From: Prolixibacteraceae bacterium
GTDB taxonomy: Bacteria; Bacteroidota; Bacteroidia; Bacteroidales; Prolixibacteraceae
DNA: 64,000 nucleotides
Direction of reading: 5' to 3'
Assembly (NCBI GenBank): GCA_019459485.1
Contig: JAIBEZ010000085.1
Coordinates: 1 to 64,000, forward strand
Both the position numbers and the translations under genes were made by a program. The first letter of the stretch is position 1. Every line of letters begins with the position of its first letter. Below, in pieces: positions 1 through 64,000 of this stretch. The notes under the pieces are model-generated. The model saw nothing but the letters and a program-made list of their open reading frames with translations, had not been told where the DNA came from and made no database searches.

Positions 1-42
1 GGAGACAGAACGGGTGGATATTAACAAATAAGTAGATGTATA

Positions 43-1809
43 ATGAAGATATTTTCGATCGATAAGCTGCTTTCACTGATATTTGGGGTAATCGTGTTCC
101 TGTTTTTTGCTTTTATCTACCCCTTCCATTTGAACTATCAGGAGCAGTATCAAATGTTCCTGTTCACTGCCGACTACTTTTTTCAGCTGATGGAAAAACC
201 GGGTGGGTTTAGCGATTATATGGGGAATTTCTTCACCCAGTTTTTCTTTTATTCCTGGGTGGGGGCCATTGTCATTGCATCCATGCTGACGCTCCTGCAG
301 CGGGCGGTTTGGTCTGTTTCGCGCCGGTTGGGTGCGAATCCGTTGTTCGTACCTATCACGTTTATTCCGTCATTGCTCTATTGGGGACTGCTCTGCGACG
401 AGAATTACCTGCTTGGAGGTGTTGCGGCCATCCTGCTTGTGGCCGCCTGGATTCGTGCCTATACCCTATTCGATTCCATTCCGCTTCGAATTTCATTTTT
501 ACTGATTTCAATTCCGGTGCTGTATTGGCTTGCCGGAGGCGCTTTTTTGCTGCTTCCGCTGTTTGCAATTTCGAGCGAAATAACCGCACGGAAAATAAAA
601 AACCTGCATCTGGCCTTACTGGCTTTTGCCTGTATCCTGCTCTCCCTGACTTTTCCGATTCTAAGCAAAACATATTTCCTTCAATATCCGATGCAGCAGG
701 TTTGGGTCGGAACCAATTATTACCGCTTCCCCGTAAATATTCCTTTGGCTGTTGGTGCAATCGGGCTCCTGATTGTTTTCATTCCCTTTGCACTTCGTTT
801 TCTGTCAGCTCGTGTTCAGACAAAAAGAACCACATTCATTCTCAGTATTCAACTGTTTTTGCTGATTGTTGGAGGATCGGTATTTATCAGCCAGTCGGTT
901 GATATGGAAAAGGAAGAAGTGATGGCATACGATTTTAACATCCGGATGCGAAAATGGGACCGGGTAATTAAGCTTGCCGATCAGAAATCACCTTCGGGAC
1001 CGCTTTCGGTAACCTGTTTAAATCTGGCACTGGCAAAGCAGGGACTGCTTTCCGACCGGATGCTTCATTATTACCAGAATGGTGTGGCTGGCCTGCTCCC
1101 CGATTTTACCCGCGATTTTACCATACCCATGATTGCAGGCGAGGTTTATTATCATCTGGGATTTGTAAATACGGCGCAACGCTATGCTTTTGAAGCCATG
1201 GAGGCTTTGCCCGACTACCAGAAAAGTGTTCGCTCGGTGAAACGTTTGGCGGAAACCAACCTGATCAATGGCAATTATGCTGTTGCAGGGAAATATTTAC
1301 ACCTGCTGCAACAAACGTTTTATTACCGGGGCTGGGCAAAACAAGCCCTTCAAACCATGAAAGACGAAAAACTGATCGAACAGCATTCTGAATGGGGTTG
1401 GTTGCGTCAATGCCGCACAAAGGAAGATTTTCTTTTTAGTGAAGCTGAGAAAGATATGATGCTTGGACTTTTATTCATGCAAAACAAAACAAACCGGATG
1501 GCTTATGAATATCTGATGGCTTACACATTGCTGTCGAAAGACCTGGAGCATTTCCGGCAATATTTACCCTTGGGCGAATCGTTAAATTACAAGTCCATCC
1601 CTGTCAGTTATCAGGAAGCCTTGATCTATATTTGGGGTATGTCCAATACCGACCCAACACAGGAAATTCCATACCCGCTAAACCCTGCGATCAAACAGCG
1701 CTTTCAGGCTTTCCGAGCAATATCCGGACGGGCGTCAGATCCGGAACCCAGTCTGCGTGCTGAGTTCTCTGATTCTTACTGGTACTATCATCAATTCAGA
1801 AATAATTAA
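43..1809 (+). CDS. DUF6057-like polytopic membrane protein with helical C-terminal half
   Basis: The N-terminal half (about residues 10-285) is a series of hydrophobic segments, consistent with roughly eight to ten membrane helices. The remaining 300 residues are soluble and alpha-helical with TPR-like spacing (for example around MAGEVYYHLGFVNTAQRYAF). This architecture matches the Bacteroidota family DUF6057, which has no established function; the family call is from memory of the architecture. Six bases separate it from the next gene, so it probably heads an operon running to the aldo-keto reductase. An anchored TPR-like scaffold for the downstream exported proteins is possible, but that is inference. 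Confidence 0.7.
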   Translation: MKIFSIDKLLSLIFGVIVFLFFAFIYPFHLNYQEQYQMFLFTADYFFQLMEKPGGFSDYMGNFFTQFFFYSWVGAIVIASMLTLLQRAVWSVSRRLGANPLFVPITFIPSLLYWGLLCDENYLLGGVAAILLVAAWIRAYTLFDSIPLRISFLLISIPVLYWLAGGAFLLLPLFAISSEITARKIKNLHLALLAFACILLSLTFPILSKTYFLQYPMQQVWVGTNYYRFPVNIPLAVGAIGLLIVFIPFALRFLSARVQTKRTTFILSIQLFLLIVGGSVFISQSVDMEKEEVMAYDFNIRMRKWDRVIKLADQKSPSGPLSVTCLNLALAKQGLLSDRMLHYYQNGVAGLLPDFTRDFTIPMIAGEVYYHLGFVNTAQRYAFEAMEALPDYQKSVRSVKRLAETNLINGNYAVAGKYLHLLQQTFYYRGWAKQALQTMKDEKLIEQHSEWGWLRQCRTKEDFLFSEAEKDMMLGLLFMQNKTNRMAYEYLMAYTLLSKDLEHFRQYLPLGESLNYKSIPVSYQEALIYIWGMSNTDPTQEIPYPLNPAIKQRFQAFRAISGRASDPEPSLRAEFSDSYWYYHQFRNN

Positions 1810-1815
1810 AAAACA

Positions 1816-3282
1816 ATGAATAGAATCTTAATCATACTATTCCTCTTCGCGACACTCACGGCCTGCAACGAACGGGTGGTGCCTTCAGAAATACGGAATG
1901 AAAAACCAGATATTTTTCCTGATTATACAGAAGTGACCATTCCTGAGAACATTGCTCCGCTGAATTTTAAAGCAAACGACGAATATTCAGCCATTGATGC
2001 TGTCATTGAAGGACGAAACAAAGAAGTGATCCACGTTCAGGATAAAAAATACATTTCCATTCCGATCGGCAAATGGGCGCAAATGCTCAGCAGCTCCAAA
2101 GGTGACAGCCTTCGGATAACGGTTTCGATTGAGCAGCAAGGCAAATGGATACAGTTTGCCCCCTTTTCAGTGCATGTGAGCGAAACTCCTATCGACTACG
2201 GTTTGGTTTACCGCCTGATTGCTCCCGGCTACGAAGTTTACAGCAAAATGGGCATTTATCAGCGAAACCTTTCTAATTTCGACCAGTCGCCGATTATAGA
2301 AAACACGCTCATTCCCGGAAGTTGCGTCAACTGTCATTCATTCAGGCAGTCCGATCCAAGGGAAATGAGCCTTCACATCAGGGGCAAACTGGGCGGAACG
2401 GTTTTAATGACCGGCGGCAAGATAAACCTGTTGAATACCAAAACCGAAAAAACAATTTCAAACTTTGTTTATCCCTACTGGCATCCTTCGGGAAACTACA
2501 TCGCATACTCGGTCAACAATACAAACCAGGGATTTCATGCAACCAAAGAAAAAAGGGTTGAGGTGGTGGATGGCGCCTCCGATGTGGTTGTTTATGATAT
2601 TAAAAACAACCGGGCCATCAGCAATGAGCTTTTGATGCAGGACAATATGTTCGAAACATTCCCTTCTTTTTCACCTGATGGAAAAACGCTTTACTTTTGC
2701 AGTTCCGCCTCCCGAAAAATGCCGGAGGAATACAACCAGGTCAGATACAACCTTTGCAGCATTTCTTTTAATCCTGAAAATGGAACTTTTGGCGACCGGA
2801 TTGATACACTTTTTCATGCAGCTGCACTGAATAAAAGTGTCACTTTTCCGCGTCCTTCTCCTGATGGCCGGTTCATCATGTTTACGCTCATCGATTACGG
2901 GAATTTTTCCATCTGGCACAAGGAAGCCGATTTGTATTTATTTGATGTTCAAACCGGAAACAGCCGTCCGATGGTTGAAGTGAACAGCCAGGATACCGAA
3001 AGTTATCATTCGTGGGCAACCAATTCGCGCTGGTTTGTATTTAGCAGCCGCCGCATCGACGGCCTTTATACCCGTCCTTTCATGGCTTACATCGGCGAAA
3101 ACGGAATCGCCCGAAAACCCTTTCTGTTGCCGCAGGAAAATCCGGATTTTTACCTTAACATGATGCAATCGTTCAACATTCCTGAATTTATAACCGGGAA
3201 AGTGGAGATCGATCCGAATGACATTGAGAAAATCGTTTTGGAAAACAATGGCAAACAGGTTGAAAACCTGAATTTGCAATAA
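1816..3282 (+). CDS. PD40/TolB-like beta-propeller lipoprotein with one CxxCH haem-c motif
   Basis: The N-terminus is a lipoprotein signal with lipobox-like LTAC at about residue 16, so the mature protein is probably membrane-anchored. A beta-sandwich-like region is followed at about residue 172 by SCVNCHSF, a classical CxxCH covalent haem site. The rest carries TolB/PD40-type repeats (YPYWHPSGNYIAYS, FPSFSPDGKTLYF, FPRPSPDGRFIMF). Bacteroides relatives are often labelled cytochrome c biosynthesis protein, with little direct evidence. The single haem motif next to a propeller suggests redox sensing or electron transfer at the envelope. It lies 6 nt after the polytopic gene and 43 nt before the Rid-like gene, so the three are probably co-transcribed. 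Confidence 0.75.
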   Translation: MNRILIILFLFATLTACNERVVPSEIRNEKPDIFPDYTEVTIPENIAPLNFKANDEYSAIDAVIEGRNKEVIHVQDKKYISIPIGKWAQMLSSSKGDSLRITVSIEQQGKWIQFAPFSVHVSETPIDYGLVYRLIAPGYEVYSKMGIYQRNLSNFDQSPIIENTLIPGSCVNCHSFRQSDPREMSLHIRGKLGGTVLMTGGKINLLNTKTEKTISNFVYPYWHPSGNYIAYSVNNTNQGFHATKEKRVEVVDGASDVVVYDIKNNRAISNELLMQDNMFETFPSFSPDGKTLYFCSSASRKMPEEYNQVRYNLCSISFNPENGTFGDRIDTLFHAAALNKSVTFPRPSPDGRFIMFTLIDYGNFSIWHKEADLYLFDVQTGNSRPMVEVNSQDTESYHSWATNSRWFVFSSRRIDGLYTRPFMAYIGENGIARKPFLLPQENPDFYLNMMQSFNIPEFITGKVEIDPNDIEKIVLENNGKQVENLNLQ

Positions 3283-3325
3283 GTTAACTTGAAAAATACC
3301 GGTAGGTTTGAAAAAATTATTTGAA

Positions 3326-4534
3326 ATGGGAGCAGCGGAAGTTAAAGAGAGACAAGCAATTGTGATTAAACCTCAATATCGTATTTTCACACCCGGTTGT
3401 GGGGAAAGTTTTGACGCGCAGTGGACGTGCTGTTTTGCCAGTTTCCAACAGTTTTTATCCGGACATACCAACCAAAAAGCATTTATTGTACGCGTGTTTG
3501 TCTCTGCTGAAAATGCGCCTGAATTTCTTCAGCGCTCAGCTCAAATTAAACAATCATTCTCCGGAACCGGAATTCCCGTAAGCATCCTGTCCGAATCGCC
3601 TGAAAAGCCCAGCAAGGTTATGATTGAAGCCGGATTTGCCGACGCTTCCTGCGTACAGGTGGAATATGGTCAGGTTGAATTCGTTCACTACTGCAAACTC
3701 TCCGGTTCAGGCCATTCTGAATTTTGGTTTGCAGGTATTGAAGGCAGTGCAATCGAAAATACAATTTCGGAATCTGCCGAAAGCGCTTTCAGACAAATGC
3801 TGGCCGCCTTTCATCATTTGGGATTAAGTTTTGATCAGATCGTAAGGCAATGGAATTATGTGGAACAAATCTTCGGATTTGAAGAAACAGAACTTCAGCT
3901 GCGGCAAAATTACCAACTCTTTAACGAAGTTCGGGGCGATTATTATTACAGGTACCTCACTGCACCTGATTTTCCGGCAGCAACCGGAATTGGAGTGGCA
4001 CATCATGGGGTAAGCATTGAATGCTTGGCAGTTACCGGCGATGAGAACCTGAAAATTATTTCCCTCAGCAATCCGGACCAACTGGATTCCTACGAATACG
4101 GACAAGCTGTATTAAAAGGTGAACCACAGAAACACCAGACCAACAATCAGCCTCCGCAGTTTGAGCGGGCAAAACTGATGATCAGCGAAAATCAGTCCCG
4201 GGTTTTTATCTCCGGAACGGCTTCCATTGCCGGTCAGGAAACCATTGGTTTGAACGATGTTGAAAAACAAACCCGAATTACGATTGAGCATATTGAGCTA
4301 CTCACCGGTCGAAAAAACCTGAAATTGCATTACCCTGAACTCACCATCGTTCCCGATCAATATGCCTATGTGCGCATTTATGTGAGAAATGAAGCAGATA
4401 TTCCAGCCGTAAAAACAATTTGTCTGGATCATTTTGGAGAAGTACCCATGAGTTTTGTTCGGGCCGACATTTGCCGCGAAGATCTGCTGGTAGAAATTGA
4501 AGCTGAGAAGATTGGTTACGACAAAAGTGTTTGA
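3326..4534 (+). CDS. Chorismatase/RidA (YjgF)-like protein
   Basis: The ORF track opens at a TTG (3308); the ATG at 3326 gives MGAAEVKERQ and is preferred. The C-terminal third carries the signature FISGTASIAGQETIGLNDVE, followed by QTRITIEHIELL and AYVRIYVRN. These match the second Rid-like fold of chorismatases (FkbO/Hyg5/XanB2 type). At 402 aa it is somewhat longer than the roughly 340 aa of typical chorismatases. Family members hydrolyse chorismate to hydroxybenzoates or dihydroxycyclohexadiene acids, but many Bacteroidota homologues are annotated only as endoribonuclease L-PSP. No signal peptide is visible, so it should be cytoplasmic, unlike its neighbours. The substrate is unknown. Confidence 0.6.
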   Translation: MGAAEVKERQAIVIKPQYRIFTPGCGESFDAQWTCCFASFQQFLSGHTNQKAFIVRVFVSAENAPEFLQRSAQIKQSFSGTGIPVSILSESPEKPSKVMIEAGFADASCVQVEYGQVEFVHYCKLSGSGHSEFWFAGIEGSAIENTISESAESAFRQMLAAFHHLGLSFDQIVRQWNYVEQIFGFEETELQLRQNYQLFNEVRGDYYYRYLTAPDFPAATGIGVAHHGVSIECLAVTGDENLKIISLSNPDQLDSYEYGQAVLKGEPQKHQTNNQPPQFERAKLMISENQSRVFISGTASIAGQETIGLNDVEKQTRITIEHIELLTGRKNLKLHYPELTIVPDQYAYVRIYVRNEADIPAVKTICLDHFGEVPMSFVRADICREDLLVEIEAEKIGYDKSV

Positions 4535-4573
4535 AAAACTATTTAGCTTATCAGATTGTTTGAAAATATAAAA

Positions 4574-5587
4574 ATGCAAACAATGGAAAACTTAAACTTC
4601 ACGCGCCGGAAATTTATCAAAGGAACAGGTTTATTGCTAGCTGGAACGGGATTGTTGCCATCGTGCAATATTTTCCGGATGTCCGGATCAAGTTCGGCAT
4701 ACGATGCCAAAGGTTTGCCAACAGCAATGCTCGGCAAAACAGGTGTGCGTATTCCACGCATTGCCATCGGTCTTGGCAGTCGCTTTTGTACCATCGAAAG
4801 TGCCGAAGAAGCATTCAATCTCCTGAATTATGCTTTGGACAACGGACTGTATTACTGGGACACTGCCTGGGCTTACGACAACAAAAAGCTGGGCTTTACC
4901 AGTGAAGAACGATTGGGTGAAGTGCTCAAAACCCGACGCAACGAAATCTTCATTTCCACAAAAGTAACCAGTCGCGACCCGGATGAAGCCATGCGACAAA
5001 TAGAGGCCAGCCTGAAACGTCTGCAAACCGACCATGTGGATATGCTTAAAATTCATGATATACAATCAGCCGACATGGCCAACCTTAGCAAAAAAGGCAG
5101 TCTGATTGATGTTATCAGTAGATTAAAAGAACAGGGAGTCACCCGTTTTATCGGATATTCCGGTCATACCGAAGCAGAAGCAATGAAATTTATGGCCGAA
5201 AAAGGCATTTTCGATAGTATGCTAATGGCCATGAACCATTACAACAAAGCAACCAATCCACAAGACAGACAGGAATTGGCAATACCTGCAGCAAAAACCA
5301 ACGGTATGGGTGTAATGCTGATGAAAGTAATCCGTCCGCGGGAAACCATCAAAGAACTTGACCCTAAAGATTTGGTCCGCTATGCCTTGTCGCTGAAAGG
5401 CTCCGATGGCATTGTGCTTGGAATGGACAGCCTGGAGGTGGTCAAATCGAATCTTGAAATACTTCGCAATTTCAAGCCTATGGAAGAATCCAAAATGAAG
5501 GAAATAGCCATGCAACTCACTCCATTTTACAACCACGAAAACCTTCCCTGGATGAAGTCCGGTTATTGCGACGGAAACTGGGCGTAA
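4574..5587 (+). CDS. Tat-exported aldo/keto reductase
   Basis: The ORF track starts at TTG 4556; ATG 4574 (or 4583) places a twin-arginine signal directly at the N-terminus (TRRKFIKGTGLLLAGTGLLP followed by SC), perhaps also a lipobox. The AKR catalytic tetrad is recognisable: Asp and Tyr in DTAWAYDN, Lys in ISTKV and His in KIHD. The length fits the single-domain AKR barrel. Tat export implies folding with cofactor, presumably NADP(H), in the cytoplasm and action in the periplasm. It closes the operon with the haem-motif lipoprotein and the chorismatase-like gene (39-nt gap). The substrate is not deducible. Confidence 0.85.
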   Translation: MQTMENLNFTRRKFIKGTGLLLAGTGLLPSCNIFRMSGSSSAYDAKGLPTAMLGKTGVRIPRIAIGLGSRFCTIESAEEAFNLLNYALDNGLYYWDTAWAYDNKKLGFTSEERLGEVLKTRRNEIFISTKVTSRDPDEAMRQIEASLKRLQTDHVDMLKIHDIQSADMANLSKKGSLIDVISRLKEQGVTRFIGYSGHTEAEAMKFMAEKGIFDSMLMAMNHYNKATNPQDRQELAIPAAKTNGMGVMLMKVIRPRETIKELDPKDLVRYALSLKGSDGIVLGMDSLEVVKSNLEILRNFKPMEESKMKEIAMQLTPFYNHENLPWMKSGYCDGNWA

Positions 5588-5695
5588 GCAATTCACTTCA
5601 GCTTCATTTTAAGTTAAGTGGGCGACAATAGAAACGAAAGAAAATATCAAAATTAAATTACCTTTATTTGTTCTTTCAATTTATTGAACCCTATA

Positions 5696-6274
5696 ATGCA
5701 GTATAAAGAGGATAAAGAATATGTTGAATACTTAAAAAGGGATGATTTTTTCGCCTTTGATGCTTTGTTTCATAAATATTCCGAAAGTCTTTATGCTTTT
5801 GCGTTGAGCATTGCACGCGAAACTTTTGCAGCAGAAGAAATCACCCAGCTTGTTTTCCTGAAAGTATGGGAAAAAAGGGCTCAAATCAACGAACACCTCT
5901 CCTTTAAATCTTTTTTATTTTCTGTAACCTACAACGAAACTATTTCATGGATTCGGAAGGAAAGATCACAAAAAAGGCGAATTGGTGAATTTCTGCATTC
6001 AACTTCCTTTTCAAGTAATGAAACTGAATATTCAATTGAATTTCGAAATATTGAAGTATTGGCCAATCAATTGATCGCAGAATTACCGGAAAAACGCAAA
6101 GAAATTTTCATACTAAGCCGCGAACAGGGATTTTCGAACAAAGAAATCGCCGAAAGATTAGGAATTTCGGTCAAAACCGTTGAAAATCAAATGACTTCAG
6201 CCTTGAAATTTCTCCGTGAAAAACTGGGCAAAAACGACATACTTGGATTATTATTCTACTTTTTAATGCTGTAA
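5696..6274 (+). CDS. ECF sigma factor of the FecI/SusC-associated type
   Basis: The track begins at TTG 5684; ATG 5696 (MQYKEDKEYV) is the likelier start, giving 192 aa. Sigma region 2 is seen at FDALFHKYSESLYAFALSIA to LVFLKVWEKR, and region 4 at EQGFSNKEIAERLGISVKTV, with a C-terminal recognition helix. Bacteroidota ECF factors of this size normally pair with a FecR anti-sigma and a SusC carrying an N-terminal STN domain, exactly the next two genes. The likely role is substrate-triggered transcription of the SusC/SusD locus. A 255-nt gap separates it from fecR, so the two may be transcribed separately. Confidence 0.93.
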   Translation: MQYKEDKEYVEYLKRDDFFAFDALFHKYSESLYAFALSIARETFAAEEITQLVFLKVWEKRAQINEHLSFKSFLFSVTYNETISWIRKERSQKRRIGEFLHSTSFSSNETEYSIEFRNIEVLANQLIAELPEKRKEIFILSREQGFSNKEIAERLGISVKTVENQMTSALKFLREKLGKNDILGLLFYFLML

Positions 6275-6399
6275 CGGCATTCTGGATTCCCGAATTTCAT
6301 TTCGTATAAAAATTATTTCAACCTTCTCGATAGGGGCTAATTGTATTTGAATTCGTAGTATAGTAAAAAGCAAGAAATAGCTCTTTATGAAACGAACAT

Positions 6400-6430
6400 G
6401 CCGCTGAATTGATTTCAATGGAGGCGGCGC
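6400..6430. repeat. Small GC-rich inverted repeat in the sigma/anti-sigma gap
   Basis: In the 255-nt space between the sigma factor and fecR, GCCGC (6400-6404) pairs with GCGGC (6424-6428), with a short ATTGATTTCAAT palindrome in the loop. It is followed by an A run on the + strand rather than T, so it is not a convincing + strand terminator. Nothing gene-like was found in the rest of the gap. Confidence 0.3.
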
Positions 6431-6529
6431 AAAAAGGAATGAAAATTAATGTTCGAAGTGGATGCTCTCTGGCATGTGAGTTCCATCCTAACGCTCAAAT
6501 AATCAACAAATTAATATCGATATTTTCGG

Positions 6530-7570
6530 ATGAATTACTCGGAACTACTAAAAAAGTACCTTGAAGGAAAAACCAGTGAAGCCGAATCGGAGATGGTTCG
6601 TATCTGGTTAAAAGATAAAGCAAACAATGTTGAATCAAGGAAAATACTTGGCGAAATATGGACAAACTCAAGCATCCATTTAACCGGAACAAAACCCGAT
6701 TTTGATAAATTGCTTCATCAGGTACATCACCGGATCAACAGCGAAAATAGCCATTTACAGGTACAAAAGCCAAATCCACGCTCCGGAGTTTCCCGCGTTT
6801 ACACTGTTTTTTCCAGAATTGCAGCCATACTAATTCTACCAATACTGTTACTTTCACTTTATCTTTATTACAATCCCATACAAATTGGAAATGAACTGGC
6901 TATCGTTTCTTTGCGCGAAATCTACACAAAACCCGGAACGCGCATAAAAATTGAATTGCCTGACGGAACGCTGGTTTGGTTAAATGACGGAACTACCATT
7001 CGTTATCCGGAGAAGTTTACCGGTACAAACCGGGAAGTTTATATGGATGGAGAAGCTTATTTTGAAGTGAAATCTGATTTGCAAAACCCTTTTATAGTTA
7101 ACAATCCGATGATGACTACCGTTGTAACCGGTACTCATTTTAACCTGAATGCTTATGTGGCCGACAAGTACTTTGAAGCAACCCTGCTTCAGGGAAAAGT
7201 TAACCTGAAAAGAAACCATCAAACAGTTGAATTAGAACCCGGAGACCAGGTTCAGTTTGATACGCAATACGAAAAGATAGTTCACAAAAATATTGCAACT
7301 GAAAATGCCACCGCATGGATAGACGGAAAATTGATCTTTACAGACGAAAAATTGGGAATCGCAATAAAAAAACTCGGGCGTTGGTACAATGTTGAAATAA
7401 TTTTAACAGATCCGGCGCTTAACGACTACCTGTTAACAGGAACTTTCAGGGATGAAAAGTTAGATCAAACGCTGAGGATGATCTCACTGGCTCTGCCTGT
7501 AAATTTTGAATTTAAGAAAGAAAACAACCCATCAAAAATACAACGCACGATATTTATGAAGAAGAAATAA
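6530..7570 (+). CDS. FecR-family anti-sigma factor
   Basis: An N-terminal cytoplasmic segment of about 90 residues precedes one membrane helix (AAILILPILLLSLYLYY, about 98-115). A FecR domain follows (PDGTLVWLNDGTTIRYPEKF to EPGDQVQFD), then a C-terminal DUF4974-type module (FTDEKLGIAIKKLGRWYNVE) that usually contacts the STN domain of the partner SusC. The length fits the Bacteroidota FecR family. It should hold the upstream ECF sigma factor inactive until the SusC transporter signals substrate capture. It lies 73 nt before susC, with a hairpin in the gap. Confidence 0.93.
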   Translation: MNYSELLKKYLEGKTSEAESEMVRIWLKDKANNVESRKILGEIWTNSSIHLTGTKPDFDKLLHQVHHRINSENSHLQVQKPNPRSGVSRVYTVFSRIAAILILPILLLSLYLYYNPIQIGNELAIVSLREIYTKPGTRIKIELPDGTLVWLNDGTTIRYPEKFTGTNREVYMDGEAYFEVKSDLQNPFIVNNPMMTTVVTGTHFNLNAYVADKYFEATLLQGKVNLKRNHQTVELEPGDQVQFDTQYEKIVHKNIATENATAWIDGKLIFTDEKLGIAIKKLGRWYNVEIILTDPALNDYLLTGTFRDEKLDQTLRMISLALPVNFEFKKENNPSKIQRTIFMKKK

Positions 7571-7575
7571 AAAAA

Positions 7576-7609
7576 GGCCACCAGGAATTTCGCAGGTTCA
7601 CTGGCGGCC
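7576..7609 (+). promoter_or_regulatory. Imperfect hairpin between fecR and susC
   Basis: GGCCACCAG (7576-7584) pairs with CTGGCGGCC (7601-7609) with one internal mismatch and a 16-nt loop. No T run follows, so it is not a standard terminator. It could cause partial termination or act as an mRNA processing or stability element that lets susC outnumber fecR transcripts. The function is inferred from position only. Confidence 0.4.
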
Positions 7610-7643
7610 CATATTTAATATTAATACTTAACGCTTTAAAACT

Positions 7644-10600
7644 ATGGAAAAAAAGTTAAAAATGATCATTCCGTGGAGGTTTTCCCCAGGAATGAAAAAA
7701 ACCTTGTTGTACATGAAACTAACTACTGTAATTCTGTTGACGGTGGTCCTGCAAAGTTTAGCAGGAACTTCCTATTCGCAAACGACAACTTTGTCGATTA
7801 GTTTGAAAAATGCATCTGTTCAAACAGTAATGCAACAAATTGAAGACCAGTCGGATTTCTATTTTCTGTACAGCAGAACCGTCATTGATGTTGATCGGAC
7901 TGTTGACATACAAGTAAAGAACGCAAAAATTACGGATGTTCTGAATGCACTCTTCAAAGACACCGATGTCGCCTCTAAAGTTGACGGACGGCAAATCGTA
8001 TTGTCAAAGAAGTCGGATGCATCGGTTTCAGTAAATCAACAACAAAAATCTGTTTCCGGTAAAGTTACTGATTCTGCGGGTGAGTCGTTTCCGGGAGTTT
8101 CTGTTGTTTTGAAAGGAACAACCAACGGAACCATCACGGATATCAATGGAAGTTATTCACTTGCAAATGTTCCTGATAATTCAACTTTACAGTTCTCATT
8201 TGTAGGGATGAAGATGCAGGAGATTGGGGTTGGAAATAAGACAACGATTAATGTTACGCTTGAGGAAGAAACCATTGGAATTGAAGAAGTGGTGGCTATT
8301 GGGTATGGTGTTCAACGGAGAGAAGCTGTGACAGGTTCTGTTGCGTCAATAACCGGAGAATCCTTGCGCGACATCCCATCGTCTAATTTCTCACAAGCCC
8401 TGCAAGGACGATTGCCTGGTGTGGAGTTCTCGCAAACCTCAACCCGCCCTGGTTCGACCATGCAAATCCGTATTCGCGGTACGCGTTCGCTGACTGCCAG
8501 CAACGATCCGCTGGTAGTGCTCGACGGTATCCCCTTTAGCGGGTCTATCAGCGAAATTAACAACAATGACATCAAGAGTATGGATATCCTGAAGGATGCT
8601 TCGGCAACTGCCATATACGGTTCACGTGGAGCCAACGGTGTCATTATTATTACTACCAACAAAGGGCAAAAAGGACAAAAGGCAAAAATAACATACAATG
8701 GACGGCAAAGTGAAAACCAGATTTTTGCTAAATTTCCTATGATGAACGGGCCGGAATTTGTTGCTCTGCGTGCAGCAAGAGGTCAATTCTCAAACGCGCT
8801 GGATGAATCCGACGATGTAAATACCGACTGGCAGGACCTATTTTTCAGAAACGGTTATCAGGCCAGCCACGACATTGGTCTTTCGGGTGGCACTGCCACT
8901 GGCAACTACAGCTTCAGCGTTGGCTACCTTCAGGATCAGGGAGTAATACCAACGAACAAATTCACCCGCTATACTATGCGCAGTTCGGTTGATCAGGAAG
9001 TAGGTAAATTATTCCGTTTCGGCTTCAATTCAAACAATAACTATAACTTCACCGAAGGTAACCAGATAGGATTGTACGGTATTTTGAGCATGTCGCCTAT
9101 TGCCAACCCTTATAAAGAAGACGGTACGTTAAAAAGAACTATAAAGATGCCGTTGGATGAGCAGTTTACCATTACGAGAGATGTTGTTGAAGGATTAGAA
9201 GATGAATGGTTAAGCAATAACAGGGGATTTGCAACCTACAACTCCATATATGGAGAAGCAAAAATCCCGGGTATTGAAGGCTTGAAGTATCGTGCCACAT
9301 TCGGTCTGGATTTTATGCAGTCGAACGACGGTGAATACACCGCTGAAGGTGTAAACAGTAGCAATCCAGCTACGGAATCGACTGCTGTTATACGCAATTC
9401 GCACAGGTATCACTGGAACATTCAAAACCTCCTTTCCTTCGATCGGATTTTTGCCGATAAACATCGGGTGAATGCAGTTGCGCTTTACGAAGCCGACCAA
9501 AGCACTTTCTTTAACTCGGGCACAAATGCAAAAGGTATTCCTTCAAAGGATTTACAATATTACAGTCTGAGCCAGTCTCTTGGTGAAGTTACTGCCACCA
9601 ATCTCGATGACGGCGGCTATGTCCAATCCGGCTTAATTTCGTATATGGGACGCGTAATGTACGAATTCGACGACAAGTATATGCTTAGTGCAACTATCCG
9701 TACTGATGCCTCCTCAAGACTGGCAGAAGGATATAAATGGCATACCTATCCAGCTGTATCAGCCGGATGGAATATAAAGAACGAGTCTTTTATGCAAGGT
9801 GTCACTTTGATTGACAGATTGAAAATCCGCGCAGGTTACGGGCAAACTTCCAACCAGGCTGTTGGCGCTTACAAAACCTTTGGTCGTTTAAGTTCCAGAA
9901 ATTATAACTTTGGAGATGCTACTTATGCCACCGGGTACTATGTGACCGAACTGCCAAACCAAGCATTAGGATGGGAATACTCTGAAACATTTAACTATGG
10001 TTTGGACTTCGCTTTACTGAAAAACCGACTTTCAGGTACTATTGAATATTATATTACAAATACCAAAGATCTCCTGTTGAACCTTGGTTTGCCCCGTACA
10101 TCCGGAGTAAGCAGCTACACAGCTAATATCGGGGAAACTCAAAACAAAGGGTTGGAGTTTTCGCTCAACGGTGTTATTCTTGACGATGTAAACGGATGGA
10201 CATGGGACGCCGGAATTAACCTGTATTCAAACAAAAACGAGCTGGTCGCACTTGCATCCGGACAGACAAGAGACGAAGGCAACGCCTGGTTCGTTGGATA
10301 TAGCATCAATTCGATTTATGACTATGAAAGAGTAGGCTTGTGGCAACAAGAAGATCCTCATCTGAGTATTCTGGAACCGGGTGGTAATGTAGGTATGATC
10401 AAGGTAAAATATACTGGAGAATTTAACGCCGATGGCACACCTAAAAGACAAATCGGACCCGATGACAGGCAAATTCTGGAAGTCGATCCCGATTTTATGG
10501 GAGGGTTCAACACCCGCGTGGCTTATAAAGGATTTGATCTGAGCCTTATCGGAAGCTTCCAAAGCGGCGGTATCCTTGTCAGCACACTTAACGGTCCGAG

Positions 10601-11024
10601 CAGCTACCTCAATTTGATGACCGGACGCAGGGGCCAAATTAAGGTGGACTACTGGACACCGGAGAACACCGGAGCCAAGTATCCAGCACCGAAAGGTGTA
10701 TTAAGCGGCGACAATCCAAAATATCTCAGCACGATGGGGTATTTCGATGGTTCATACCTGAAGGTGCGCAACATATCACTTGGATATAATTTTAGCCAAT
10801 CTTTGCTTAAAAACTCTGGCGTTAATATGCGTATGTACGTCACGGTACAAAACCCGTTTGTGATGTTCTCAGACTTCAACAAGGAAATGGGATTGGATCC
10901 TGAAACCAACTCGCGCGGCGACCAGAATGTTGCAACCGGCGGCTACAATAATCGTATATTGACAGTAGGTTTCAACTCGCCTTCAACCCGGAACTACGTA
11001 ATTGGAGTTAATTTGACATTTTAA
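7644..11024 (+). CDS. SusC/RagA TonB-dependent transporter with STN signalling domain
   Basis: An N-terminal hydrophobic signal segment (about residues 25-42, ending near SYSQ) is followed by an STN domain (about 48-115), a carboxypeptidase-D-regulatory-like domain (SGKVTDSAGESFPGVSVVL, about 138-215), a TonB plug (EEVVAIGYGVQRREAVTGSV to IYGSRGANGVIIITT) and a beta-barrel ending in the aromatic VIGVNLTF. At 1126 aa it is normal for the family. It should import xylan oligosaccharides across the outer membrane. The STN domain and preceding FecR/ECF pair imply trans-envelope induction. The substrate is inferred from the downstream enzymes. It lies 12 nt from susD. Confidence 0.96.
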   Translation: MEKKLKMIIPWRFSPGMKKTLLYMKLTTVILLTVVLQSLAGTSYSQTTTLSISLKNASVQTVMQQIEDQSDFYFLYSRTVIDVDRTVDIQVKNAKITDVLNALFKDTDVASKVDGRQIVLSKKSDASVSVNQQQKSVSGKVTDSAGESFPGVSVVLKGTTNGTITDINGSYSLANVPDNSTLQFSFVGMKMQEIGVGNKTTINVTLEEETIGIEEVVAIGYGVQRREAVTGSVASITGESLRDIPSSNFSQALQGRLPGVEFSQTSTRPGSTMQIRIRGTRSLTASNDPLVVLDGIPFSGSISEINNNDIKSMDILKDASATAIYGSRGANGVIIITTNKGQKGQKAKITYNGRQSENQIFAKFPMMNGPEFVALRAARGQFSNALDESDDVNTDWQDLFFRNGYQASHDIGLSGGTATGNYSFSVGYLQDQGVIPTNKFTRYTMRSSVDQEVGKLFRFGFNSNNNYNFTEGNQIGLYGILSMSPIANPYKEDGTLKRTIKMPLDEQFTITRDVVEGLEDEWLSNNRGFATYNSIYGEAKIPGIEGLKYRATFGLDFMQSNDGEYTAEGVNSSNPATESTAVIRNSHRYHWNIQNLLSFDRIFADKHRVNAVALYEADQSTFFNSGTNAKGIPSKDLQYYSLSQSLGEVTATNLDDGGYVQSGLISYMGRVMYEFDDKYMLSATIRTDASSRLAEGYKWHTYPAVSAGWNIKNESFMQGVTLIDRLKIRAGYGQTSNQAVGAYKTFGRLSSRNYNFGDATYATGYYVTELPNQALGWEYSETFNYGLDFALLKNRLSGTIEYYITNTKDLLLNLGLPRTSGVSSYTANIGETQNKGLEFSLNGVILDDVNGWTWDAGINLYSNKNELVALASGQTRDEGNAWFVGYSINSIYDYERVGLWQQEDPHLSILEPGGNVGMIKVKYTGEFNADGTPKRQIGPDDRQILEVDPDFMGGFNTRVAYKGFDLSLIGSFQSGGILVSTLNGPSSYLNLMTGRRGQIKVDYWTPENTGAKYPAPKGVLSGDNPKYLSTMGYFDGSYLKVRNISLGYNFSQSLLKNSGVNMRMYVTVQNPFVMFSDFNKEMGLDPETNSRGDQNVATGGYNNRILTVGFNSPSTRNYVIGVNLTF

Positions 11025-11036
11025 AAAAGGATAACT

Positions 11037-12989
11037 ATGAAACACATGAATATAAAAAACACAATAGGAACAGCCTTGTTGACAGTGTTCCTGATAGGAT
11101 GTTCTGATATCTTGGAGGAACAGCCACGCAGTATTTTAGAACCCGGTTTTTTCAAATCCGAACAGGGTGTGAATGGCGGTCTGACAGCGCTTTATGCACA
11201 CCTGCGCTTCATATACGGGAATGCCTACTACTATAATTCGGGTGTAACCGGCACTGACGAAGCGACATACGCCCAGAGTGCGGATGGAAACTTTAAGGTG
11301 ATGGATGTTAGCGGACAGGGAAATATTACCTCTACTGACAATGGGGGTACCGGTACTTTATGGGACAATGCATTTCCCGCTATCAATACCGCCAGTGGAA
11401 TTATTGAAAATGCTACGGAGGTTGGGCTCAGTGAATCCCTGATTGCAGAAGCCAGGTTTTTCCGTGCATTCGACTATTTTATGCTGGTACAAACGTATGG
11501 CGGTGTGCCATTGGACATGGGTGCCGGTGAATTGAAGTTCAACACGTCTCCGGCCAGAACATCCGTACGCAACACCGTACCCGAGGTTTATACCAAAGCC
11601 ATATTCCCCGACCTGCTGAAAGCGGTTAACGATTTACCGGAAACAAGCAGATTAACGGGTACTGTAACCAAAAATGTGGCACGCCTGTTTTTGGCCAAAG
11701 CCTATCTGACTTATGCATGGTGGCTGCAGAATCCAAATAACATTCCTACTTATCCTGCGGTTGACCGTACCGACCCTGATGGAAAAAATGCCCAGTGGTA
11801 TTTCCAGCAGGCTTATGACATTGCTACTACTGCCATTGACGCTCCGGGTTCTTACGGTTTAATGCCAACATTTTATGAATTGCACGTGGGAGGAAACGAG
11901 CGCAACAAAGAAATGATGTTGTACGCCGATCATACACAAACAAGCGAAAAATATAACGGAGCAAGCCTGACGTATGGTAACGGCGGCAATGCTGATAATT
12001 TTGCTTCATGGATGATGACATGGAACTACACAGAAATCAGGAGTTACAAAACTGCCGACCTGTCTGGTTCAGCAGTAAGTACTGTCCTGCGTGATGCAGT
12101 TCAGGATCTGGGTCGTCCATGGACACGTATGTGCCCACCAGCCAACATATTCGAAACCACTTTTGCCAACAAAACAGAGGATTCCCGGTTCGATGCTTCA
12201 TTTGTAACTGTGTATCGTGGTAACTGGCCTAAGAATAAAGATCTTACAGAATTTTATTATGGCGCAAATGGTCTGAAAGTTTATCCGGGAGATGCGATCC
12301 TGTCTTTCGTACCTGATGAATTAGGGATACCAATTACATATACTACCGGTGCAGGTAAAAGTAACGTCGGTGGAGGAACTTCACCCGGAAGAGCTGATTT
12401 TGTAATAGCACTGAGTGGCACCAGCCGTGTAGTATATCCCGGAACGTGGAAAATGAGCACTTACAGAACCGACAATGCTGCTGGCTTGGGACAACCCAAT
12501 GCTTCAATTACCCGTCCGTTTAATATTGCCAAATTCTCTGAATTCTATTTCATTGCTGCCGAAGCTGCGGTGAAGGGCGCAACTGTGAAATCAGGAAAAA
12601 GTGCGAGAGAATTAATCAATGTTATAAGGGCACGCGCAGGCAAGTGGAAATTCGACCGGTTTAACAATGTTGCAAAAAGTGTTGACAATAGCGCTGCAAT
12701 GATTGCTGCCACACCTGAAACTATCGATATCAACTATATTCTGGCTGAAAGCTCGCGTGAATATTATGCGGAAGGTTTTCGCTGGTTCGATTTGGTCCGC
12801 ACTCAAAAATGGGCAGAAGTCGCCGGTAGCTATAAAATAGCTTCAAGTAATAAAGGAGATCATAATGCGGTAACCGTTACGCGCAACATCCAACCATACC
12901 TCTATCTGCGCCCCATCCCACAAAGCCAGCTTGATGGTATGCAAATGACCGTTGAAGAGAAAAAGGCTTATCAAAACCCCGGATACTAA
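11037..12989 (+). CDS. SusD/RagB outer-membrane glycan-binding lipoprotein
   Basis: A lipoprotein signal ends in LIGCSD (Cys at about residue 22). The SusD-like N-terminal (EEQPRSILEPGFFKSEQGVN) and C-terminal RagB regions (NIAKFSEFYFIAAEAAVKGA, REYYAEGFRWFDLVRTQKW, YLRPIPQSQLD) are clear. It forms the lid of the SusC transporter and binds the incoming oligosaccharide at the cell surface. The 650 aa length is on the long side but within the family. It lies 12 nt behind susC and ends just before a strong hairpin terminator, so susC-susD form one transcript. Confidence 0.96.
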   Translation: MKHMNIKNTIGTALLTVFLIGCSDILEEQPRSILEPGFFKSEQGVNGGLTALYAHLRFIYGNAYYYNSGVTGTDEATYAQSADGNFKVMDVSGQGNITSTDNGGTGTLWDNAFPAINTASGIIENATEVGLSESLIAEARFFRAFDYFMLVQTYGGVPLDMGAGELKFNTSPARTSVRNTVPEVYTKAIFPDLLKAVNDLPETSRLTGTVTKNVARLFLAKAYLTYAWWLQNPNNIPTYPAVDRTDPDGKNAQWYFQQAYDIATTAIDAPGSYGLMPTFYELHVGGNERNKEMMLYADHTQTSEKYNGASLTYGNGGNADNFASWMMTWNYTEIRSYKTADLSGSAVSTVLRDAVQDLGRPWTRMCPPANIFETTFANKTEDSRFDASFVTVYRGNWPKNKDLTEFYYGANGLKVYPGDAILSFVPDELGIPITYTTGAGKSNVGGGTSPGRADFVIALSGTSRVVYPGTWKMSTYRTDNAAGLGQPNASITRPFNIAKFSEFYFIAAEAAVKGATVKSGKSARELINVIRARAGKWKFDRFNNVAKSVDNSAAMIAATPETIDINYILAESSREYYAEGFRWFDLVRTQKWAEVAGSYKIASSNKGDHNAVTVTRNIQPYLYLRPIPQSQLDGMQMTVEEKKAYQNPGY

Positions 12990-13027
12990 TAATCAACACA
13001 TTATTAGTCTGGAAAATATCTTATTGT

Positions 13028-13063
13028 AAAAGAGGCTGTCTCAAAAGAGTTCAGCCTCTTTTT
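13028..13063 (+). terminator. Rho-independent terminator after susD
   Basis: An 11-bp perfect stem pairs AAAAGAGGCTG (13028-13038) with CAGCCTCTTTT (13052-13062), with a 13-nt loop and a short T stretch. It lies 39 nt after the susD stop and separates the susCD transcript from the GH115 gene. Confidence 0.85.
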
Positions 13064-13170
13064 ACTAATGATTGATGTTTTTCCTATAATTCACTCCTCG
13101 TTCCATGCCATTATTTACTAAATTGTTCCCATTATTTTTCCAACTAAAACCAAATTAAAACCTGATTGCA

Positions 13171-16059
13171 ATGATACGTCTGACTCTAAAATTTCTTTCG
13201 CTGTGTTTTCTATCATTTGTTTTCACATTCGTCAGCCTGGCACAAAAACAACAACCAAAACCCGGTATAATTACATTCTCAAAAGAAAAGCAGGCTATGG
13301 AAATAGTGGCCAATGGCAATGCTGTTCCAATTGTGATTGGTGCCGGTGAATTCCCCGGAGTTATTCGAATTGCCAGACTTTTTCAGGAAGATATTTTTCA
13401 GGTTACTTCTCTAAAACCTGAATTGGTGATCGGCGAATTGCCAAAATCAGAAACTATTATCATTGCCGGAACCATTGGCAAAAGCAAGCTGATCGACCAA
13501 CTGATTGCCTCCGGAAAACTCAATATTTCAGATTTAGAAGGAAAGTGGGAAACTTCACTCATTCAGGTAATAAAAAAACCTTTCCCCGGAATTAAACAAG
13601 CGCTGGTTATTGCCGGAAGCGACAAGCGGGGAACCATCTTCGGAATGTTCGATTTGTCGCGCCAGATGGGCGTTTCGCCCTGGCATTTCTGGACAGATGT
13701 TCCCGCGAAAAAACACTCAGAATTGTATGTCAGGGAAGGCCGTTACATTTCAGGAGAACCCAAAGTAAAATACCGCGGCATCTTTCTGAACGACGAAGAA
13801 CCCGCCCTCGGACGCTGGGCTGTGAAAAATTATGGTGGGTTCAACCATCAGTTCTACGAGAAAGTATTTGAGCTGATACTTCGCCTGAAAGGAAATTACC
13901 TCTGGCCGGCCATGTGGTGGGCCAGTTTCAACACCGACGATCCAATAAATCCCGAATTGGCCGAAGAAATGGGCGTTGTGATGAGCACCACCCACCACGA
14001 ACCAATGATGCGCGCCCATGCCGAATGGAAAGTTAAAAAGGGTGAAGCCTGGAATTACGAAACCAACAAAGATTCTCTTCAGAAATTCTGGAAGCAAGGA
14101 ATTGAGCGCATGAAAAACCATGAAAGCATTGTCTCAATGGGAATGCGCGGTGACGGCGACATGGCCATGACTGCCGAAACAAATATTGCTTTGCTTGAAA
14201 AAATTGTGGCCGATCAGCGTACGATTATCGAAAAAGTAACCGGTAAGCCAGCTTCGGAAACCCCGCAATTGTGGGCGCTTTACAAAGAAGTTCAGGATTA
14301 TTACGACAATGGAATGCGCGTTCCTGACGATGTGACTTTGCTACTTTGCGATGACAACTGGGGAAACATCCGCAAATTGCCCCGCCCGGACGATAAAGCG
14401 CGAGTCGGTGGTTATGGAATTTATTACCATTTCGATTATGTGGGCGGACCACGCAACTACAAGTGGCTGAATACAAGCCCGCTGCCAGCCGTTTGGGAAC
14501 AGATGCACAACGCTTACGAACATGGCGTTGACCGAATTTGGCTTGTGAACGTGGGCGACCTGAAACCGATGGAATTACCCATTTCGTTTTTTCTGGATTA
14601 TGCTTTTAATCCTGATGAGTGGCCAAAAGAACGGCTTCCGGAGTACACCAGAAGCTGGGCTGCCGAACAATTTGGCAGTGAACATGCACCTGAAATTGCC
14701 CGGATGCTCGATTTATACACCAAATACAATGGCCGCCGGAAACCCGAATTACTTTCTCCGGAAACCTACAGCCTGACCAATTTCAGGGAATTTGAACGTA
14801 TTGTTGAGGATTACAACAAACTGGCTGAAGAAGCGACATGGCTCAACGAAAAGATACCCGTTCAGGCAAAAGATGCTTTTTACCAATTGGTTTTGCACCC
14901 GGTAACGGCTTGCGCCAACCTAAATGAATTGTATCTGGCAGTGGCAAAAAACCGACAGGCTGCTGCACAAGGGCGGGCTACCGCCAACGACTGGGCCGAA
15001 AAAGCACGACAATTGTATCAAAAAGACGCAGACATTACCGATTATTATCATACCAAACTGGCCAACGGTAAATGGGACCTCATGATGGCTCAAACGCACA
15101 TTGGTTACACTTACTGGCAGCAACCCGAGAAAAATTCGATGCCTGAAGTGAAAGAAATAAGTTTGCCGGAGAATGCTGAAATGGGCGTTTCTATTGAAGG
15201 TTCGGGCGAATTTATTACTGAAGGAACATTTCCGGTGACCTTGCCGGAATTGGATGCTGTTTCGAAACTACCTGTTTACATTGATCTTTTCAACCGAGGG
15301 AAACAACCTTTCGACTTTCAGATTTCATCCAGCCAACCCTGGTTAAAGGCAGAACCGTCTTCAGGAAAAGTAGAGAAAGAACTGCGGATTTGGCTTTCTG
15401 CTGACTGGAGCAAAGTTCCGGCTGGCAAACACGAAGTTGTTGTGACCATCAAGCAATCCGGAGGAAAAGAAGTTTTGGTGAAAGTGCCGGTTTTCAATCC
15501 TGAATTAAATTCGTTCACAGGGTTTGTCGAAAGCAACGGGTTTGTCTCCATCGAGGCCGAACATTTTTCACGAAATATTCCTGCAAACGATGTCAGATGG
15601 GAAGTGATTCCTGATTTAGGAAGAACACTGTCGGGCATGAAACCCTTTCCGGTAACAGCCAAACCGCAGGTTCCGGGGAAAGGCAGTGCATGTCTGGAAT
15701 ACGACATTTACCTCCATCAGGCCGGAAAAGTGGATGTAAACCTCTACCTCTCTCCCACCCTCAATTATTTCAACGATGGTGGAACTGAAGTGGCCGTTTC
15801 GTTTGACGACGAAGCTCCGGTTATCCTGAACATGAATAAGAACAATCAGGAAAGAATATGGGAAGGCTGGGTAAGCAACAACATCAATCAGGTAGTTTCA
15901 GAACATCAGCTTATTAAACCAGGCAAGCACACCCTCAAAATCTGGATGGTCGATCCGGGTGTTGTACTTCAAAAAATAGTGGTTCGAACCCGCGATAAAA
16001 AAGCGACCTATTTGGGCGAACCCGAAAGTACCACCCTGAAAAGTTCAGCAAAAGAATAG
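13171..16059 (+). CDS. GH115 xylan alpha-1,2-(4-O-methyl)glucuronidase
   Basis: A signal peptide covers about residues 1-24 (cleavage near SLAQ). The GH115 core is recognised from VKYRGIFLNDEEPALGRW (about 200), GNYLWPAMWWASF (about 243), MSTTHHEPMMRAHAEW and SMGMRGDGDMAM. The last 300 residues form beta-rich modules typical of the family's C-terminal domains. GH115 enzymes remove (4-O-methyl)glucuronic acid side chains from internal or terminal xylose units of glucuronoxylan. The length of 962 aa is typical. There is no T9SS tail, so it is likely periplasmic or surface-tethered by another route. It sits 181 nt after susD, beyond the terminator. Confidence 0.94.
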   Translation: MIRLTLKFLSLCFLSFVFTFVSLAQKQQPKPGIITFSKEKQAMEIVANGNAVPIVIGAGEFPGVIRIARLFQEDIFQVTSLKPELVIGELPKSETIIIAGTIGKSKLIDQLIASGKLNISDLEGKWETSLIQVIKKPFPGIKQALVIAGSDKRGTIFGMFDLSRQMGVSPWHFWTDVPAKKHSELYVREGRYISGEPKVKYRGIFLNDEEPALGRWAVKNYGGFNHQFYEKVFELILRLKGNYLWPAMWWASFNTDDPINPELAEEMGVVMSTTHHEPMMRAHAEWKVKKGEAWNYETNKDSLQKFWKQGIERMKNHESIVSMGMRGDGDMAMTAETNIALLEKIVADQRTIIEKVTGKPASETPQLWALYKEVQDYYDNGMRVPDDVTLLLCDDNWGNIRKLPRPDDKARVGGYGIYYHFDYVGGPRNYKWLNTSPLPAVWEQMHNAYEHGVDRIWLVNVGDLKPMELPISFFLDYAFNPDEWPKERLPEYTRSWAAEQFGSEHAPEIARMLDLYTKYNGRRKPELLSPETYSLTNFREFERIVEDYNKLAEEATWLNEKIPVQAKDAFYQLVLHPVTACANLNELYLAVAKNRQAAAQGRATANDWAEKARQLYQKDADITDYYHTKLANGKWDLMMAQTHIGYTYWQQPEKNSMPEVKEISLPENAEMGVSIEGSGEFITEGTFPVTLPELDAVSKLPVYIDLFNRGKQPFDFQISSSQPWLKAEPSSGKVEKELRIWLSADWSKVPAGKHEVVVTIKQSGGKEVLVKVPVFNPELNSFTGFVESNGFVSIEAEHFSRNIPANDVRWEVIPDLGRTLSGMKPFPVTAKPQVPGKGSACLEYDIYLHQAGKVDVNLYLSPTLNYFNDGGTEVAVSFDDEAPVILNMNKNNQERIWEGWVSNNINQVVSEHQLIKPGKHTLKIWMVDPGVVLQKIVVRTRDKKATYLGEPESTTLKSSAKE

Positions 16060-16062
16060 TCT

Positions 16063-16130
16063 GCCAGATATTTTGGACAACTTCTTTCAAGTATTTTGGA
16101 TGAAGTTATCCAGATATTCTGAAAGAAGTT
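16063..16130. terminator. Inverted repeat between convergent GH115 and AraC genes
   Basis: AACTTCTTTCA (16079-16089) is perfectly repeated in inverted orientation as TGAAAGAAGTT (16120-16130). The same stretch holds three near copies of an AGATATTTTGGA-like motif. Position between convergent genes suggests a bidirectional terminator, although the T runs are weak and the loop is 30 nt. Confidence 0.4.
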
Positions 16131-16136
16131 AACTGA

Positions 16137-17228
16137 TTACCCTTCCCGATATTGTGTTGGCGTTTTCCCTGTAATCTTTTTAAAGGCCAGATTAAAAGCG
16201 CCTTTGGTACTAAAGCCCGATTCGTACATGACCTCAAAAATGGGTTTTTCCTTGTTTTCAAGCAATAATCTACAGGCATATTCAATTCTGAGTGAATTGA
16301 TATAATCGTTCAAATTCCGTTGTTGAATGGTGTTAATAGCCTGAGAAATATTCCGCTCTTTTTCATTCAGTGCTGTGGCAATTTGCTGAAGATTCAATTC
16401 AGGTTCAAGGAACATTTTCTTTCCGGCTATCAGTTCTTCTATTCGTTTCATCAACAGTTGCATGTCGTTATTGGGCAGTTGCACCAGTTTGGGTTTTACT
16501 TCAACAATGAAGCGTTTGTTGGTAATTGTATGGTAGAAAATGGCAAAGAAAAACAGGAAGAAATAGGAAATACTGACCAGATTGATCACTGAAGCTGCAG
16601 GGCTTTTCACCAAAACGGATACAGTGATGGCAATTCCAATGAGACATGCAAGCGCATAACCATACACAATAAACCGTAACCATCGGATATCGACTCCCAA
16701 TAAAGATCCAATCGGGTATTGAAGATTTCTGTTCTTTTCAATACGAATCAAGGACCTGATCATCAGAAAATTATAAAATAAATATTGCGCTTTTACTGTT
16801 AAATCAACAGCAAAGGCCGTATTATTAAGAAAAGTACCCGATTGATATAAATTTTCCCAGATGTAATGATTTCCTTTTACCATCCAAATCATCAGGAAGA
16901 AAATCAGGAAAGCCAGGAATGGGATCAAATGAATCAGGTGTTTTCTATTCAGTTTAAAGTCAGAAGAAAAACAGTATCGAACGTAAAAATAAAACAGAGG
17001 AGCCCACAAACAATACAGCGGTTTATAGATGAAATGCAAAACCGGAAATTGGTCGAAAAAACTATACCCGCCCGAAAGTGTCAGACTGTTCAATCCATTG
17101 GTCAGTACTTCAACCGAGGCGTAAATTGCCAGCATCAGACTTGGTGGGTGCTTTCGTCCCTTGTGAAACAACAGTAGGGTTAGCACCAGCATGGTGTACA
17201 TGATCAGCAGATGAACGGTCTTCTCCAT
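16137..17228 (-). CDS. Membrane-embedded AraC-family transcriptional regulator
   Basis: About 230 N-terminal residues are hydrophobic, with roughly seven helices (MYTMLVLTLLLFHK, FHLIPF-type segments, YFFLFFFAIFYHT). A C-terminal AraC HTH pair follows (LNLQQIATALNEKERNISQA and EVMYESGFSTKGAFNLAFKK, ending ITGKTPTQYREG). This 7TM-AraC layout occurs in Bacteroidota and implies sensing at the inner membrane. It is encoded convergently to GH115 inside the xylan locus, and its start faces the CE20-like esterase gene 164 nt away. Control of that divergent operon is plausible but unproven. Confidence 0.88.
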   Translation of the reverse strand: MEKTVHLLIMYTMLVLTLLLFHKGRKHPPSLMLAIYASVEVLTNGLNSLTLSGGYSFFDQFPVLHFIYKPLYCLWAPLFYFYVRYCFSSDFKLNRKHLIHLIPFLAFLIFFLMIWMVKGNHYIWENLYQSGTFLNNTAFAVDLTVKAQYLFYNFLMIRSLIRIEKNRNLQYPIGSLLGVDIRWLRFIVYGYALACLIGIAITVSVLVKSPAASVINLVSISYFFLFFFAIFYHTITNKRFIVEVKPKLVQLPNNDMQLLMKRIEELIAGKKMFLEPELNLQQIATALNEKERNISQAINTIQQRNLNDYINSLRIEYACRLLLENKEKPIFEVMYESGFSTKGAFNLAFKKITGKTPTQYREG

Positions 17229-17392
17229 AATTCACAAACAGGTTAAAAGGGTAAAAGTAGCAAATTTCAAATGCTACTGAGAACACTATTTATAACACAA
17301 ATCGGTCTAAAATCATGTTTCTGTACCTTCATACTAAATATTGGTGCTATTTTTATCCGTTGAACTGATTAAGTCTAATTATTTAACCCACC

Positions 17393-19372
17393 ATGAAAAT
17401 GAAACGGATGTTAATAGCTGAAAAGAAACTGCTTTCGAAAAATGCAAATAACATCGTTAATTTTCTTTTTGCTTTTCTTCTTCTCATTTCCATTTCCTCT
17501 TTTGCCCAGATAAAACTACCAAAACTGGTGAGCGACGGAATGATTCTTCAGCGCGAAACTCCGGTGAAGATTTGGGGCTGGGCAAGTGCAGGAGAAAATA
17601 TAAAACTCAGTTTCAACAATCAGTCGTTCGAAACCGTAACTTCAGCAGAAGGAAATTGGCTGATTACCCTTCCGGCACAAAAAGCTGGCGGACCATTCGA
17701 AATAAAAATTACCGGCAGCAACCAAATTATCCTGAAGGACATTCTCTTTGGCGATGTTTGGCTGTGTTCAGGCCAGTCGAACATGGAAACGACCATGAGC
17801 CGGGTGTCTCCTCTTTACGAAAAGGAGATCGAAAACTGCACGAATCCCAACATCCGGCTATTTCAGGTTCCGGTGCGCTGGAATTATAACGAACCGCAAG
17901 AAGACATTCATGGCGGAAAATGGGAATCAACCAACCCGCAAAGCATATTAAAATACACGGCTGTGGGCTATTTCTTTGCCCGCGAACTCAATGCAAAATA
18001 CAACATTCCGATTGGGATTATCCAATGTGCCGCCGGTGGCTCATCTGCCGAAAGCTGGATCAGCGAAGAGTCGTTGAAAGCCTTCCCCGAACAGTACAAA
18101 ATTGCCAAACAGCTATCCGACACCACTTACATGCAAAATCTACTCTCTTCGGAAAAAGAGGGTCAATGGAAGTGGTTTGATGAGTTGGGGAAAAGCGATC
18201 TGGGAAGAAAGGGAATGCTCTGGTTAATTCCGCAACTTGACGATTCATCCTGGCCAACTTTGCAAATACCATCATCGTTTAGGGAAGCAGGCATGGATTT
18301 TAAAAGTGGCGCCGTCTGGTTTCGTAAGGAAATCGAACTGCCCGAAAGTTGTTCAGGAAAACAAGCCCTTCTTGAGCTTGGAACAATCGTTGACAGCGAT
18401 TCAGTTTTTATAAACGGGAAATTTGTAGGCACAACTGGCTACCAATATCCACCACGACGCTACAATGTTGCTTCCGGCATTTTGAAAGCTGGCAAGAACA
18501 ACATCACTGTGCGCGTAGTCAGCCAATCGGGTAACGGAGCTTTTATCAAGGAAAAACCTTACCAATTGACAGTTGAAGGACAAACCTTCGACCTGAAAGG
18601 AACCTGGAAATACAACATCGGAGCGAAATGTGGCCCCGGCCCAACGTCCACCTTTTTCCCCGGAAAGCCTCTTGGTTTGTACAATGCCATGCTATCGCCC
18701 ATCGTGAACTACACCCTGAAGGGGATGGTTTGGTACCAGGGCGAATCGAACGCTGAACGCGCCCACGAATACAAAACTGTTCTTTCCACCCTGATTGGCG
18801 AATGGCGCACACTCTGGGGACAAGGGAACCTTCCGTTCCTTTTTGTTCAGCTTCCCGACTTTATGGAACCTAAAAATGAACCTTCAGAAGGTGGTTGGGC
18901 AACGCTTCGTTATCAGCAACTGAAAACACTTTCAGTACCCAATACTGCGATGGCAGTTACCATTGGATTGGGCGAAAAGAACGACATTCACCCACTTCGT
19001 AAAAAAGAAGTTGGACAGCGCCTCGCACTGGCTGCTCAAAAGTTGGCTTACGGCGATAAAAAAGTGGTAGCTTCGGGACCAATTTATCAATCAATGAAAG
19101 TGAAAGTCAACAAAATAGAACTTGATTTTTCTGATTGCGGAAGCGGATTGATTACCAACGATGGTAAGGAGCTGAAACATTTTGCCATTGCCGGAGCCGA
19201 CAAAAAGTTTGTGTGGGCAAAAACAGAAATCAAAGGGAACAAAATAGTTGTATGGAACGAAGCGGTTTCAAAACCAGTGGTTGTTCGTTATGCCTGGGCC
19301 GATAATCCGGCAGGCGCCAACCTTTACAACAAAGAAGGATTGCCCGCTTCGCCGTTTACCACTGAACCTTAA
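17393..19372 (+). CDS. SGNH acetyl esterase, sialate O-acetylesterase/CE20-like
   Basis: An N-terminal signal region (LLLISISSFAQ) leads into a small beta domain. The SGNH fold then begins at WLCSGQSNMETT (nucleophile Ser, about residue 127). A jelly-roll module (about 285-400, AVWFRKEIELPES to NNITVRVV) is inserted before the fold resumes at MVWYQGESNAERAHEY (about 445); the catalytic Asp/His lie in NDIHPLRKKEVGQR (about 530). This split SGNH plus inserted beta-sandwich layout resembles CE20 acetylxylan esterases, although such genes are usually annotated as sialate O-acetylesterase. Given the locus, xylan deacetylation is the likelier role. It precedes GH2 by 20 nt. Confidence 0.85.
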   Translation: MKMKRMLIAEKKLLSKNANNIVNFLFAFLLLISISSFAQIKLPKLVSDGMILQRETPVKIWGWASAGENIKLSFNNQSFETVTSAEGNWLITLPAQKAGGPFEIKITGSNQIILKDILFGDVWLCSGQSNMETTMSRVSPLYEKEIENCTNPNIRLFQVPVRWNYNEPQEDIHGGKWESTNPQSILKYTAVGYFFARELNAKYNIPIGIIQCAAGGSSAESWISEESLKAFPEQYKIAKQLSDTTYMQNLLSSEKEGQWKWFDELGKSDLGRKGMLWLIPQLDDSSWPTLQIPSSFREAGMDFKSGAVWFRKEIELPESCSGKQALLELGTIVDSDSVFINGKFVGTTGYQYPPRRYNVASGILKAGKNNITVRVVSQSGNGAFIKEKPYQLTVEGQTFDLKGTWKYNIGAKCGPGPTSTFFPGKPLGLYNAMLSPIVNYTLKGMVWYQGESNAERAHEYKTVLSTLIGEWRTLWGQGNLPFLFVQLPDFMEPKNEPSEGGWATLRYQQLKTLSVPNTAMAVTIGLGEKNDIHPLRKKEVGQRLALAAQKLAYGDKKVVASGPIYQSMKVKVNKIELDFSDCGSGLITNDGKELKHFAIAGADKKFVWAKTEIKGNKIVVWNEAVSKPVVVRYAWADNPAGANLYNKEGLPASPFTTEP

Positions 19373-19392
19373 TTAACTGAATATTGCCGAAA

Positions 19393-22119
19393 ATGAAAAA
19401 CAAGAATATATTTTTCCTGATAAGCATAGTCAACCTTTTTGCGGTGACAACTTCATTTGCTCAATCAGGAAAATCTGAACGGGAGCGCATTTCCATCAAC
19501 GAAGGCTGGAGTTTTCACAAATACGAATCGGTAGCAAAAGCTGATGAACTGATTTACGATGTTCGCCCCGAAATTACCGACAATACTGACAACAAGGTCG
19601 CCGATGCAAAACCTACCGAAGCTGTTGAAGTAGAAGCTAAACAGGAAGTACTTAAACCCTGGATTCTTCCGTCTGGGAATGATTTTATCAAAGATCCGGC
19701 AAAAAGACATGCTCGTCCTGAAGGAAATCCCGGCGGTGATTTCCCTTTTGTACAGAATAATTTCGATGATCGTTCATGGGAAAAGGTAAATCTGCCGCAC
19801 GACTGGGCGATCAAAGGACCTTTTCAGAAAGGATGGAATTCGGAAGTTGGCGGAGGAATGGGCCGGTTACCCGCTAACGGAGTGGCCTGGTACAGGAAAA
19901 AACTCGATATCCCGGCTTCGGATGCAAGTAAATCCATCTTTCTCGATATTGACGGCGCCATGTCGTATGCCATTGTTTGGCTGAACGGACATTTGATAGG
20001 CGGCTGGCCATACGGCTACAATTCATTTCGGTTGGACTTGACTCCGTTCATTAAATTTGGCAGTGAAAACCAACTGGCCATCCGCATCGACAATCCCAAC
20101 CATTCTGCACGTTGGTATCCCGGTGCAGGACTTTACCGCAATGTTTGGCTGACCAAAACCAACCCGATCCATGTCGGACAATGGGGAACTTACGTGACCA
20201 CAAAAGATATTTCAAAGGAATCTGCTACAATCAATCTGACTATCAATCTCGATAACGATTCAAAAACGGATGAAACAGTTGAGGTTTCAACTTCTATTTT
20301 TGCGTTGGATGCAAAAGGAAACAAAACCGGAAAAGCGGTTGCCAGCTTTTCAACACTGAAATCAAAAGTTGTTGCCGAAGGAAGCGCCAAGCTTGAAAAC
20401 TCGGTAACGATCAAAAAACCCAAACTTTGGGGGCCGCCACCAACTCAGCAACCGAATCTTTACTTAGCCGAAACTACTTTGTCAGAAAACGGCAAAATTA
20501 TCGACACCTACGAAACACGGTTTGGAATCAGGTCAGTAGAATTTAATCCCGATAAAGGAATATTTGTCAACGGTGAACACATTAAAATACAAGGGGTCAA
20601 CCAACACCATGATCTGGGCGCTTTGGGTTCTGCATTCAATACCCGTGCAGCCGAACGCCAGTTGGAGATCTTACGAGAAATGGGCTGCAATGCCATCCGT
20701 ATGGCTCACAATCCGCCAGCGCCTGAGCTGCTCGAATTAACCGACAGAATGGGTTTTCTGGTAATCGACGAGATTTTTGATTCATGGGAGCGGAAAAAGA
20801 CGCCGCACGATTTCCACCTGATTTTTCCCGACTGGTCGGAAGCCGATACGCGCGCTTTTATTCGTCGCGACAGGAATTGTCCTTCAGTAATGATGTGGAG
20901 TTTTGGAAATGAAGTGGGCGAACAATACACCGACAAAGAAGGCGCTGCCGTAGCCAAACGGTTATCCGATTTTGTGAAGGAAGAAGACCCAACTCGGCCA
21001 ACCACCCTTGCCATGAATTTTGCAAAACCGGACATGCCTTTACCTCAGGTTCCCGACGTAATCGGATTGAATTATCAGGGTGAAGGAATTCGTCAGGATC
21101 CTGAATTTGAAGGAACTGATCGTATCCGCACTGTTCCGCAATACGAAGCTTTTCATACGAAATTCCCAAATAAAGTAATTTATAGCGCTGAAACTGCATC
21201 TGCTTTCAGTAGTCGTGGCATCTATCTGTTCCCGGTAACAAAAGCAAATAGTTCTCCGGTGCGCGATGGCCGTGGTGGCGACTCAAAGATTTGTCAGGTT
21301 AGCTCGTACGAACTCCATGCAGTTGACTTTGGATCTTCTGCTGATAAAGTTTTTGGTTCACTCGACCGGCATCCTTTTGTAGCTGGCGAGTTTGTTTGGA
21401 ACGGATTTGATTACATCGGCGAACCCACTCCTTATTATGAAGCACGAAGCTCCTATTCGGGAATGATCGATCTGGCAGGTTTCAAAAAAGACCGGTTTTA
21501 TCTTTATCAATCGCGCTGGCGTCCTGAACTGCCCATGGCTCATATTCTTCCACACTGGAATTGGCCGGAACGCGTTGGAGAAGTCACTCCGGTGCATGTA
21601 TTTACTTCGGGCGACGGAGCTGAATTATTCCTGAATGGCAAATCATTGGGGAAAAAGAAAAAAGGAGCATACGAATACCGTTTGCGTTGGGACAATGTAA
21701 AATACGAACCGGGTGAACTGAAGGTAATCGCTTATAAAAACGGTAAAAAGTGGTCTGAAGAAATTGTGAAAACTACCGGAGAAGCATCGCAACTTCAGGC
21801 CACAGCCGACCGTAGCCAAATTGTTGCTGACGGAAAAGATTTGGCCTTCATCACTATACAAATAACCGATAAAGATGGATTGATGGTACCGCGATCAAAC
21901 AACCGAATTGAATTCAGTATTGAAGGTCCGGGCGAAATTGTGGCCACTGATAATGGCGATTCGTATAATCTGGAATCCTTCGCGTCACACCAACGTGAAG
22001 CATTTAACGGATTGGCACTGGTAATTGTAAGGGCAAAATCCGGAGAAAAAGGGACAATAACCGTTAAGGCGAAAACATCAGGATTGAAAGAAGCGCAGAT
22101 TAAAGTTCAAAGTAGATAA
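19393..22119 (+). CDS. GH2 family glycoside hydrolase (beta-galactosidase-like)
   Basis: The track opens at TTG 19384; ATG 19393 gives a clean signal peptide ending near TSFAQ. A family-specific N-terminal insert (DVRPEITDNTDNKVADAKPT) precedes the sugar-binding jelly roll (VNLPHDWAIKGPF), the Ig-like domain, the TIM barrel and C-terminal beta domains. The general acid/base Glu is in MWSFGNEVGEQY (about 505) and the nucleophile in VAGEFVWNGFDYIGEP (about 664). GH2 includes beta-galactosidases, glucuronidases and mannosidases; the exact activity here cannot be read from sequence. In this locus it may remove a terminal side-chain sugar. It is likely co-transcribed with the CE20-like gene. Confidence 0.9.
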   Translation: MKNKNIFFLISIVNLFAVTTSFAQSGKSERERISINEGWSFHKYESVAKADELIYDVRPEITDNTDNKVADAKPTEAVEVEAKQEVLKPWILPSGNDFIKDPAKRHARPEGNPGGDFPFVQNNFDDRSWEKVNLPHDWAIKGPFQKGWNSEVGGGMGRLPANGVAWYRKKLDIPASDASKSIFLDIDGAMSYAIVWLNGHLIGGWPYGYNSFRLDLTPFIKFGSENQLAIRIDNPNHSARWYPGAGLYRNVWLTKTNPIHVGQWGTYVTTKDISKESATINLTINLDNDSKTDETVEVSTSIFALDAKGNKTGKAVASFSTLKSKVVAEGSAKLENSVTIKKPKLWGPPPTQQPNLYLAETTLSENGKIIDTYETRFGIRSVEFNPDKGIFVNGEHIKIQGVNQHHDLGALGSAFNTRAAERQLEILREMGCNAIRMAHNPPAPELLELTDRMGFLVIDEIFDSWERKKTPHDFHLIFPDWSEADTRAFIRRDRNCPSVMMWSFGNEVGEQYTDKEGAAVAKRLSDFVKEEDPTRPTTLAMNFAKPDMPLPQVPDVIGLNYQGEGIRQDPEFEGTDRIRTVPQYEAFHTKFPNKVIYSAETASAFSSRGIYLFPVTKANSSPVRDGRGGDSKICQVSSYELHAVDFGSSADKVFGSLDRHPFVAGEFVWNGFDYIGEPTPYYEARSSYSGMIDLAGFKKDRFYLYQSRWRPELPMAHILPHWNWPERVGEVTPVHVFTSGDGAELFLNGKSLGKKKKGAYEYRLRWDNVKYEPGELKVIAYKNGKKWSEEIVKTTGEASQLQATADRSQIVADGKDLAFITIQITDKDGLMVPRSNNRIEFSIEGPGEIVATDNGDSYNLESFASHQREAFNGLALVIVRAKSGEKGTITVKAKTSGLKEAQIKVQSR

Positions 22120-22191
22120 ATGGAGAAATTGAAAATCAGGCCAATATAGAAGCAAATCTGGAATTCTTAATTTCAAATCCACTAAACTGAA

Positions 22192-22375
22192 AAAGGTGCA
22201 GCGCACCGTAATATTTTTAATAATGGCTAACACATACACACAATGTTATTTTCAGCTCGTATTTGCTGTTAAAAACAGGGATGCCCTGATAAAAAATTTA
22301 ATTCAAGGATGAATATGTATTCGAATTTTTCGATGATGTGCGGTGGGAATAAATATTTCGGTGCGCTGCACCTTT
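22192..22375. mobile_element. Miniature IS200-like element (REP/MITE-type) with inverted ends
   Basis: The element is bounded by 25-bp inverted ends, 22192-22216 and 22351-22375, identical at 24 of 25 positions. Each end holds its own palindrome: GGTGCAGCGCACC on the left and GGTGCGCTGCACC on the right. The interior holds both termini of an IS200/REP-associated transposase ORF. It lies between GH2 and CE15 in a 368-nt gap that contains no other gene. Loss of the catalytic middle means it could move only with help in trans. Confidence 0.75.
22223..22352 (+). pseudogene. Internally deleted IS200/REP-associated Y1 transposase remnant
   Basis: From ATG 22223 the frame reads MANTYTQCYFQLVFAVKNRD, the characteristic start of Bacteroidota IS200-like transposases, but stops after 29 codons (22312). 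In another frame, 22302-22352 reads FKDEYVFEFFDDVRWE then stop, resembling the family's C-terminus. The HUH motif, the catalytic Tyr and about 100 residues between are missing. The join lies near 22285-22300. Confidence 0.75.
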
Positions 22376-22410
22376 CCCCGCTTTCAATCGGCTTTTTGCT
22401 ACAAATATTT

Positions 22411-22425
22411 GGCGGCTCTGCCGCT
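22411..22425. repeat. Second REP-like hairpin upstream of CE15
   Basis: GCGGC (22412-22416) and GCCGC (22420-22424) flank a TCT loop, 36 nt beyond the miniature element and 63 nt before the CE15 start. It is a short GC-rich palindrome in AT-rich flanking sequence, typical of REP hairpins, and may be the end of another decayed element. Confidence 0.45.
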
Positions 22426-22487
22426 ACCTACCAGAAATGAAGGGTATTGCAGAAGAGATTTTAAACTGAACCAATAACAATAGCTTA

Positions 22488-23741
22488 ATGAAAACAAAAG
22501 TGAGAATAAAAATAATTTCTTTGCTGCTTCTGTCAAGTACATTTCTGACAGTCAATTCTTTTGCTCAGAAAATTCCACTTGTTTATAAAGTTGAGAACAC
22601 TGGGGCGAAATTTCCGAAACCGGTTTTACCCACGATAGATCAACTTCCAGTCATTGAGCCCCTGACCGATCCGTTCACATGGTCTGATGGAAAGGGGCGA
22701 TCAACCAAATTCAAAAACTGGAGTCGCCGCCGTGCCGAGATTGGCGCTGAAATACAGCATTACGAGATCGGCAAAAAGCCTAATCGTCCGGATACCATAA
22801 CTGCCAGCTATTCCGGAGACACACTCAAGGTGCATATTACCGAGAACGGGAAAACGCTCACACTGACTTCACGAATTACTCTTCCTGAAGGGAAAGGTCC
22901 ATTCCCGGCAGTGATCGGGATTGGTCGTGGTTCGGGCAGTTTGCCGGCAGAAATATTTGCCAGCCGCGGCATCGCGCAAATCCCTTTTAATTTCACACAG
23001 GTAATGGCTCATAACCAGAAACGGGGAAATGAACCGATCAATCAGCTTTATCCTGAGCTCGTTTCAATGGGAGCTTACTCCGCCTGGTCGTGGGGAGTAA
23101 GCCGACTGATTGATGGCCTGGAGCTGGTTTCGAAAGAACTTCCCATCGATTTAAAAAATCTGGCGGTAACCGGTTGCTCTTTCGCCGGAAAAATGGCGCT
23201 TTTTGCAGCAGCATTCGATGAACGAATCGCGCTGACAATTGCCCAGGAATCCGGTGGCGGTGGGGCTGCTGCCTGGCGCGTTTCACAGTCGTTGCCTGTT
23301 AAAGTGGAAACGCTGGGCGCTACCAGTCATGTCTGGTTTATGGAAAGCATGTTTCAATTTGCAGATAAGAATGTTGCGAAACTGCCGTACGATCATCACG
23401 AATTAATGGCTATGATAGCGCCCCGTGCATTATTGGTCCTTGGAAACCCTGACTTTGAGTGGCTTGCCGATGAATCGGGCTATGTATCCTGTCGGGCGGC
23501 ACACGAAGTCTGGAAAACTTTTGGCATACCCGATCGCTTTGGTTTTTCGATTGTGGCCGGGCATGGACACTGTCAACTCCCCAAAAGTCAATATCCGGAA
23601 GTGGAAGCTTTTGTGGAAAAGTTCCTTCTTGGAAATACATCCGCAAATACAAACGTCACGATCAGTCCCTATCCACAAGTTGACTATTCCCGTTGGTTTG
23701 ATTGGTGGGGAAAGGGAAAACCAGCGTTCAAGAAAAATTAA
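22488..23741 (+). CDS. CE15 glucuronoyl methylesterase
   Basis: A signal peptide ends near VNSFAQ (about residue 26). The alpha/beta-hydrolase carries the CE15 nucleophile motif as GCSFAGK (Ser at about 229; family form GCSxxGK), the acidic residue region QESGGGGAAAWR (about 253) and the catalytic His in AGHGHCQLP (about 358). CE15 enzymes hydrolyse ester bonds between 4-O-methylglucuronic acid of xylan and lignin alcohols, complementing GH115. The Arg commonly following Ser in the motif is Phe here. There is no T9SS tail. The gene stands alone, 368 nt after GH2 and 241 nt before CE6, each gap holding a palindrome-bounded element. Confidence 0.9.
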   Translation: MKTKVRIKIISLLLLSSTFLTVNSFAQKIPLVYKVENTGAKFPKPVLPTIDQLPVIEPLTDPFTWSDGKGRSTKFKNWSRRRAEIGAEIQHYEIGKKPNRPDTITASYSGDTLKVHITENGKTLTLTSRITLPEGKGPFPAVIGIGRGSGSLPAEIFASRGIAQIPFNFTQVMAHNQKRGNEPINQLYPELVSMGAYSAWSWGVSRLIDGLELVSKELPIDLKNLAVTGCSFAGKMALFAAAFDERIALTIAQESGGGGAAAWRVSQSLPVKVETLGATSHVWFMESMFQFADKNVAKLPYDHHELMAMIAPRALLVLGNPDFEWLADESGYVSCRAAHEVWKTFGIPDRFGFSIVAGHGHCQLPKSQYPEVEAFVEKFLLGNTSANTNVTISPYPQVDYSRWFDWWGKGKPAFKKN

Positions 23742-23764
23742 TGAGTATTCGATTGTGTACCGAA

Positions 23765-23903
23765 GATATCCTTTGCCGTCAGCTTCAGCTGACGGATCAA
23801 ATGTTGAGCGAAGCTAATGGCTTTAGCCACAGCCTTTAGGGCTAAAACCCAGATCTCGCATCTTCATTTTACCCGTTGACTGAAGTCAACGGCAAAGGAT
23901 ATC
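23765..23903. mobile_element. Miniature palindrome-ended element downstream of CE15
   Basis: Two 31-bp inverted ends (23765-23795 and 23873-23903) begin with identical GATATCCTTTGCCGT and each fold into an internal 9-bp hairpin: CCGTCAGCT/AGCTGACGG on the left and CCGTTGACT/AGTCAACGG on the right. They differ at six positions, and all six are paired changes that keep both hairpins. Between them lies another palindrome, TGGCTTTAGCCA (23818-23829). There is no coding capacity. The structure fits a REP/BIME or IS200-derived miniature element. Confidence 0.7.
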
Positions 23904-23982
23904 GCCTCAACATTAAACTGTTTAGGTAAATAAACGGATATTCAAAAAAAAATAACTGATAAGAGCTTACAATTAAAGTGGT

Positions 23983-25626
23983 ATGAAAAAGCAAAAAAAA
24001 TATACAAGTTTATTGATCGGATTGATCCTGTTGGGCATGAATGCTTTTTCACAAGATCCTGATTTTCACATTTATCTGTGTTTTGGTCAGTCGAACATGG
24101 AGGGAGCAGGTGCAATTGAAACGGTTGACAAGACCGTTGACAGTCGTTTCAAAGTTATGGAAGCTGTTGACTGTTCAAATCTGGGAAGAACAAAAGGGAA
24201 ATGGTACACCGCCGTTCCGCCTTTAACCCGATGCGGGACAGGTCTCTCACCTGTCGATTATTTTGGCAGAACGATGATTGCAAACCTTCCAACCAACGTT
24301 AAAGTCGGAGTAATCAATGTTTCTGTGGGCGGTTGCAAAATCGAACTGTTCGATAAAATCAATTATACGACATATGTTTCATCAATCACAGAAACATGGC
24401 TGAAAAATATTATTGCCGAATACAATGGAAACCCTTACGGGCGTTTGGTTGAGATGGCTAAACTTGCCCAGAAAGACGGAGTAATTAAGGGCATTCTGTT
24501 GCATCAGGGCGAATCAAATACGGGCGACAGCCAATGGCCTGCAAAAGTCAAGGGAGTTTACAACAACCTGATAACCGATCTGGGGCTTGACCCCACCAAA
24601 GTGCCGCTGCTTGCCGGTGAAGTCGTACATGCCGATCAGGGTGGCATTTGTGCAAGCATGAATTCGATCATCGCAAAATTACCCCAAACACTTCCCAATT
24701 CTTATGTCATTTCTTCGAGCAAGTGCACCGATCAGGCCGACAATCTGCATTTCAATTCGGCAGGTTACAGAAAATTTGGAACGCGTTATGCAATTAAAAT
24801 GCTTTCATTGATGGGCTATGATGTAGAGGAACCTATTGATCCGATAATTCCGGTCACTCCTCCTGATCCAAAGGGAACCGAGTCGTTTTGGTTTGAAGCT
24901 GAACGTTTTGTAACGCCAACTGCCGGTACAAATTTCAATATTGTAAAAGATGCCTTGGCTTCAAATGAAAAATCCATAACCGTTCAGGCTGGTGTACAAG
25001 CTCTTACAACAGCTCCTTCCGTTAGTGAAGGAATAATCACAATCTCTTTTACAGCATCTAAGGATACCACCTACAATCTGTTTCTGCGCTTAAATTGTCC
25101 ATCGACCGATGACGATTCATTTTGGATGAAATTAGACAATGGTGCGTTTGTCGCATGTAACGGTTTAACCACAAGCGGATGGGCATGGTTAAAAATAACC
25201 AGTTTTGTTCTGAAAAAAGGTCAGCATAAAATCACTATTGGCTATCGCGAGGATGGGGCGATGCTTGATAAAATATGTATTTCAAGTTATGGGACTATTC
25301 CCACTGGAATTGGTGAGAAAGATGATTTAGCGGTTGGGTTGAATTCGATAAGTACAATGGATGGTTATACATTGGAACAAAACTTTCCAAACCCGTTTAA
25401 TGGGAAAACCAACATTTCATTTGAGATTCCAAACAACACCTTTGTTTCGCTGAAAGTCTATAATTTGCTTGGAACTGAAATTGGAGAAATAGCTGGAAAA
25501 GAATACACTTCAGGAAAACATACGGCAGAATTTGATTCTAAAAACCTTGCCGAAGGAATTTATATTTACACGATTAAGGCCGGTAAGTTTTCGGCTAGTC
25601 AAAAGATGATTTTACAAGGCGAATAG
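23983..25626 (+). CDS. CE6 acetylxylan esterase with CBM-like module and T9SS tail
   Basis: A signal peptide (about 1-23, ending MNAFSQ) is followed by an SGNH CE6-type domain: FGQSNMEGAG (Ser, about 35), the internal LHQGESN and the Asp/His pair in ADNLHFNSAGYRKFG (about 253). After a proline-rich linker, a beta-sandwich module (about 300-440, FWFEAERFVTPT to REDGAMLDKICI) closely resembles one in the next gene. A T9SS type A sorting domain (NFPNPFNGKTNISFEI to SASQKMILQGE) ends the protein. It should be secreted or surface-attached and remove acetyl groups from xylan. It is the first gene of a five-gene run with gaps of at most 18 nt. Confidence 0.9.
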   Translation: MKKQKKYTSLLIGLILLGMNAFSQDPDFHIYLCFGQSNMEGAGAIETVDKTVDSRFKVMEAVDCSNLGRTKGKWYTAVPPLTRCGTGLSPVDYFGRTMIANLPTNVKVGVINVSVGGCKIELFDKINYTTYVSSITETWLKNIIAEYNGNPYGRLVEMAKLAQKDGVIKGILLHQGESNTGDSQWPAKVKGVYNNLITDLGLDPTKVPLLAGEVVHADQGGICASMNSIIAKLPQTLPNSYVISSSKCTDQADNLHFNSAGYRKFGTRYAIKMLSLMGYDVEEPIDPIIPVTPPDPKGTESFWFEAERFVTPTAGTNFNIVKDALASNEKSITVQAGVQALTTAPSVSEGIITISFTASKDTTYNLFLRLNCPSTDDDSFWMKLDNGAFVACNGLTTSGWAWLKITSFVLKKGQHKITIGYREDGAMLDKICISSYGTIPTGIGEKDDLAVGLNSISTMDGYTLEQNFPNPFNGKTNISFEIPNNTFVSLKVYNLLGTEIGEIAGKEYTSGKHTAEFDSKNLAEGIYIYTIKAGKFSASQKMILQGE

Positions 25627-25644
25627 AAAATATTAGTGCTTATT

Positions 25645-27861
25645 ATGAAAATAAAATATCTATTCATACTGGCGATGTGCTGGATTTCAAATCTTGAAAC
25701 AGCAAGTGTTTCGGCACAAACAGTAACAGTCGATTTGTCGAGTGAATTCCAAATCATTAGAGGGTTTGGAGGGATGAACCACACCACCTGGATTAAAGAC
25801 TTAAATGAAGACAACAGGGAAAAAGCTTTTGGGAACGATCCGGGTGAGATGGGTTTAAGTATTCTTCGGATGCATGTTAACCCAAACGCTGCACAGTTCA
25901 ATCTTGAAGTACCGACAGCTTTACATGCCATTAAAAAAGGCGCTGTTGTTTTTGCCACTCCATGGAATGCACCTGAAGCATTAACTGTTAAAGTTTCTGA
26001 TATAACCAAGGTTGACCCGGCAAAATATGACGCATACGCTGCACATTTGAATGCATTTGACACGTATATGTCGAATAACGGCGCGCCATTGTACGCTATT
26101 TCAGTGCAAAATGAACCCGATTGGGGTGAATGGACCCGATGGACTTCGGCAGAAATGCTCGACTTTTTGAAAAATCATGCGCATAACCTGAATAACCCCC
26201 GCGTGATGGCGCCTGAGTCTTTTCAATTCAGACGTGCCTTTTCCGATCCGCTTTTAAACGATGCCAAGGCAGCAGCCAACTTTGAAATTGTGGGTGGTCA
26301 TATTTACGGTGGAGGATTGGCTGATTATCCGCTTGCACGGCAGAAAGGGAAAGAGGTATGGATGACAGAACACTTACTGGGCAGTGGTGACGGACTCGTT
26401 AACAACTGGGATTTGGCGCTTACTGTGGGAAAAGAAATAAACGACTGCATGAAGGCCAATTTCAACGCCTATGTTTGGTGGTACATTCGCCGGTCGTATG
26501 GTTTGATTACCGATGACGGAAATATTACGGATAAAGGATATGTTATTTCACAGTTCTCAAAATTTATACGTCCCGGCGCTGTTCGGGTTGATGCAACAAT
26601 TACTTCTTCATCACTTTTAGATGTCACAGCCTATAAAACTGACACATCCTTTGTTATGGTTGTGGTTAACAGAAACAGCACGGGTAAAAGTTTGAATTTC
26701 AATATTAAAAATGGAACTGTTGATAAGCTCACTCAATTCACTACTTCTGCAACTAAAAAAGGGGTGAACGATGGTGATTTAACTGTTTCGGGAGGTTTGT
26801 TCACTGCAACGGTTGACGCCAAAAGTGTTACCACATTCACCACTTATTCTGCTAATGGTGGTAAAACGGGAAATGTAAAACCAACTGCTTTTGCCGGCGA
26901 TGATTTAATCATTAACGATACAGGAACCGGTTCCAATGTAATTAAACTGGATGGTTCTTTAAGCGAGGATAGCGATGGTGAAATTGTGAATTATTCCTGG
27001 TCGTTAAACGAACAACAGATTGCCTGGGAACCAAACGCTGAATCAACAATTTCCATTGGCGAATATAATTATGTATTAACCGTAACCGATAACGATGGCG
27101 CAACGGCTACCGATACCTTGCATGTAAAATTTAAAAGTCTGAATAATACTGAGATTTGGCTTGAGGCCGAATGTGCAACGATTGGTGCAAATTGGGATAC
27201 CAACACCGATGCAGGAGCTTCAAATGGAAGCTATGTAATGGCTAAGCCGGGCATTCAAAGCCTGACAACAGCGGCTGGTAGCGAAGGTACACTGGTACTT
27301 CCTTTTTCAGTTGATACAACCGGAAACTATAACTTACATGCCCGATTGAATTGCCCAACGAGTGATGACGACTCATTCTGGATAAAATTGGATAACGGAT
27401 CGTTTACTACATTTAACGGATTGGTTACCAATGGCTGGGCCTGGTTGAAATTAACCAGTTTCTGGCTCACAAAGGGACAGCATAAACTTACAATTACCTA
27501 TCGCGAGGATGGTGCAAAGCTTGACAAGATTTTGATAGCGAATACCGGACTTATACCAACCGCTTTTGGCGGAGCGGCTGATAATTGCGAATTAAATACG
27601 GGAAATATCAAGTCATTGTATGATAATGAGGGAATCTTCACAGTTTATCCAAACCCATCATCAGGCCAGGTAAATATTTCATGGGACAAGAAATTTAATT
27701 CATTAAAAGTTTACAATCTTCAGGGACAATCGCTGCTTGTTAAGCAGTACCCGGCTGAGATTGAAAAAACGGACGAAGTGTTTGATTTTGGCCAAGGAAT
27801 ATATTTTATTATGCTTCAAAACAAAAATTCATCGGCTGTTAAAAAGATTGTTATTAATTGA
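25645..27861 (+). CDS. GH30 glucuronoxylanase (GH30_8-like) with PKD-like, CBM-like and T9SS modules
   Basis: GTG 25636 is possible but ATG 25645 gives a proper signal peptide (ending SVSAQ). The GH30 core shows RGFGGMNHTTW, the acid/base Glu in SVQNEPDWGEWTRW (about 155) and the nucleophile Glu in VWMTEHLLGSG (about 242). WWYIRRSYG (about 278) contains the Arg that in GH30_8 enzymes contacts the glucuronate carboxylate, so cleavage next to methylglucuronate branches is expected. PKD-like (AFAGDDLIINDTGTGSNVIK) and CBM-like modules and a T9SS tail (YPNPSSGQVNISW to KKIVIN) follow. It sits 18 nt after CE6 and shares that gene's CBM-like module. Confidence 0.92.
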   Translation: MKIKYLFILAMCWISNLETASVSAQTVTVDLSSEFQIIRGFGGMNHTTWIKDLNEDNREKAFGNDPGEMGLSILRMHVNPNAAQFNLEVPTALHAIKKGAVVFATPWNAPEALTVKVSDITKVDPAKYDAYAAHLNAFDTYMSNNGAPLYAISVQNEPDWGEWTRWTSAEMLDFLKNHAHNLNNPRVMAPESFQFRRAFSDPLLNDAKAAANFEIVGGHIYGGGLADYPLARQKGKEVWMTEHLLGSGDGLVNNWDLALTVGKEINDCMKANFNAYVWWYIRRSYGLITDDGNITDKGYVISQFSKFIRPGAVRVDATITSSSLLDVTAYKTDTSFVMVVVNRNSTGKSLNFNIKNGTVDKLTQFTTSATKKGVNDGDLTVSGGLFTATVDAKSVTTFTTYSANGGKTGNVKPTAFAGDDLIINDTGTGSNVIKLDGSLSEDSDGEIVNYSWSLNEQQIAWEPNAESTISIGEYNYVLTVTDNDGATATDTLHVKFKSLNNTEIWLEAECATIGANWDTNTDAGASNGSYVMAKPGIQSLTTAAGSEGTLVLPFSVDTTGNYNLHARLNCPTSDDDSFWIKLDNGSFTTFNGLVTNGWAWLKLTSFWLTKGQHKLTITYREDGAKLDKILIANTGLIPTAFGGAADNCELNTGNIKSLYDNEGIFTVYPNPSSGQVNISWDKKFNSLKVYNLQGQSLLVKQYPAEIEKTDEVFDFGQGIYFIMLQNKNSSAVKKIVIN

Positions 27862-27877
27862 TTGTGAGAAAAATATT

Positions 27878-30103
27878 ATGCAGAAAATTTCATTCATACT
27901 ATTTATTTTGGCGTTGGTTCTGAACGTAAACGGCCAGTCACCTTCGTTCAAAACCTACATGAATCCGGTTATTCCGGGCGATCATCCCGATTGTACAATT
28001 ACCAAAGTGGGGAAAGATTATTACACAACTGGTTCGTCTTTCAATGTAACCCCGGTGATTTATCATTCAACCAACCTCGTTCACTGGGAAGCCATTGCAC
28101 AGCCGGTAAGTGCATCGTGGTCTGGCTTCGGGGATAACCCGGGTGGTGGTTGCTGGGGCGGGCACGTGGTTTATTACAACGGCAAATGGTGGAATTACTT
28201 TTCGAGGGCAAACACCATGCATTTTGTAAAAGCCGACAAGCCAGAAGGTCCTTGGAGCGCTCCGACCAGGGTGAACAACCCATCGACGCTTCCTTACGGA
28301 TTGGGATACGACAATTCGATATTTATCGACGACAACAACAAATGGTATTTGGTGGTAAAAAATGGCCAGCCCAATGGCGGCATTGTTGAACTGGGAAGTA
28401 ACGGTCAGCCAACTGGTGTTGTTTACGATTTAAAATGGTTGAATCCAAGTCCTGCCCTGCCCTACAGTTGGGCTGAAGGGCCTGTGATGTGGAAATACAA
28501 TGGTTACTATTACTATTCGTTTGCACGCGACTTATCCGGAGGGCAAAAGTCGATGCGTAGCAAAACGCTGACTGCCGATCAATCAGCATGGCAAATGATG
28601 GGTGATTTTTTCAATGAGAGCGATCCGCTAAAATCGGGTTCCCTGTTTTCTGCGCCAAACCACGCTTCCCCGGCGGTGTTGGTTGACGACAGCACTTCGT
28701 GGGTGATACATCCGGTTTATGCCAAAGGCGAGTGGAGAGGCCAGGGACGACAGGGTTTGCTGAACCAGGTTCGTTACAATTCAAGTGGCCGCCCGATTGC
28801 CGACTACCCTGTCAACAAATCGTTTACAGCGCCCAAACTGCCAAGCAGCGGAATCCCGTGGATGGTTCCAAAATCCGATGAATTTTCAACGACCAAACTT
28901 CATCCTGAATGGTCTTCACTGGGCTACACAGCGTCCGGTAAAAACTCGCTAGCCCAACGCCCCGGCTGGTTGTGGTTATCGCCCAAAAGTACAACCAAAG
29001 GAAATACGGTAACCAAGTACGATGGCGAACACAATTATTCGCTCATTACGCGGCTCGATTTTGCGGCCAAATCCAACAATGATCAGGCTGGATTGAGATT
29101 ATTACGGGGCGACGAAACCAAGTTTGTTAAACTCGTCAGTTCGCTAAATACTGAAGGGAAAAAGGTGGTAGTTTTTAGTTTTGAAAGCACCAGCTACGCA
29201 GCCGAAAACACTCTTGGCGATACGCTTTGGCTTAAAATGGTAAGGATAAACCATAAAATAACCGGATTCTTTAGTGGCAATGGTGACGACTGGACACAAG
29301 TGGGACAAGCATTGGACGTATCGGTGATTGATTCTTATTCCGATTTTACATCGTTCACCGGAACGCTTCAGGGTTTGTATGTACAGGGAGCAACCAGCGC
29401 TTACTTTGACCTTTACATTTACCGCGATGCCTATACACCTATTCTGGCCGAATGTCCGGCAAACCAGTTTGGTACGACAAAAAGTTTACCCAGCCAGGGC
29501 ATCAGTGTGCTCGACAATATCCACAACAACGATTGGGCATTGTATGCGGGAGTCGAATTTGGCAACAACGATTACAAAGTTGAACCCGATTCAGTAGAAT
29601 TTACCGCATCAGGCATCACTTCCGGCGGCATGATTGAGGTTTGGCTCGATTCTATTGATACCGGAACTAAAGTAGCTGAATGTGCCATTGGCAATACCGG
29701 AAGTTGGAGCACATTTAAAAAGTTTAAAGCGCCGGTAACAACGGTTTCAGGTAACCACGATGTATATCTGAAATTTGTCGGATCGGGAACCGCCAAACTT
29801 TTTCAGCTTAAATGGATGAATTTCAGCAAAAAATCGGCACCAACATCTGCTTCAAAAGGAATAGAAAAACCGGGCAAACTTTCAATTTATCCCAATCCGG
29901 CAAAAGACCGGATTTCAATTTATTCCGGATTTCCGTTTAGTACCGTTGAAATATTCAGCATGAATGGGAAAATGGTTTTTCAGGAAAGAAATGAAGCGAC
30001 CCAAAGTTCAGTACTGAAATTAAATCTGGACGGCGGAATGTATGTTTTAAAAGTTAGCAGCGAAAAGGATGTCGCCTCTTCAAAGCTTTTGATTGAATTA
30101 TAA
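27878..30103 (+). CDS. GH43 beta-xylosidase/arabinofuranosidase with CBM6 and T9SS tail
   Basis: The track extends upstream into the GH30 gene; ATG 27878 (MQKISFILFILALVLNVNGQ) supplies the signal peptide and the true start, giving 741 aa. The five-bladed GH43 propeller shows the general base in PGDHPDCTI (Asp, about 36) and the acid in WAEGPVMWKY (about 198). A concanavalin-like C-terminal domain (about 325-525, DEFSTTKLHPEWSSLGY), a CBM6-like module (about 545-660) and a T9SS domain (IYPNPAKDRISIYSG to SSKLLIEL) follow. The product probably removes xylose or arabinose from xylan or its oligosaccharides outside the cell. It is third in the run. Confidence 0.92.
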   Translation: MQKISFILFILALVLNVNGQSPSFKTYMNPVIPGDHPDCTITKVGKDYYTTGSSFNVTPVIYHSTNLVHWEAIAQPVSASWSGFGDNPGGGCWGGHVVYYNGKWWNYFSRANTMHFVKADKPEGPWSAPTRVNNPSTLPYGLGYDNSIFIDDNNKWYLVVKNGQPNGGIVELGSNGQPTGVVYDLKWLNPSPALPYSWAEGPVMWKYNGYYYYSFARDLSGGQKSMRSKTLTADQSAWQMMGDFFNESDPLKSGSLFSAPNHASPAVLVDDSTSWVIHPVYAKGEWRGQGRQGLLNQVRYNSSGRPIADYPVNKSFTAPKLPSSGIPWMVPKSDEFSTTKLHPEWSSLGYTASGKNSLAQRPGWLWLSPKSTTKGNTVTKYDGEHNYSLITRLDFAAKSNNDQAGLRLLRGDETKFVKLVSSLNTEGKKVVVFSFESTSYAAENTLGDTLWLKMVRINHKITGFFSGNGDDWTQVGQALDVSVIDSYSDFTSFTGTLQGLYVQGATSAYFDLYIYRDAYTPILAECPANQFGTTKSLPSQGISVLDNIHNNDWALYAGVEFGNNDYKVEPDSVEFTASGITSGGMIEVWLDSIDTGTKVAECAIGNTGSWSTFKKFKAPVTTVSGNHDVYLKFVGSGTAKLFQLKWMNFSKKSAPTSASKGIEKPGKLSIYPNPAKDRISIYSGFPFSTVEIFSMNGKMVFQERNEATQSSVLKLNLDGGMYVLKVSSEKDVASSKLLIEL

Positions 30104-30121
30104 CCAAATAAAAATAAACAG

Positions 30122-31630
30122 ATGAATTACAAAAATTTACTTCTAGCATTCTGCATGTTCGCCAGTTCTGCAGTATATGCGCAGCCCATCGCCGACGGAA
30201 ATACGAAATTCCTTGGCAGCGCATATAGTAGTTCACAGTCAACTAATTTCAGAAACTACTGGAACCAAATTACTCCTGAAAATGGTGGAAAATGGGGAAG
30301 CGTGGAAAGAACCAGAGACGTAATGAACTGGGGGGAAATGGAAACGAGCTACAAATTGGCTAAGCAATATGGCATACTTTTTAAAGCGCACACCCTGATT
30401 TGGGGCGCACAACAACCTTCGTGGATCGGTGGATTAGATACAGCTTCCCAGCGTAAAGAAATAGAACAATGGTTTTCGCTGACGGCTGCTAAGTATCCTG
30501 ACATGGAATATATCGACGTGGTAAACGAGCCACTTCACAATGCACCCAATGGAATGCTTCCGTGGGGAGCCACTGTGAAAAATGTTGATTATGCAAAAGC
30601 TCTGGGTGGAGCCGGAAAAACCGGATGGGATTGGGTTGTAACTTCTTTCCGCATGGCCCGCAAATATTTCCCGAAATCGAAATTAATTCTGAATGAATAC
30701 AGTGTGATCAACAGCTCAACAGAAACGGAGAAATATATTAATTTAATTAAAATTCTTCAGGCAGATGGTTTGATTGATGGCATTGGCGAACAGGCACATG
30801 CTTTTACAACAGCCGGTACACCTGCAACGACCTTAAAAACGAACCTCGATGCACTGGGAGCAACCGGAGTACCCATCTATTTAACCGAAATGGATATTGA
30901 CGGAGCGACGGATCTTATACAACTAAAAGAAATGCAGCGCGTTTTCCCAATTTTCTGGGAACACCCTTCCGTTAAGGGAATAACCTTTTGGGGCTTCAGA
31001 ACGGGCCTGTGGCGTAACAACGAGAAAGCATACCTGATCAACTCAAATAACACTGAACGGCCAGCAATGAAGTGGTTGAAAGCTTATGTGAACGATACAC
31101 TTACAATGACCGAATCAATTGCTCTTTCTTTTGACAATGACAGTACCTCAACTATTCTCAAAGGTGCTTCTGTTAATATGATTGCAACTGTACTGCCTTC
31201 AAATACAACCATTCCCAATATTACATGGAGTACGTATCCTACCTATCGGGCTTCAATTGATTCCAACGGAAAACTAACTGCTTTGGGTAACGGAACTGTT
31301 ACAGTTACGGCTACAGCCTGGGACGGTTCGGGAATTAAAGGCACAAAGGTTATTACTATTACAGATCCACCCACAGGTTTATCCGATAAATTAAATGCAG
31401 GTTTTATAAAGGTGTATCCAAATCCTGCGGTGAATGGCAATTTCACAATCGCTGGAATTGAAAGTGTTAAACAAATTGAGTTAATTAATCTGCTTGGAGA
31501 AAAAGTGGTTACTCTCAATAATTTAAACCAATCGTCACTAAATATACAGGTAAATGTTCCTGAAGGAATTTATTTCCTGAAGCTATTCGACGGACATCAG
31601 TCAGTTAGTAAAAAAATTGTAATTAAATAA
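30122..31630 (+). CDS. GH10 endo-beta-1,4-xylanase with Ig-like domain and T9SS tail
   Basis: A signal peptide (about 1-20, ending AVYAQ) precedes a GH10 barrel: FKAHTLIWGAQQPSW, the acid/base in IDVVNEPLHN (about 135), the nucleophile in YLTEMDIDGA (about 255) and ITFWGFRTGLW. A bacterial Ig-like (BIG2) module (about 340-415, GNGTVTVTATAWDGSG) and a T9SS domain (VYPNPAVNGNFTIAG to SVSKKIVIK) end the protein. It should act extracellularly as the main backbone-cutting xylanase. It is the last T9SS-tailed member of the run, followed after 6 nt by the fusion enzyme. Confidence 0.95.
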   Translation: MNYKNLLLAFCMFASSAVYAQPIADGNTKFLGSAYSSSQSTNFRNYWNQITPENGGKWGSVERTRDVMNWGEMETSYKLAKQYGILFKAHTLIWGAQQPSWIGGLDTASQRKEIEQWFSLTAAKYPDMEYIDVVNEPLHNAPNGMLPWGATVKNVDYAKALGGAGKTGWDWVVTSFRMARKYFPKSKLILNEYSVINSSTETEKYINLIKILQADGLIDGIGEQAHAFTTAGTPATTLKTNLDALGATGVPIYLTEMDIDGATDLIQLKEMQRVFPIFWEHPSVKGITFWGFRTGLWRNNEKAYLINSNNTERPAMKWLKAYVNDTLTMTESIALSFDNDSTSTILKGASVNMIATVLPSNTTIPNITWSTYPTYRASIDSNGKLTALGNGTVTVTATAWDGSGIKGTKVITITDPPTGLSDKLNAGFIKVYPNPAVNGNFTIAGIESVKQIELINLLGEKVVTLNNLNQSSLNIQVNVPEGIYFLKLFDGHQSVSKKIVIK

Positions 31631-31636
31631 GCAACC

Positions 31637-33742
31637 ATGTATCAGAATTTTTTAAAACATATCAGGTTGACCGCACTGATAATTGCGATCGGTTTTTCAG
31701 TATTTTCAGCAAACGCACAAAAAGGGCTGAAAGATGTTTTTCAGGGGAAATTCTATCTCGGAACTGCCATGAACAATGGTCAGATTAACGGACGTGACAC
31801 TGCTTCTGTCCGGATCATCAAACAGCATTTCAACTCCATCACTGCTGAAAACATCATGAAAAGCGCACTGATACAGCCAACAGAAGGAAAGTTTAACTTC
31901 GAACTGGCCGACCAGTTTGTTGAATTCGGGTTACAAAATCAAATGTTTATTGTAGGCCATTGTTTGGTGTGGCACTCACAGACACCAAGGTGGTTTTTTG
32001 TTGACAGCGATGGCAAAGATGTTTCGCGCGATGTCCTCATCAGCCGCATGAAAAATCATATTGAAACAGTTGTTGGCCGCTACAAAGGCAAGGTAAAAGG
32101 CTGGGATGTTGTGAACGAAGCAATTGAAGACAACGGTTCCTGGCGCGAGAGCAAATTCTACAAGATTATTGGTCCCGAATTCGTAAAACTGGCTTTTCAA
32201 TTTGCCCGCGAAACCGATCCGGATGCTGAGCTCTACTACAACGATTATTCAATGGCGTTGCCAGGAAGACGAGAAGGCGTGGTTAAAATGGTAAAAGACC
32301 TTCAGAAAGACGGAATCCGCGTGGACGGAATCGGAATGCAGGGCCATTTAAGCATGGACTTTCCTAAAACAGAAGAATTCGAAAAAAGCATCCTGACTTT
32401 TGCCGGTTTGGGAGCACAGGTACACATTACTGAAATGGATATTTCGGCGCTGCCCAGCCCTAAAAACCAGCAGGGAGCCGATGTCGATTCTCGGGTTGAA
32501 TACAAAGCCGAGTTAAATCCTTACACAAATGGATTGACCGAAGAGGCTGAAAAAGCACACGCAAAACGTTATCAGGAAATGTTCGATCTGTTCCTGAAAC
32601 ATCAGGACAAAATTGACCGGGTAACATTGTGGGGTGTTAGCGACCGCCAGTCGTGGAAAAACAATTTCCCGGTTCCGGGACGGACGGATTATCCGCTGCT
32701 TTTCGATCGTAACAATCGGCCCAAAAGTTTTGCAAAAAGCCTGCTCGCCGGAGCGGAAACAAGTATGCTCAAAAGCGGCAGTAACTATCTCATGAAAGAC
32801 CTATACATTGCTGATCCTTCGGCGCACGTTTTCAAGGGCAAAATATACGTTTATCCGTCGCACGACATTGAGACAGGAACTCGGGGTCATGGCGACGGCG
32901 ACCAATTCGATATGCGCGATTACCGAATATTTTCGATGGACAATGTTGAGGGCCCGGTTACTGATCACGGCGTAGCACTCGATTTAAAAGACATTCCCTG
33001 GGCGGGTCGCCAGTTGTGGGCGCCAGATGTGGCTTTCAAAAAAGGGACTTACTACCTTTATTTTCCGGCAAAGGACCAGACCGATATTTTCCGCATGGGT
33101 GTTGCCACCAGCAAAAAACCTGAAGGCCCGTTTAAGGCTGAATCCAACCCGATAAAAGGAAGTTACAGCATCGATCCGGCTGTTTTTCAGGATAAAAACG
33201 GAGCACACTACATGTATTTCGGCGGACTCAGGGGCGGCCAGTTGCAACGTTACCGCAACAACAAAGCCATCGAGTCGGGCATTCATCCAAAAGCTGATGA
33301 ACCTGCCTTGACTGCAAAAATCGCAAAACTGACCGACAATATGCTCGAATTTGCTGAAGAACCAAAGGATGTGGTTGTTCTTGATAAAGCAGGACAGCCC
33401 CTCAAAGAAGGCGACCGCAACCGCCGCTTTTTTGAAGCTGCCTGGGTTCACAACTACAACGGCAAATACTATTTCTCCTACTCAACAGGCGACACGCACA
33501 ATATTTGCTATGCCATTGGCGATAATCCTTACGGGCCATTCACTTATGAAGGTGTAATTCTCACTCCGGTTGTGGGTTGGACCACCCACCATTCCATCGT
33601 TGAATTCAAGGGAAAATGGTACCTGTTTCACCACGACAGCAAACCTTCAGGAGGAAAAACCCACCTGCGCAGTGTGAAAGTAACCGAATTGAAATACAAT
33701 ACCGACGGAACCATCCAAACCATTGACGGTGAAGGGAAATAA
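31637..33742 (+). CDS. Bifunctional GH10-GH43 fusion enzyme
   Basis: A signal peptide covers about residues 1-28 (ending SANAQ). The GH10 domain (about 30-375) shows GHCLVWHSQTPRWFF, the acid/base in WDVVNEAIED (about 158), the nucleophile in ITEMDIS (about 265) and TLWGVSDRQSW. The GH43 domain (about 385-700) has its three carboxylates in YIADPSAHVF, YSIDPAVFQD (about 513) and FFEAAWV (about 598). There is no CBM and no T9SS tail, unlike the previous four enzymes. It is therefore probably periplasmic, turning imported xylo-oligosaccharides into shorter products and then xylose or arabinose. It is last in the operon. Confidence 0.93.
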   Translation: MYQNFLKHIRLTALIIAIGFSVFSANAQKGLKDVFQGKFYLGTAMNNGQINGRDTASVRIIKQHFNSITAENIMKSALIQPTEGKFNFELADQFVEFGLQNQMFIVGHCLVWHSQTPRWFFVDSDGKDVSRDVLISRMKNHIETVVGRYKGKVKGWDVVNEAIEDNGSWRESKFYKIIGPEFVKLAFQFARETDPDAELYYNDYSMALPGRREGVVKMVKDLQKDGIRVDGIGMQGHLSMDFPKTEEFEKSILTFAGLGAQVHITEMDISALPSPKNQQGADVDSRVEYKAELNPYTNGLTEEAEKAHAKRYQEMFDLFLKHQDKIDRVTLWGVSDRQSWKNNFPVPGRTDYPLLFDRNNRPKSFAKSLLAGAETSMLKSGSNYLMKDLYIADPSAHVFKGKIYVYPSHDIETGTRGHGDGDQFDMRDYRIFSMDNVEGPVTDHGVALDLKDIPWAGRQLWAPDVAFKKGTYYLYFPAKDQTDIFRMGVATSKKPEGPFKAESNPIKGSYSIDPAVFQDKNGAHYMYFGGLRGGQLQRYRNNKAIESGIHPKADEPALTAKIAKLTDNMLEFAEEPKDVVVLDKAGQPLKEGDRNRRFFEAAWVHNYNGKYYFSYSTGDTHNICYAIGDNPYGPFTYEGVILTPVVGWTTHHSIVEFKGKWYLFHHDSKPSGGKTHLRSVKVTELKYNTDGTIQTIDGEGK

Positions 33743-33769
33743 CTGAATATCGGGAGTTCGGCCTAAGCT

Positions 33770-35173
33770 TTAATTTTGCTCTTTGTTTGAATATTTCCTT
33801 TTCAGCCAAAAATATACCGGAATTCCTGAAAGGATAAGAATCAACCCTAAGGCAGCTTCGCGTGGTCGTGCAATAACCGTATTAAAAATCAGTCCGATAC
33901 AAAAGAGTATAAAAATAGCCGGAACATACGGGTAACCCCACACTTTGTAGGGACGGTGCGCATCGGGCATTTTGCGGCGCAGGATAAATACGCCCAGCGT
34001 GGTAGCGCCGTAAAAGATAAAAACGGCAAAAATCACCATGTCGGTCAACTGATCGAATGTACCCGACAGCACCAGCACCGAAGCCCATACCCCCTGCCAC
34101 AAAAGCGAGTTGGAGGGCACATTAAATTTGTTCAGCTTTTTGATTCCCGAAAAGAAAAGTCCATTGCGGGCCATCGCATAATATGGACGCGAACCCGTAA
34201 GAATACTGGCATTGGTGCACCCCAGTGTGGTCAGCAAAATCAGCAGCGAAATGAACAAAACACCTCCGGTTCCCCAGAAACTTCGTACAGCCTCAACCGC
34301 AGCGATCTGATTGCCCGCTTCGTGAACCTGAACCAATTGAGGGATGGACAAAAGCGAGAGATACGTCACATTCACCAGCAGATAAACGGCGATTACCACA
34401 AAAACGCCTATCACAATTCCTTTCGGAATATTTCGGGTAGCATCTTTGATCTCTCCGCCTATAAATCCAACAGAAACCCATCCCTGATAAGCCCAGAAAG
34501 CTGCAAGCATCGCTGTAAAAAAGGAAGAAAACGTAACTGTTCCGCTGATAAGATCCCGGCGATCCATAAAATTGGCAGGTGTGGCAACCGAGCTGCCAAG
34601 TCCAAAAACAATAATCAAAAGCAGGCCTGCGCATACCATTAAGAGTATGGCTTTGCTCACCCCTGCCCCACTCTTTAATCCTGAAATATTTAGAATTGTT
34701 AATATCAGGATCAGCAGTATGGCAACGAGCTTAACGCCAAAATCCTGAAAAGGGAAGAAAACGCCTCCTATCGATAGATGTTGCAGCGATGAAAAAACTT
34801 CTGGAATGGGAATGATACTGTTCAGCGACTGGGCAAAAACATAAGCCAGAGAGGAAATAGTGGCAGTTTGAATGATCGTAAACAGCGACCAGCCATATAA
34901 AAAAGCAAAAAATCGGTTGTAAATTTTTTTCAGATAAACATATTCGCCTCCTGTATCGGCCAGTAATCCGGCAACTTCGGCATTGCTCAGGGCGCCAAAA
35001 AGTGTGATAATTCCTCCGACAATCCATGCCGCAAGTATCCACGACGAAGACTGAAGTTCAGCAGCCATCGGAGCAATTTTCTTGTACACTCCTGAACCAA
35101 TGATATTTGCGACTACAAATATGATGACATATCCCAACCCGAGCGTCTTTACCAGATTTCGTTGATTACCCAT
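33770..35173 (-). CDS. APC-superfamily amino acid permease
   Basis: About twelve hydrophobic helices are seen, with the APC family start LGYVIIFVVANIIGSGVYKK, the GGEYVYLKKIY loop after helix 2 and FWAYQGWVSVGFIGGEI in the helix 6 region. The 467 aa length is normal for LAT/APC permeases. The family moves amino acids or amines by antiport or symport; the substrate cannot be assigned. It is convergent with the GH10-GH43 gene (27-nt gap) and divergent from the GDPD-GH16 gene. Its protein is related in layout to the second permease at 38.6 kb. Confidence 0.88.
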   Translation of the reverse strand: MGNQRNLVKTLGLGYVIIFVVANIIGSGVYKKIAPMAAELQSSSWILAAWIVGGIITLFGALSNAEVAGLLADTGGEYVYLKKIYNRFFAFLYGWSLFTIIQTATISSLAYVFAQSLNSIIPIPEVFSSLQHLSIGGVFFPFQDFGVKLVAILLILILTILNISGLKSGAGVSKAILLMVCAGLLLIIVFGLGSSVATPANFMDRRDLISGTVTFSSFFTAMLAAFWAYQGWVSVGFIGGEIKDATRNIPKGIVIGVFVVIAVYLLVNVTYLSLLSIPQLVQVHEAGNQIAAVEAVRSFWGTGGVLFISLLILLTTLGCTNASILTGSRPYYAMARNGLFFSGIKKLNKFNVPSNSLLWQGVWASVLVLSGTFDQLTDMVIFAVFIFYGATTLGVFILRRKMPDAHRPYKVWGYPYVPAIFILFCIGLIFNTVIARPREAALGLILILSGIPVYFWLKRKYSNKEQN

Positions 35174-35372
35174 ATAGTTTTGAAAATGAATAAGGATTCG
35201 AAATTAAGAAATTAGTTAGATTCTGGAGGACTATTTACATTGCCGCGAATTTAAAATGTGGGCAGCCATGCGAGTTGGAAATTCCGTAGCTGCTCACATT
35301 TATTTTTTACTAAAACTTTGTGCAACTTTGTGTTTTCAAGCCTTCGGGGCAAAATCTGTAAAATCTAAAAAA

Positions 35373-36917
35373 ATGCAAAAAACAATAATTTTTACTTTCT
35401 CAGTTTTCCTTCTCCTGATTTTCATCCAGCAGTCAACAGCGCAAACCTCCGGTTCAGGAGAACAAAATAATTTCGTGAAAAATGGCGTTGTGGCCCACCG
35501 TGGCGCCTGGAAAAAAGACGGATTACCTCAGAACTCAATCGCTTCGTTAAAAAAGGCTATTAGCCTGGAAGTTGCCGGATCGGAGTTCGACGTGCAACTA
35601 ACCGCCGACGGAGTTTTGGTGCTTAACCACGACCCGGTTTATGAAGGGCTGCACATCGAAAAAACAAAATATTCAGGTCTGAAAAAATATCGGTTAAAAA
35701 ACGGGGAAGTTCTTCCAACCCTCGAGAAGTACCTGAAAATTGGAATGAAACAGCAAACAACCCGCCTGATTCTGGAATTAAAACCATCGCAAGTCAGCAA
35801 GGAACGATCGCTGCTTCTGGCTCAAAAAGCTGTTGCGAAAGTAAATAAAATGCGTGCGCAACCCTGGATAACCTACATCAGTTTCGACTATGATATTCTG
35901 AAAGAAATAGTTCGTTTAGACCCATCGGCAAAGACAATGTACCTCAACGGAAATGTGTCACCAAGTCAGCTAAAAGCGGATGGAATAACTGGTGCGGATT
36001 ATCACTTCAATGTTTTCAAAAAAGACGACAATTGGATGGACGATGCCCGAAAATCCGGAATTGAAACAAATGTTTGGACTGTAAACGATCCTTTGCTGAT
36101 GGATTATTTTCTGGCCCGTGACATCGATTATATTACTACCGACGAACCCGAACTCCTGCTGAAAAAAGTAGCTGAGAAGGAACAAAACCAGGGATGGAAA
36201 CTGGTTTGGGTGGATGAATTTAACACCGCCGGCCTGCCTGATTCGACCAAATGGAACTACGACACCCGCGGAAATACCTACGGTTGGGGAAACAACGAAG
36301 CGCAATGGTACAACGTAGCCAATCTGCAAAATACGCAGCTTAGCGATGGTACCCTAAAAATCGTTGCCCGTCAGGAACCAACTTCAGGCAAGGAATATTC
36401 CTCCGGAAGGATCACCACCAAAAGCAAAGGCGACTGGAAATACGGCAAGATTGAAGTCAGGGCAAAACTGCCTTCAGGAAAAGGTACATGGCCAGCCATC
36501 TGGATGCTGTCGTCGGACAATACTTATGGAGGATGGCCTAAAAGCGGTGAAATAGACATTATGGAACATGTTGGGTACGATCCGGATTCTGTACATTCGA
36601 CGGTTCACACCCAAAAATACAATCATACAAAGGGCACCCAGGTTGGGAAAGCAATAGCTGTGAAAACCGCCACCACCCAATTCCATGTTTATACCACCGA
36701 GTGGGACGAAAATGAAATCAGAAGTTATGTGGATGGTACGCTCTATTTTTCCTTCCGGAAAGAGGACAGCGGAGTCGATGCCTGGCCTTTCGACCAACCA
36801 TTTCATTTAATCCTGAACCTTGCAATTGGCGGCGGTTGGGGCGGAAAGCACGGCATTGATGACAGCAAATTTCCACACACGTTTGAAGTTGATTACGTGC
36901 GGGTATTTAAACGTTAA
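35373..36917 (+). CDS. Secreted GDPD-GH16 fusion (phosphodiesterase plus beta-glucanase)
   Basis: The ORF extends to 35256, but ATG 35373 (MQKTIIFTFSVFLLLIFIQQ) starts a signal peptide and is chosen. Residues about 35-265 form a glycerophosphodiester phosphodiesterase barrel: VAHRGAW (His, about 41), GSEFDVQL (metal Glu and Asp), NHDP (second His) and LILELKP. The usual PENT motif is PQNS here. Residues about 275-514 form a GH16 jelly roll with GEIDIMEHVG (nucleophile and acid/base, about 392), close to bacterial laminarinases/lichenases. Both active sites look complete, so one exported protein may cleave a glycerophosphodiester and a beta-glucan. The combined substrate is unknown. Confidence 0.9.
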   Translation: MQKTIIFTFSVFLLLIFIQQSTAQTSGSGEQNNFVKNGVVAHRGAWKKDGLPQNSIASLKKAISLEVAGSEFDVQLTADGVLVLNHDPVYEGLHIEKTKYSGLKKYRLKNGEVLPTLEKYLKIGMKQQTTRLILELKPSQVSKERSLLLAQKAVAKVNKMRAQPWITYISFDYDILKEIVRLDPSAKTMYLNGNVSPSQLKADGITGADYHFNVFKKDDNWMDDARKSGIETNVWTVNDPLLMDYFLARDIDYITTDEPELLLKKVAEKEQNQGWKLVWVDEFNTAGLPDSTKWNYDTRGNTYGWGNNEAQWYNVANLQNTQLSDGTLKIVARQEPTSGKEYSSGRITTKSKGDWKYGKIEVRAKLPSGKGTWPAIWMLSSDNTYGGWPKSGEIDIMEHVGYDPDSVHSTVHTQKYNHTKGTQVGKAIAVKTATTQFHVYTTEWDENEIRSYVDGTLYFSFRKEDSGVDAWPFDQPFHLILNLAIGGGWGGKHGIDDSKFPHTFEVDYVRVFKR

Positions 36918-36990
36918 ACCACCTGAAAGTCAGGATCACTTGACGAATTTAATAGCTTCAATTATTTAGTTATTTGTAACCTTGTTGAAT

Positions 36991-37896
36991 ATGAACCGAA
37001 ATCATAAGTATCAACTTTGGCCAGCTGTCATCTTTCTTTTTCTGATCGCAAGTCTTCCTTTGGCAGCAATCGCGCAACAAAAACTTCCAACGAAATTAAA
37101 GAACAGCCTGAATGCATACTCTTTCAATGGTCCGCTGATGAAAGGCGAAATGAATCTGGACAATTTATTGGAGTATTGCGCTGCCAATCAGTTCGATGCG
37201 GTCGATATTACCGCCTATTATTTCCCGGGTTATCCTGAAGTTCCTTCGGATGAATATTTGTACCACATCAAACAAAAGGCATTTTTGCTCGGTCTTGAAA
37301 TCAGCGGAACCGGTGTGCGAAATGACTTTACCGATCCTGATCCGGCCAAACGAAAAGCGAGTATTGAGTTGGTTAAAAAATGGATCATCGCTTCCGAAAA
37401 ACTTGGAATTCCGGTCATTCGCGTATTCTCAGGAGTTGCAGACACCAAAGATATTCCGCGTGAAAAGGTTGTAGATTATTTGGTGAAAGACCTGAAAGAA
37501 TGTGCTGAATTTGGCAAAGCGCATGGGGTTATAGTGGGAATACAAAACCACCACGATTTTATCAAAACTGCCGACGAGACGATCGAAATCATCAAACGCG
37601 TCAACTCCGATTGGTTCGGATTAATTCTGGATATTGGCAGCTTTCGCACCGATCCGTACAGGGAAATAGAAAAGACAATTCCATACGCGGTTAGCTGGCA
37701 GTTGAAAGAAAACTTATACGTGGATGGAGTGGAGCAAAAAACTGACCTGAACAAACTGATGAAGATTATTCAGCAATCCGGTTATCGTGGATATATTCCA
37801 TTGGAAACGCTGGGTGCAGGCGACCCAAAAGTGAAAGTTCTAAAGTTTCTGGAAGAGATCAGGGAAGCCATGCAAAAGATTGGCGGATTAAACTAA
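36991..37896 (+). CDS. Exported sugar phosphate isomerase/epimerase-like TIM-barrel protein
   Basis: TTG 36982 is possible; ATG 36991 gives a signal peptide (AVIFLFLIASLPLAAIAQQ). The mature protein is an AP-endonuclease-2/xylose-isomerase-like TIM barrel: FDAVDITAYYFPGYP, GVRNDFTDPDPAKR, IVGIQNHHDFIKTADE, GLILDIGSFRTDP and YIPLETLGAGDPKV. The metal-ligand pattern (Glu/Asp/His/Glu) looks plausible in these stretches. Members isomerise or epimerise sugars or act as 3-keto-sugar enzymes, and export is common in Bacteroidota. It lies 73 nt after the GDPD-GH16 gene and before the interrupted methyltransferase, so the substrate may be a product of the former. Confidence 0.8.
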   Translation: MNRNHKYQLWPAVIFLFLIASLPLAAIAQQKLPTKLKNSLNAYSFNGPLMKGEMNLDNLLEYCAANQFDAVDITAYYFPGYPEVPSDEYLYHIKQKAFLLGLEISGTGVRNDFTDPDPAKRKASIELVKKWIIASEKLGIPVIRVFSGVADTKDIPREKVVDYLVKDLKECAEFGKAHGVIVGIQNHHDFIKTADETIEIIKRVNSDWFGLILDIGSFRTDPYREIEKTIPYAVSWQLKENLYVDGVEQKTDLNKLMKIIQQSGYRGYIPLETLGAGDPKVKVLKFLEEIREAMQKIGGLN

Positions 37897-37954
37897 TTGA
37901 CTGGAAATTTGTCCTATCATTTAAAATCTCAATTTTTACTAAAATCTGAAGAAT

Positions 37955-38614
37955 ATGAAAACAAGAAAAATGATTGGACCAATTTTTTGTCTGCTTGTTC
38001 TGACTGTGATTATTCCGAAACGGGCAACAGCGCAGGCTTTAAAGGAAAATCCTGTACTCGATGCAAAAGTGAAAAAATTTCTTTCTGACAATTCCGGGCA
38101 ATGGCAGGATATGAATGTCCCGACAAAAGACGCGCAGTTACTTTACGACCTCGTTATTAAGGGAAAATACACAAGTGCTCTTGAGATTGGAACTTCAACC
38201 GGTCTTTCATGAATTTATATTGCGTGGGCGCTCAGCAAAACCGGAGGAAAACTGATTACAATTGACATTGATGAAGACAGGCACAAGATTGCACTCCGGA
38301 ATTTTAAGGAAGCCGGTCTTTCAGAATACATTGACGCCCGGCTTGCCGATGCCCATTCGCTTGTTAAGGAACTCAAAGGGCCGTTTGATTTTGTATTCAG
38401 CGATGCAGATAAAAACTGGTATAAAAATTATTTTATCGACGTCGACCCCAAACTAAAAGTCGGCGGTTGTTTCACCACTCACAATATTTCTGAAACAAGG
38501 CGCATGGGAGAGGGCAATTACCTGGAATACATCAGAAGCCTGAAAAACTATGAGACCTCTTTAAATTCTGAAGGTAACGGTTTACTTATAAGCTATAAAA
38601 GGGCAGAAAAATAA
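37955..38614 (+). pseudogene. Exported class I O-methyltransferase interrupted by an in-frame TGA
   Basis: From ATG 37955 the frame encodes a signal peptide (FCLLVLTVIIPKRATAQ) and a SAM-binding start (ALEIGTSTGLS), then reaches TGA at 38210-38212. The same frame continues without a shift as IYIAWALSKTGGKLITIDID, FDFVFSDADKNWYKNY and THNIS, ending TAA at 38614. These are the motifs of COMT/CCoAOMT-like O-methyltransferases. A single base change would restore the 219-residue protein. Neighbouring genes use TGA as a real stop, so reassignment of the code is unlikely. Options are a recent nonsense mutation, a sequencing error or read-through. Confidence 0.85.
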
Positions 38615-38625
38615 CAGGCTTCGTC

Positions 38626-39981
38626 ATGGCTGAAGATAATCTCCAACGTAAACTGGGGCTCTTTCCTGCTACGAATATAGTTGTTGCCAATATGATTGGC
38701 GCCGGGATTTTTACCACCTCCGGTCTTTTAATGGCAGGGCTGAACAATCCGCTGTTAATGCTGGCATTGTGGGTCGTTGGAGGAGTTATCGCACTTTGCG
38801 GTGCACTTTGCTACGGAGAACTTGGCGCCGCAATGCCGGGTGCCGGAGGCGAGTATCTTTTCCTGTCGAAACTCTATCATCCGCTGTTTGGGTTTCTGAG
38901 CGGATGGGTTTCGTTCGTGGTCGGTTTTTCGGCTCCGATTGCAGCTTCGGCCATGGGTTTCAGCGAATATTTCTGCCGGGCAATACCTTCAATTCCCGAC
39001 TGGTTCGAGCGTGCAGGAATCATGAATCAGGATGTCACCCGAACATTTCTTTCAGTAAGCGTTATCCTGATATTTACCTTTATTCATTACCGCGGAATAA
39101 AAACAGGCGCACTCATTCAAAATATCCTCACACTGCTTAAAGTGGCGCTAATTGTTTTCCTTTTGCTGGCAGGATTTCTTTCAGGAAAAGGCGATATCAA
39201 CAATTTCAGCACAGGCGGTGGGGTCGATTCAGGATTTGGCGGTTGGAAAACCATCGGACTTTCGCTGATGTGGATCATGTTTGCATACAGTGGCTGGAAT
39301 GCATCTACTTATCTCGGCGCCGAAATAAAAAACCCGTCAAAAATACTGCCCCGGTCGCTCATAGCCGGAACCGGAATTGTAATGCTTTTGTATCTTGGCC
39401 TGAATGTATTGTACATATACAGCATAAATCCGGATGATATGAAAGGGGTCATTTCGATCGGTGGACTCGCAATGGGAAATCTGTTCGGAAACTCAGCCGA
39501 CACACTCTTTTCTTTGCTGATAGCTTTTGCACTTTTCTCATCGCTCAGTGCGTTTATAATTATTGGCCCAAGAGTCTATTATTCCATGGCAAAAGACGGA
39601 CTGTTTTTCAAATCGGTTGCCAGCATCCATCCAAAATTTCAGGTTCCTTCCAATTCAATTGTCCTGCAAGCTGTCATTGCAATCATCCTTACCCTATCCG
39701 GCACATTCGAACAAATCCTGACCTATATGGGATTCGCATTGGGTATATTTCCCATACTGACTGTAATTGGCGTTTTCAAATTAAGAAAAGAACAGCCAGC
39801 GGCAATTAGAATGGCAGGATTTCCTTTTACTCAGATAATTTATGTTGCAACCGGAGTCGGCATCCTTGTTCTGGCTTATCTTGAAAGGCCTGTTGAATCA
39901 TCAATAGCTTTACTGACAGTTATTACAGGAATTCCGGCTTATTATATATTTAAAAGAACAACAAAACGTTACAAAACTTAA
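38626..39981 (+). CDS. APC-superfamily amino acid permease
   Basis: Twelve or so membrane helices begin with the signature LFPATNIVVANMIGAGIFTTSG. GGEYLFLSKLYHPLFGFLSG follows helix 2 and IMFAYSGWNASTYLGAEIKN marks helix 6. The 451 aa length fits LAT-type APC permeases. The gene starts 11 nt after the interrupted methyltransferase frame, suggesting co-transcription with the GDPD-GH16/isomerase group. The substrate is unknown. An amine, amino acid or methylated product of the neighbouring enzymes are possibilities without direct support. Confidence 0.88.
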   Translation: MAEDNLQRKLGLFPATNIVVANMIGAGIFTTSGLLMAGLNNPLLMLALWVVGGVIALCGALCYGELGAAMPGAGGEYLFLSKLYHPLFGFLSGWVSFVVGFSAPIAASAMGFSEYFCRAIPSIPDWFERAGIMNQDVTRTFLSVSVILIFTFIHYRGIKTGALIQNILTLLKVALIVFLLLAGFLSGKGDINNFSTGGGVDSGFGGWKTIGLSLMWIMFAYSGWNASTYLGAEIKNPSKILPRSLIAGTGIVMLLYLGLNVLYIYSINPDDMKGVISIGGLAMGNLFGNSADTLFSLLIAFALFSSLSAFIIIGPRVYYSMAKDGLFFKSVASIHPKFQVPSNSIVLQAVIAIILTLSGTFEQILTYMGFALGIFPILTVIGVFKLRKEQPAAIRMAGFPFTQIIYVATGVGILVLAYLERPVESSIALLTVITGIPAYYIFKRTTKRYKT

Positions 39982-40023
39982 TATGATTGACCATTTATAC
40001 ACGTAATTTGGCATTTTTTGTCA

Positions 40024-40110
40024 GTCATTTTTTGTCATTTGGTAGTCATTCGGTAGTCATTTCCTGGCAACTTAATGACTACCAAATGACAATTGAATGA
40101 CTTTTATGAC
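40024..40110. promoter_or_regulatory. Phased GTCATT/AATGAC repeat array with 19-bp inverted repeat
   Basis: This lies in the 307-nt gap between the permease and the Spy-like gene; no other gene is seen in the gap. GTCATT starts at 40024, 40034, 40045 and 40056, and its complement AATGAC at 40074, 40085 and 40096, with a degenerate copy near 40105, so the steps are 10-11 bp. The core 40032-40050 is a perfect inverted repeat of 40074-40092. One-helical-turn spacing resembles OmpR/PhoB-type operator arrays; a structured 3' end of the permease mRNA is the alternative. Confidence 0.55.
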
Positions 40111-40288
40111 ATTGTGTAATATTACGGATATTCATCCAGAAGTGTTTTTCTTTGCACTCAGAATGATACCCCGGAAACTGTTAAAGAAACCTTAAAGTTT
40201 AGTTAAGCATTAAACCTTCTATCTTCAAGTCCATCCAAAGAGAAAATTAAGTTAAGTTTCAGAAAACAGATTTTAAAAATTAGAAATC

Positions 40289-40774
40289 ATGAAAACAAAA
40301 ATTTTAATGCTCGTAGTATTGTTGAGTATGTCGGTTGTATTGGTTGCCCAACCTGCCGATAGAAATTCAAAAAAATCATTTCGCGGTCAAAACCCTGAAA
40401 TGCGCATGAACGAAGGACAAAGAGGCGCTGGAAACGGATTGAACCTGACCGATGCCCAGAAAGAAGCGTTTAAACAAAGTATGCTGGCAACACAAAAACA
40501 GGTTCAGCCAATCCGCAACGAACTTGGTGAAGCCATGGCCCGTCAGAAAACACTGACAACTGCAGAAAAACCAGATTTGGGCGCAATCAACAAAAACATC
40601 GAAAAGATTGGCGCGTTAAAAATTGAAATTGCTAAAATTCAGGCAAAACACCGTTTGGAAATGCGTGCAGAGCTAACCGACGAACAACGACTGAAATTTG
40701 ATGAACGCAAGGGAAAAATGATGCAGGACAGAGGTTCGAAAGGAATGAAACATCGTATGAGAATGCAGGGATAA
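40289..40774 (+). CDS. Spy/CpxP-like (LTxxQ) periplasmic protein
   Basis: A signal peptide (LMLVVLLSMSVVLVAQ) precedes a basic, highly helical mature part. An LTxxQ-like motif appears as LNLTDAQKEAFKQ (about 48-60) and again as ELTDEQRLKFDERKG (about 132), the hallmark pair of the Spy/CpxP fold. Family members are ATP-independent periplasmic chaperones or envelope/metal stress sensors. The start ATG and Met/Arg-rich C-terminus (GMKHRMRMQG) are clear. It appears to be monocistronic, with the phased repeat array upstream and a terminator just after. Confidence 0.8.
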   Translation: MKTKILMLVVLLSMSVVLVAQPADRNSKKSFRGQNPEMRMNEGQRGAGNGLNLTDAQKEAFKQSMLATQKQVQPIRNELGEAMARQKTLTTAEKPDLGAINKNIEKIGALKIEIAKIQAKHRLEMRAELTDEQRLKFDERKGKMMQDRGSKGMKHRMRMQG

Positions 40775-40789
40775 TAATTGAACCAAAAT

Positions 40790-40820
40790 AAGGGAGGTCC
40801 CTTTACAGAACCTCCCTTTC
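40790..40820 (+). terminator. Hairpin terminator after the Spy-like gene
   Basis: AAGGGAGGT (40790-40798) pairs perfectly with ACCTCCCTT (40810-40818), followed by only a short T stretch. It may also serve the convergent proline dehydrogenase gene, whose stop lies 16 nt further on. Confidence 0.75.
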
Positions 40821-40835
40821 AAATAACCCTTAAAA

Positions 40836-41747
40836 TTAACCCCTAAAAAAAAGTGCTTTTACAATGAGTGAAGCCATCTTCGGATTTTCCTTCAGGCGGC
40901 GGGTCGAATAACCAAACCAGTCTTTTCCGAAGGGGACATAAACACGCATTTTATGTCCTTGTTTCACAATACTGCTTCTGAGTTCGGGAGTGACACCGTA
41001 CAGCATCTGGAACTCATATTTTGTTTTGTCAATTTTCCTTTCCTTGATTATCTCAAGCGCTTTTTCAACCAGCTGTTTGTCGTGAGTGGCAATTCCAACA
41101 TACATATTGTGGTCGAGCATATAATTCAGGTCGTCAATGTAATGTTCCTGAACTTCTTCAAACGACTTAAAAGCAATTTGTTTTGGCTCAACATAAATTC
41201 CTTTGCAAAGCCTGAAATTGAGCGGATCTCCATTTACATGAATATTACTCATATCCAGTAAATCATTTTTGGTCCGACGCAGATAAGCCTGCAAAACCAA
41301 GCCAACATTGGCCGGATATTTTTGTTGAAGATTGCGGTATAGCTCAAGTTCAATATCAACGCATTGCGAATCTTCCATGTCGATGCGAATAAAGCTTTTC
41401 TTGTCAGCAGCGATTTTAACCACCTCTTCAATTTTGGCCAGGCAAACCTCTTTGTCAATCAACAATCCAAACATGGTAGGTTTTACCGAAAAATTACCCA
41501 CAATTCCTTCTGAAGTGAACCGATCGATGATTTCGATGTATTTCCTTTTATTCTCTTCCGCCTGTTCTATGGTTTTGATGAATTCTCCAAGTAAATCAAC
41601 GGTAACTTCAATTCCTTGTTGATTCAACTGTCGACAAGCCTTTATCCCGTCTTCAATTGTTTCCCCGGCAATATAGCGTTTGGAAAAAATCCAGATCAGC
41701 TTTTGGGGCATATATGGCAGCGCGTTAGCAAGTAATTGATTTAACAT
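40836..41747 (-). CDS. Proline dehydrogenase (monofunctional)
   Basis: The protein is a short ProDH barrel of 303 aa. FSVKPTMFGLLID, IRIDMEDSQCVDIEL, VLQAYLRRTKNDL, FRLCKGIYVEP and GIATHDKQLVEKAL are strands of the FAD-binding barrel. The C-terminal YVPFGKDWFGYSTRRLKENP contains the conserved Tyr and Arg pair that contact proline. It oxidises L-proline to P5C at the membrane, passing electrons to quinone. The partner P5C dehydrogenase is encoded 19 kb away (60112), so the pathway is split. It is flanked by the convergent Spy-like gene and a 221-nt upstream gap. Confidence 0.9.
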   Translation of the reverse strand: MLNQLLANALPYMPQKLIWIFSKRYIAGETIEDGIKACRQLNQQGIEVTVDLLGEFIKTIEQAEENKRKYIEIIDRFTSEGIVGNFSVKPTMFGLLIDKEVCLAKIEEVVKIAADKKSFIRIDMEDSQCVDIELELYRNLQQKYPANVGLVLQAYLRRTKNDLLDMSNIHVNGDPLNFRLCKGIYVEPKQIAFKSFEEVQEHYIDDLNYMLDHNMYVGIATHDKQLVEKALEIIKERKIDKTKYEFQMLYGVTPELRSSIVKQGHKMRVYVPFGKDWFGYSTRRLKENPKMASLIVKALFFRG

Positions 41748-41935
41748 GATGTATTGGTTTCAATTCAAATTTTATGAAGTAAAATAATTCACATTTAAGC
41801 TTGAATTCAATGATGTTTATCAAGGTGAACTTATGATTTTACGCAGCTTTTTATTTGTTATTTCTCCTGATAAAGTAATCGGACGTGGTGGGGAAAAATA
41901 ATCCAGATAAAAGGTGTTTACTGACAATTAATTTT

Positions 41936-41943
41936 TATTTTTG
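41936..41943 (+). promoter_or_regulatory. -7 box candidate before the OmpH-like gene
   Basis: TATTTTTG matches the Bacteroidota -7 consensus TAnnTTTG, 25 nt before the chosen start. No good TTTG element is seen at the expected distance upstream, so support is partial. Confidence 0.35.
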
Positions 41944-41968
41944 GGCAAAATTTATTGATTCTACGTAT

Positions 41969-42574
41969 ATGAAGAATACATCATTGGTACTTATTAGTAT
42001 TTTGTTTATTGCAGTTGCAGGTATCTATATACTGCATTTTAGTGGAAATAAATTGAATAATTCAGGGAAAGATGGAACTAATGATGGCGATGCTTCTTCC
42101 GAATTAAAGATTGCATACATCAAAGTTGACTCATTGGTTGTTAACTACGATTTTGCACAGGAAATGCATGATGGTTTCACCAAACAACAGGAAGCTTTTT
42201 CGAAAGAATACAGTGATAAACGCAGTCGTTTTGAATCTCAAGCTGCCTCTTTTCAGGAAAAAGTTCAGCGTGGTGGTTTCCTTACACAGGAAAGAGCAAT
42301 GCAGGAACGTGACCGGTTAATGGGCGAAGAACAGCAAATAACCAAACTCGATCAGGAATTGTCAACCAAACTTTCTCAGATACAAGCTGATAACAACAAA
42401 CAATTACTGGATAGCTTAATGAACTACTTGAAGATCTACAACAAGGATAAAAAATACAGCTATATTTTTAATGCCGGCGAGGTGCTGATTGGCGACGATT
42501 CGCACAATATCACCAAAGAAGTTTTGGTAAATATGAATGCCAGATATTCTAAAGCAAAAGGAAAAACAAAGTAG
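41969..42574 (+). CDS. OmpH/Skp-family periplasmic chaperone-like protein
   Basis: The track starts at 41885, but ATG 41969 (MKNTSLVLISILFIAVAGIY) places the membrane or signal segment at the N-terminus and is preferred, giving 201 aa. The core begins ELKIAYIKVDSLVVNYDFAQ, typical for OmpH, followed by a long charged coiled coil (SDKRSRFESQAASFQEKVQR to LSQIQADNNKQ). The C-terminus closes with YSYIFNAGEVLIGDDSHNIT. Skp-like proteins hold outer-membrane proteins soluble in the periplasm. It appears monocistronic and is followed by a strong terminator. Confidence 0.88.
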   Translation: MKNTSLVLISILFIAVAGIYILHFSGNKLNNSGKDGTNDGDASSELKIAYIKVDSLVVNYDFAQEMHDGFTKQQEAFSKEYSDKRSRFESQAASFQEKVQRGGFLTQERAMQERDRLMGEEQQITKLDQELSTKLSQIQADNNKQLLDSLMNYLKIYNKDKKYSYIFNAGEVLIGDDSHNITKEVLVNMNARYSKAKGKTK

Positions 42575-42594
42575 CAGATTGAAAAAATATTAAG

Positions 42595-42624
42595 AAAAAA
42601 TCCGAATGACCTTCGGATTTTTTT
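42595..42624 (+). terminator. Strong terminator after the OmpH-like gene
   Basis: AAAAAATCCGAA (42595-42606) pairs with TTCGGATTTTTT (42612-42623): a 12-bp stem with a 5-nt loop running into a T tract, 20 nt after the stop codon. Confidence 0.9.
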
Positions 42625-42658
42625 GTTTTGTATGGATTAATACTGAAAAATTAAACCA

Positions 42659-43858
42659 ATGTTTGCTGACCGGTACATTCAAAATAACATCGTTTATCCG
42701 TCCTTCATCAAAGAAGAAGCCTCTCCTTCCCTCTCGATGGTTTTAATGATTCCGTGTCTGAACGAACCTGAAATAATCAGAACCCTTGAATCGGTTTGGG
42801 CTTGCGAGCCTGTTGATTCGCTTTGTGAAGTGCTGGTCGTAATCAACGATTCGGAAAGCAGTCCGGAGCAGGTAAAAGCAATCAACCGCGAAACATTTAA
42901 TCAATTATTGGACTGGAAGCAGACAAACGACCGCAACAATCTGGTTCTGCATCCGTTTTACGTTCCTTCAGTACAGGCGAAATTTGCAGGTGCCGGCATG
43001 GCACGAAAAATTGGTATGGACGAGGCGACCCGACGTTTTAACGCGACCAGCAAACCCGAAGGCGTGATCGTTTCCCTTGATTCCGATTGTCTGGTTTCGT
43101 CCAATTATCTAAAACGGATTGAAACAGTTTTTTTGGAGAACAAATCGTGTTTTGCAGCTACCATTAATTTCAGACACCGTTTTGAAGAGATGGACGACCC
43201 CAGGCAGGAAGCTGGAATTAGAATGTATGAGGATTACCTCCACTACTACAAACAAGCACTGGATTTCGCCGGATTTCCGAATTCAATTTATACCATCGGA
43301 TCGGCTTTTGCAGTCAGGGCTGGCGCATACGTGAAACAAGGCGGCATGAACCGGCGGCAGGCTGGCGAAGACTTTTACTTTTTGCACAAGCTTACCAAAT
43401 TGGGTCAACTGACTGAAATTACAGATGCATTTGTTTATCCCTCCGGACGTGTTTCCGATAGGGTTCCATTCGGAACCGGAGCAGCGATGACCAAATGGAT
43501 GAACTTTACAGAGGATTTGGCACTCACCTATCGTTTTGATGCTTTCCTTGACCTGAAGAAATTGTTTGATTGTGTTGAGTTTCTTTTTAAGTGCAGCTCA
43601 AAGCATTATGCTGAGATTCTAACTTCCTTGCCAACAACAGTTCAGGAATATTTAAACGACATTTCGTTTGAGGAAAAACTGGCAGAAATTAACCGTAACA
43701 GTGCTACTCCTGAATCCTTCAGGAAAAGGTTTTTTCAGGTTTTTGATGCCTTCCAAGTGCTGAAATTCCTGAACATGGTTCATGAAAGACACTATCAACA
43801 GCAAAATTTACCGGAAGCAATCAGGCAACTTCATAAAAAAATAAGGAACATCGAATAA
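42659..43858 (+). CDS. GT2-like (GT-A fold) glycosyltransferase
   Basis: The N-terminal half shows a nucleotide-sugar-binding pattern: LSMVLMIPCLNEPEIIRTLE, EVLVVINDSESSPEQV and VIVSLDSDCLVSSNYLKRIE, the last being a DxD-like motif. AGEDFYFLHKLTKLGQ resembles the catalytic ED region of GT2 enzymes. There are no membrane helices, so a cytoplasmic enzyme of about 399 aa is expected. The acceptor and donor cannot be told. It stands alone between a terminator and a long bidirectional inverted repeat. Confidence 0.75.
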   Translation: MFADRYIQNNIVYPSFIKEEASPSLSMVLMIPCLNEPEIIRTLESVWACEPVDSLCEVLVVINDSESSPEQVKAINRETFNQLLDWKQTNDRNNLVLHPFYVPSVQAKFAGAGMARKIGMDEATRRFNATSKPEGVIVSLDSDCLVSSNYLKRIETVFLENKSCFAATINFRHRFEEMDDPRQEAGIRMYEDYLHYYKQALDFAGFPNSIYTIGSAFAVRAGAYVKQGGMNRRQAGEDFYFLHKLTKLGQLTEITDAFVYPSGRVSDRVPFGTGAAMTKWMNFTEDLALTYRFDAFLDLKKLFDCVEFLFKCSSKHYAEILTSLPTTVQEYLNDISFEEKLAEINRNSATPESFRKRFFQVFDAFQVLKFLNMVHERHYQQQNLPEAIRQLHKKIRNIE

Positions 43859-43914
43859 GAAATAAGAAACAGCAAAATACTTGTTTCTCATTTCTTATTT
43901 CTTGTTCCTTATTC
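43840..43914. terminator. Long imperfect inverted repeat between GT2 and araA
   Basis: The arm AATAAGGAACA..ATAAGAAACA (43840-43872) pairs imperfectly with TGTTTCTCATTTCTTATTTC and onward (43881-43914). The arm overlaps the GT2 stop codon. A-rich and T-rich arms between convergent genes fit a bidirectional terminator. Confidence 0.6.
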
Positions 43915-43944
43915 GATATTTGGCTTCCGATATATGATCGTCGC

Positions 43945-45456
43945 TTATCTCATTCCGTTTGATAACAGGTAATAAAGATCATTCCATTTCAATTCTTTCT
44001 TGAAATCAGAAATATTTGTGTCTTTGTTGATCTGAACCAATTCTATTCCAGCCATATCACAGAAGTCTTCAATATATTCAGCGGTAACTGCCTGACTAAA
44101 TGCGTTGTGATGAGCGCCTCCTGCATAAATCCATGCGGCAGCTCCAACTTTCAGATTTGGCATCGGAGTCCACAATGCGCTGGCAACCGGCAATTTCTCG
44201 AGTTTGGCTTCCGGCGCAACACATTCAACATCGTGCACAACCATACGGAAACGGGTTCCCATGTCAATAAGACTGGTGCAAGTTGCAGGGCCGGTCATTG
44301 TATTAAATACCAAACGGGCAGGAGCTTCCTTGCCACCAATTCCCAATGGATGAACTTCAATCTTAGCTTTTCCATCGGCAATACTCGGACAAATTTCGAG
44401 CATGTGAGATCCCAATGCTTTGTATCCTGTTGTTGGATCGAGGTGATAAGTATAATCTTCCATGAACGAGCAACCGCCTTTTAAGCCGGCACCCATTACT
44501 TTTACTGCGCGGACGAGCGCTGCATGTTTCCAGTCACCTTCGGCACCAAAACCGTAACCGGCAGCCATTAAACGCTGAGAAGCCAATCCTGGAAGTTGCT
44601 TTAATCCGTGCAGATCTTCGAATGTGGTGGTGAAAGCTTTAAATCCGCCAGCTACCAAAAACGATTTAATACCTGCTTCTATACGAGCCTGATAACGAAC
44701 GCTGTCGTGATATTTGCCACCCACTTTGGCCTCTTTGTCAAATTCGTAGGTTTCGTTGTACTCCTGAACCAGTTTATCGATTTCAGTTTCGCTCACGCCA
44801 TCTACAATTTTTACAATATCGCCTACTGGCCATGTATTAACCGAAAGACCAAGTTTTATCTGAGCTTCCACCTTGTCGCCTTCGGTAACTGCAACTTCGC
44901 GCATGTTGTCGCCAAAACGGGCAAGCTTAGCACCTTGCATATCGTACCAGGCAGCAGCAGCGCGACTCCAAACGCCAATACGTTCCTGAACATCGTCTTC
45001 TTTCCAATATCCAACCACCACTTTACGGGCCTTTCGAAGACGGGTTAAAATGAAACCATGTTCGCGGTCACCATGTGCCGACTGGTTCAGGTTCATAAAA
45101 TCCATGTCGATTTCTGCCCACGGAAGGTCGCGGTTGTATTGGGTATGAAGTTGAAGCATAGGCTTGTTTAATAATTTCAGTCCGTTAATCCACATTTTTG
45201 ATGGTGAAAAGGTATGGCACCAGGTAACTACCCCGATACACTGTTTGGACGAATTGGCCTCAATGCAAACATTGGTAATTTCGTCCGGACTTTTCATGAC
45301 CGATTTAAATACGATACTTACCGGTATTTTAGCCGAGCTATTAAAAAAAGCTCCAATTTCCTTTGAATTTTTTTCTACCTGTTTCAGAACTTCAGGTCCA
45401 TAAAGATTTTGGCTACCTGTTATAAACCAAACTTCTAATTCTTTTAAGTTTATCAT
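43945..45456 (-). CDS. araA: L-arabinose isomerase
   Basis: The sequence starts [20 protein letters not shown], diagnostic for AraA, followed by [20 protein letters not shown] and [20 protein letters not shown]. Metal and catalytic regions appear as [31 protein letters not shown] and HMLEICPSI. The 503 aa length is standard for the enzyme, which converts L-arabinose to L-ribulose. No araB, araD or transporter lies next to it. It would process arabinose released by the GH43 enzymes upstream in the window. Confidence 0.96.
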
Positions 45457-45633
45457 GATTAAATTTTTAAGATGTTTCTAAATTGATGTGGTAAAAATAG
45501 GGAATAAATAATAAACGTAATTATAACACTTATGAAAATATTTCATGTTCGGGTTGTTGTTGAACATGTTTTTTTAATGAACCTAATCTGTCTTCAGTAT
45601 TTTTAGTTTCCTTTTTTGAGGCTGAACACAAAA

Positions 45634-45719
45634 AGTTGGCAGTGGTCAGTCGCAGTTGGCAGTAACCCTTACTGAATACTGAGACTGAATTCTGCGACTG
45701 AACACAGCGACTGAACACT
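45634..45719. repeat. 13-bp tandem repeat (3.7 copies) plus AGTTGGCAGT direct repeat
   Basis: From 45672 the units CTGAATACTGAGA, CTGAATTCTGCGA and CTGAACACAGCGA are followed by partial CTGAACACT, ending one base before the decarboxylase stop codon. Upstream, AGTTGGCAGT occurs twice at a 20-bp step (45634, 45654), and TCAGTCGCAG (45646) pairs with CTGCGACTGA (45692). The same 13-bp unit recurs at 57803. The rest of the 264-nt gap, toward the araA start, shows no gene. Confidence 0.75.
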
Positions 45720-45720
45720 A

Positions 45721-47160
<1,440 letters not shown>

Positions 47161-47167
47161 TTGTAAT

Positions 47168-47437
47168 TTATCGAATTGAAAAGTTGGTCAAAGTTCTGGT
47201 TGGGGTAATGTCTGATACCGAAAATGTTTTAATAATGGCTCTGGTTGGTCCGGTTTTCATCCAGTCAATAAAGACACTGAGATTATTTGGCTCTCCGGTT
47301 GCTTCAATCTCAACTTTTCCATCAGGTGTGTTTTTAACCCAGCCAGACAGATTTAGTTCTGTTGCTTTGAGCAAGGCAAAATACCGGAATCCAACTCCCT
47401 GAACCCTGCCATCAATGATAATATAAATAGATTTCAC
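47168..47437 (-). CDS. acyP: Acylphosphatase
   Basis: The 89-aa protein has the signature GRVQGVGFRYFALLKATELN (active-site Arg) and GWVKNTPDGKVEIEATGEPN (catalytic Asn). It hydrolyses acyl phosphates. The start is a GTG (47437-47435) overlapping the TGA of the upstream membrane protein as GTGA, which implies translational coupling. It is followed after 7 nt by the decarboxylase gene. Confidence 0.95.
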   Translation of the reverse strand: MKSIYIIIDGRVQGVGFRYFALLKATELNLSGWVKNTPDGKVEIEATGEPNNLSVFIDWMKTGPTRAIIKTFSVSDITPTRTLTNFSIR

Positions 47438-47820
47438 TTCGTTATTTCGAAGTTGGATGCTTCATTTTTATTGAAGGCGGCTACTGTTTCGGGCTGAATC
47501 AATGCCCAAATGGAATAAATGCCGATTGCAGTTCCAAAAGGGAAACTGAATATTTCTATTACCGAAAGAATTAGGGTCAGAATACGTGCCCATTCTTTTC
47601 TTTTGTAAAGTCCCAACCCGGCGATAATTCCCGGAACTGAAATGACAATAAATACAATTGCAATAATATCAGCAATTAGCGAAAGAATTGTTGCTCCATT
47701 TGGCTCGTCAACAAATCCACCTACTAATTTTAGGACTGTAAAAATCAGGAAAGCAATAAGTAAATTAAAAATACTTAGGCCAATTTGAAGAGCTGCGACT
47801 ACATTAATGTGTTTTTCCAT
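47434..47820 (-). CDS. Small four-helix membrane protein of unknown function
   Basis: The 128 residues hold about four hydrophobic segments (LQIGLSIFNLLIAFLIFTVL, ILSLIADIIAIVFIVISVPG, IIAGLGLY and AIGIYSIWALI) with a short basic loop YKRKEWARI that is common in DUF4064-like or related small membrane proteins. No catalytic motif is visible. It overlaps the acylphosphatase start by 4 nt and leads this small operon. The function is unknown. Confidence 0.7.
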   Translation of the reverse strand: MEKHINVVAALQIGLSIFNLLIAFLIFTVLKLVGGFVDEPNGATILSLIADIIAIVFIVISVPGIIAGLGLYKRKEWARILTLILSVIEIFSFPFGTAIGIYSIWALIQPETVAAFNKNEASNFEITK

Positions 47821-47986
47821 AATTAGATTTGTTTTTTTTAGGAGATCTAAAAATACATATTATCTGGCAGTCTATCAATTTAATTTTTCGTCTTCCATTC
47901 GGTGTTAATATTGCTTAATACCTGAAACAAATCAGATTGTAATTGTTCCTACTATCATAAAGCGACTAATTTTGGGGATTAAATTT

Positions 47987-47994
47987 TAACTTTG
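47987..47994 (+). promoter_or_regulatory. -7 box candidate before the 83-aa membrane protein
   Basis: TAACTTTG matches TAnnTTTG exactly, 31 nt before the start codon. The nearest TTTG upstream (47971) is too close, so only the -7 half is supported. The rest of this gap (47821-48025) shows nothing else. Confidence 0.4.
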
Positions 47995-48025
47995 CACTGC
48001 AAAAATAAAGGGAAGGGTAATCGTT

Positions 48026-48277
48026 ATGGATGTTTTAAAATTAATAATACTGGTGATAGTGCTGATGGCTTTTGTTGTTGCCGCACTGGCAACAAAGATA
48101 TTGTTAAAAAAAGGAGGAGAATTTCCGAATACCCATATTGGAGGGAACAAATATTTGAAATCTAAGGGGATCAGTTGTGCTCAAACTGAGGATAAAATTG
48201 AACAGGCCAAAGCCAGGAAGGAATTGCGGTTTAAAAAAATATTTTTAGATGAATCTGACACAATTGGTAGTTGTTAA
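48026..48277 (+). CDS. Small single-pass membrane protein, unknown family
   Basis: The 83 residues have one N-terminal membrane helix (LIILVIVLMAFVVAALATKI) followed by a basic cytoplasmic-type tail with GGEFPNTHIGGNKYLKSKGI, a Cys in SCAQ and a C-terminal SC. The start ATG is preceded by a purine-rich stretch (AAGGGAAGG) and by a -7 box match. Codon usage resembles the neighbours, so it is likely a real gene. I do not recognise the family well enough to propose a role. Confidence 0.7.
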   Translation: MDVLKLIILVIVLMAFVVAALATKILLKKGGEFPNTHIGGNKYLKSKGISCAQTEDKIEQAKARKELRFKKIFLDESDTIGSC

Positions 48278-48341
48278 CTTCGTATAATGTCATCAAATCT
48301 ATTTCATTTTTAAAAATCTATTCGGTTGTTGAATTAGCAGG

Positions 48342-49613
48342 ATGAAAAAAATTAAAATATATTGGAATAACCTTCAGGTATTAATCTATGGTAAATCGGC
48401 AATTCGTTTTGAAGATAGGTTATTATTACTTTCAACGCTCTCTATCTTTGCAATACTTGCTGTAAGTACGATCTTCAACGTTGTTTTGAACCTTAAGAAC
48501 TCTATCATAATTGTTTCATTTACAGGATCATTAACTTTTTTGGGACTGTACCTTTACGGACGACTTGTGCGCATAGGTAATTTTATCTTTCTGATTACAA
48601 GTATTATTATCTTAGTTTTTACTGACGCAATATGGTTTGTAAACTATGGTTCAAGCGGCCCTATCATGCCGGTTTTTGTAGTGTTTTTTTCTTTCCTGAT
48701 TCTGGTATTCGATCGAAAATATTTTCTATTGATTTCTGCGGTAATGTTTCTAAATATTTTGGGACTTTATTTGTATGAATCCCGCTTCCATGAAACAATT
48801 GGATCTTATCCTGATTTGACTACAAAATTACAGGACAATTACATCGGCTTGGTTTTCAGCTTTTTGGTTATTTTTTCCTTCATGGCAGCTATAAAAAAGA
48901 ACTATATTCATGAGTGGGAGCGGGCAAAAAAGTCGGATCTGTTAAAGTCGGCATTTGTCGCCAATATGTCACACGAAATACGGACACCTTTAAATGCCAT
49001 TGCGGGTTTCTCTTCGTTAATGTCCGATCCGGATATTTCTGACGACGACAAGAAAATGTTTGAAGATCAAATACAAAGCAACAGCGATTACCTTTTAAGT
49101 CTGATTGAAGATATTATTGATGTTTCAAAGATCGAATCCAACCAACTTACCGTTAATATACAGGAAGTTGATATCGTCCCCTTAGTCAGGCAAATTACCC
49201 AGTCGTTTCAGTTAGCAGTTCCAACCGGCAAGAAAGTTCAGATCCTGACTAATCTGACCATGTCAGCCCTTGTTGTACAGGTTGATCCTGTCAGACTGGA
49301 ACAAATACTCCGGAATTTGTTGTCGAATGCAGTGAAATTTACTGAGGAAGGGTCTATTGAAGTTGACTGTAAGAAAAACAAAGATTTCTATACTTTTTCA
49401 GTGATAGATACCGGTATTGGAATTAGAGCCGAAAATCAGCAAATGATTTTCGACCGTTTTATGAAAATTGACAATAACCTACAACATCTTCACCGTGGAA
49501 CCGGAATCGGATTGTTTCTTTCTAAGCAATTGGTTGAAATTTTTGGTGGTAAAATATGGGTTGAATCTGAGCCGGGAAAGGGATCATCCTTTTATTTTAC
49601 AATCCCGGTATAA
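48342..49613 (+). CDS. Membrane sensor histidine kinase
   Basis: About five or six membrane helices occupy residues 25-190. HisKA follows with FVANMSHEIRTPLNAIAGFS (phospho-acceptor His at about 210), and the HATPase domain with LRNLLSNAVKFTEEG (N box), DTGIGI (G1) and GTGIGLFLSKQLV (G2), ending EPGKGSSFYFTIPV. There is no PAS or receiver domain. No response regulator is adjacent, so it is an orphan kinase; the signal is presumably sensed in the membrane part. It is convergent with the alpha/beta hydrolase, with 1 nt between the stops. Confidence 0.93.
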   Translation: MKKIKIYWNNLQVLIYGKSAIRFEDRLLLLSTLSIFAILAVSTIFNVVLNLKNSIIIVSFTGSLTFLGLYLYGRLVRIGNFIFLITSIIILVFTDAIWFVNYGSSGPIMPVFVVFFSFLILVFDRKYFLLISAVMFLNILGLYLYESRFHETIGSYPDLTTKLQDNYIGLVFSFLVIFSFMAAIKKNYIHEWERAKKSDLLKSAFVANMSHEIRTPLNAIAGFSSLMSDPDISDDDKKMFEDQIQSNSDYLLSLIEDIIDVSKIESNQLTVNIQEVDIVPLVRQITQSFQLAVPTGKKVQILTNLTMSALVVQVDPVRLEQILRNLLSNAVKFTEEGSIEVDCKKNKDFYTFSVIDTGIGIRAENQQMIFDRFMKIDNNLQHLHRGTGIGLFLSKQLVEIFGGKIWVESEPGKGSSFYFTIPV

Positions 49614-49614
49614 G

Positions 49615-50421
49615 CTATTTTAACTGAAGTAATTCCTTTGTATCTGAGTTCCGTTTAATAAAAAGGATTGAAATTTCATTAAAAATATTTGCCTGATCGA
49701 GATTGCAGCAATGTCCGCTGTTTTTTATTATTTCGAGTTTTGCATTTACCTGCCTTTTTACCAAATCTGTTACCATCGGTAAAAACATGTGGTCGCCATC
49801 GCCCATCAGGTACAAAACAGGTGCAGAAGGTTCCCTGCGAATAAATTCATTCAGATTGGTTTTTATTTCCCTCGACATTTTCATCCACCTGCCGAATTCC
49901 TTCTCGCCAAGCTTTATAGCTTCCTTAATAAAAATATTCCTTGAATCGCGGTGTCGGCGGAGTGGCATCAGAATTCGTGCATTGAGCCGGTAAAGCCACA
50001 TATACGGCAAAACAGAATTCAGGATTTTGGCCATGCTGATCAACACTTTGAGTGTTTTGTTGAACTGAATGATAGCCCCGCCAAGAATAATCGACTCGGC
50101 TCTGCCCGGAGCAAGCTTGTCGATGGCCCGAATAACAATACAACCAAGCGAAATACCAACCAAATGTGCTTTATGGATTTGGAGGTGATCCATAATTTGA
50201 ATCACATCGAGCGCTATTTCATCGAATGAATAATCGGCATCAAGCGAAGGGTTTTCCTGTTTCGATTTACCATGACCGCGCAAATCAACCAAAAGTACAT
50301 TAAAGTGTTTTTTGAAGTCTTTTAGTTGACGAAACCACACACCATTGCTGCCTCCCGCGCCATGCACGAAAACAACCCATGTTTTTGATTTTGGATGTAT
50401 AAATTTGCGGTGGTAAATCAT
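49615..50421 (-). CDS. Alpha/beta hydrolase
   Basis: The canonical fold is visible: oxyanion region FVHGAGGSNGVWFRQL, LVDLRGHGKSKQ, nucleophile elbow LVGISLGCIV (Ser at about 95), acid in MGDGDHMFLP and His in NSGHCCNLDQ. At 268 aa it is a typical single-domain esterase/lipase or C-C hydrolase-like enzyme. It has no signal peptide. It starts 9 nt after nqrF and is probably read as the last gene of the NQR operon. The substrate is unknown. Confidence 0.85.
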   Translation of the reverse strand: MIYHRKFIHPKSKTWVVFVHGAGGSNGVWFRQLKDFKKHFNVLLVDLRGHGKSKQENPSLDADYSFDEIALDVIQIMDHLQIHKAHLVGISLGCIVIRAIDKLAPGRAESIILGGAIIQFNKTLKVLISMAKILNSVLPYMWLYRLNARILMPLRRHRDSRNIFIKEAIKLGEKEFGRWMKMSREIKTNLNEFIRREPSAPVLYLMGDGDHMFLPMVTDLVKRQVNAKLEIIKNSGHCCNLDQANIFNEISILFIKRNSDTKELLQLK

Positions 50422-50430
50422 TTTAACATT

Positions 50431-51693
50431 TTAGCCTCCGAAATCATCGAACAATACATTTTCATCTGGTACGCCCAGATCGTAAAGCATCTTGTTAAGC
50501 GCGCTGTTCATCATCGGAGGGCCACAGAGATAATAGTTAATCTCTTCTGGTTCTTCATGTTTACTTAGGTAATTATCGTAAATAACCTGATGTATAAACC
50601 CCTTGTATCCAGTCCAGTTATCTTCAGGCATTGGATCAGAAAGTGCAAGATGGAAAGAGAAATTTGGAAATCTGTTTTGAATGTCCATAAACTGCTCATA
50701 GTAGAATACTTCTCTCCACGAACGCGCACCATACCAGAAAGTGACTTTCTTTTTCGTTTCTTTTACAGTGTGAAACAAGTGAAATAAATGTGAGCGCATT
50801 GGAGCCATACCGGCGCCACCACCAATAAACATCATTTCGTTATCGTTATTCTGAAGGAAGAATTCACCATAAGGACCTGAAACCATCACTTTATCACCGG
50901 GTTTGCGCGAGAAGATAAACGAAGAACAGATTCCGGGATTGACTTTCTGGAAGCCTCCGTTTACACGGTCAAAAGGTGGGGTTGCAATTCGAATGTTCAG
51001 CATCACAATATTCCCTTCTGCCGGGTGATTGGCCATAGAATATGCACGGAAAGTCGGTTCCGGATTTTTCATCTCAAGCTTAAACATTCCGAACTTTTCC
51101 CATTCCGGAAGGTATTCGGCTCCAATAACCATATCCTTAAATTGAACATCAATCTTCGGAACGTCAATCTGAATGTATCCGCCCGATTTGAAATCGAGTA
51201 TTTCGCCTTCAGGAAGCCTAACTACAAATTCTTTAATATAGGTAGCAACATTGTTGTTTGAAACAACGGTGCATTCCCATTTCTTTACACCTAATATTTC
51301 CTGATGGATGTGCAGATTAATATCTTCTTTCACTTTCACCTGGCAAGCTAACCGCCAATGCTCCTGTTGTTCCTTTCGGGTAAAGAACCCGGTTTCAGTC
51401 GGAAGGATTGACCCGGCGCCTGATTCAATCTGGCAACGGCACATTCCGCAGGTTCCACCACCACCACAAGCCGATGGCAACAATACTTTGTTATTTCCGA
51501 GTGTCGTTAAAAGAGTATTCCCCGGTTCTGTTTCAATAACTTTAAATCCGTCATTGATACTGACTTTAACAAGCCCTTTGGGAGTAAGTTTTGTCTTAAC
51601 GTACAAAAGCATTCCGACCATCAGAATTATTGCCAAAAGGAAAATGACTACACTGGCCAGTACAACTGTCGTTTGAGAAGCTAAAAATATCAT
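50431..51693 (-). CDS. nqrF: Na+-translocating NADH:quinone reductase subunit F
   Basis: One N-terminal membrane helix precedes a plant-type 2Fe-2S ferredoxin domain (CGGGGTCGMCRC plus the fourth Cys in WRLACQV), an FAD-binding domain with RAYSMANHP and an NADH-binding domain (GGGAGMAPMRSHL, FWYGARSWRE, YYLCGPPMMN). It is the electron entry subunit of Na+-NQR, taking electrons from NADH. The 420 aa length is standard. It follows nqrE by 16 nt. Confidence 0.97.
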   Translation of the reverse strand: MIFLASQTTVVLASVVIFLLAIILMVGMLLYVKTKLTPKGLVKVSINDGFKVIETEPGNTLLTTLGNNKVLLPSACGGGGTCGMCRCQIESGAGSILPTETGFFTRKEQQEHWRLACQVKVKEDINLHIHQEILGVKKWECTVVSNNNVATYIKEFVVRLPEGEILDFKSGGYIQIDVPKIDVQFKDMVIGAEYLPEWEKFGMFKLEMKNPEPTFRAYSMANHPAEGNIVMLNIRIATPPFDRVNGGFQKVNPGICSSFIFSRKPGDKVMVSGPYGEFFLQNNDNEMMFIGGGAGMAPMRSHLFHLFHTVKETKKKVTFWYGARSWREVFYYEQFMDIQNRFPNFSFHLALSDPMPEDNWTGYKGFIHQVIYDNYLSKHEEPEEINYYLCGPPMMNSALNKMLYDLGVPDENVLFDDFGG

Positions 51694-51709
51694 CGTTTCG
51701 ATTGTTTTT

Positions 51710-52327
51710 TTAAAGTTTGATTCCCATGAACCCCATAAATGCCAGGCCCATCAAGCCGGTAATGATGAACGTGATGCCCAGGCCTCTTAAAGGCGCAGGT
51801 ATCTGTGAATATTGTATTTTTTCACGAATTGCTGCAATACTGATTATTGCAAGAAACCATCCAAATCCAGACCCAAATCCGTAAACGGTAGCCTCGCCCA
51901 AAGTGTCGAAAGCTTTTTGTTGCATAAACAAAGATCCCCCCAGGATAGCACAGTTCACAGCAATCAACGGCAGGAAAATACCAAGTTGAGTGTAAAGAAC
52001 CGGTGCGAATTTTTCGACAACCATCTCAACCAACTGAACCATTGAGGCGATTACCGCGATGAACATGATGAAGCTTAAAAAGCTCAGGTCAACAGTTTCA
52101 AATCCGGGACCCATCCATGCCAGGGCGCCATCCATGAGCAAATATTTCTCAAGCAAATAATTCACCGGCAGGGTAATAACCTGAACAAAAATAACTGCCA
52201 ACCCGAGGCCGGTTGCCGTTTTTACTGATTTCGATACAGCCAGAAAAGAACACATGCCCAGAAAATAGGCAAAAACCATGTTCTCCATAAATACTGACTT
52301 AACGAACAGATTTAATAAATTCTCCAT
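51710..52327 (-). CDS. nqrE: Na+-NQR subunit E
   Basis: A six-helix membrane protein of 205 aa: [20 protein letters not shown] at the N-terminus and [40 protein letters not shown] in the core, as expected for NqrE/RnfA-type subunits. The conserved Cys residues (NCAILGG and FLGMCSF) correspond to those that in the solved enzyme bind a buried iron-sulfur centre with NqrD. It lies in order after nqrD (21-nt gap). Confidence 0.96.
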
Positions 52328-52348
52328 ATCGTTTTAATTTTTATTCAG

Positions 52349-52993
52349 TTATTTTTCCTGAAGTTTACTATTTCTGCTGCGCTGTATCCAAATGATTACA
52401 CCTACAGTAATCAATGCCATTGGTGGAAGAATCATCATCCCGTTATTGGAATAAAAACCACCGTTGGCGATGTACCAGCTTTCAGGAATGACACGAAAGC
52501 CCCAAAGTGTTCCTGAACCAAGCAGTTCACGAAAAAAAGCAATAATAATAAGGATTAATCCATAACCTGCGCCATTTCCAATACCATCAAGAAATGAAGG
52601 CCAGGGTTTGTTCGCTAAAGCAAATGCTTCGAGTCGGCCCATCAGGATACAATTGGTGATAATCAATCCGACAAAAACCGAAAGTTGTTTACTAACGTCG
52701 TAAACAAATGCTTTCAGAAATTGGTCAACAATAATTACCAACGCGGCAATTACTACCAACTGAACAATGATTCGGATACGGTTTGGAATCGTATTCCGAA
52801 GCAATGAAATAATTACGTTACCAAAAGCAACCACTACTGTTACCGAAAGCGCCATTACAAATGCCGGTTTTAACTGGGCGGTAACAGCCAGAGCAGAGCA
52901 GATACCAAGTACCTGAACCGTAATGGGATTGTTGCTGCCGATGGGGCCGGACAACAGACTTATATTTTTCCTTGAAAATAATGCTTCGCTCAT
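52349..52993 (-). CDS. nqrD: Na+-NQR subunit D
   Basis: A 214-aa membrane subunit, inverted in topology to NqrE, with [40 protein letters not shown] and [15 protein letters not shown], all NqrD/RnfE family hallmarks. The Cys in GICSAL and TNCILMG match the paired metal-site Cys. It is separated from nqrC by 3 nt. Confidence 0.96.
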
Positions 52994-52996
52994 CTT

Positions 52997-53695
52997 CTAT
53001 TGTTTTTTCTTGGTGAAAAATGCTTTATAGGAAGTGAAATCATTCAGTAACATCGTCTGAAGTCCTTTACTGGTAATGGTTCCTCCTGAAATGCCATCAA
53101 CTTTGTGCTCTGCCGGAGCAGTTTCACTTGATTTTGCGACAATGATTGAAACTAATTTTCCAGTCTCGTCAAAAATCTTTTTCCCTTTAAATGGTTCCTG
53201 AAAGGCCTTGGTATTGATTTCAGCACCCAGGCCTGGTGTTTCACTGGCATGAGCAAAGTTAGCTCCATATAAGGTATTCATATCATCGTTTACAGAAACG
53301 TAGCCCCAGATTGGACCCCATAAACCAGCTCCATATACAGGCAGAATGTACTTTGTTCCTTCCTCTGTTTTGCATTCGTAAACAGGTAGTCTCCGGTCGG
53401 CTTCCGGCTTGGCTCTTTCCGATTTCAAATCTATGTCAAATGCCAGGCCTTCAATTTTTTCGCCTGAAAAATCTACAATGTAGGATTGTAAAATCCTTTC
53501 AGCATAAATTGATTCGGCATCTGCAAACGTACTGGCAATTCCTACCGAAGCAAGAATATTCTGTTTCTTTTCAATGTCGATGTTTTTTTGCTGGGCTGGC
53601 TTTAGCTTTAGTGCTGTTATGGCAAGGATTGCTGCAACAAGGATGACCATTGCTGAGGCATATATAAATGTATATTTATTCCCGTTCGTATCCAT
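52997..53695 (-). CDS. nqrC: Na+-NQR subunit C (covalent FMN)
   Basis: One N-terminal membrane helix is followed by an FMN-binding periplasmic domain. The covalent flavin site appears as DGISGGTITSKGLQTML, where the second Thr of the GGTIT stretch is the expected flavinylated residue (family consensus SGATxT/S). ASETPGLGAEINTKAFQEPF is the conserved NqrC segment. The 232 aa length is typical. A flavinylation enzyme (ApbE) is not encoded in this window. Confidence 0.95.
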   Translation of the reverse strand: MDTNGNKYTFIYASAMVILVAAILAITALKLKPAQQKNIDIEKKQNILASVGIASTFADAESIYAERILQSYIVDFSGEKIEGLAFDIDLKSERAKPEADRRLPVYECKTEEGTKYILPVYGAGLWGPIWGYVSVNDDMNTLYGANFAHASETPGLGAEINTKAFQEPFKGKKIFDETGKLVSIIVAKSSETAPAEHKVDGISGGTITSKGLQTMLLNDFTSYKAFFTKKKQ

Positions 53696-53713
53696 GTTTC
53701 TGAATTTTATCGT

Positions 53714-54871
53714 TTAGGCTTTAACTTTGATTCGTTTCAACCGCTTTTTGATGCTTCCTTCCACAACATAGTGGTCAACAAGAGGCGCAAAGGTATTCAT
53801 AAGCAAAATAGCAAGCATCATTCCTTCAGGATAGGCAGGGTTTACCACCCGTATTAAAATAGCCAGAATTCCGATCAGAAAACCATAAATCCATTTGCCT
53901 CTCTCTGTTTGAGTTCCCGATACCGGATCGGTTGCCATAAACACAGCGCCAAACGCAAAACCTCCGATGATGAAATGTTCCCAAAAAGGAAGTGCCATGT
54001 ATGCATTATCACCTGCAAAGTAATTCAGTATCAATCCCATTACAGCTCCTCCGGCAAAGGTTGAAACAATTATCTTCCAGCTACCGATTCCTGTTATTAC
54101 CAAAATTGCAGCACCAATCAAAATTGCAAGTGTGGAAGTTTCTCCAATTGAGCCGGGAATTAATCCGATAAACGAATTCCAGACATCAATGTTCGGTTGC
54201 CCTGCGGCGGCTTCAGCCATTGGGGTTGCTCCCGAAAAGCCGTCGATGGCCTGTTTGCCACCAAGACTTACCCAGACCGATTCGCCCGACATTTGGCTTG
54301 GATAAGCAAAGAAGACAAATGCCCTTGCTACCAGGGCTGGATTCCAAATGTTCATTCCGGTTCCACCAAAGACTTCTTTTACAAAGACAACTGAAAAAGC
54401 AGTGGCAATTGCGGTCATCCATAGTGGCGTATTTATAGGCATTATCATTGGTATCAACATTCCTGATACCAAAAATCCTTCCTGAATTTCATGACCACGG
54501 AGCTGCGCAAATACAAACTCAATGCCCAATCCAACAATGTAGGAAACCATAATCACCGGTAAAACCCGAAGGAATCCGTAAAGGAATATGTCCCAAAAAC
54601 CAACACCCGACAATTCGCCAACAGCGGCGAAATGCTGATAACCGGTATTGTACATACCCATCAGAAGCGCGGGTAACAAGGCAAAAACAACCAATCCCAT
54701 GGTGCGTTTCAAATCAATGAAGTCGTGTATGTGCGACCCGCTGTTTGAGGTGTGTTTTGGTACGAAAAACAAAGTAAACACACCATCATGAACCGAATGA
54801 AGCCAATGATATTTAGCTCCTTTCTGAACGTGTGGTTTGGTATCTTCGAAGAATTTTTGTATAAATTTCAT
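53714..54871 (-). CDS. nqrB: Na+-NQR subunit B (covalent FMN, Na+ channel)
   Basis: A large polytopic subunit (385 aa, about ten helices). The covalent FMN threonine lies in DGFSGATPMAEAAAG (SGAT). The segments LIPMIMPINTPLWMTAIATA, GGTGMNIWNPALVARAF and FMATDPVSGTQTERGKWIYG are family hallmarks. It forms the Na+ translocation path and interacts with quinone. It lies 25 nt after nqrA. Confidence 0.97.
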   Translation of the reverse strand: MKFIQKFFEDTKPHVQKGAKYHWLHSVHDGVFTLFFVPKHTSNSGSHIHDFIDLKRTMGLVVFALLPALLMGMYNTGYQHFAAVGELSGVGFWDIFLYGFLRVLPVIMVSYIVGLGIEFVFAQLRGHEIQEGFLVSGMLIPMIMPINTPLWMTAIATAFSVVFVKEVFGGTGMNIWNPALVARAFVFFAYPSQMSGESVWVSLGGKQAIDGFSGATPMAEAAAGQPNIDVWNSFIGLIPGSIGETSTLAILIGAAILVITGIGSWKIIVSTFAGGAVMGLILNYFAGDNAYMALPFWEHFIIGGFAFGAVFMATDPVSGTQTERGKWIYGFLIGILAILIRVVNPAYPEGMMLAILLMNTFAPLVDHYVVEGSIKKRLKRIKVKA

Positions 54872-54896
54872 CTGTAGCTTTTTTTCAACTAAACGG

Positions 54897-56246
54897 TTAA
54901 CCCAATTCTTTCATCATCAGGTCTAATCCCTGACGAACAATGTCCTGAACTTTTATCTTTGAAGTGCAGGCATATTCGCACAAAGCAAGGTCTTCTTCAA
55001 CAATCTCGTAAATTCCGAGTTCCTCCATTTTGTCAATATCATTGGCCAGAATAGCTTTCAGAAGGTAAACCGGAAGGATGTCCATCGGCAAATATTTCTC
55101 ATATTGCCCTGAAAGGACGAATGCCCGTTCGCCGCCATGCAAATTGGCATCCAGCGTGTATGATTTTTTGGGGAATAATTTCGAAAAGAAGGCTTTACTT
55201 GCTGTAAATTTATTGAATCCGGGATCTGCCCAACCCATAAATTCATAGTTATCGCCTTCAGGAATTACAGTCAATTGGTGGTCGAAGAAGCCGAGATAAT
55301 CATCTTGCTCAACTTTTGTTCCGGTTAAGACATTACCGCTGATAATGCGTTCCTTAACTTCCTTTTTTGTATTGTTGACCAAAACATTTTCGAGACAACC
55401 TCCAAGTATGGTTGGATAATATTTTGGAGTATTCACTTCGGAACCAGTCAGCGCGACTATCTTCCTCATATCAATTTTGCCGGTTTCAAACAAACGTCCG
55501 ATGAAAAGCACATCCAACAAATTGATGGTCCAAACGATTTCGTTTTTGTTGATAGGCGATACCTGATGAATCTGAATTCCAACAACTCCAGCCGGATGCG
55601 GTCCTGAAAAAATATTGGTTTCCACATTCTTTAACTGTCCGAAAAATCCTGCATCTCCATCACGAAGTCCAAGAAAAACTTTTCCGTCGGTTAATTTCGC
55701 CAGGGCATTGATCCCTGATTGCAACATTTTCTCCTGTCCTTTCAAAATGAAAGAATAATCGGGTGCCAATGGTGCGCTATCGAAACATGATATGAAAATA
55801 TGTTTTGGTACATCGGCAGGTTTGGCCAGTATTCCGTATGGACGTTGTTTCAGAAAAGGCCACAATCCGCTTTGCAGTAAATGCGTTTTTACCTGCTCGC
55901 GTGAAAGTACTGAAGGATCGGCCTTGGTAAATGCAAGACTTTCCATCTTTCCATCTGATTCAACAACAATTTCCAGAATTTTCCGACGTTCGCCGCGGTT
56001 AACAGCCTTTACGGTGCCGCTTACCGGCGATGAAAAGAGGATCTCAGGATGATATTTGTCGAAAAACAAAGCATCGCCGGCTTTAACCTGCATGTCCGCT
56101 TTCACTTTTAGCTTTGGGGTCAATCCCGGGAAATCGGTGGGTTTGAGGGCAACAGTCCTGATCTGCGAAACCGATCCTAAAACTGTTTCAGCACCACCTT
56201 TTAACCGGATATCCAGTCCGCGTTTTAATTTGAAATGCTTTGACAT
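54897..56246 (-). CDS. nqrA: Na+-NQR subunit A
   Basis: A soluble 449-aa subunit starting with the lipoyl-like domain KHFKLKRGLDIRLKGGAETV and FDKYHPEILFSSPVSGTVKA. FKQRPYGILAKPADVPKHIFI, NIFSGPHPAGVVGIQIHQVS and YCEYACTSKI-type end (ALCEYACTSKIKVQDIVRQG) match the family. It is first in the complete nqrABCDEF operon, behind a credible promoter. The enzyme exports Na+ while oxidising NADH. Confidence 0.97.
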   Translation of the reverse strand: MSKHFKLKRGLDIRLKGGAETVLGSVSQIRTVALKPTDFPGLTPKLKVKADMQVKAGDALFFDKYHPEILFSSPVSGTVKAVNRGERRKILEIVVESDGKMESLAFTKADPSVLSREQVKTHLLQSGLWPFLKQRPYGILAKPADVPKHIFISCFDSAPLAPDYSFILKGQEKMLQSGINALAKLTDGKVFLGLRDGDAGFFGQLKNVETNIFSGPHPAGVVGIQIHQVSPINKNEIVWTINLLDVLFIGRLFETGKIDMRKIVALTGSEVNTPKYYPTILGGCLENVLVNNTKKEVKERIISGNVLTGTKVEQDDYLGFFDHQLTVIPEGDNYEFMGWADPGFNKFTASKAFFSKLFPKKSYTLDANLHGGERAFVLSGQYEKYLPMDILPVYLLKAILANDIDKMEELGIYEIVEEDLALCEYACTSKIKVQDIVRQGLDLMMKELG

Positions 56247-56281
56247 TGTATTCCCTAATTATTAAGTGATTTTTAGGTTGG

Positions 56282-56313
56282 CAAAAGTAAAAAATTAAAA
56301 TTCTTTTCCCAAT
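56282..56313 (-). promoter_or_regulatory. Bacteroidota-type promoter for the nqr operon
   Basis: Read on the minus strand, ATTG (56313-56310) and TACTTTTG (56289-56282) are 20 nt apart. The second is an exact TAnnTTTG match; the first matches TTTG in three of four bases. It ends 36 nt before the nqrA start. Confidence 0.55.
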
Positions 56314-56441
56314 CTTTGTTGGTGAAACTTATAGTAATTGAAATATTTATATACTTGAAACCGTTATCTGGATGGATGGTTTTTATCAGTTATTTGATAT
56401 ATATCAACTTTCAGGTTAAAACGGTTAAAAAAATATCGAAA

Positions 56442-57731
56442 ATGGTCAGAAAAACAGTGCTTTTAGCTTCAATTTTAAGTATTATTTTAACGTTAAATTC
56501 AGGAGCTGCCATAAAGTCTGAAAAATATTATTACCAAAATGCGGTGTACAGAGATGGGATAAAATCGGTTCAACTTTACAGAGATGGAAACGAACTTTCG
56601 AACCCGGTAATTGAGCTTGGAAGTGATGTGAAACTTGTGCTTAAATTTGATGATATTACCGAAGATGTCAGCCAGTATTCCTATACCATTATACATTGCG
56701 ATGCGAACTGGAACGAATCCTTCATTCAGCAAGCCGAGTATATTTCAGGGTTTCCTGATAACCCTGTGAACGATTATGCCATGAGCTTCAATACCACCGT
56801 AAAATTTGTAAATTATCAGTTGCGAATTCCGAATGAAGAATGTACACCAAAATATTCGGGCAATTATGCGTTGGTGATTTTTGCTGAAAACAACCGTGAA
56901 GACCTGGTTTTAATTCAACGGTTCTTTGTGGTCGAGCCACTTGTCAGGATTGAAGGTTTGGTTAAAAAAGCGACTTTCGATCCGTTTAACGGAGATAATC
57001 AGGAAGTAGATTTCAAGATTTATCATGACCGGTTGAAACTGTTAAATCCGCGCGAAGACATTCAGGTAGTTTTGATGCAAAACAGGCGGTGGGACAATGC
57101 GATACTGAATTTGAAACCAAATTATATCCGCGACAATATTCTTGACTATGATTACAATAAAGAGAATGTATTTCCGGGAGGCAATGAATTCAGGTATTTC
57201 GATATCCGTACAACAAAATACAAAGGTGAGAATGTTCAGGACATAAAGTTTTTCAGGCCGGTTTACCATGTCACCTTACTTCCGGATGCAATCAGAAGCA
57301 ACAAGAAATACTTTTCGTACCAAGAAATGAATGGCAATTTTGTGATTGAAAGTCAGGATAGGGTTACTGATTTTGATACAGAATGCGACTACGTTTTTGT
57401 TCATTTCCAGTTGCCGATGGAAAGCCGTCTGGTTGGCGGATCGGTCAATGTATTTGGAGCAATGACTGGGTGGAATGCCAATAAAACAAACGAAATGCAA
57501 TGGAATTTTGTAACTGCAGGTTATGAACTTACAATGATGTTAAAACAAGGATATTATAACTATCAATACGTATATGTTCCTGAAGGATCAAAAAAAGCGG
57601 ATTCTGTAAATCTGGAAGGAACCTTCTTTGTTACCGAAAATGAATACCAGATTTTTGCCTACTATCACGACCTTGCAAGCCGCTACGATCGTCTGGTGGG
57701 ATTTACAACATTAAATTCTCTGGTTAAATAA
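56442..57731 (+). CDS. Type IX secretion system plug protein (DUF5103 family)
   Basis: The track opens at 56316; ATG 56442 (MVRKTVLLASILSIILTLNS) gives a signal peptide and is preferred, giving 429 aa. The protein is beta-rich with the family landmarks YRDGIKSVQLYRDGNELSNP, LVLKFDDITEDVSQYSYTII, HCDANWNESFIQQAEYISGF, DVQFRYFDIR-type stretch (NEFRYFDIRTTKY) and YNYQYVYVPEGSKKADSVNL. DUF5103 members include the Plug protein that seals the SprA outer-membrane translocon of T9SS. Its presence agrees with the T9SS tails in the xylan locus. It is divergent from nqrA. Confidence 0.85.
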   Translation: MVRKTVLLASILSIILTLNSGAAIKSEKYYYQNAVYRDGIKSVQLYRDGNELSNPVIELGSDVKLVLKFDDITEDVSQYSYTIIHCDANWNESFIQQAEYISGFPDNPVNDYAMSFNTTVKFVNYQLRIPNEECTPKYSGNYALVIFAENNREDLVLIQRFFVVEPLVRIEGLVKKATFDPFNGDNQEVDFKIYHDRLKLLNPREDIQVVLMQNRRWDNAILNLKPNYIRDNILDYDYNKENVFPGGNEFRYFDIRTTKYKGENVQDIKFFRPVYHVTLLPDAIRSNKKYFSYQEMNGNFVIESQDRVTDFDTECDYVFVHFQLPMESRLVGGSVNVFGAMTGWNANKTNEMQWNFVTAGYELTMMLKQGYYNYQYVYVPEGSKKADSVNLEGTFFVTENEYQIFAYYHDLASRYDRLVGFTTLNSLVK

Positions 57732-57802
57732 CTTCGGAAAGATTGGACGATTGAAATGGGACTTTGAAGTAAATTTTGATACTGAAAACCCAATCCTCAA
57801 TT

Positions 57803-57837
57803 CTGAACACTGAGACTGAACACTGAGACTGAACACT
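57803..57837. repeat. 13-bp tandem repeat, second locus
   Basis: Two exact CTGAACACTGAGA units (57803-57815, 57816-57828) are followed by partial CTGAACACT. The array ends 7 nt before the last codon of the minus-strand sensor kinase. It is the same unit as the array at 45672. Confidence 0.8.
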
Positions 57838-57844
57838 TCCCCCG

Positions 57845-59932
57845 CTACCGAACTATCTTCAGCGTACTTTCTTCCCTGTCGTATGGCAGATCGAATGAAA
57901 AAACAGAACCTTTGCCCAATTTGGAGTTTACATTTAAGCTCCCTCCAAGTAAACGAACGTAATGTTGCGAAATTGACAATCCAAGACCAGTTCCTTCGTA
58001 GTCGCGGGATGTGCGGTTATCAAGCTGATGAAACCGTTCAAAAATACGGTCCTGATCTCTTTCCGCAATTCCAATTCCGGTATCTTTTACAAAGAATTGA
58101 ATTTGGGTTGATTCGATAATTCTGTATCCGAATTCAACCTCTCCCCTTTCGGTAAATTTTATTCCATTATCGATGAGTTTCTGGATAATTGCCTGAAGGA
58201 GAACAGGATCGGTTACAAATGCAAATTTCGGATTAGAGTTTTCACATGACAATTTAATCCTGATATCTTTTTTGTCTTCCACTTCATAGCTGAACTCCCG
58301 GTAAAGAGAAACCATCATATCATTTACCCGGCACAATGATTTTTTCACTACCAACGTATTGCTTTCAATTTTAGAAAGGCTGATCATGTCGTTTATCAGA
58401 TCCAGCAAAAGCTTTCCGTTAGTGATAATAATTTCAACAAATTTGGCCTTTTCATGATCGTCGAAATCCGAAGAACCTACCATTTTGGAGAACCCTATAA
58501 TTGCATTCATCGGGGTCCGTATTTCGTGAGAAATATTTGCAAGGAAGGCAGTTTTTAGCCGGTCGGATTCTTCTGCCCTGTTTTTTGCTTCTTCAAGATT
58601 TATCTCGGCTATTTTTCTTTTTGTAATATCACGGGCAAGCGAAATTACCGAATGGTCGTTCAGCCTGGCAATACGCATTTCGAACATGGCCGATGCAGCC
58701 TCAATTTCCAGAGCATATTCAATCGTTTCAATGCTATCAAGCTCAATACATTGCTGAATACATTGAAAAATCTTGCTTGACATTTTTTCAGAAAACCCAA
58801 CTTCAAAGATTGAATTCCCAATGATATCTTCAGGCTTTATTTTTAATGCCTCGGATGCTTTAAATACAAAATCTACATATATGCCATCTTTGTCAATAAT
58901 AAAAAACATATCAGGAATTGCTTCCAGCAGAACCTGAAACCGTTGTTTGCTTTCGTTTAGGTCAATAATCATCTTTTGTTTGGCACTAACATCAATGAAC
59001 AGACTCACAATCTGGTCATTGGTCAGCTTAAATGTTTCGACTTCATAATACCGGTCAAGATGGTCGATATAAAAAGAAAAATGCTTCTTTTTATAATTGA
59101 GATATTGTTTGTTCCAGTCGAAAGCTCCCCTGAAAATTTTGGGGAACACATCATCAGCCTTTTGATCTTTAATTTCGCGCGAAGTAATTTTAAACAACCG
59201 TTCAAAAGCGGGATTGGTTTTCCTGACGACCAAATGAGTAGGAGTTCCGAATTCGTCTTTGTCAACCTCAAGAAGCAAAAAACCCTGCGACAAAGACCGC
59301 ACTGTTTGATTAATAAGACTTTCAGTTTTTTCATTTTGTGCCTTGAGCTCATTCAAAACAGATTGAAAATTCCAGGCAATCAATAAAGCGATAATGTAAA
59401 AAGCGGTTAAAACTATAAACGGATTTATATAGCCGGATCCTACATCCCATTTAAAAACGAACAATAAATCTGTCAGCCCGGCCAAATAGGTATGAAAAAG
59501 CAAAGTCAAAAAAGAAAGCAGGTAAAAAAGTGAAATGCTTTTTTTGTCGTTGCCAAAAATCAGGAAGAAAAGAAGGAATGGGGTTAATGACCACAAAGTA
59601 TATGGAACGGAAAGATGATTCGGAAAAATTGAATAGCTTTTTGCAATGAAGAAAAAGTAGGATGCAAACGGGATCATGTAAAAAACATTGACTGCCCAGC
59701 TGACTCTTATAGTACGCAGTCCGTATAAAGCAAGACCAAAAATAATCAGTACTGATACATCTCCGGGTAAACATTTGTAGGCAGAAAATCCAATTAAATC
59801 CCTAATAAACATTATTAGTCCGGATAAAATACCCAGAATAATAAACACGTGAATACCAATTATTTTCAGGATGTCGTTTTTGGTTTCAACATGAAAATGG
59901 CCGGCAATAGAGTTTGATATAAATTTTAGCAT
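57845..59932 (-). CDS. PAS-containing sensor histidine kinase
   Basis: About six N-terminal membrane helices (residues 25-205) are followed by two PAS-like regions (about 220-335; and 345-455 with LEAIPDMFFIIDKDGIYVDF), then HisKA with FLANISHEIRTPMNAIIGFS and an HATPase domain (LIDNGIKFTERGE, DTGIGIAERDQ, GTGLGLSISQHYV). There is no receiver domain and no adjacent response regulator, so it is an orphan. At 695 aa it is typical for the group. The membrane part may sense envelope or redox conditions; the signal is unknown. It is convergent with the T9SS plug gene. Confidence 0.92.
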   Translation of the reverse strand: MLKFISNSIAGHFHVETKNDILKIIGIHVFIILGILSGLIMFIRDLIGFSAYKCLPGDVSVLIIFGLALYGLRTIRVSWAVNVFYMIPFASYFFFIAKSYSIFPNHLSVPYTLWSLTPFLLFFLIFGNDKKSISLFYLLSFLTLLFHTYLAGLTDLLFVFKWDVGSGYINPFIVLTAFYIIALLIAWNFQSVLNELKAQNEKTESLINQTVRSLSQGFLLLEVDKDEFGTPTHLVVRKTNPAFERLFKITSREIKDQKADDVFPKIFRGAFDWNKQYLNYKKKHFSFYIDHLDRYYEVETFKLTNDQIVSLFIDVSAKQKMIIDLNESKQRFQVLLEAIPDMFFIIDKDGIYVDFVFKASEALKIKPEDIIGNSIFEVGFSEKMSSKIFQCIQQCIELDSIETIEYALEIEAASAMFEMRIARLNDHSVISLARDITKRKIAEINLEEAKNRAEESDRLKTAFLANISHEIRTPMNAIIGFSKMVGSSDFDDHEKAKFVEIIITNGKLLLDLINDMISLSKIESNTLVVKKSLCRVNDMMVSLYREFSYEVEDKKDIRIKLSCENSNPKFAFVTDPVLLQAIIQKLIDNGIKFTERGEVEFGYRIIESTQIQFFVKDTGIGIAERDQDRIFERFHQLDNRTSRDYEGTGLGLSISQHYVRLLGGSLNVNSKLGKGSVFSFDLPYDREESTLKIVR

Positions 59933-60063
59933 GAAATAGCGATCACCATTCAGATTTATTGAGGCAATAAATATAGTAAAATTTAATTTCCAAACACGTT
60001 TGAGCGCATTTTCCTGATTTTTTAAAGGTGATTTTTATTAGGAATTAAAATAGCTAAAACCCA

Positions 60064-60071
60064 TAATTTTG
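60064..60071 (+). promoter_or_regulatory. -7 box candidate before pruA
   Basis: TAATTTTG is an exact TAnnTTTG match, 40 nt before the start codon. The -33 half is poor. Confidence 0.4.
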
Positions 60072-60111
60072 AAAAATCGAATTTCAAGTATTCAAAATAA
60101 TAAATAAAGCT

Positions 60112-61749
60112 ATGTCGAAAGGATTTTTCAATATTCCGGTTGCAAAAAACGAACCCATTAAAAGTTATGCACCAGGGTCGCCCGAGAGAGTAGAATTAAA
60201 GGAAATGCTGAACGATTTGCGTTCAAAAGAGCTCGAATTACCTATGATCATTGGAGGTAAAGAAGTTACGACCGATCGCCGTATCCGGATTTCACCTCCC
60301 CACGAGATTAAACATACGCTCGGATATTATTATCAGGGCGATGCCTCTCATGTTCAAATGGCCATTGATGCTGCAATGATGGCCCGTGCAAAATGGAATT
60401 CAATGGCATGGCATCATCGTGCCGCTATTTTCCTGAAAGCTGCCGATCTTCTGGCAGGTCCGTACCGGGCAAAAATTAATGCAGCCACCATGCTCGGGCA
60501 ATCAAAAAATGCGTATCAGGCCGAAATTGATGCAGCTTGCGAAATGGCTGATTTCTTCAGATTTGGTGTGAAATGCATGACCGACATATATAAAATGCAA
60601 CCAGAATCGGCTCCGGGGATCTGGAATTACAATGAATTCAGGTCGCTTGAAGGCTTTGTTTTTGCATTGACACCTTTTAATTTCACTTCGATTGCGGGAA
60701 ATCTGCCCGCTGCCCCGGCGATGATGGGAAATGTGGTGGTTTGGAAACCTTCAAAAACTGCTGTTTATTCTGCTGCTGTTATCATGGAAGTTTTTCAGGA
60801 AGCCGGGTTGCCCGATGGCGTAATTAATTTAGTGTATGTCGGAGGTCCTGCTGCTGCCGATGTGGTGCTTCAGTCGCCCGATTTTGGAGGAATCCATTTT
60901 ACAGGATCAACCGGCGTTTTTCAAAGTATCTGGAAAACAATTGGTGAAAATATATACAAGTACAAAACCTATCCGCGAATTGTAGGCGAAACCGGAGGAA
61001 AAGATTTCATTTTTGCCGATCCGACTGCCGATCCTCAAGCCGTGGCTATTTCAATGGTCCGTGGTGCTTTCGAATATCAGGGTCAGAAATGTTCTGCTGC
61101 ATCGAGAGCCTATGTTCCCCGCAGTATTTGGGACGATGTTTGCACGCGGTTAGGAAATGAACTGGCTACTGTTAAAATGGGGCCTCCTGAAGATTTTACA
61201 AATTTTGTAAATGCGGTGATCGATGAATCTTCGTTCGATAAACTTGCTGGTTTTATTGAAGCTGCCCGCAAAGATGCTGATGCAGAAATTTTATTTGGCG
61301 GAAAATGCGACAAATCAGTAGGCTATTTCATCGAACCAACGGTTATTCTGGCAAAAAAAGCAGATTACACCACGATGGTTGAAGAACTTTTTGGGCCGGT
61401 GCTCACCATTTTTGTTTACGAAGACGAGGAAATGGAAAAAACAATTGACATTCTGGACCGCACTTCTATTTATGCATTGACCGGCGCCATTTTTTCTCAG
61501 GACAGATACAGTATTGAACACCTCACCAAACGGCTCGAAAATGCTGCGGGTAACTTTTACATCAATGATAAACCTACGGGCGCAGTAGTTGGTCAGCAAC
61601 CTTTCGGAGGAGGCCGTGGTTCAGGTACGAACGACAAAGCGGGTTCGGTGTTTAATTTCCTTCGCTGGACTTCCATCCGCACAATTAAAGAAAATTTCGT
61701 TCTGCAGAAAAACTATATGTATCCAAGCTTTTTGCCTGATCAGGAATAA
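60112..61749 (+). CDS. pruA: L-glutamate gamma-semialdehyde (P5C) dehydrogenase
   Basis: The 545-aa aldehyde dehydrogenase opens MSKGFFNIPVAKNEPIKSYA, followed by the NAD site NVVVWKPSKTAVYS and IHFTGSTGVFQSIW. The catalytic Glu and Cys appear in RIVGETGGKDFIFA and QGQKCSAASRAYVP. FGGGRGSGTNDKAGS is the class-specific C-terminal loop. It converts glutamate semialdehyde (from P5C) to glutamate and is the second step after the proline dehydrogenase at 40836. It is followed by a good terminator. Confidence 0.96.
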   Translation: MSKGFFNIPVAKNEPIKSYAPGSPERVELKEMLNDLRSKELELPMIIGGKEVTTDRRIRISPPHEIKHTLGYYYQGDASHVQMAIDAAMMARAKWNSMAWHHRAAIFLKAADLLAGPYRAKINAATMLGQSKNAYQAEIDAACEMADFFRFGVKCMTDIYKMQPESAPGIWNYNEFRSLEGFVFALTPFNFTSIAGNLPAAPAMMGNVVVWKPSKTAVYSAAVIMEVFQEAGLPDGVINLVYVGGPAAADVVLQSPDFGGIHFTGSTGVFQSIWKTIGENIYKYKTYPRIVGETGGKDFIFADPTADPQAVAISMVRGAFEYQGQKCSAASRAYVPRSIWDDVCTRLGNELATVKMGPPEDFTNFVNAVIDESSFDKLAGFIEAARKDADAEILFGGKCDKSVGYFIEPTVILAKKADYTTMVEELFGPVLTIFVYEDEEMEKTIDILDRTSIYALTGAIFSQDRYSIEHLTKRLENAAGNFYINDKPTGAVVGQQPFGGGRGSGTNDKAGSVFNFLRWTSIRTIKENFVLQKNYMYPSFLPDQE

Positions 61750-61771
61750 AAAATAAAAAGAGCATAAATTT

Positions 61772-61802
61772 AAAGAGGTGAATATTTTTCACCTCTTTTT
61801 AT
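61772..61802 (+). terminator. Terminator after pruA
   Basis: AAAGAGGTGAA (61772-61782) pairs with TTCACCTCTTT (61788-61798) around a 5-nt loop, followed by T residues. It lies 23 nt after the stop. Confidence 0.88.
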
Positions 61803-61818
61803 TTCAATCAAAATAGTC

Positions 61819-61826
61819 TATTTTTG
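61819..61826 (+). promoter_or_regulatory. -7 box candidate before the FtsB-like gene
   Basis: TATTTTTG matches TAnnTTTG and lies 16 nt before the start codon, just after the pruA terminator. The -33 half is weak. Confidence 0.4.
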
Positions 61827-61842
61827 TTTCAAATCAATCGAT

Positions 61843-62151
61843 ATGAAAGCCAAAGAATTGTCCATAGTAATACTGAAAAACGTTGCGAACAAATACCTGA
61901 TAGCTTTCGCTGTATTTGTTGTTTGGGTCATGTTCTTTGATGAAAATAATTTAACAAAACACCGCCAAAACCTGGGCGAATTGGCCCAACTTCAAGCACA
62001 GGTTGATTTCTACAAGCAAAAGATTGAGGCCGACAAACGAAAATTATATGAGCTTCAAACCAACGATGAGAACCTGGAAAAATTTGCCCGCGAGCAATTT
62101 TTAATGAAAAAAGCGAATGAGGATATTTTCTTAATTGTTGAAGAAAACTAG
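61843..62151 (+). CDS. FtsB/DivIC-family septum formation initiator
   Basis: A 102-aa bitopic protein with one membrane helix (YLIAFAVFVVWVMFFDENNL) followed by a coiled coil (LGELAQLQAQVDFYKQKIEA to ELQTNDENLEKFAREQFLMK), ending in the family's short beta segment (EDIFLIVEE). FtsB/DivIC bridges FtsL and FtsQ in the divisome. It is monocistronic here. Confidence 0.92.
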   Translation: MKAKELSIVILKNVANKYLIAFAVFVVWVMFFDENNLTKHRQNLGELAQLQAQVDFYKQKIEADKRKLYELQTNDENLEKFAREQFLMKKANEDIFLIVEEN

Positions 62152-62293
62152 ATTCTAAGACATAATTGTCCTTTTTTTTGCCTTTCCCGTCGCTAACATA
62201 GCCAGTTCAGGCTTTGAAATTCACAGCTAAAAGTTATTCAAGTCCCTAACATTAAGTATTTTGTATGTTTTTTCAAAAAAGCGAATTATTTTT

Positions 62294-62324
62294 TTTGAAA
62301 AAAGTTTGAGATTTACTATATTTT
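62294..62324 (+). promoter_or_regulatory. Promoter candidate for the YqgE-family gene
   Basis: TTTG (62294-62297) and TATATTTT (62317-62324, seven of eight bases of TAnnTTTG) are separated by 19 nt, the spacing expected in Bacteroidota. The start codon is 21 nt downstream. Confidence 0.45.
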
Positions 62325-62344
62325 CCGAATAATAAGTTCGACCT

Positions 62345-62935
62345 ATGAAACTAGATATGAACATATTCCGGATAGAAACAAATCACATTGCTCCAAAAAT
62401 GGGGCACGTACTGATTGCAGAACCTTTTTTGGCAGGAAGCTATTTTAACCGATCAATTATTATTCTGGCTTCCTACAGCGAAAAAGGCGCTGTTGGTTTT
62501 ATCCTGAATAAAAAAGTAGATTATCCGGTTGAAGATTTGTTTGTTGATTTCCCGGACTTTGATTCAGAAATTCACATTGGCGGTCCTGTTGGAACCGATT
62601 CAATTTATTTCATACATACTCTTGGCGATTTGATTCCGGGAAGCCTTCACATAAAAGAAGATCTATACTGGGGTGGCGATTTTGAGGCATTAAAACGTCA
62701 GATCAAATTGGGTTTGGTTCACTCAAACCAGGTTCGTTTCTTCCTGGGATATTCAGGATGGGATCCCGGCCAGCTTGAAGAGGAAATCAAGGAAAATTCA
62801 TGGTTGGTGACAGATCTTGCACAAGCTGACCTTATGAGCATCGAAGAAAATAACTTGTGGGTTGAATCAGTCCGGTCGGTTGGCGGAAAATATTCAATGT
62901 GGGAAAATTTCCCTGAAAACCCATCGCTTAACTAA
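62345..62935 (+). CDS. YqgE/AlgH family protein
   Basis: The 196-aa protein shows the family pattern GHVLIAEPFLAGSYFNRSII, GAVGFILNKKVDYPVEDLF, IHIGGPVGTDSIYFIHTLGD, LYWGGDFEALKRQI and RFFLGYSGWDPGQLEEEIKE. The biochemical role of the family is not settled. An internal ATG (62357) could also serve as start. Its 3' end overlaps the convergent aminotransferase-like gene by 8 nt. Confidence 0.92.
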   Translation: MKLDMNIFRIETNHIAPKMGHVLIAEPFLAGSYFNRSIIILASYSEKGAVGFILNKKVDYPVEDLFVDFPDFDSEIHIGGPVGTDSIYFIHTLGDLIPGSLHIKEDLYWGGDFEALKRQIKLGLVHSNQVRFFLGYSGWDPGQLEEEIKENSWLVTDLAQADLMSIEENNLWVESVRSVGGKYSMWENFPENPSLN

Positions 62936-63755
62936 GCAAACTCCTGACGAACAAATCATTGATTTTTCTGATCGTATTGTTGAAATAGCGCTTGCCTTCA
63001 AAACCAACCACCCAGCGAATTCCATCAATAGCACTCACCAGAAAAATTTCATCTGCGTCCTTCATGTCCTGATCAGTTATTCCATCCTTTTCACTGTAAT
63101 TCAACTGCAGCTTATTAAATAAATTAAGCATCAGTGGTTTGGAAATATCCGCATAAGCTCCATGATAAATGGATGTCCCTTTTATCCTGCTTCCTTTTAT
63201 AAGGTAAATATTTGATCCAACGGCTTCAATGATTTGATCGTCGGTATTCAATAGCAAAAACTCATCGGAAGCAACATCTTTTGGATAATTTTCCGCAATT
63301 CGCCAGTTAATTTCCGATCCTAAAGAAGTATTTGAAAGTGACGAAACCGATTTTCTGATCGTATCAAAAACAGCTACGTACAAACCTTTGTCATTCAGTA
63401 CATAACCAATATTTTCGTTTTTGGCGCTTTGGATGGAATACTGAATTTTCTGTTCTGAAATCCGGAATCTAAGAGAAAGTACTGCACCTAAAAAATGTTT
63501 GTTTTTGGTGAGTGTGCGTTCCATCTGCCGTTTCAATTCTGCACCGTCGTTTTCTGTCAATTCAGGAAACGTTTGATTGAAAATCATCAGCTTCTGTTTG
63601 ATCATTTCAAGTGTTTCCCTGAAAAATGGAAAAGCAGACCGAACCGCGCGAATTCTTTCCGAAAACAAAAACCCATCCGATTCCCTCAATGAAATCCGGT
63701 ATTCGGCCATCGGCACAAACGATCCGTTTACCAATATGTAATTTCCCTCGTTCAT
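62928..63755 (-). CDS. Class IV aminotransferase homologue lacking the PLP lysine
   Basis: The fold is recognised from the N-terminal VNGSFVPMAEYRISLRESDG and the C-terminal SDEFLLLNTDDQIIEAVGSN then IYLIKG, as in PabC, DAAT and BCAT proteins. Between LSN and DE the expected stretch with the Schiff-base Lys (around xxKxxN) reads TSLGSEINWRIAENYP, with Ser or Gly where Lys should be. Either the protein is not a classical PLP enzyme or it has another role. A 4-nt ATGA overlap couples it to the upstream GmhB-like gene. The 275 aa length is normal. Confidence 0.8.
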   Translation of the reverse strand: MNEGNYILVNGSFVPMAEYRISLRESDGFLFSERIRAVRSAFPFFRETLEMIKQKLMIFNQTFPELTENDGAELKRQMERTLTKNKHFLGAVLSLRFRISEQKIQYSIQSAKNENIGYVLNDKGLYVAVFDTIRKSVSSLSNTSLGSEINWRIAENYPKDVASDEFLLLNTDDQIIEAVGSNIYLIKGSRIKGTSIYHGAYADISKPLMLNLFNKLQLNYSEKDGITDQDMKDADEIFLVSAIDGIRWVVGFEGKRYFNNTIRKINDLFVRSLLS

Positions 63756-64000
63756 TGAATCAACTCTAAAATATATGGTAACATATTTTGGTTTGCCGTG
63801 ATTTTGATTCCCCGGATTCCGGCTCCGGCAGCGGCTTGCATGTCCGGGTCGCTATCGCCGACCATTACCGATTCCGATGGATTGAGGTCATATTTTGCGA
63901 TAAGCTTTTCAATCATCAGCGGTTCCGGTTTCCGGCACAAACATTTTTCATTATCACTGTGATGCGGGCAAAAAAGAATATCAGTAATGGTAATATTGTT
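63752..64000 (-). CDS. HAD-IIIA phosphatase, GmhB-like (5' truncated by window end)
   Basis: The frame is open from the window edge (ITDILFCPHHSDNEKCLCRK) to the stop at 63752, so the track start at 63940 is only an internal codon. The CPHH..CLC pattern is the zinc-binding loop of GmhB and histidinol-phosphate phosphatases, followed by RKPEPLMIEKLIAKY and MVGDSDPDMQAAAGAGIRGI (HAD motif IV Asp pair). It probably dephosphorylates D-glycero-D-manno-heptose 1,7-bisphosphate for LPS core synthesis, or a related substrate. The N-terminal nucleophile motif lies outside the window. Confidence 0.85.
   Translation of the reverse strand, partial: NNITITDILFCPHHSDNEKCLCRKPEPLMIEKLIAKYDLNPSESVMVGDSDPDMQAAAGAGIRGIKITANQNMLPYILELIQ

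Follow-up and report, generated by a model that had tools for sequence, protein, structure and literature searches.

A gene of a Prolixibacteraceae bacterium encodes a predicted secreted chain in which an N-terminal glycerophosphodiester phosphodiesterase (GDPD) domain precedes a C-terminal GH16 domain. Its sequence and comparative context lead us to propose, with a probability of roughly one half, that the protein is a two-step secreted hydrolase for beta-1,3/1,6-glucan that bears, or is cross-linked by, phosphodiesters. The C-terminal GH16_3 domain would make internal cuts in beta-1,3(4)-glucan, and the N-terminal domain, a metal-dependent phosphodiesterase with a TIM-barrel fold, would cleave a phosphodiester on, or cross-linking, the same beta-1,3/1,6-glucan. 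By taking off a phosphate group that would otherwise block cutting or uptake, the GDPD would make the glucan fragments accessible to SusC/SusD-type uptake. We infer the activity of both domains, the polymer they would share and the nature of the substituent from sequence comparisons.

As a protein it adds one more example to a structurally solved architecture, and the comparative pattern matters more: on one clade of GH16 domains, GDPD is swapped for an unrelated phosphoesterase. This pattern is the new part of the present work, although its novelty is provisional, the literature search having been small.

A predicted secreted chain with two active sites

The window, by which we mean the whole stretch of DNA analysed, spans 64,000 nucleotides (positions 1–64,000 of contig JAIBEZ010000085.1, assembly GCA_019459485.1). 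From sequence alone, an earlier sequence-only reading had proposed a single secreted protein joining GDPD and GH16, and this was borne out by an intact frame of 514 residues with both Pfam domains above cut-off (Table 1; handles such as L001 and G313 are our own). GDPD (PF03009) matches residues 42–260 with E=6.9e-24 and 85.7 bits against a cut-off of 23.6, and GH16 (PF00722) matches residues 317–494 with E=9.7e-27 and 94 bits against a cut-off of 22. An alternative in-frame ATG upstream, at 35256, would extend the protein to 553 aa; the signal peptide begins at 35373. Reading of the sequence found neither a lipobox nor a Por tail in the protein. That the protein is one secreted chain with two complete active sites is, as far as sequence can establish it, confirmed.

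Table 1. Features of the fusion gene and its immediate neighbours in the window.
Feature	Positions	Strand	Basis or remark
GDPD–GH16 coding sequence	35373..36917	+	Open frame, 514 codons plus stop; orthologues intact in L001, L002, G313
Predicted type I signal peptide, residues 1–23, MQKTIIFTFSVFLLLIFIQQSTA followed by Q	35373..35441	+	Sequence reading
GDPD domain, residues 42–260	35496..36152	+	Pfam PF03009; H42, R43, E71, D73, H86, E135, K137
GH16 (GH16_3-type) domain, residues 273–513	36189..36911	+	Alignment extent of PDB GH16 relatives
GH16 catalytic motif E393-I-D395-I-M-E398	36549..36566	+	Unvarying across 62 fusions
Downstream gene, a secreted TIM barrel of the xylose-isomerase type (PF01261)	36991..37896	+	Pfam; adjacent gene, at most a candidate member of the system
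Divergent upstream neighbour, amino-acid permease (PF13520)	33770..35173	-	Pfam; adjacent gene, at most a candidate member of the system

Every motif residue that the sequence-only reading had listed is present. The GDPD motifs are H42-R43-G44, E71-D73 (SEFDV), H86-D87 (NHD) and E135-K137 (LELKP). In the GH16 half, E393-I-D395-I-M-E398 satisfies the EXDXXE motif of GH16 subfamily 3, and the 'WPA...WXX...WPX' pattern that characterizes this subfamily, the laminarinase type (PMC6827312), appears as WPA 373–375, WML 377–379 and WPK 388–390. Judged by its PDB relatives, the GH16 half is probably an endo-beta-1,3(4)-glucanase. Loss of catalytic residues in a careful alignment had been named as a way in which the proposal could fail; across 62 distinct fusion proteins none is lost, and H42, R43, E71, D73, H86, D87, E135 and K137 of the GDPD as well as E393, D395 and E398 of the GH16 show no variation. 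A frameshift or an assembly join between two genes is ruled out by the uninterrupted fusion in independent assemblies (L001, L002, partial L003 and G313) and in dozens of species.

Counts of synonymous and non-synonymous changes give dN/dS values of 0.075 against L001 and 0.129 against L002 for the GDPD half, and of 0.106 and 0.075, respectively, for the GH16 half. Because the ratio is low in each, both halves are under strong purifying selection, with neither drifting. These observations bear on whether the GDPD might lack catalysis and serve the GH16 glucanase as an accessory or binding module, as might be read from the name of the solved homologue, which mentions the glucanase only. With its catalytic and metal residues unvarying throughout the fusions and its dN/dS as low as that of the GH16 half, we consider such a module very improbable, and a dead GDPD is unlikely on the same evidence. 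Structure prediction was confident for the GH16 half; most blocks of the GDPD half, where the alignment held five rows, fell below pLDDT 70.

Spread of the fusion and histories of its halves

The GDPD–GH16 fusion is widespread in Bacteroidia and its architecture is already known, so the novelty once suggested for it does not hold: a full-length homologue is in the PDB (7WW4/7WWC). The copies closest to home share 91% (L001), 87% (L002), 93% (L003, partial) and 91% (same-genus genome G313) identity with the window protein. A count across Bacteroidota, a check that the sequence-only reading had suggested, found the fusion in 8 of 396 phylum-sampled genomes. A genus-level search gave 59 matches among the 121 species of one genus, most of them the fusion. 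By family, the fusion occurs in 18 of 151 genomes of one family, 3 of 60 of the window's own (window included) and 4 of 351, 4 of 200 and 4 of 150 genomes of three further families. Two genomes have copies with one in-frame stop each (TAG, TGA; L079/L148 of G310 and L139/L170 of G565), which are either broken genes or sequence errors. The PQNS variant, suggested as the mark of a distinct GDPD subgroup, does not serve as one, as PQNS, PENS and PKNS are found in fused and stand-alone GDPDs alike.

In the GH16 tree, the window domain falls in a clade of 10 rows (support 100/99) together with same-family and related non-GDPD GH16s, and almost all other fusions lie outside this clade. The AU test rejects a single clade of all fusion GH16s (p=4e-6, or 4e-8 once the long-branched L145 is dropped) and does not reject one when the window row is left out (p=0.2). 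In the GDPD tree, which omits the window genome's own second GDPD (C4) and the metallophosphoesterase–GDPD rows, all on very long branches, the window GDPD is nearest to fusions of a family, f71, that is tentatively Chitinophagaceae-like (62% identity), a grouping that at 76/81 is not firm; a single clade of fused GDPDs is rejected (p=1e-4). Since neither the fused GH16s nor the fused GDPDs form one clade, the pairing seems to have formed more than once. Repeated fusion or domain replacement is a possible route, as is fission for some of the stand-alone GDPDs.

Phosphoesterases fused to and beside the glucanase

Two lines of evidence favour a coupling of phosphodiester cleavage with glucan cutting. 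First, this GH16 is repeatedly joined to one or the other of two unrelated phosphoesterases, at SusCD loci of matching layout. In L005, L006 and L034 (the same proteins recur in L080 and L081), the domain N-terminal to a GH16 of the window's clade is a calcineurin-like metallophosphoesterase, identified by Pfam in L005 (PF16371 and PF16370) and by homology of the region in the others, with a fold unrelated to that of GDPD. The gene maps match, reading FecR-SusC-SusD(c18)-[X-GH16], where X is GDPD in L002 and the metallophosphoesterase in L005, L006 and L034. Lone GH16s of the same clade follow SusC-SusD(c18) in L184 and L007, the latter with a separate GDPD-GH16 two genes beyond, and follow SusD(c18) in L004. 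A search for the metallophosphoesterase family in the window's bacterial family further yielded metallophosphoesterase–GDPD proteins (L217 and L221; PF16371+PF00149+PF16370+PF03009), one of which, in L272, sits behind SusC-SusD(c18)-BACON protein-metallophosphoesterase. With GDPD–GH16, metallophosphoesterase–GH16 and metallophosphoesterase–GDPD all seen, all three pairings exist. The small literature search found no earlier report of metallophosphoesterase–GH16 or metallophosphoesterase–GDPD proteins.

The two MetallophosN-Metallophos-MetallophosC-GDPD proteins are 755 aa (L217/L271:8386-10653) and 743 aa (L221/L272:8320-10551) long. Phosphoesterases are not the sole partners of the window's GH16 clade, as a 702-aa protein (L143/L183, genome G545) joins an agarase-like glycoside hydrolase (PDB 5T3B, E=5e-74) to a GH16 of this clade; the N-terminal half of that protein gave no Pfam match.

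Second, phosphoesterases neighbour the fusions, together with GH30 and GH3 partners in some relatives. Several of these fusions sit in what are, by gene content, clear beta-glucan loci. The fullest, L162, reads SusC-SusD-two small lipoprotein-like genes-GH16-GH2-[GDPD-GH16]-EEP-GH30-GH30-transporter-GH3, where EEP denotes a phosphatase/nuclease (PF03372). Others are SusC-SusD-GH16-[fusion]-GH16-GH30-GH30 (L148), regulator-SusC-SusD-[fusion]-EEP-GH3 (L264) and SusC-SusD-[fusion]-EEP (L263, L163 and L164), and a GH30 lies beside the fusion in L266 and L267. GH30 occurs at the fusion loci of five genomes (4 genera) and is not enriched there (5 of 47 fusion loci versus 5 of 52 control GH16 loci). 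A phosphoesterase (EEP, NAGPA, PLC, metallophosphoesterase or GDPD) lies within 8 kb in 23 of 47 fusion loci versus 1 of 52 control GH16 loci (Fisher p=2e-8), or in 7 of 18 fusion genera versus 1 of 52 control loci (Fisher p=1.8e-4), in a post hoc test whose query proteins were chosen from fusion loci, whose single-sequence searches miss distant relatives and whose control and fusion genomes are unmatched. By genus, these phosphoesterases are EEP in 6 genera and phosphocholine-specific phospholipase C (TIGR03396) or the NAGPA phosphodiester glycosidase (PF09992) in the genus of G079, where the phospholipase adjoins the fusion in 10 loci and NAGPA is near it in 7. Also in that genus, a conserved lipoprotein-like protein of ~320 aa without a Pfam match (c12) is encoded between the GDPD-GH16 and NAGPA genes (L155, L156, L159, L160, L167, L171 and L179).

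The same neighbourhoods are open to a serious rival account, to which we give real weight though less than even odds. It holds that the protein does two separate jobs: the GH16 would open fungal or plant beta-glucan walls, the glucan itself being free of phosphate, while the GDPD would free glycerol 3-phosphate from deacylated phospholipids, such as glycerophosphocholine, of lysed prey or debris, and the fusion would ensure only that the two are secreted together. Scavenging commonly involves GDPDs and phosphoesterases of the calcineurin type. In the genus richest in fusions, the phospholipase C often adjoins them, and scavenging of phospholipid or phosphorus also fits these loci. Stand-alone GDPDs of the same type have either SusCD plus GH3 or GH2, or EEP and NAGPA, in their vicinity and could mark general nutrient loci. 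Against separate jobs, two unrelated phosphoesterases recur with GH16 specifically, at matching SusCD loci, and the phospholipase C lies beside the fusion in one genus only. As a separate observation, one locus of genome G039 (L194:5674-8150) has EEP, stand-alone GDPD and NAGPA genes in a row.

The window's own surroundings count against the coupled hydrolase that we favour: among the neighbouring genes, no SusC/SusD and no phosphoesterase adjoins the fusion gene. It is solitary, with two amino-acid permease genes on one side and the xylose-isomerase-like gene on the other; in the same-genus L147/L001, the latter is also downstream of the fusion, after three additional genes. SusC-SusD lies directly upstream of the fusion in L002. 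In its own genome, the window fusion could, we infer, serve two other loci in trans. One is a separate SusC-SusD-GH3-GH16-GH30 locus (L243), and the other a SusC-SusD-SASA esterase-metallophosphoesterase-GDPD locus (L204, C4) whose GDPD is the sole other PF03009 match in the genome.

Upstream of the window fusion gene is a xylan-type region with GH10 and GH10–GH43 proteins. It includes a GH10 protein bearing a Por sorting tail (window 30122-31630) and, by Pfam, a single secreted protein combining a GH10 xylanase with GH43 (window 31637-33742). In the same-genus L001 (9617-11365) and L147, genes for a 583-aa GH16-CBM-Por-tail protein and for a GH29 fucosidase come after the fusion; the window has neither at that place.

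Which polymer would the coupled hydrolase attack? Plausibly the likeliest are fungal walls, with their mannoprotein–phosphodiester–beta-1,6/1,3-glucan, and the bacterial osmoregulated glucans of group 4, cyclic beta-1,3/1,6-polymers that can carry phosphocholine. The sequence-only reading had put forward beta-glucans with putative phosphoglycerol groups, osmoregulated periplasmic glucans or an envelope polymer among them. Of its proposal, the linking of phosphodiester cleavage to the cutting of beta-glucan is favoured by the phosphoesterase swap, the neighbouring phosphoesterases and the GH30/GH3 partners, whereas osmoregulated glucans as a general class are not supported, since the backbone is beta-1,2 in groups 1–3 and beta-1,3/1,6 and cyclic in group 4 alone (PMC10514313). 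Osmoregulated glucans of the E. coli type fit poorly, their beta-1,2 backbone (PMC10514313) being unlike GH16_3 substrates.

Within the coupled reading, dismantling of fungal walls in particular strikes us as a rather unlikely specialization. The GDPD, a PI-PLC-like barrel, would cut the phosphodiester between GPI-derived mannoproteins and beta-1,6-glucan, and the GH16 would cut the underlying beta-1,3-glucan. Fungal walls do contain a GPI-remnant phosphodiester, and GH30 and GH3 partners suit beta-1,6/beta-1,3-glucan. Further, mannoproteins are attached to beta-1,3-glucan through beta-1,6-glucan (PMC11319602), and yeast walls contain mannan linked by phosphodiesters (PMC5766240). Counting the other way, no alpha-mannosidase or chitinase was found among the annotated neighbours of the fusions, in an annotation that is not exhaustive. 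Nor do we know of any action of EEP or NAGPA enzymes on GPI remnants.

The broadest form of the coupled reading is a dedicated Bacteroidota system for phosphodiester-decorated or phosphodiester-cross-linked beta-1,3/1,6-glucan, in which a GH16 clade was independently joined to GDPD and to a calcineurin-like enzyme in matching SusC/SusD contexts, other members having EEP and NAGPA enzymes as neighbours. We advance it tentatively, at odds short of even. If it is true, an abundant phosphorylated beta-glucan is still to be recognized. If the swap of GDPD and metallophosphoesterase reflects the substrate, there would be a natural phosphate-bearing beta-glucan and an enzyme set for detecting it; the enzymes would offer tools for fungal walls or envelope glucans, and the question of which glucan carries the phosphodiester would become testable.

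Comparison with known systems

The literature search returned no paper describing 7WW4, GDPD–GH16 fusions or GDPD in beta-glucan loci, and for strain NAU1659 only a paper on a beta-1,6-glucanase, without GH16 or GDPD. A 2015 wheat-straw metasecretome report gives four Sphingobacterium GH16 proteins, RWS13-16, whose annotation is glycerophosphodiester or glycerophosphoryl diester phosphodiesterase and which were seen by proteomics only, as proteins secreted in growth on wheat straw (PMC4666044). They very probably share the GDPD–GH16 architecture.

The closest solved structure, the 480-aa 'beta-1,3(4)-glucanase' of PDB 7WW4/7WWC, has the same two domains in the same order as the window protein (residues 33–513, E=2e-175) and the same HRGAW, PQNS, SEFDV, NHDP and EIDIME motifs. 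In the GH16 tree, from which 7WW4 itself is absent, most other fusions belong to a different clade from the window's domain. Each half also has solved relatives that differ in standing alone. The best single-domain match to the GDPD, the glycerophosphodiester phosphodiesterase PDB 3NO3 (E=7.5e-60, residues 38–264), has no GH16, and the GH16_3 laminarinases PDB 3ILN and 6XOF, to which the GH16 half aligns over its full length (E=1e-86 and 2e-75), lack a phosphodiesterase domain. Nearer to the window protein, within the same bacterial family, the proteins of L005, L006 and L034 share its GH16 clade and those of L217 and L221 share its GDPD family, but the fold of the phosphoesterase differs.
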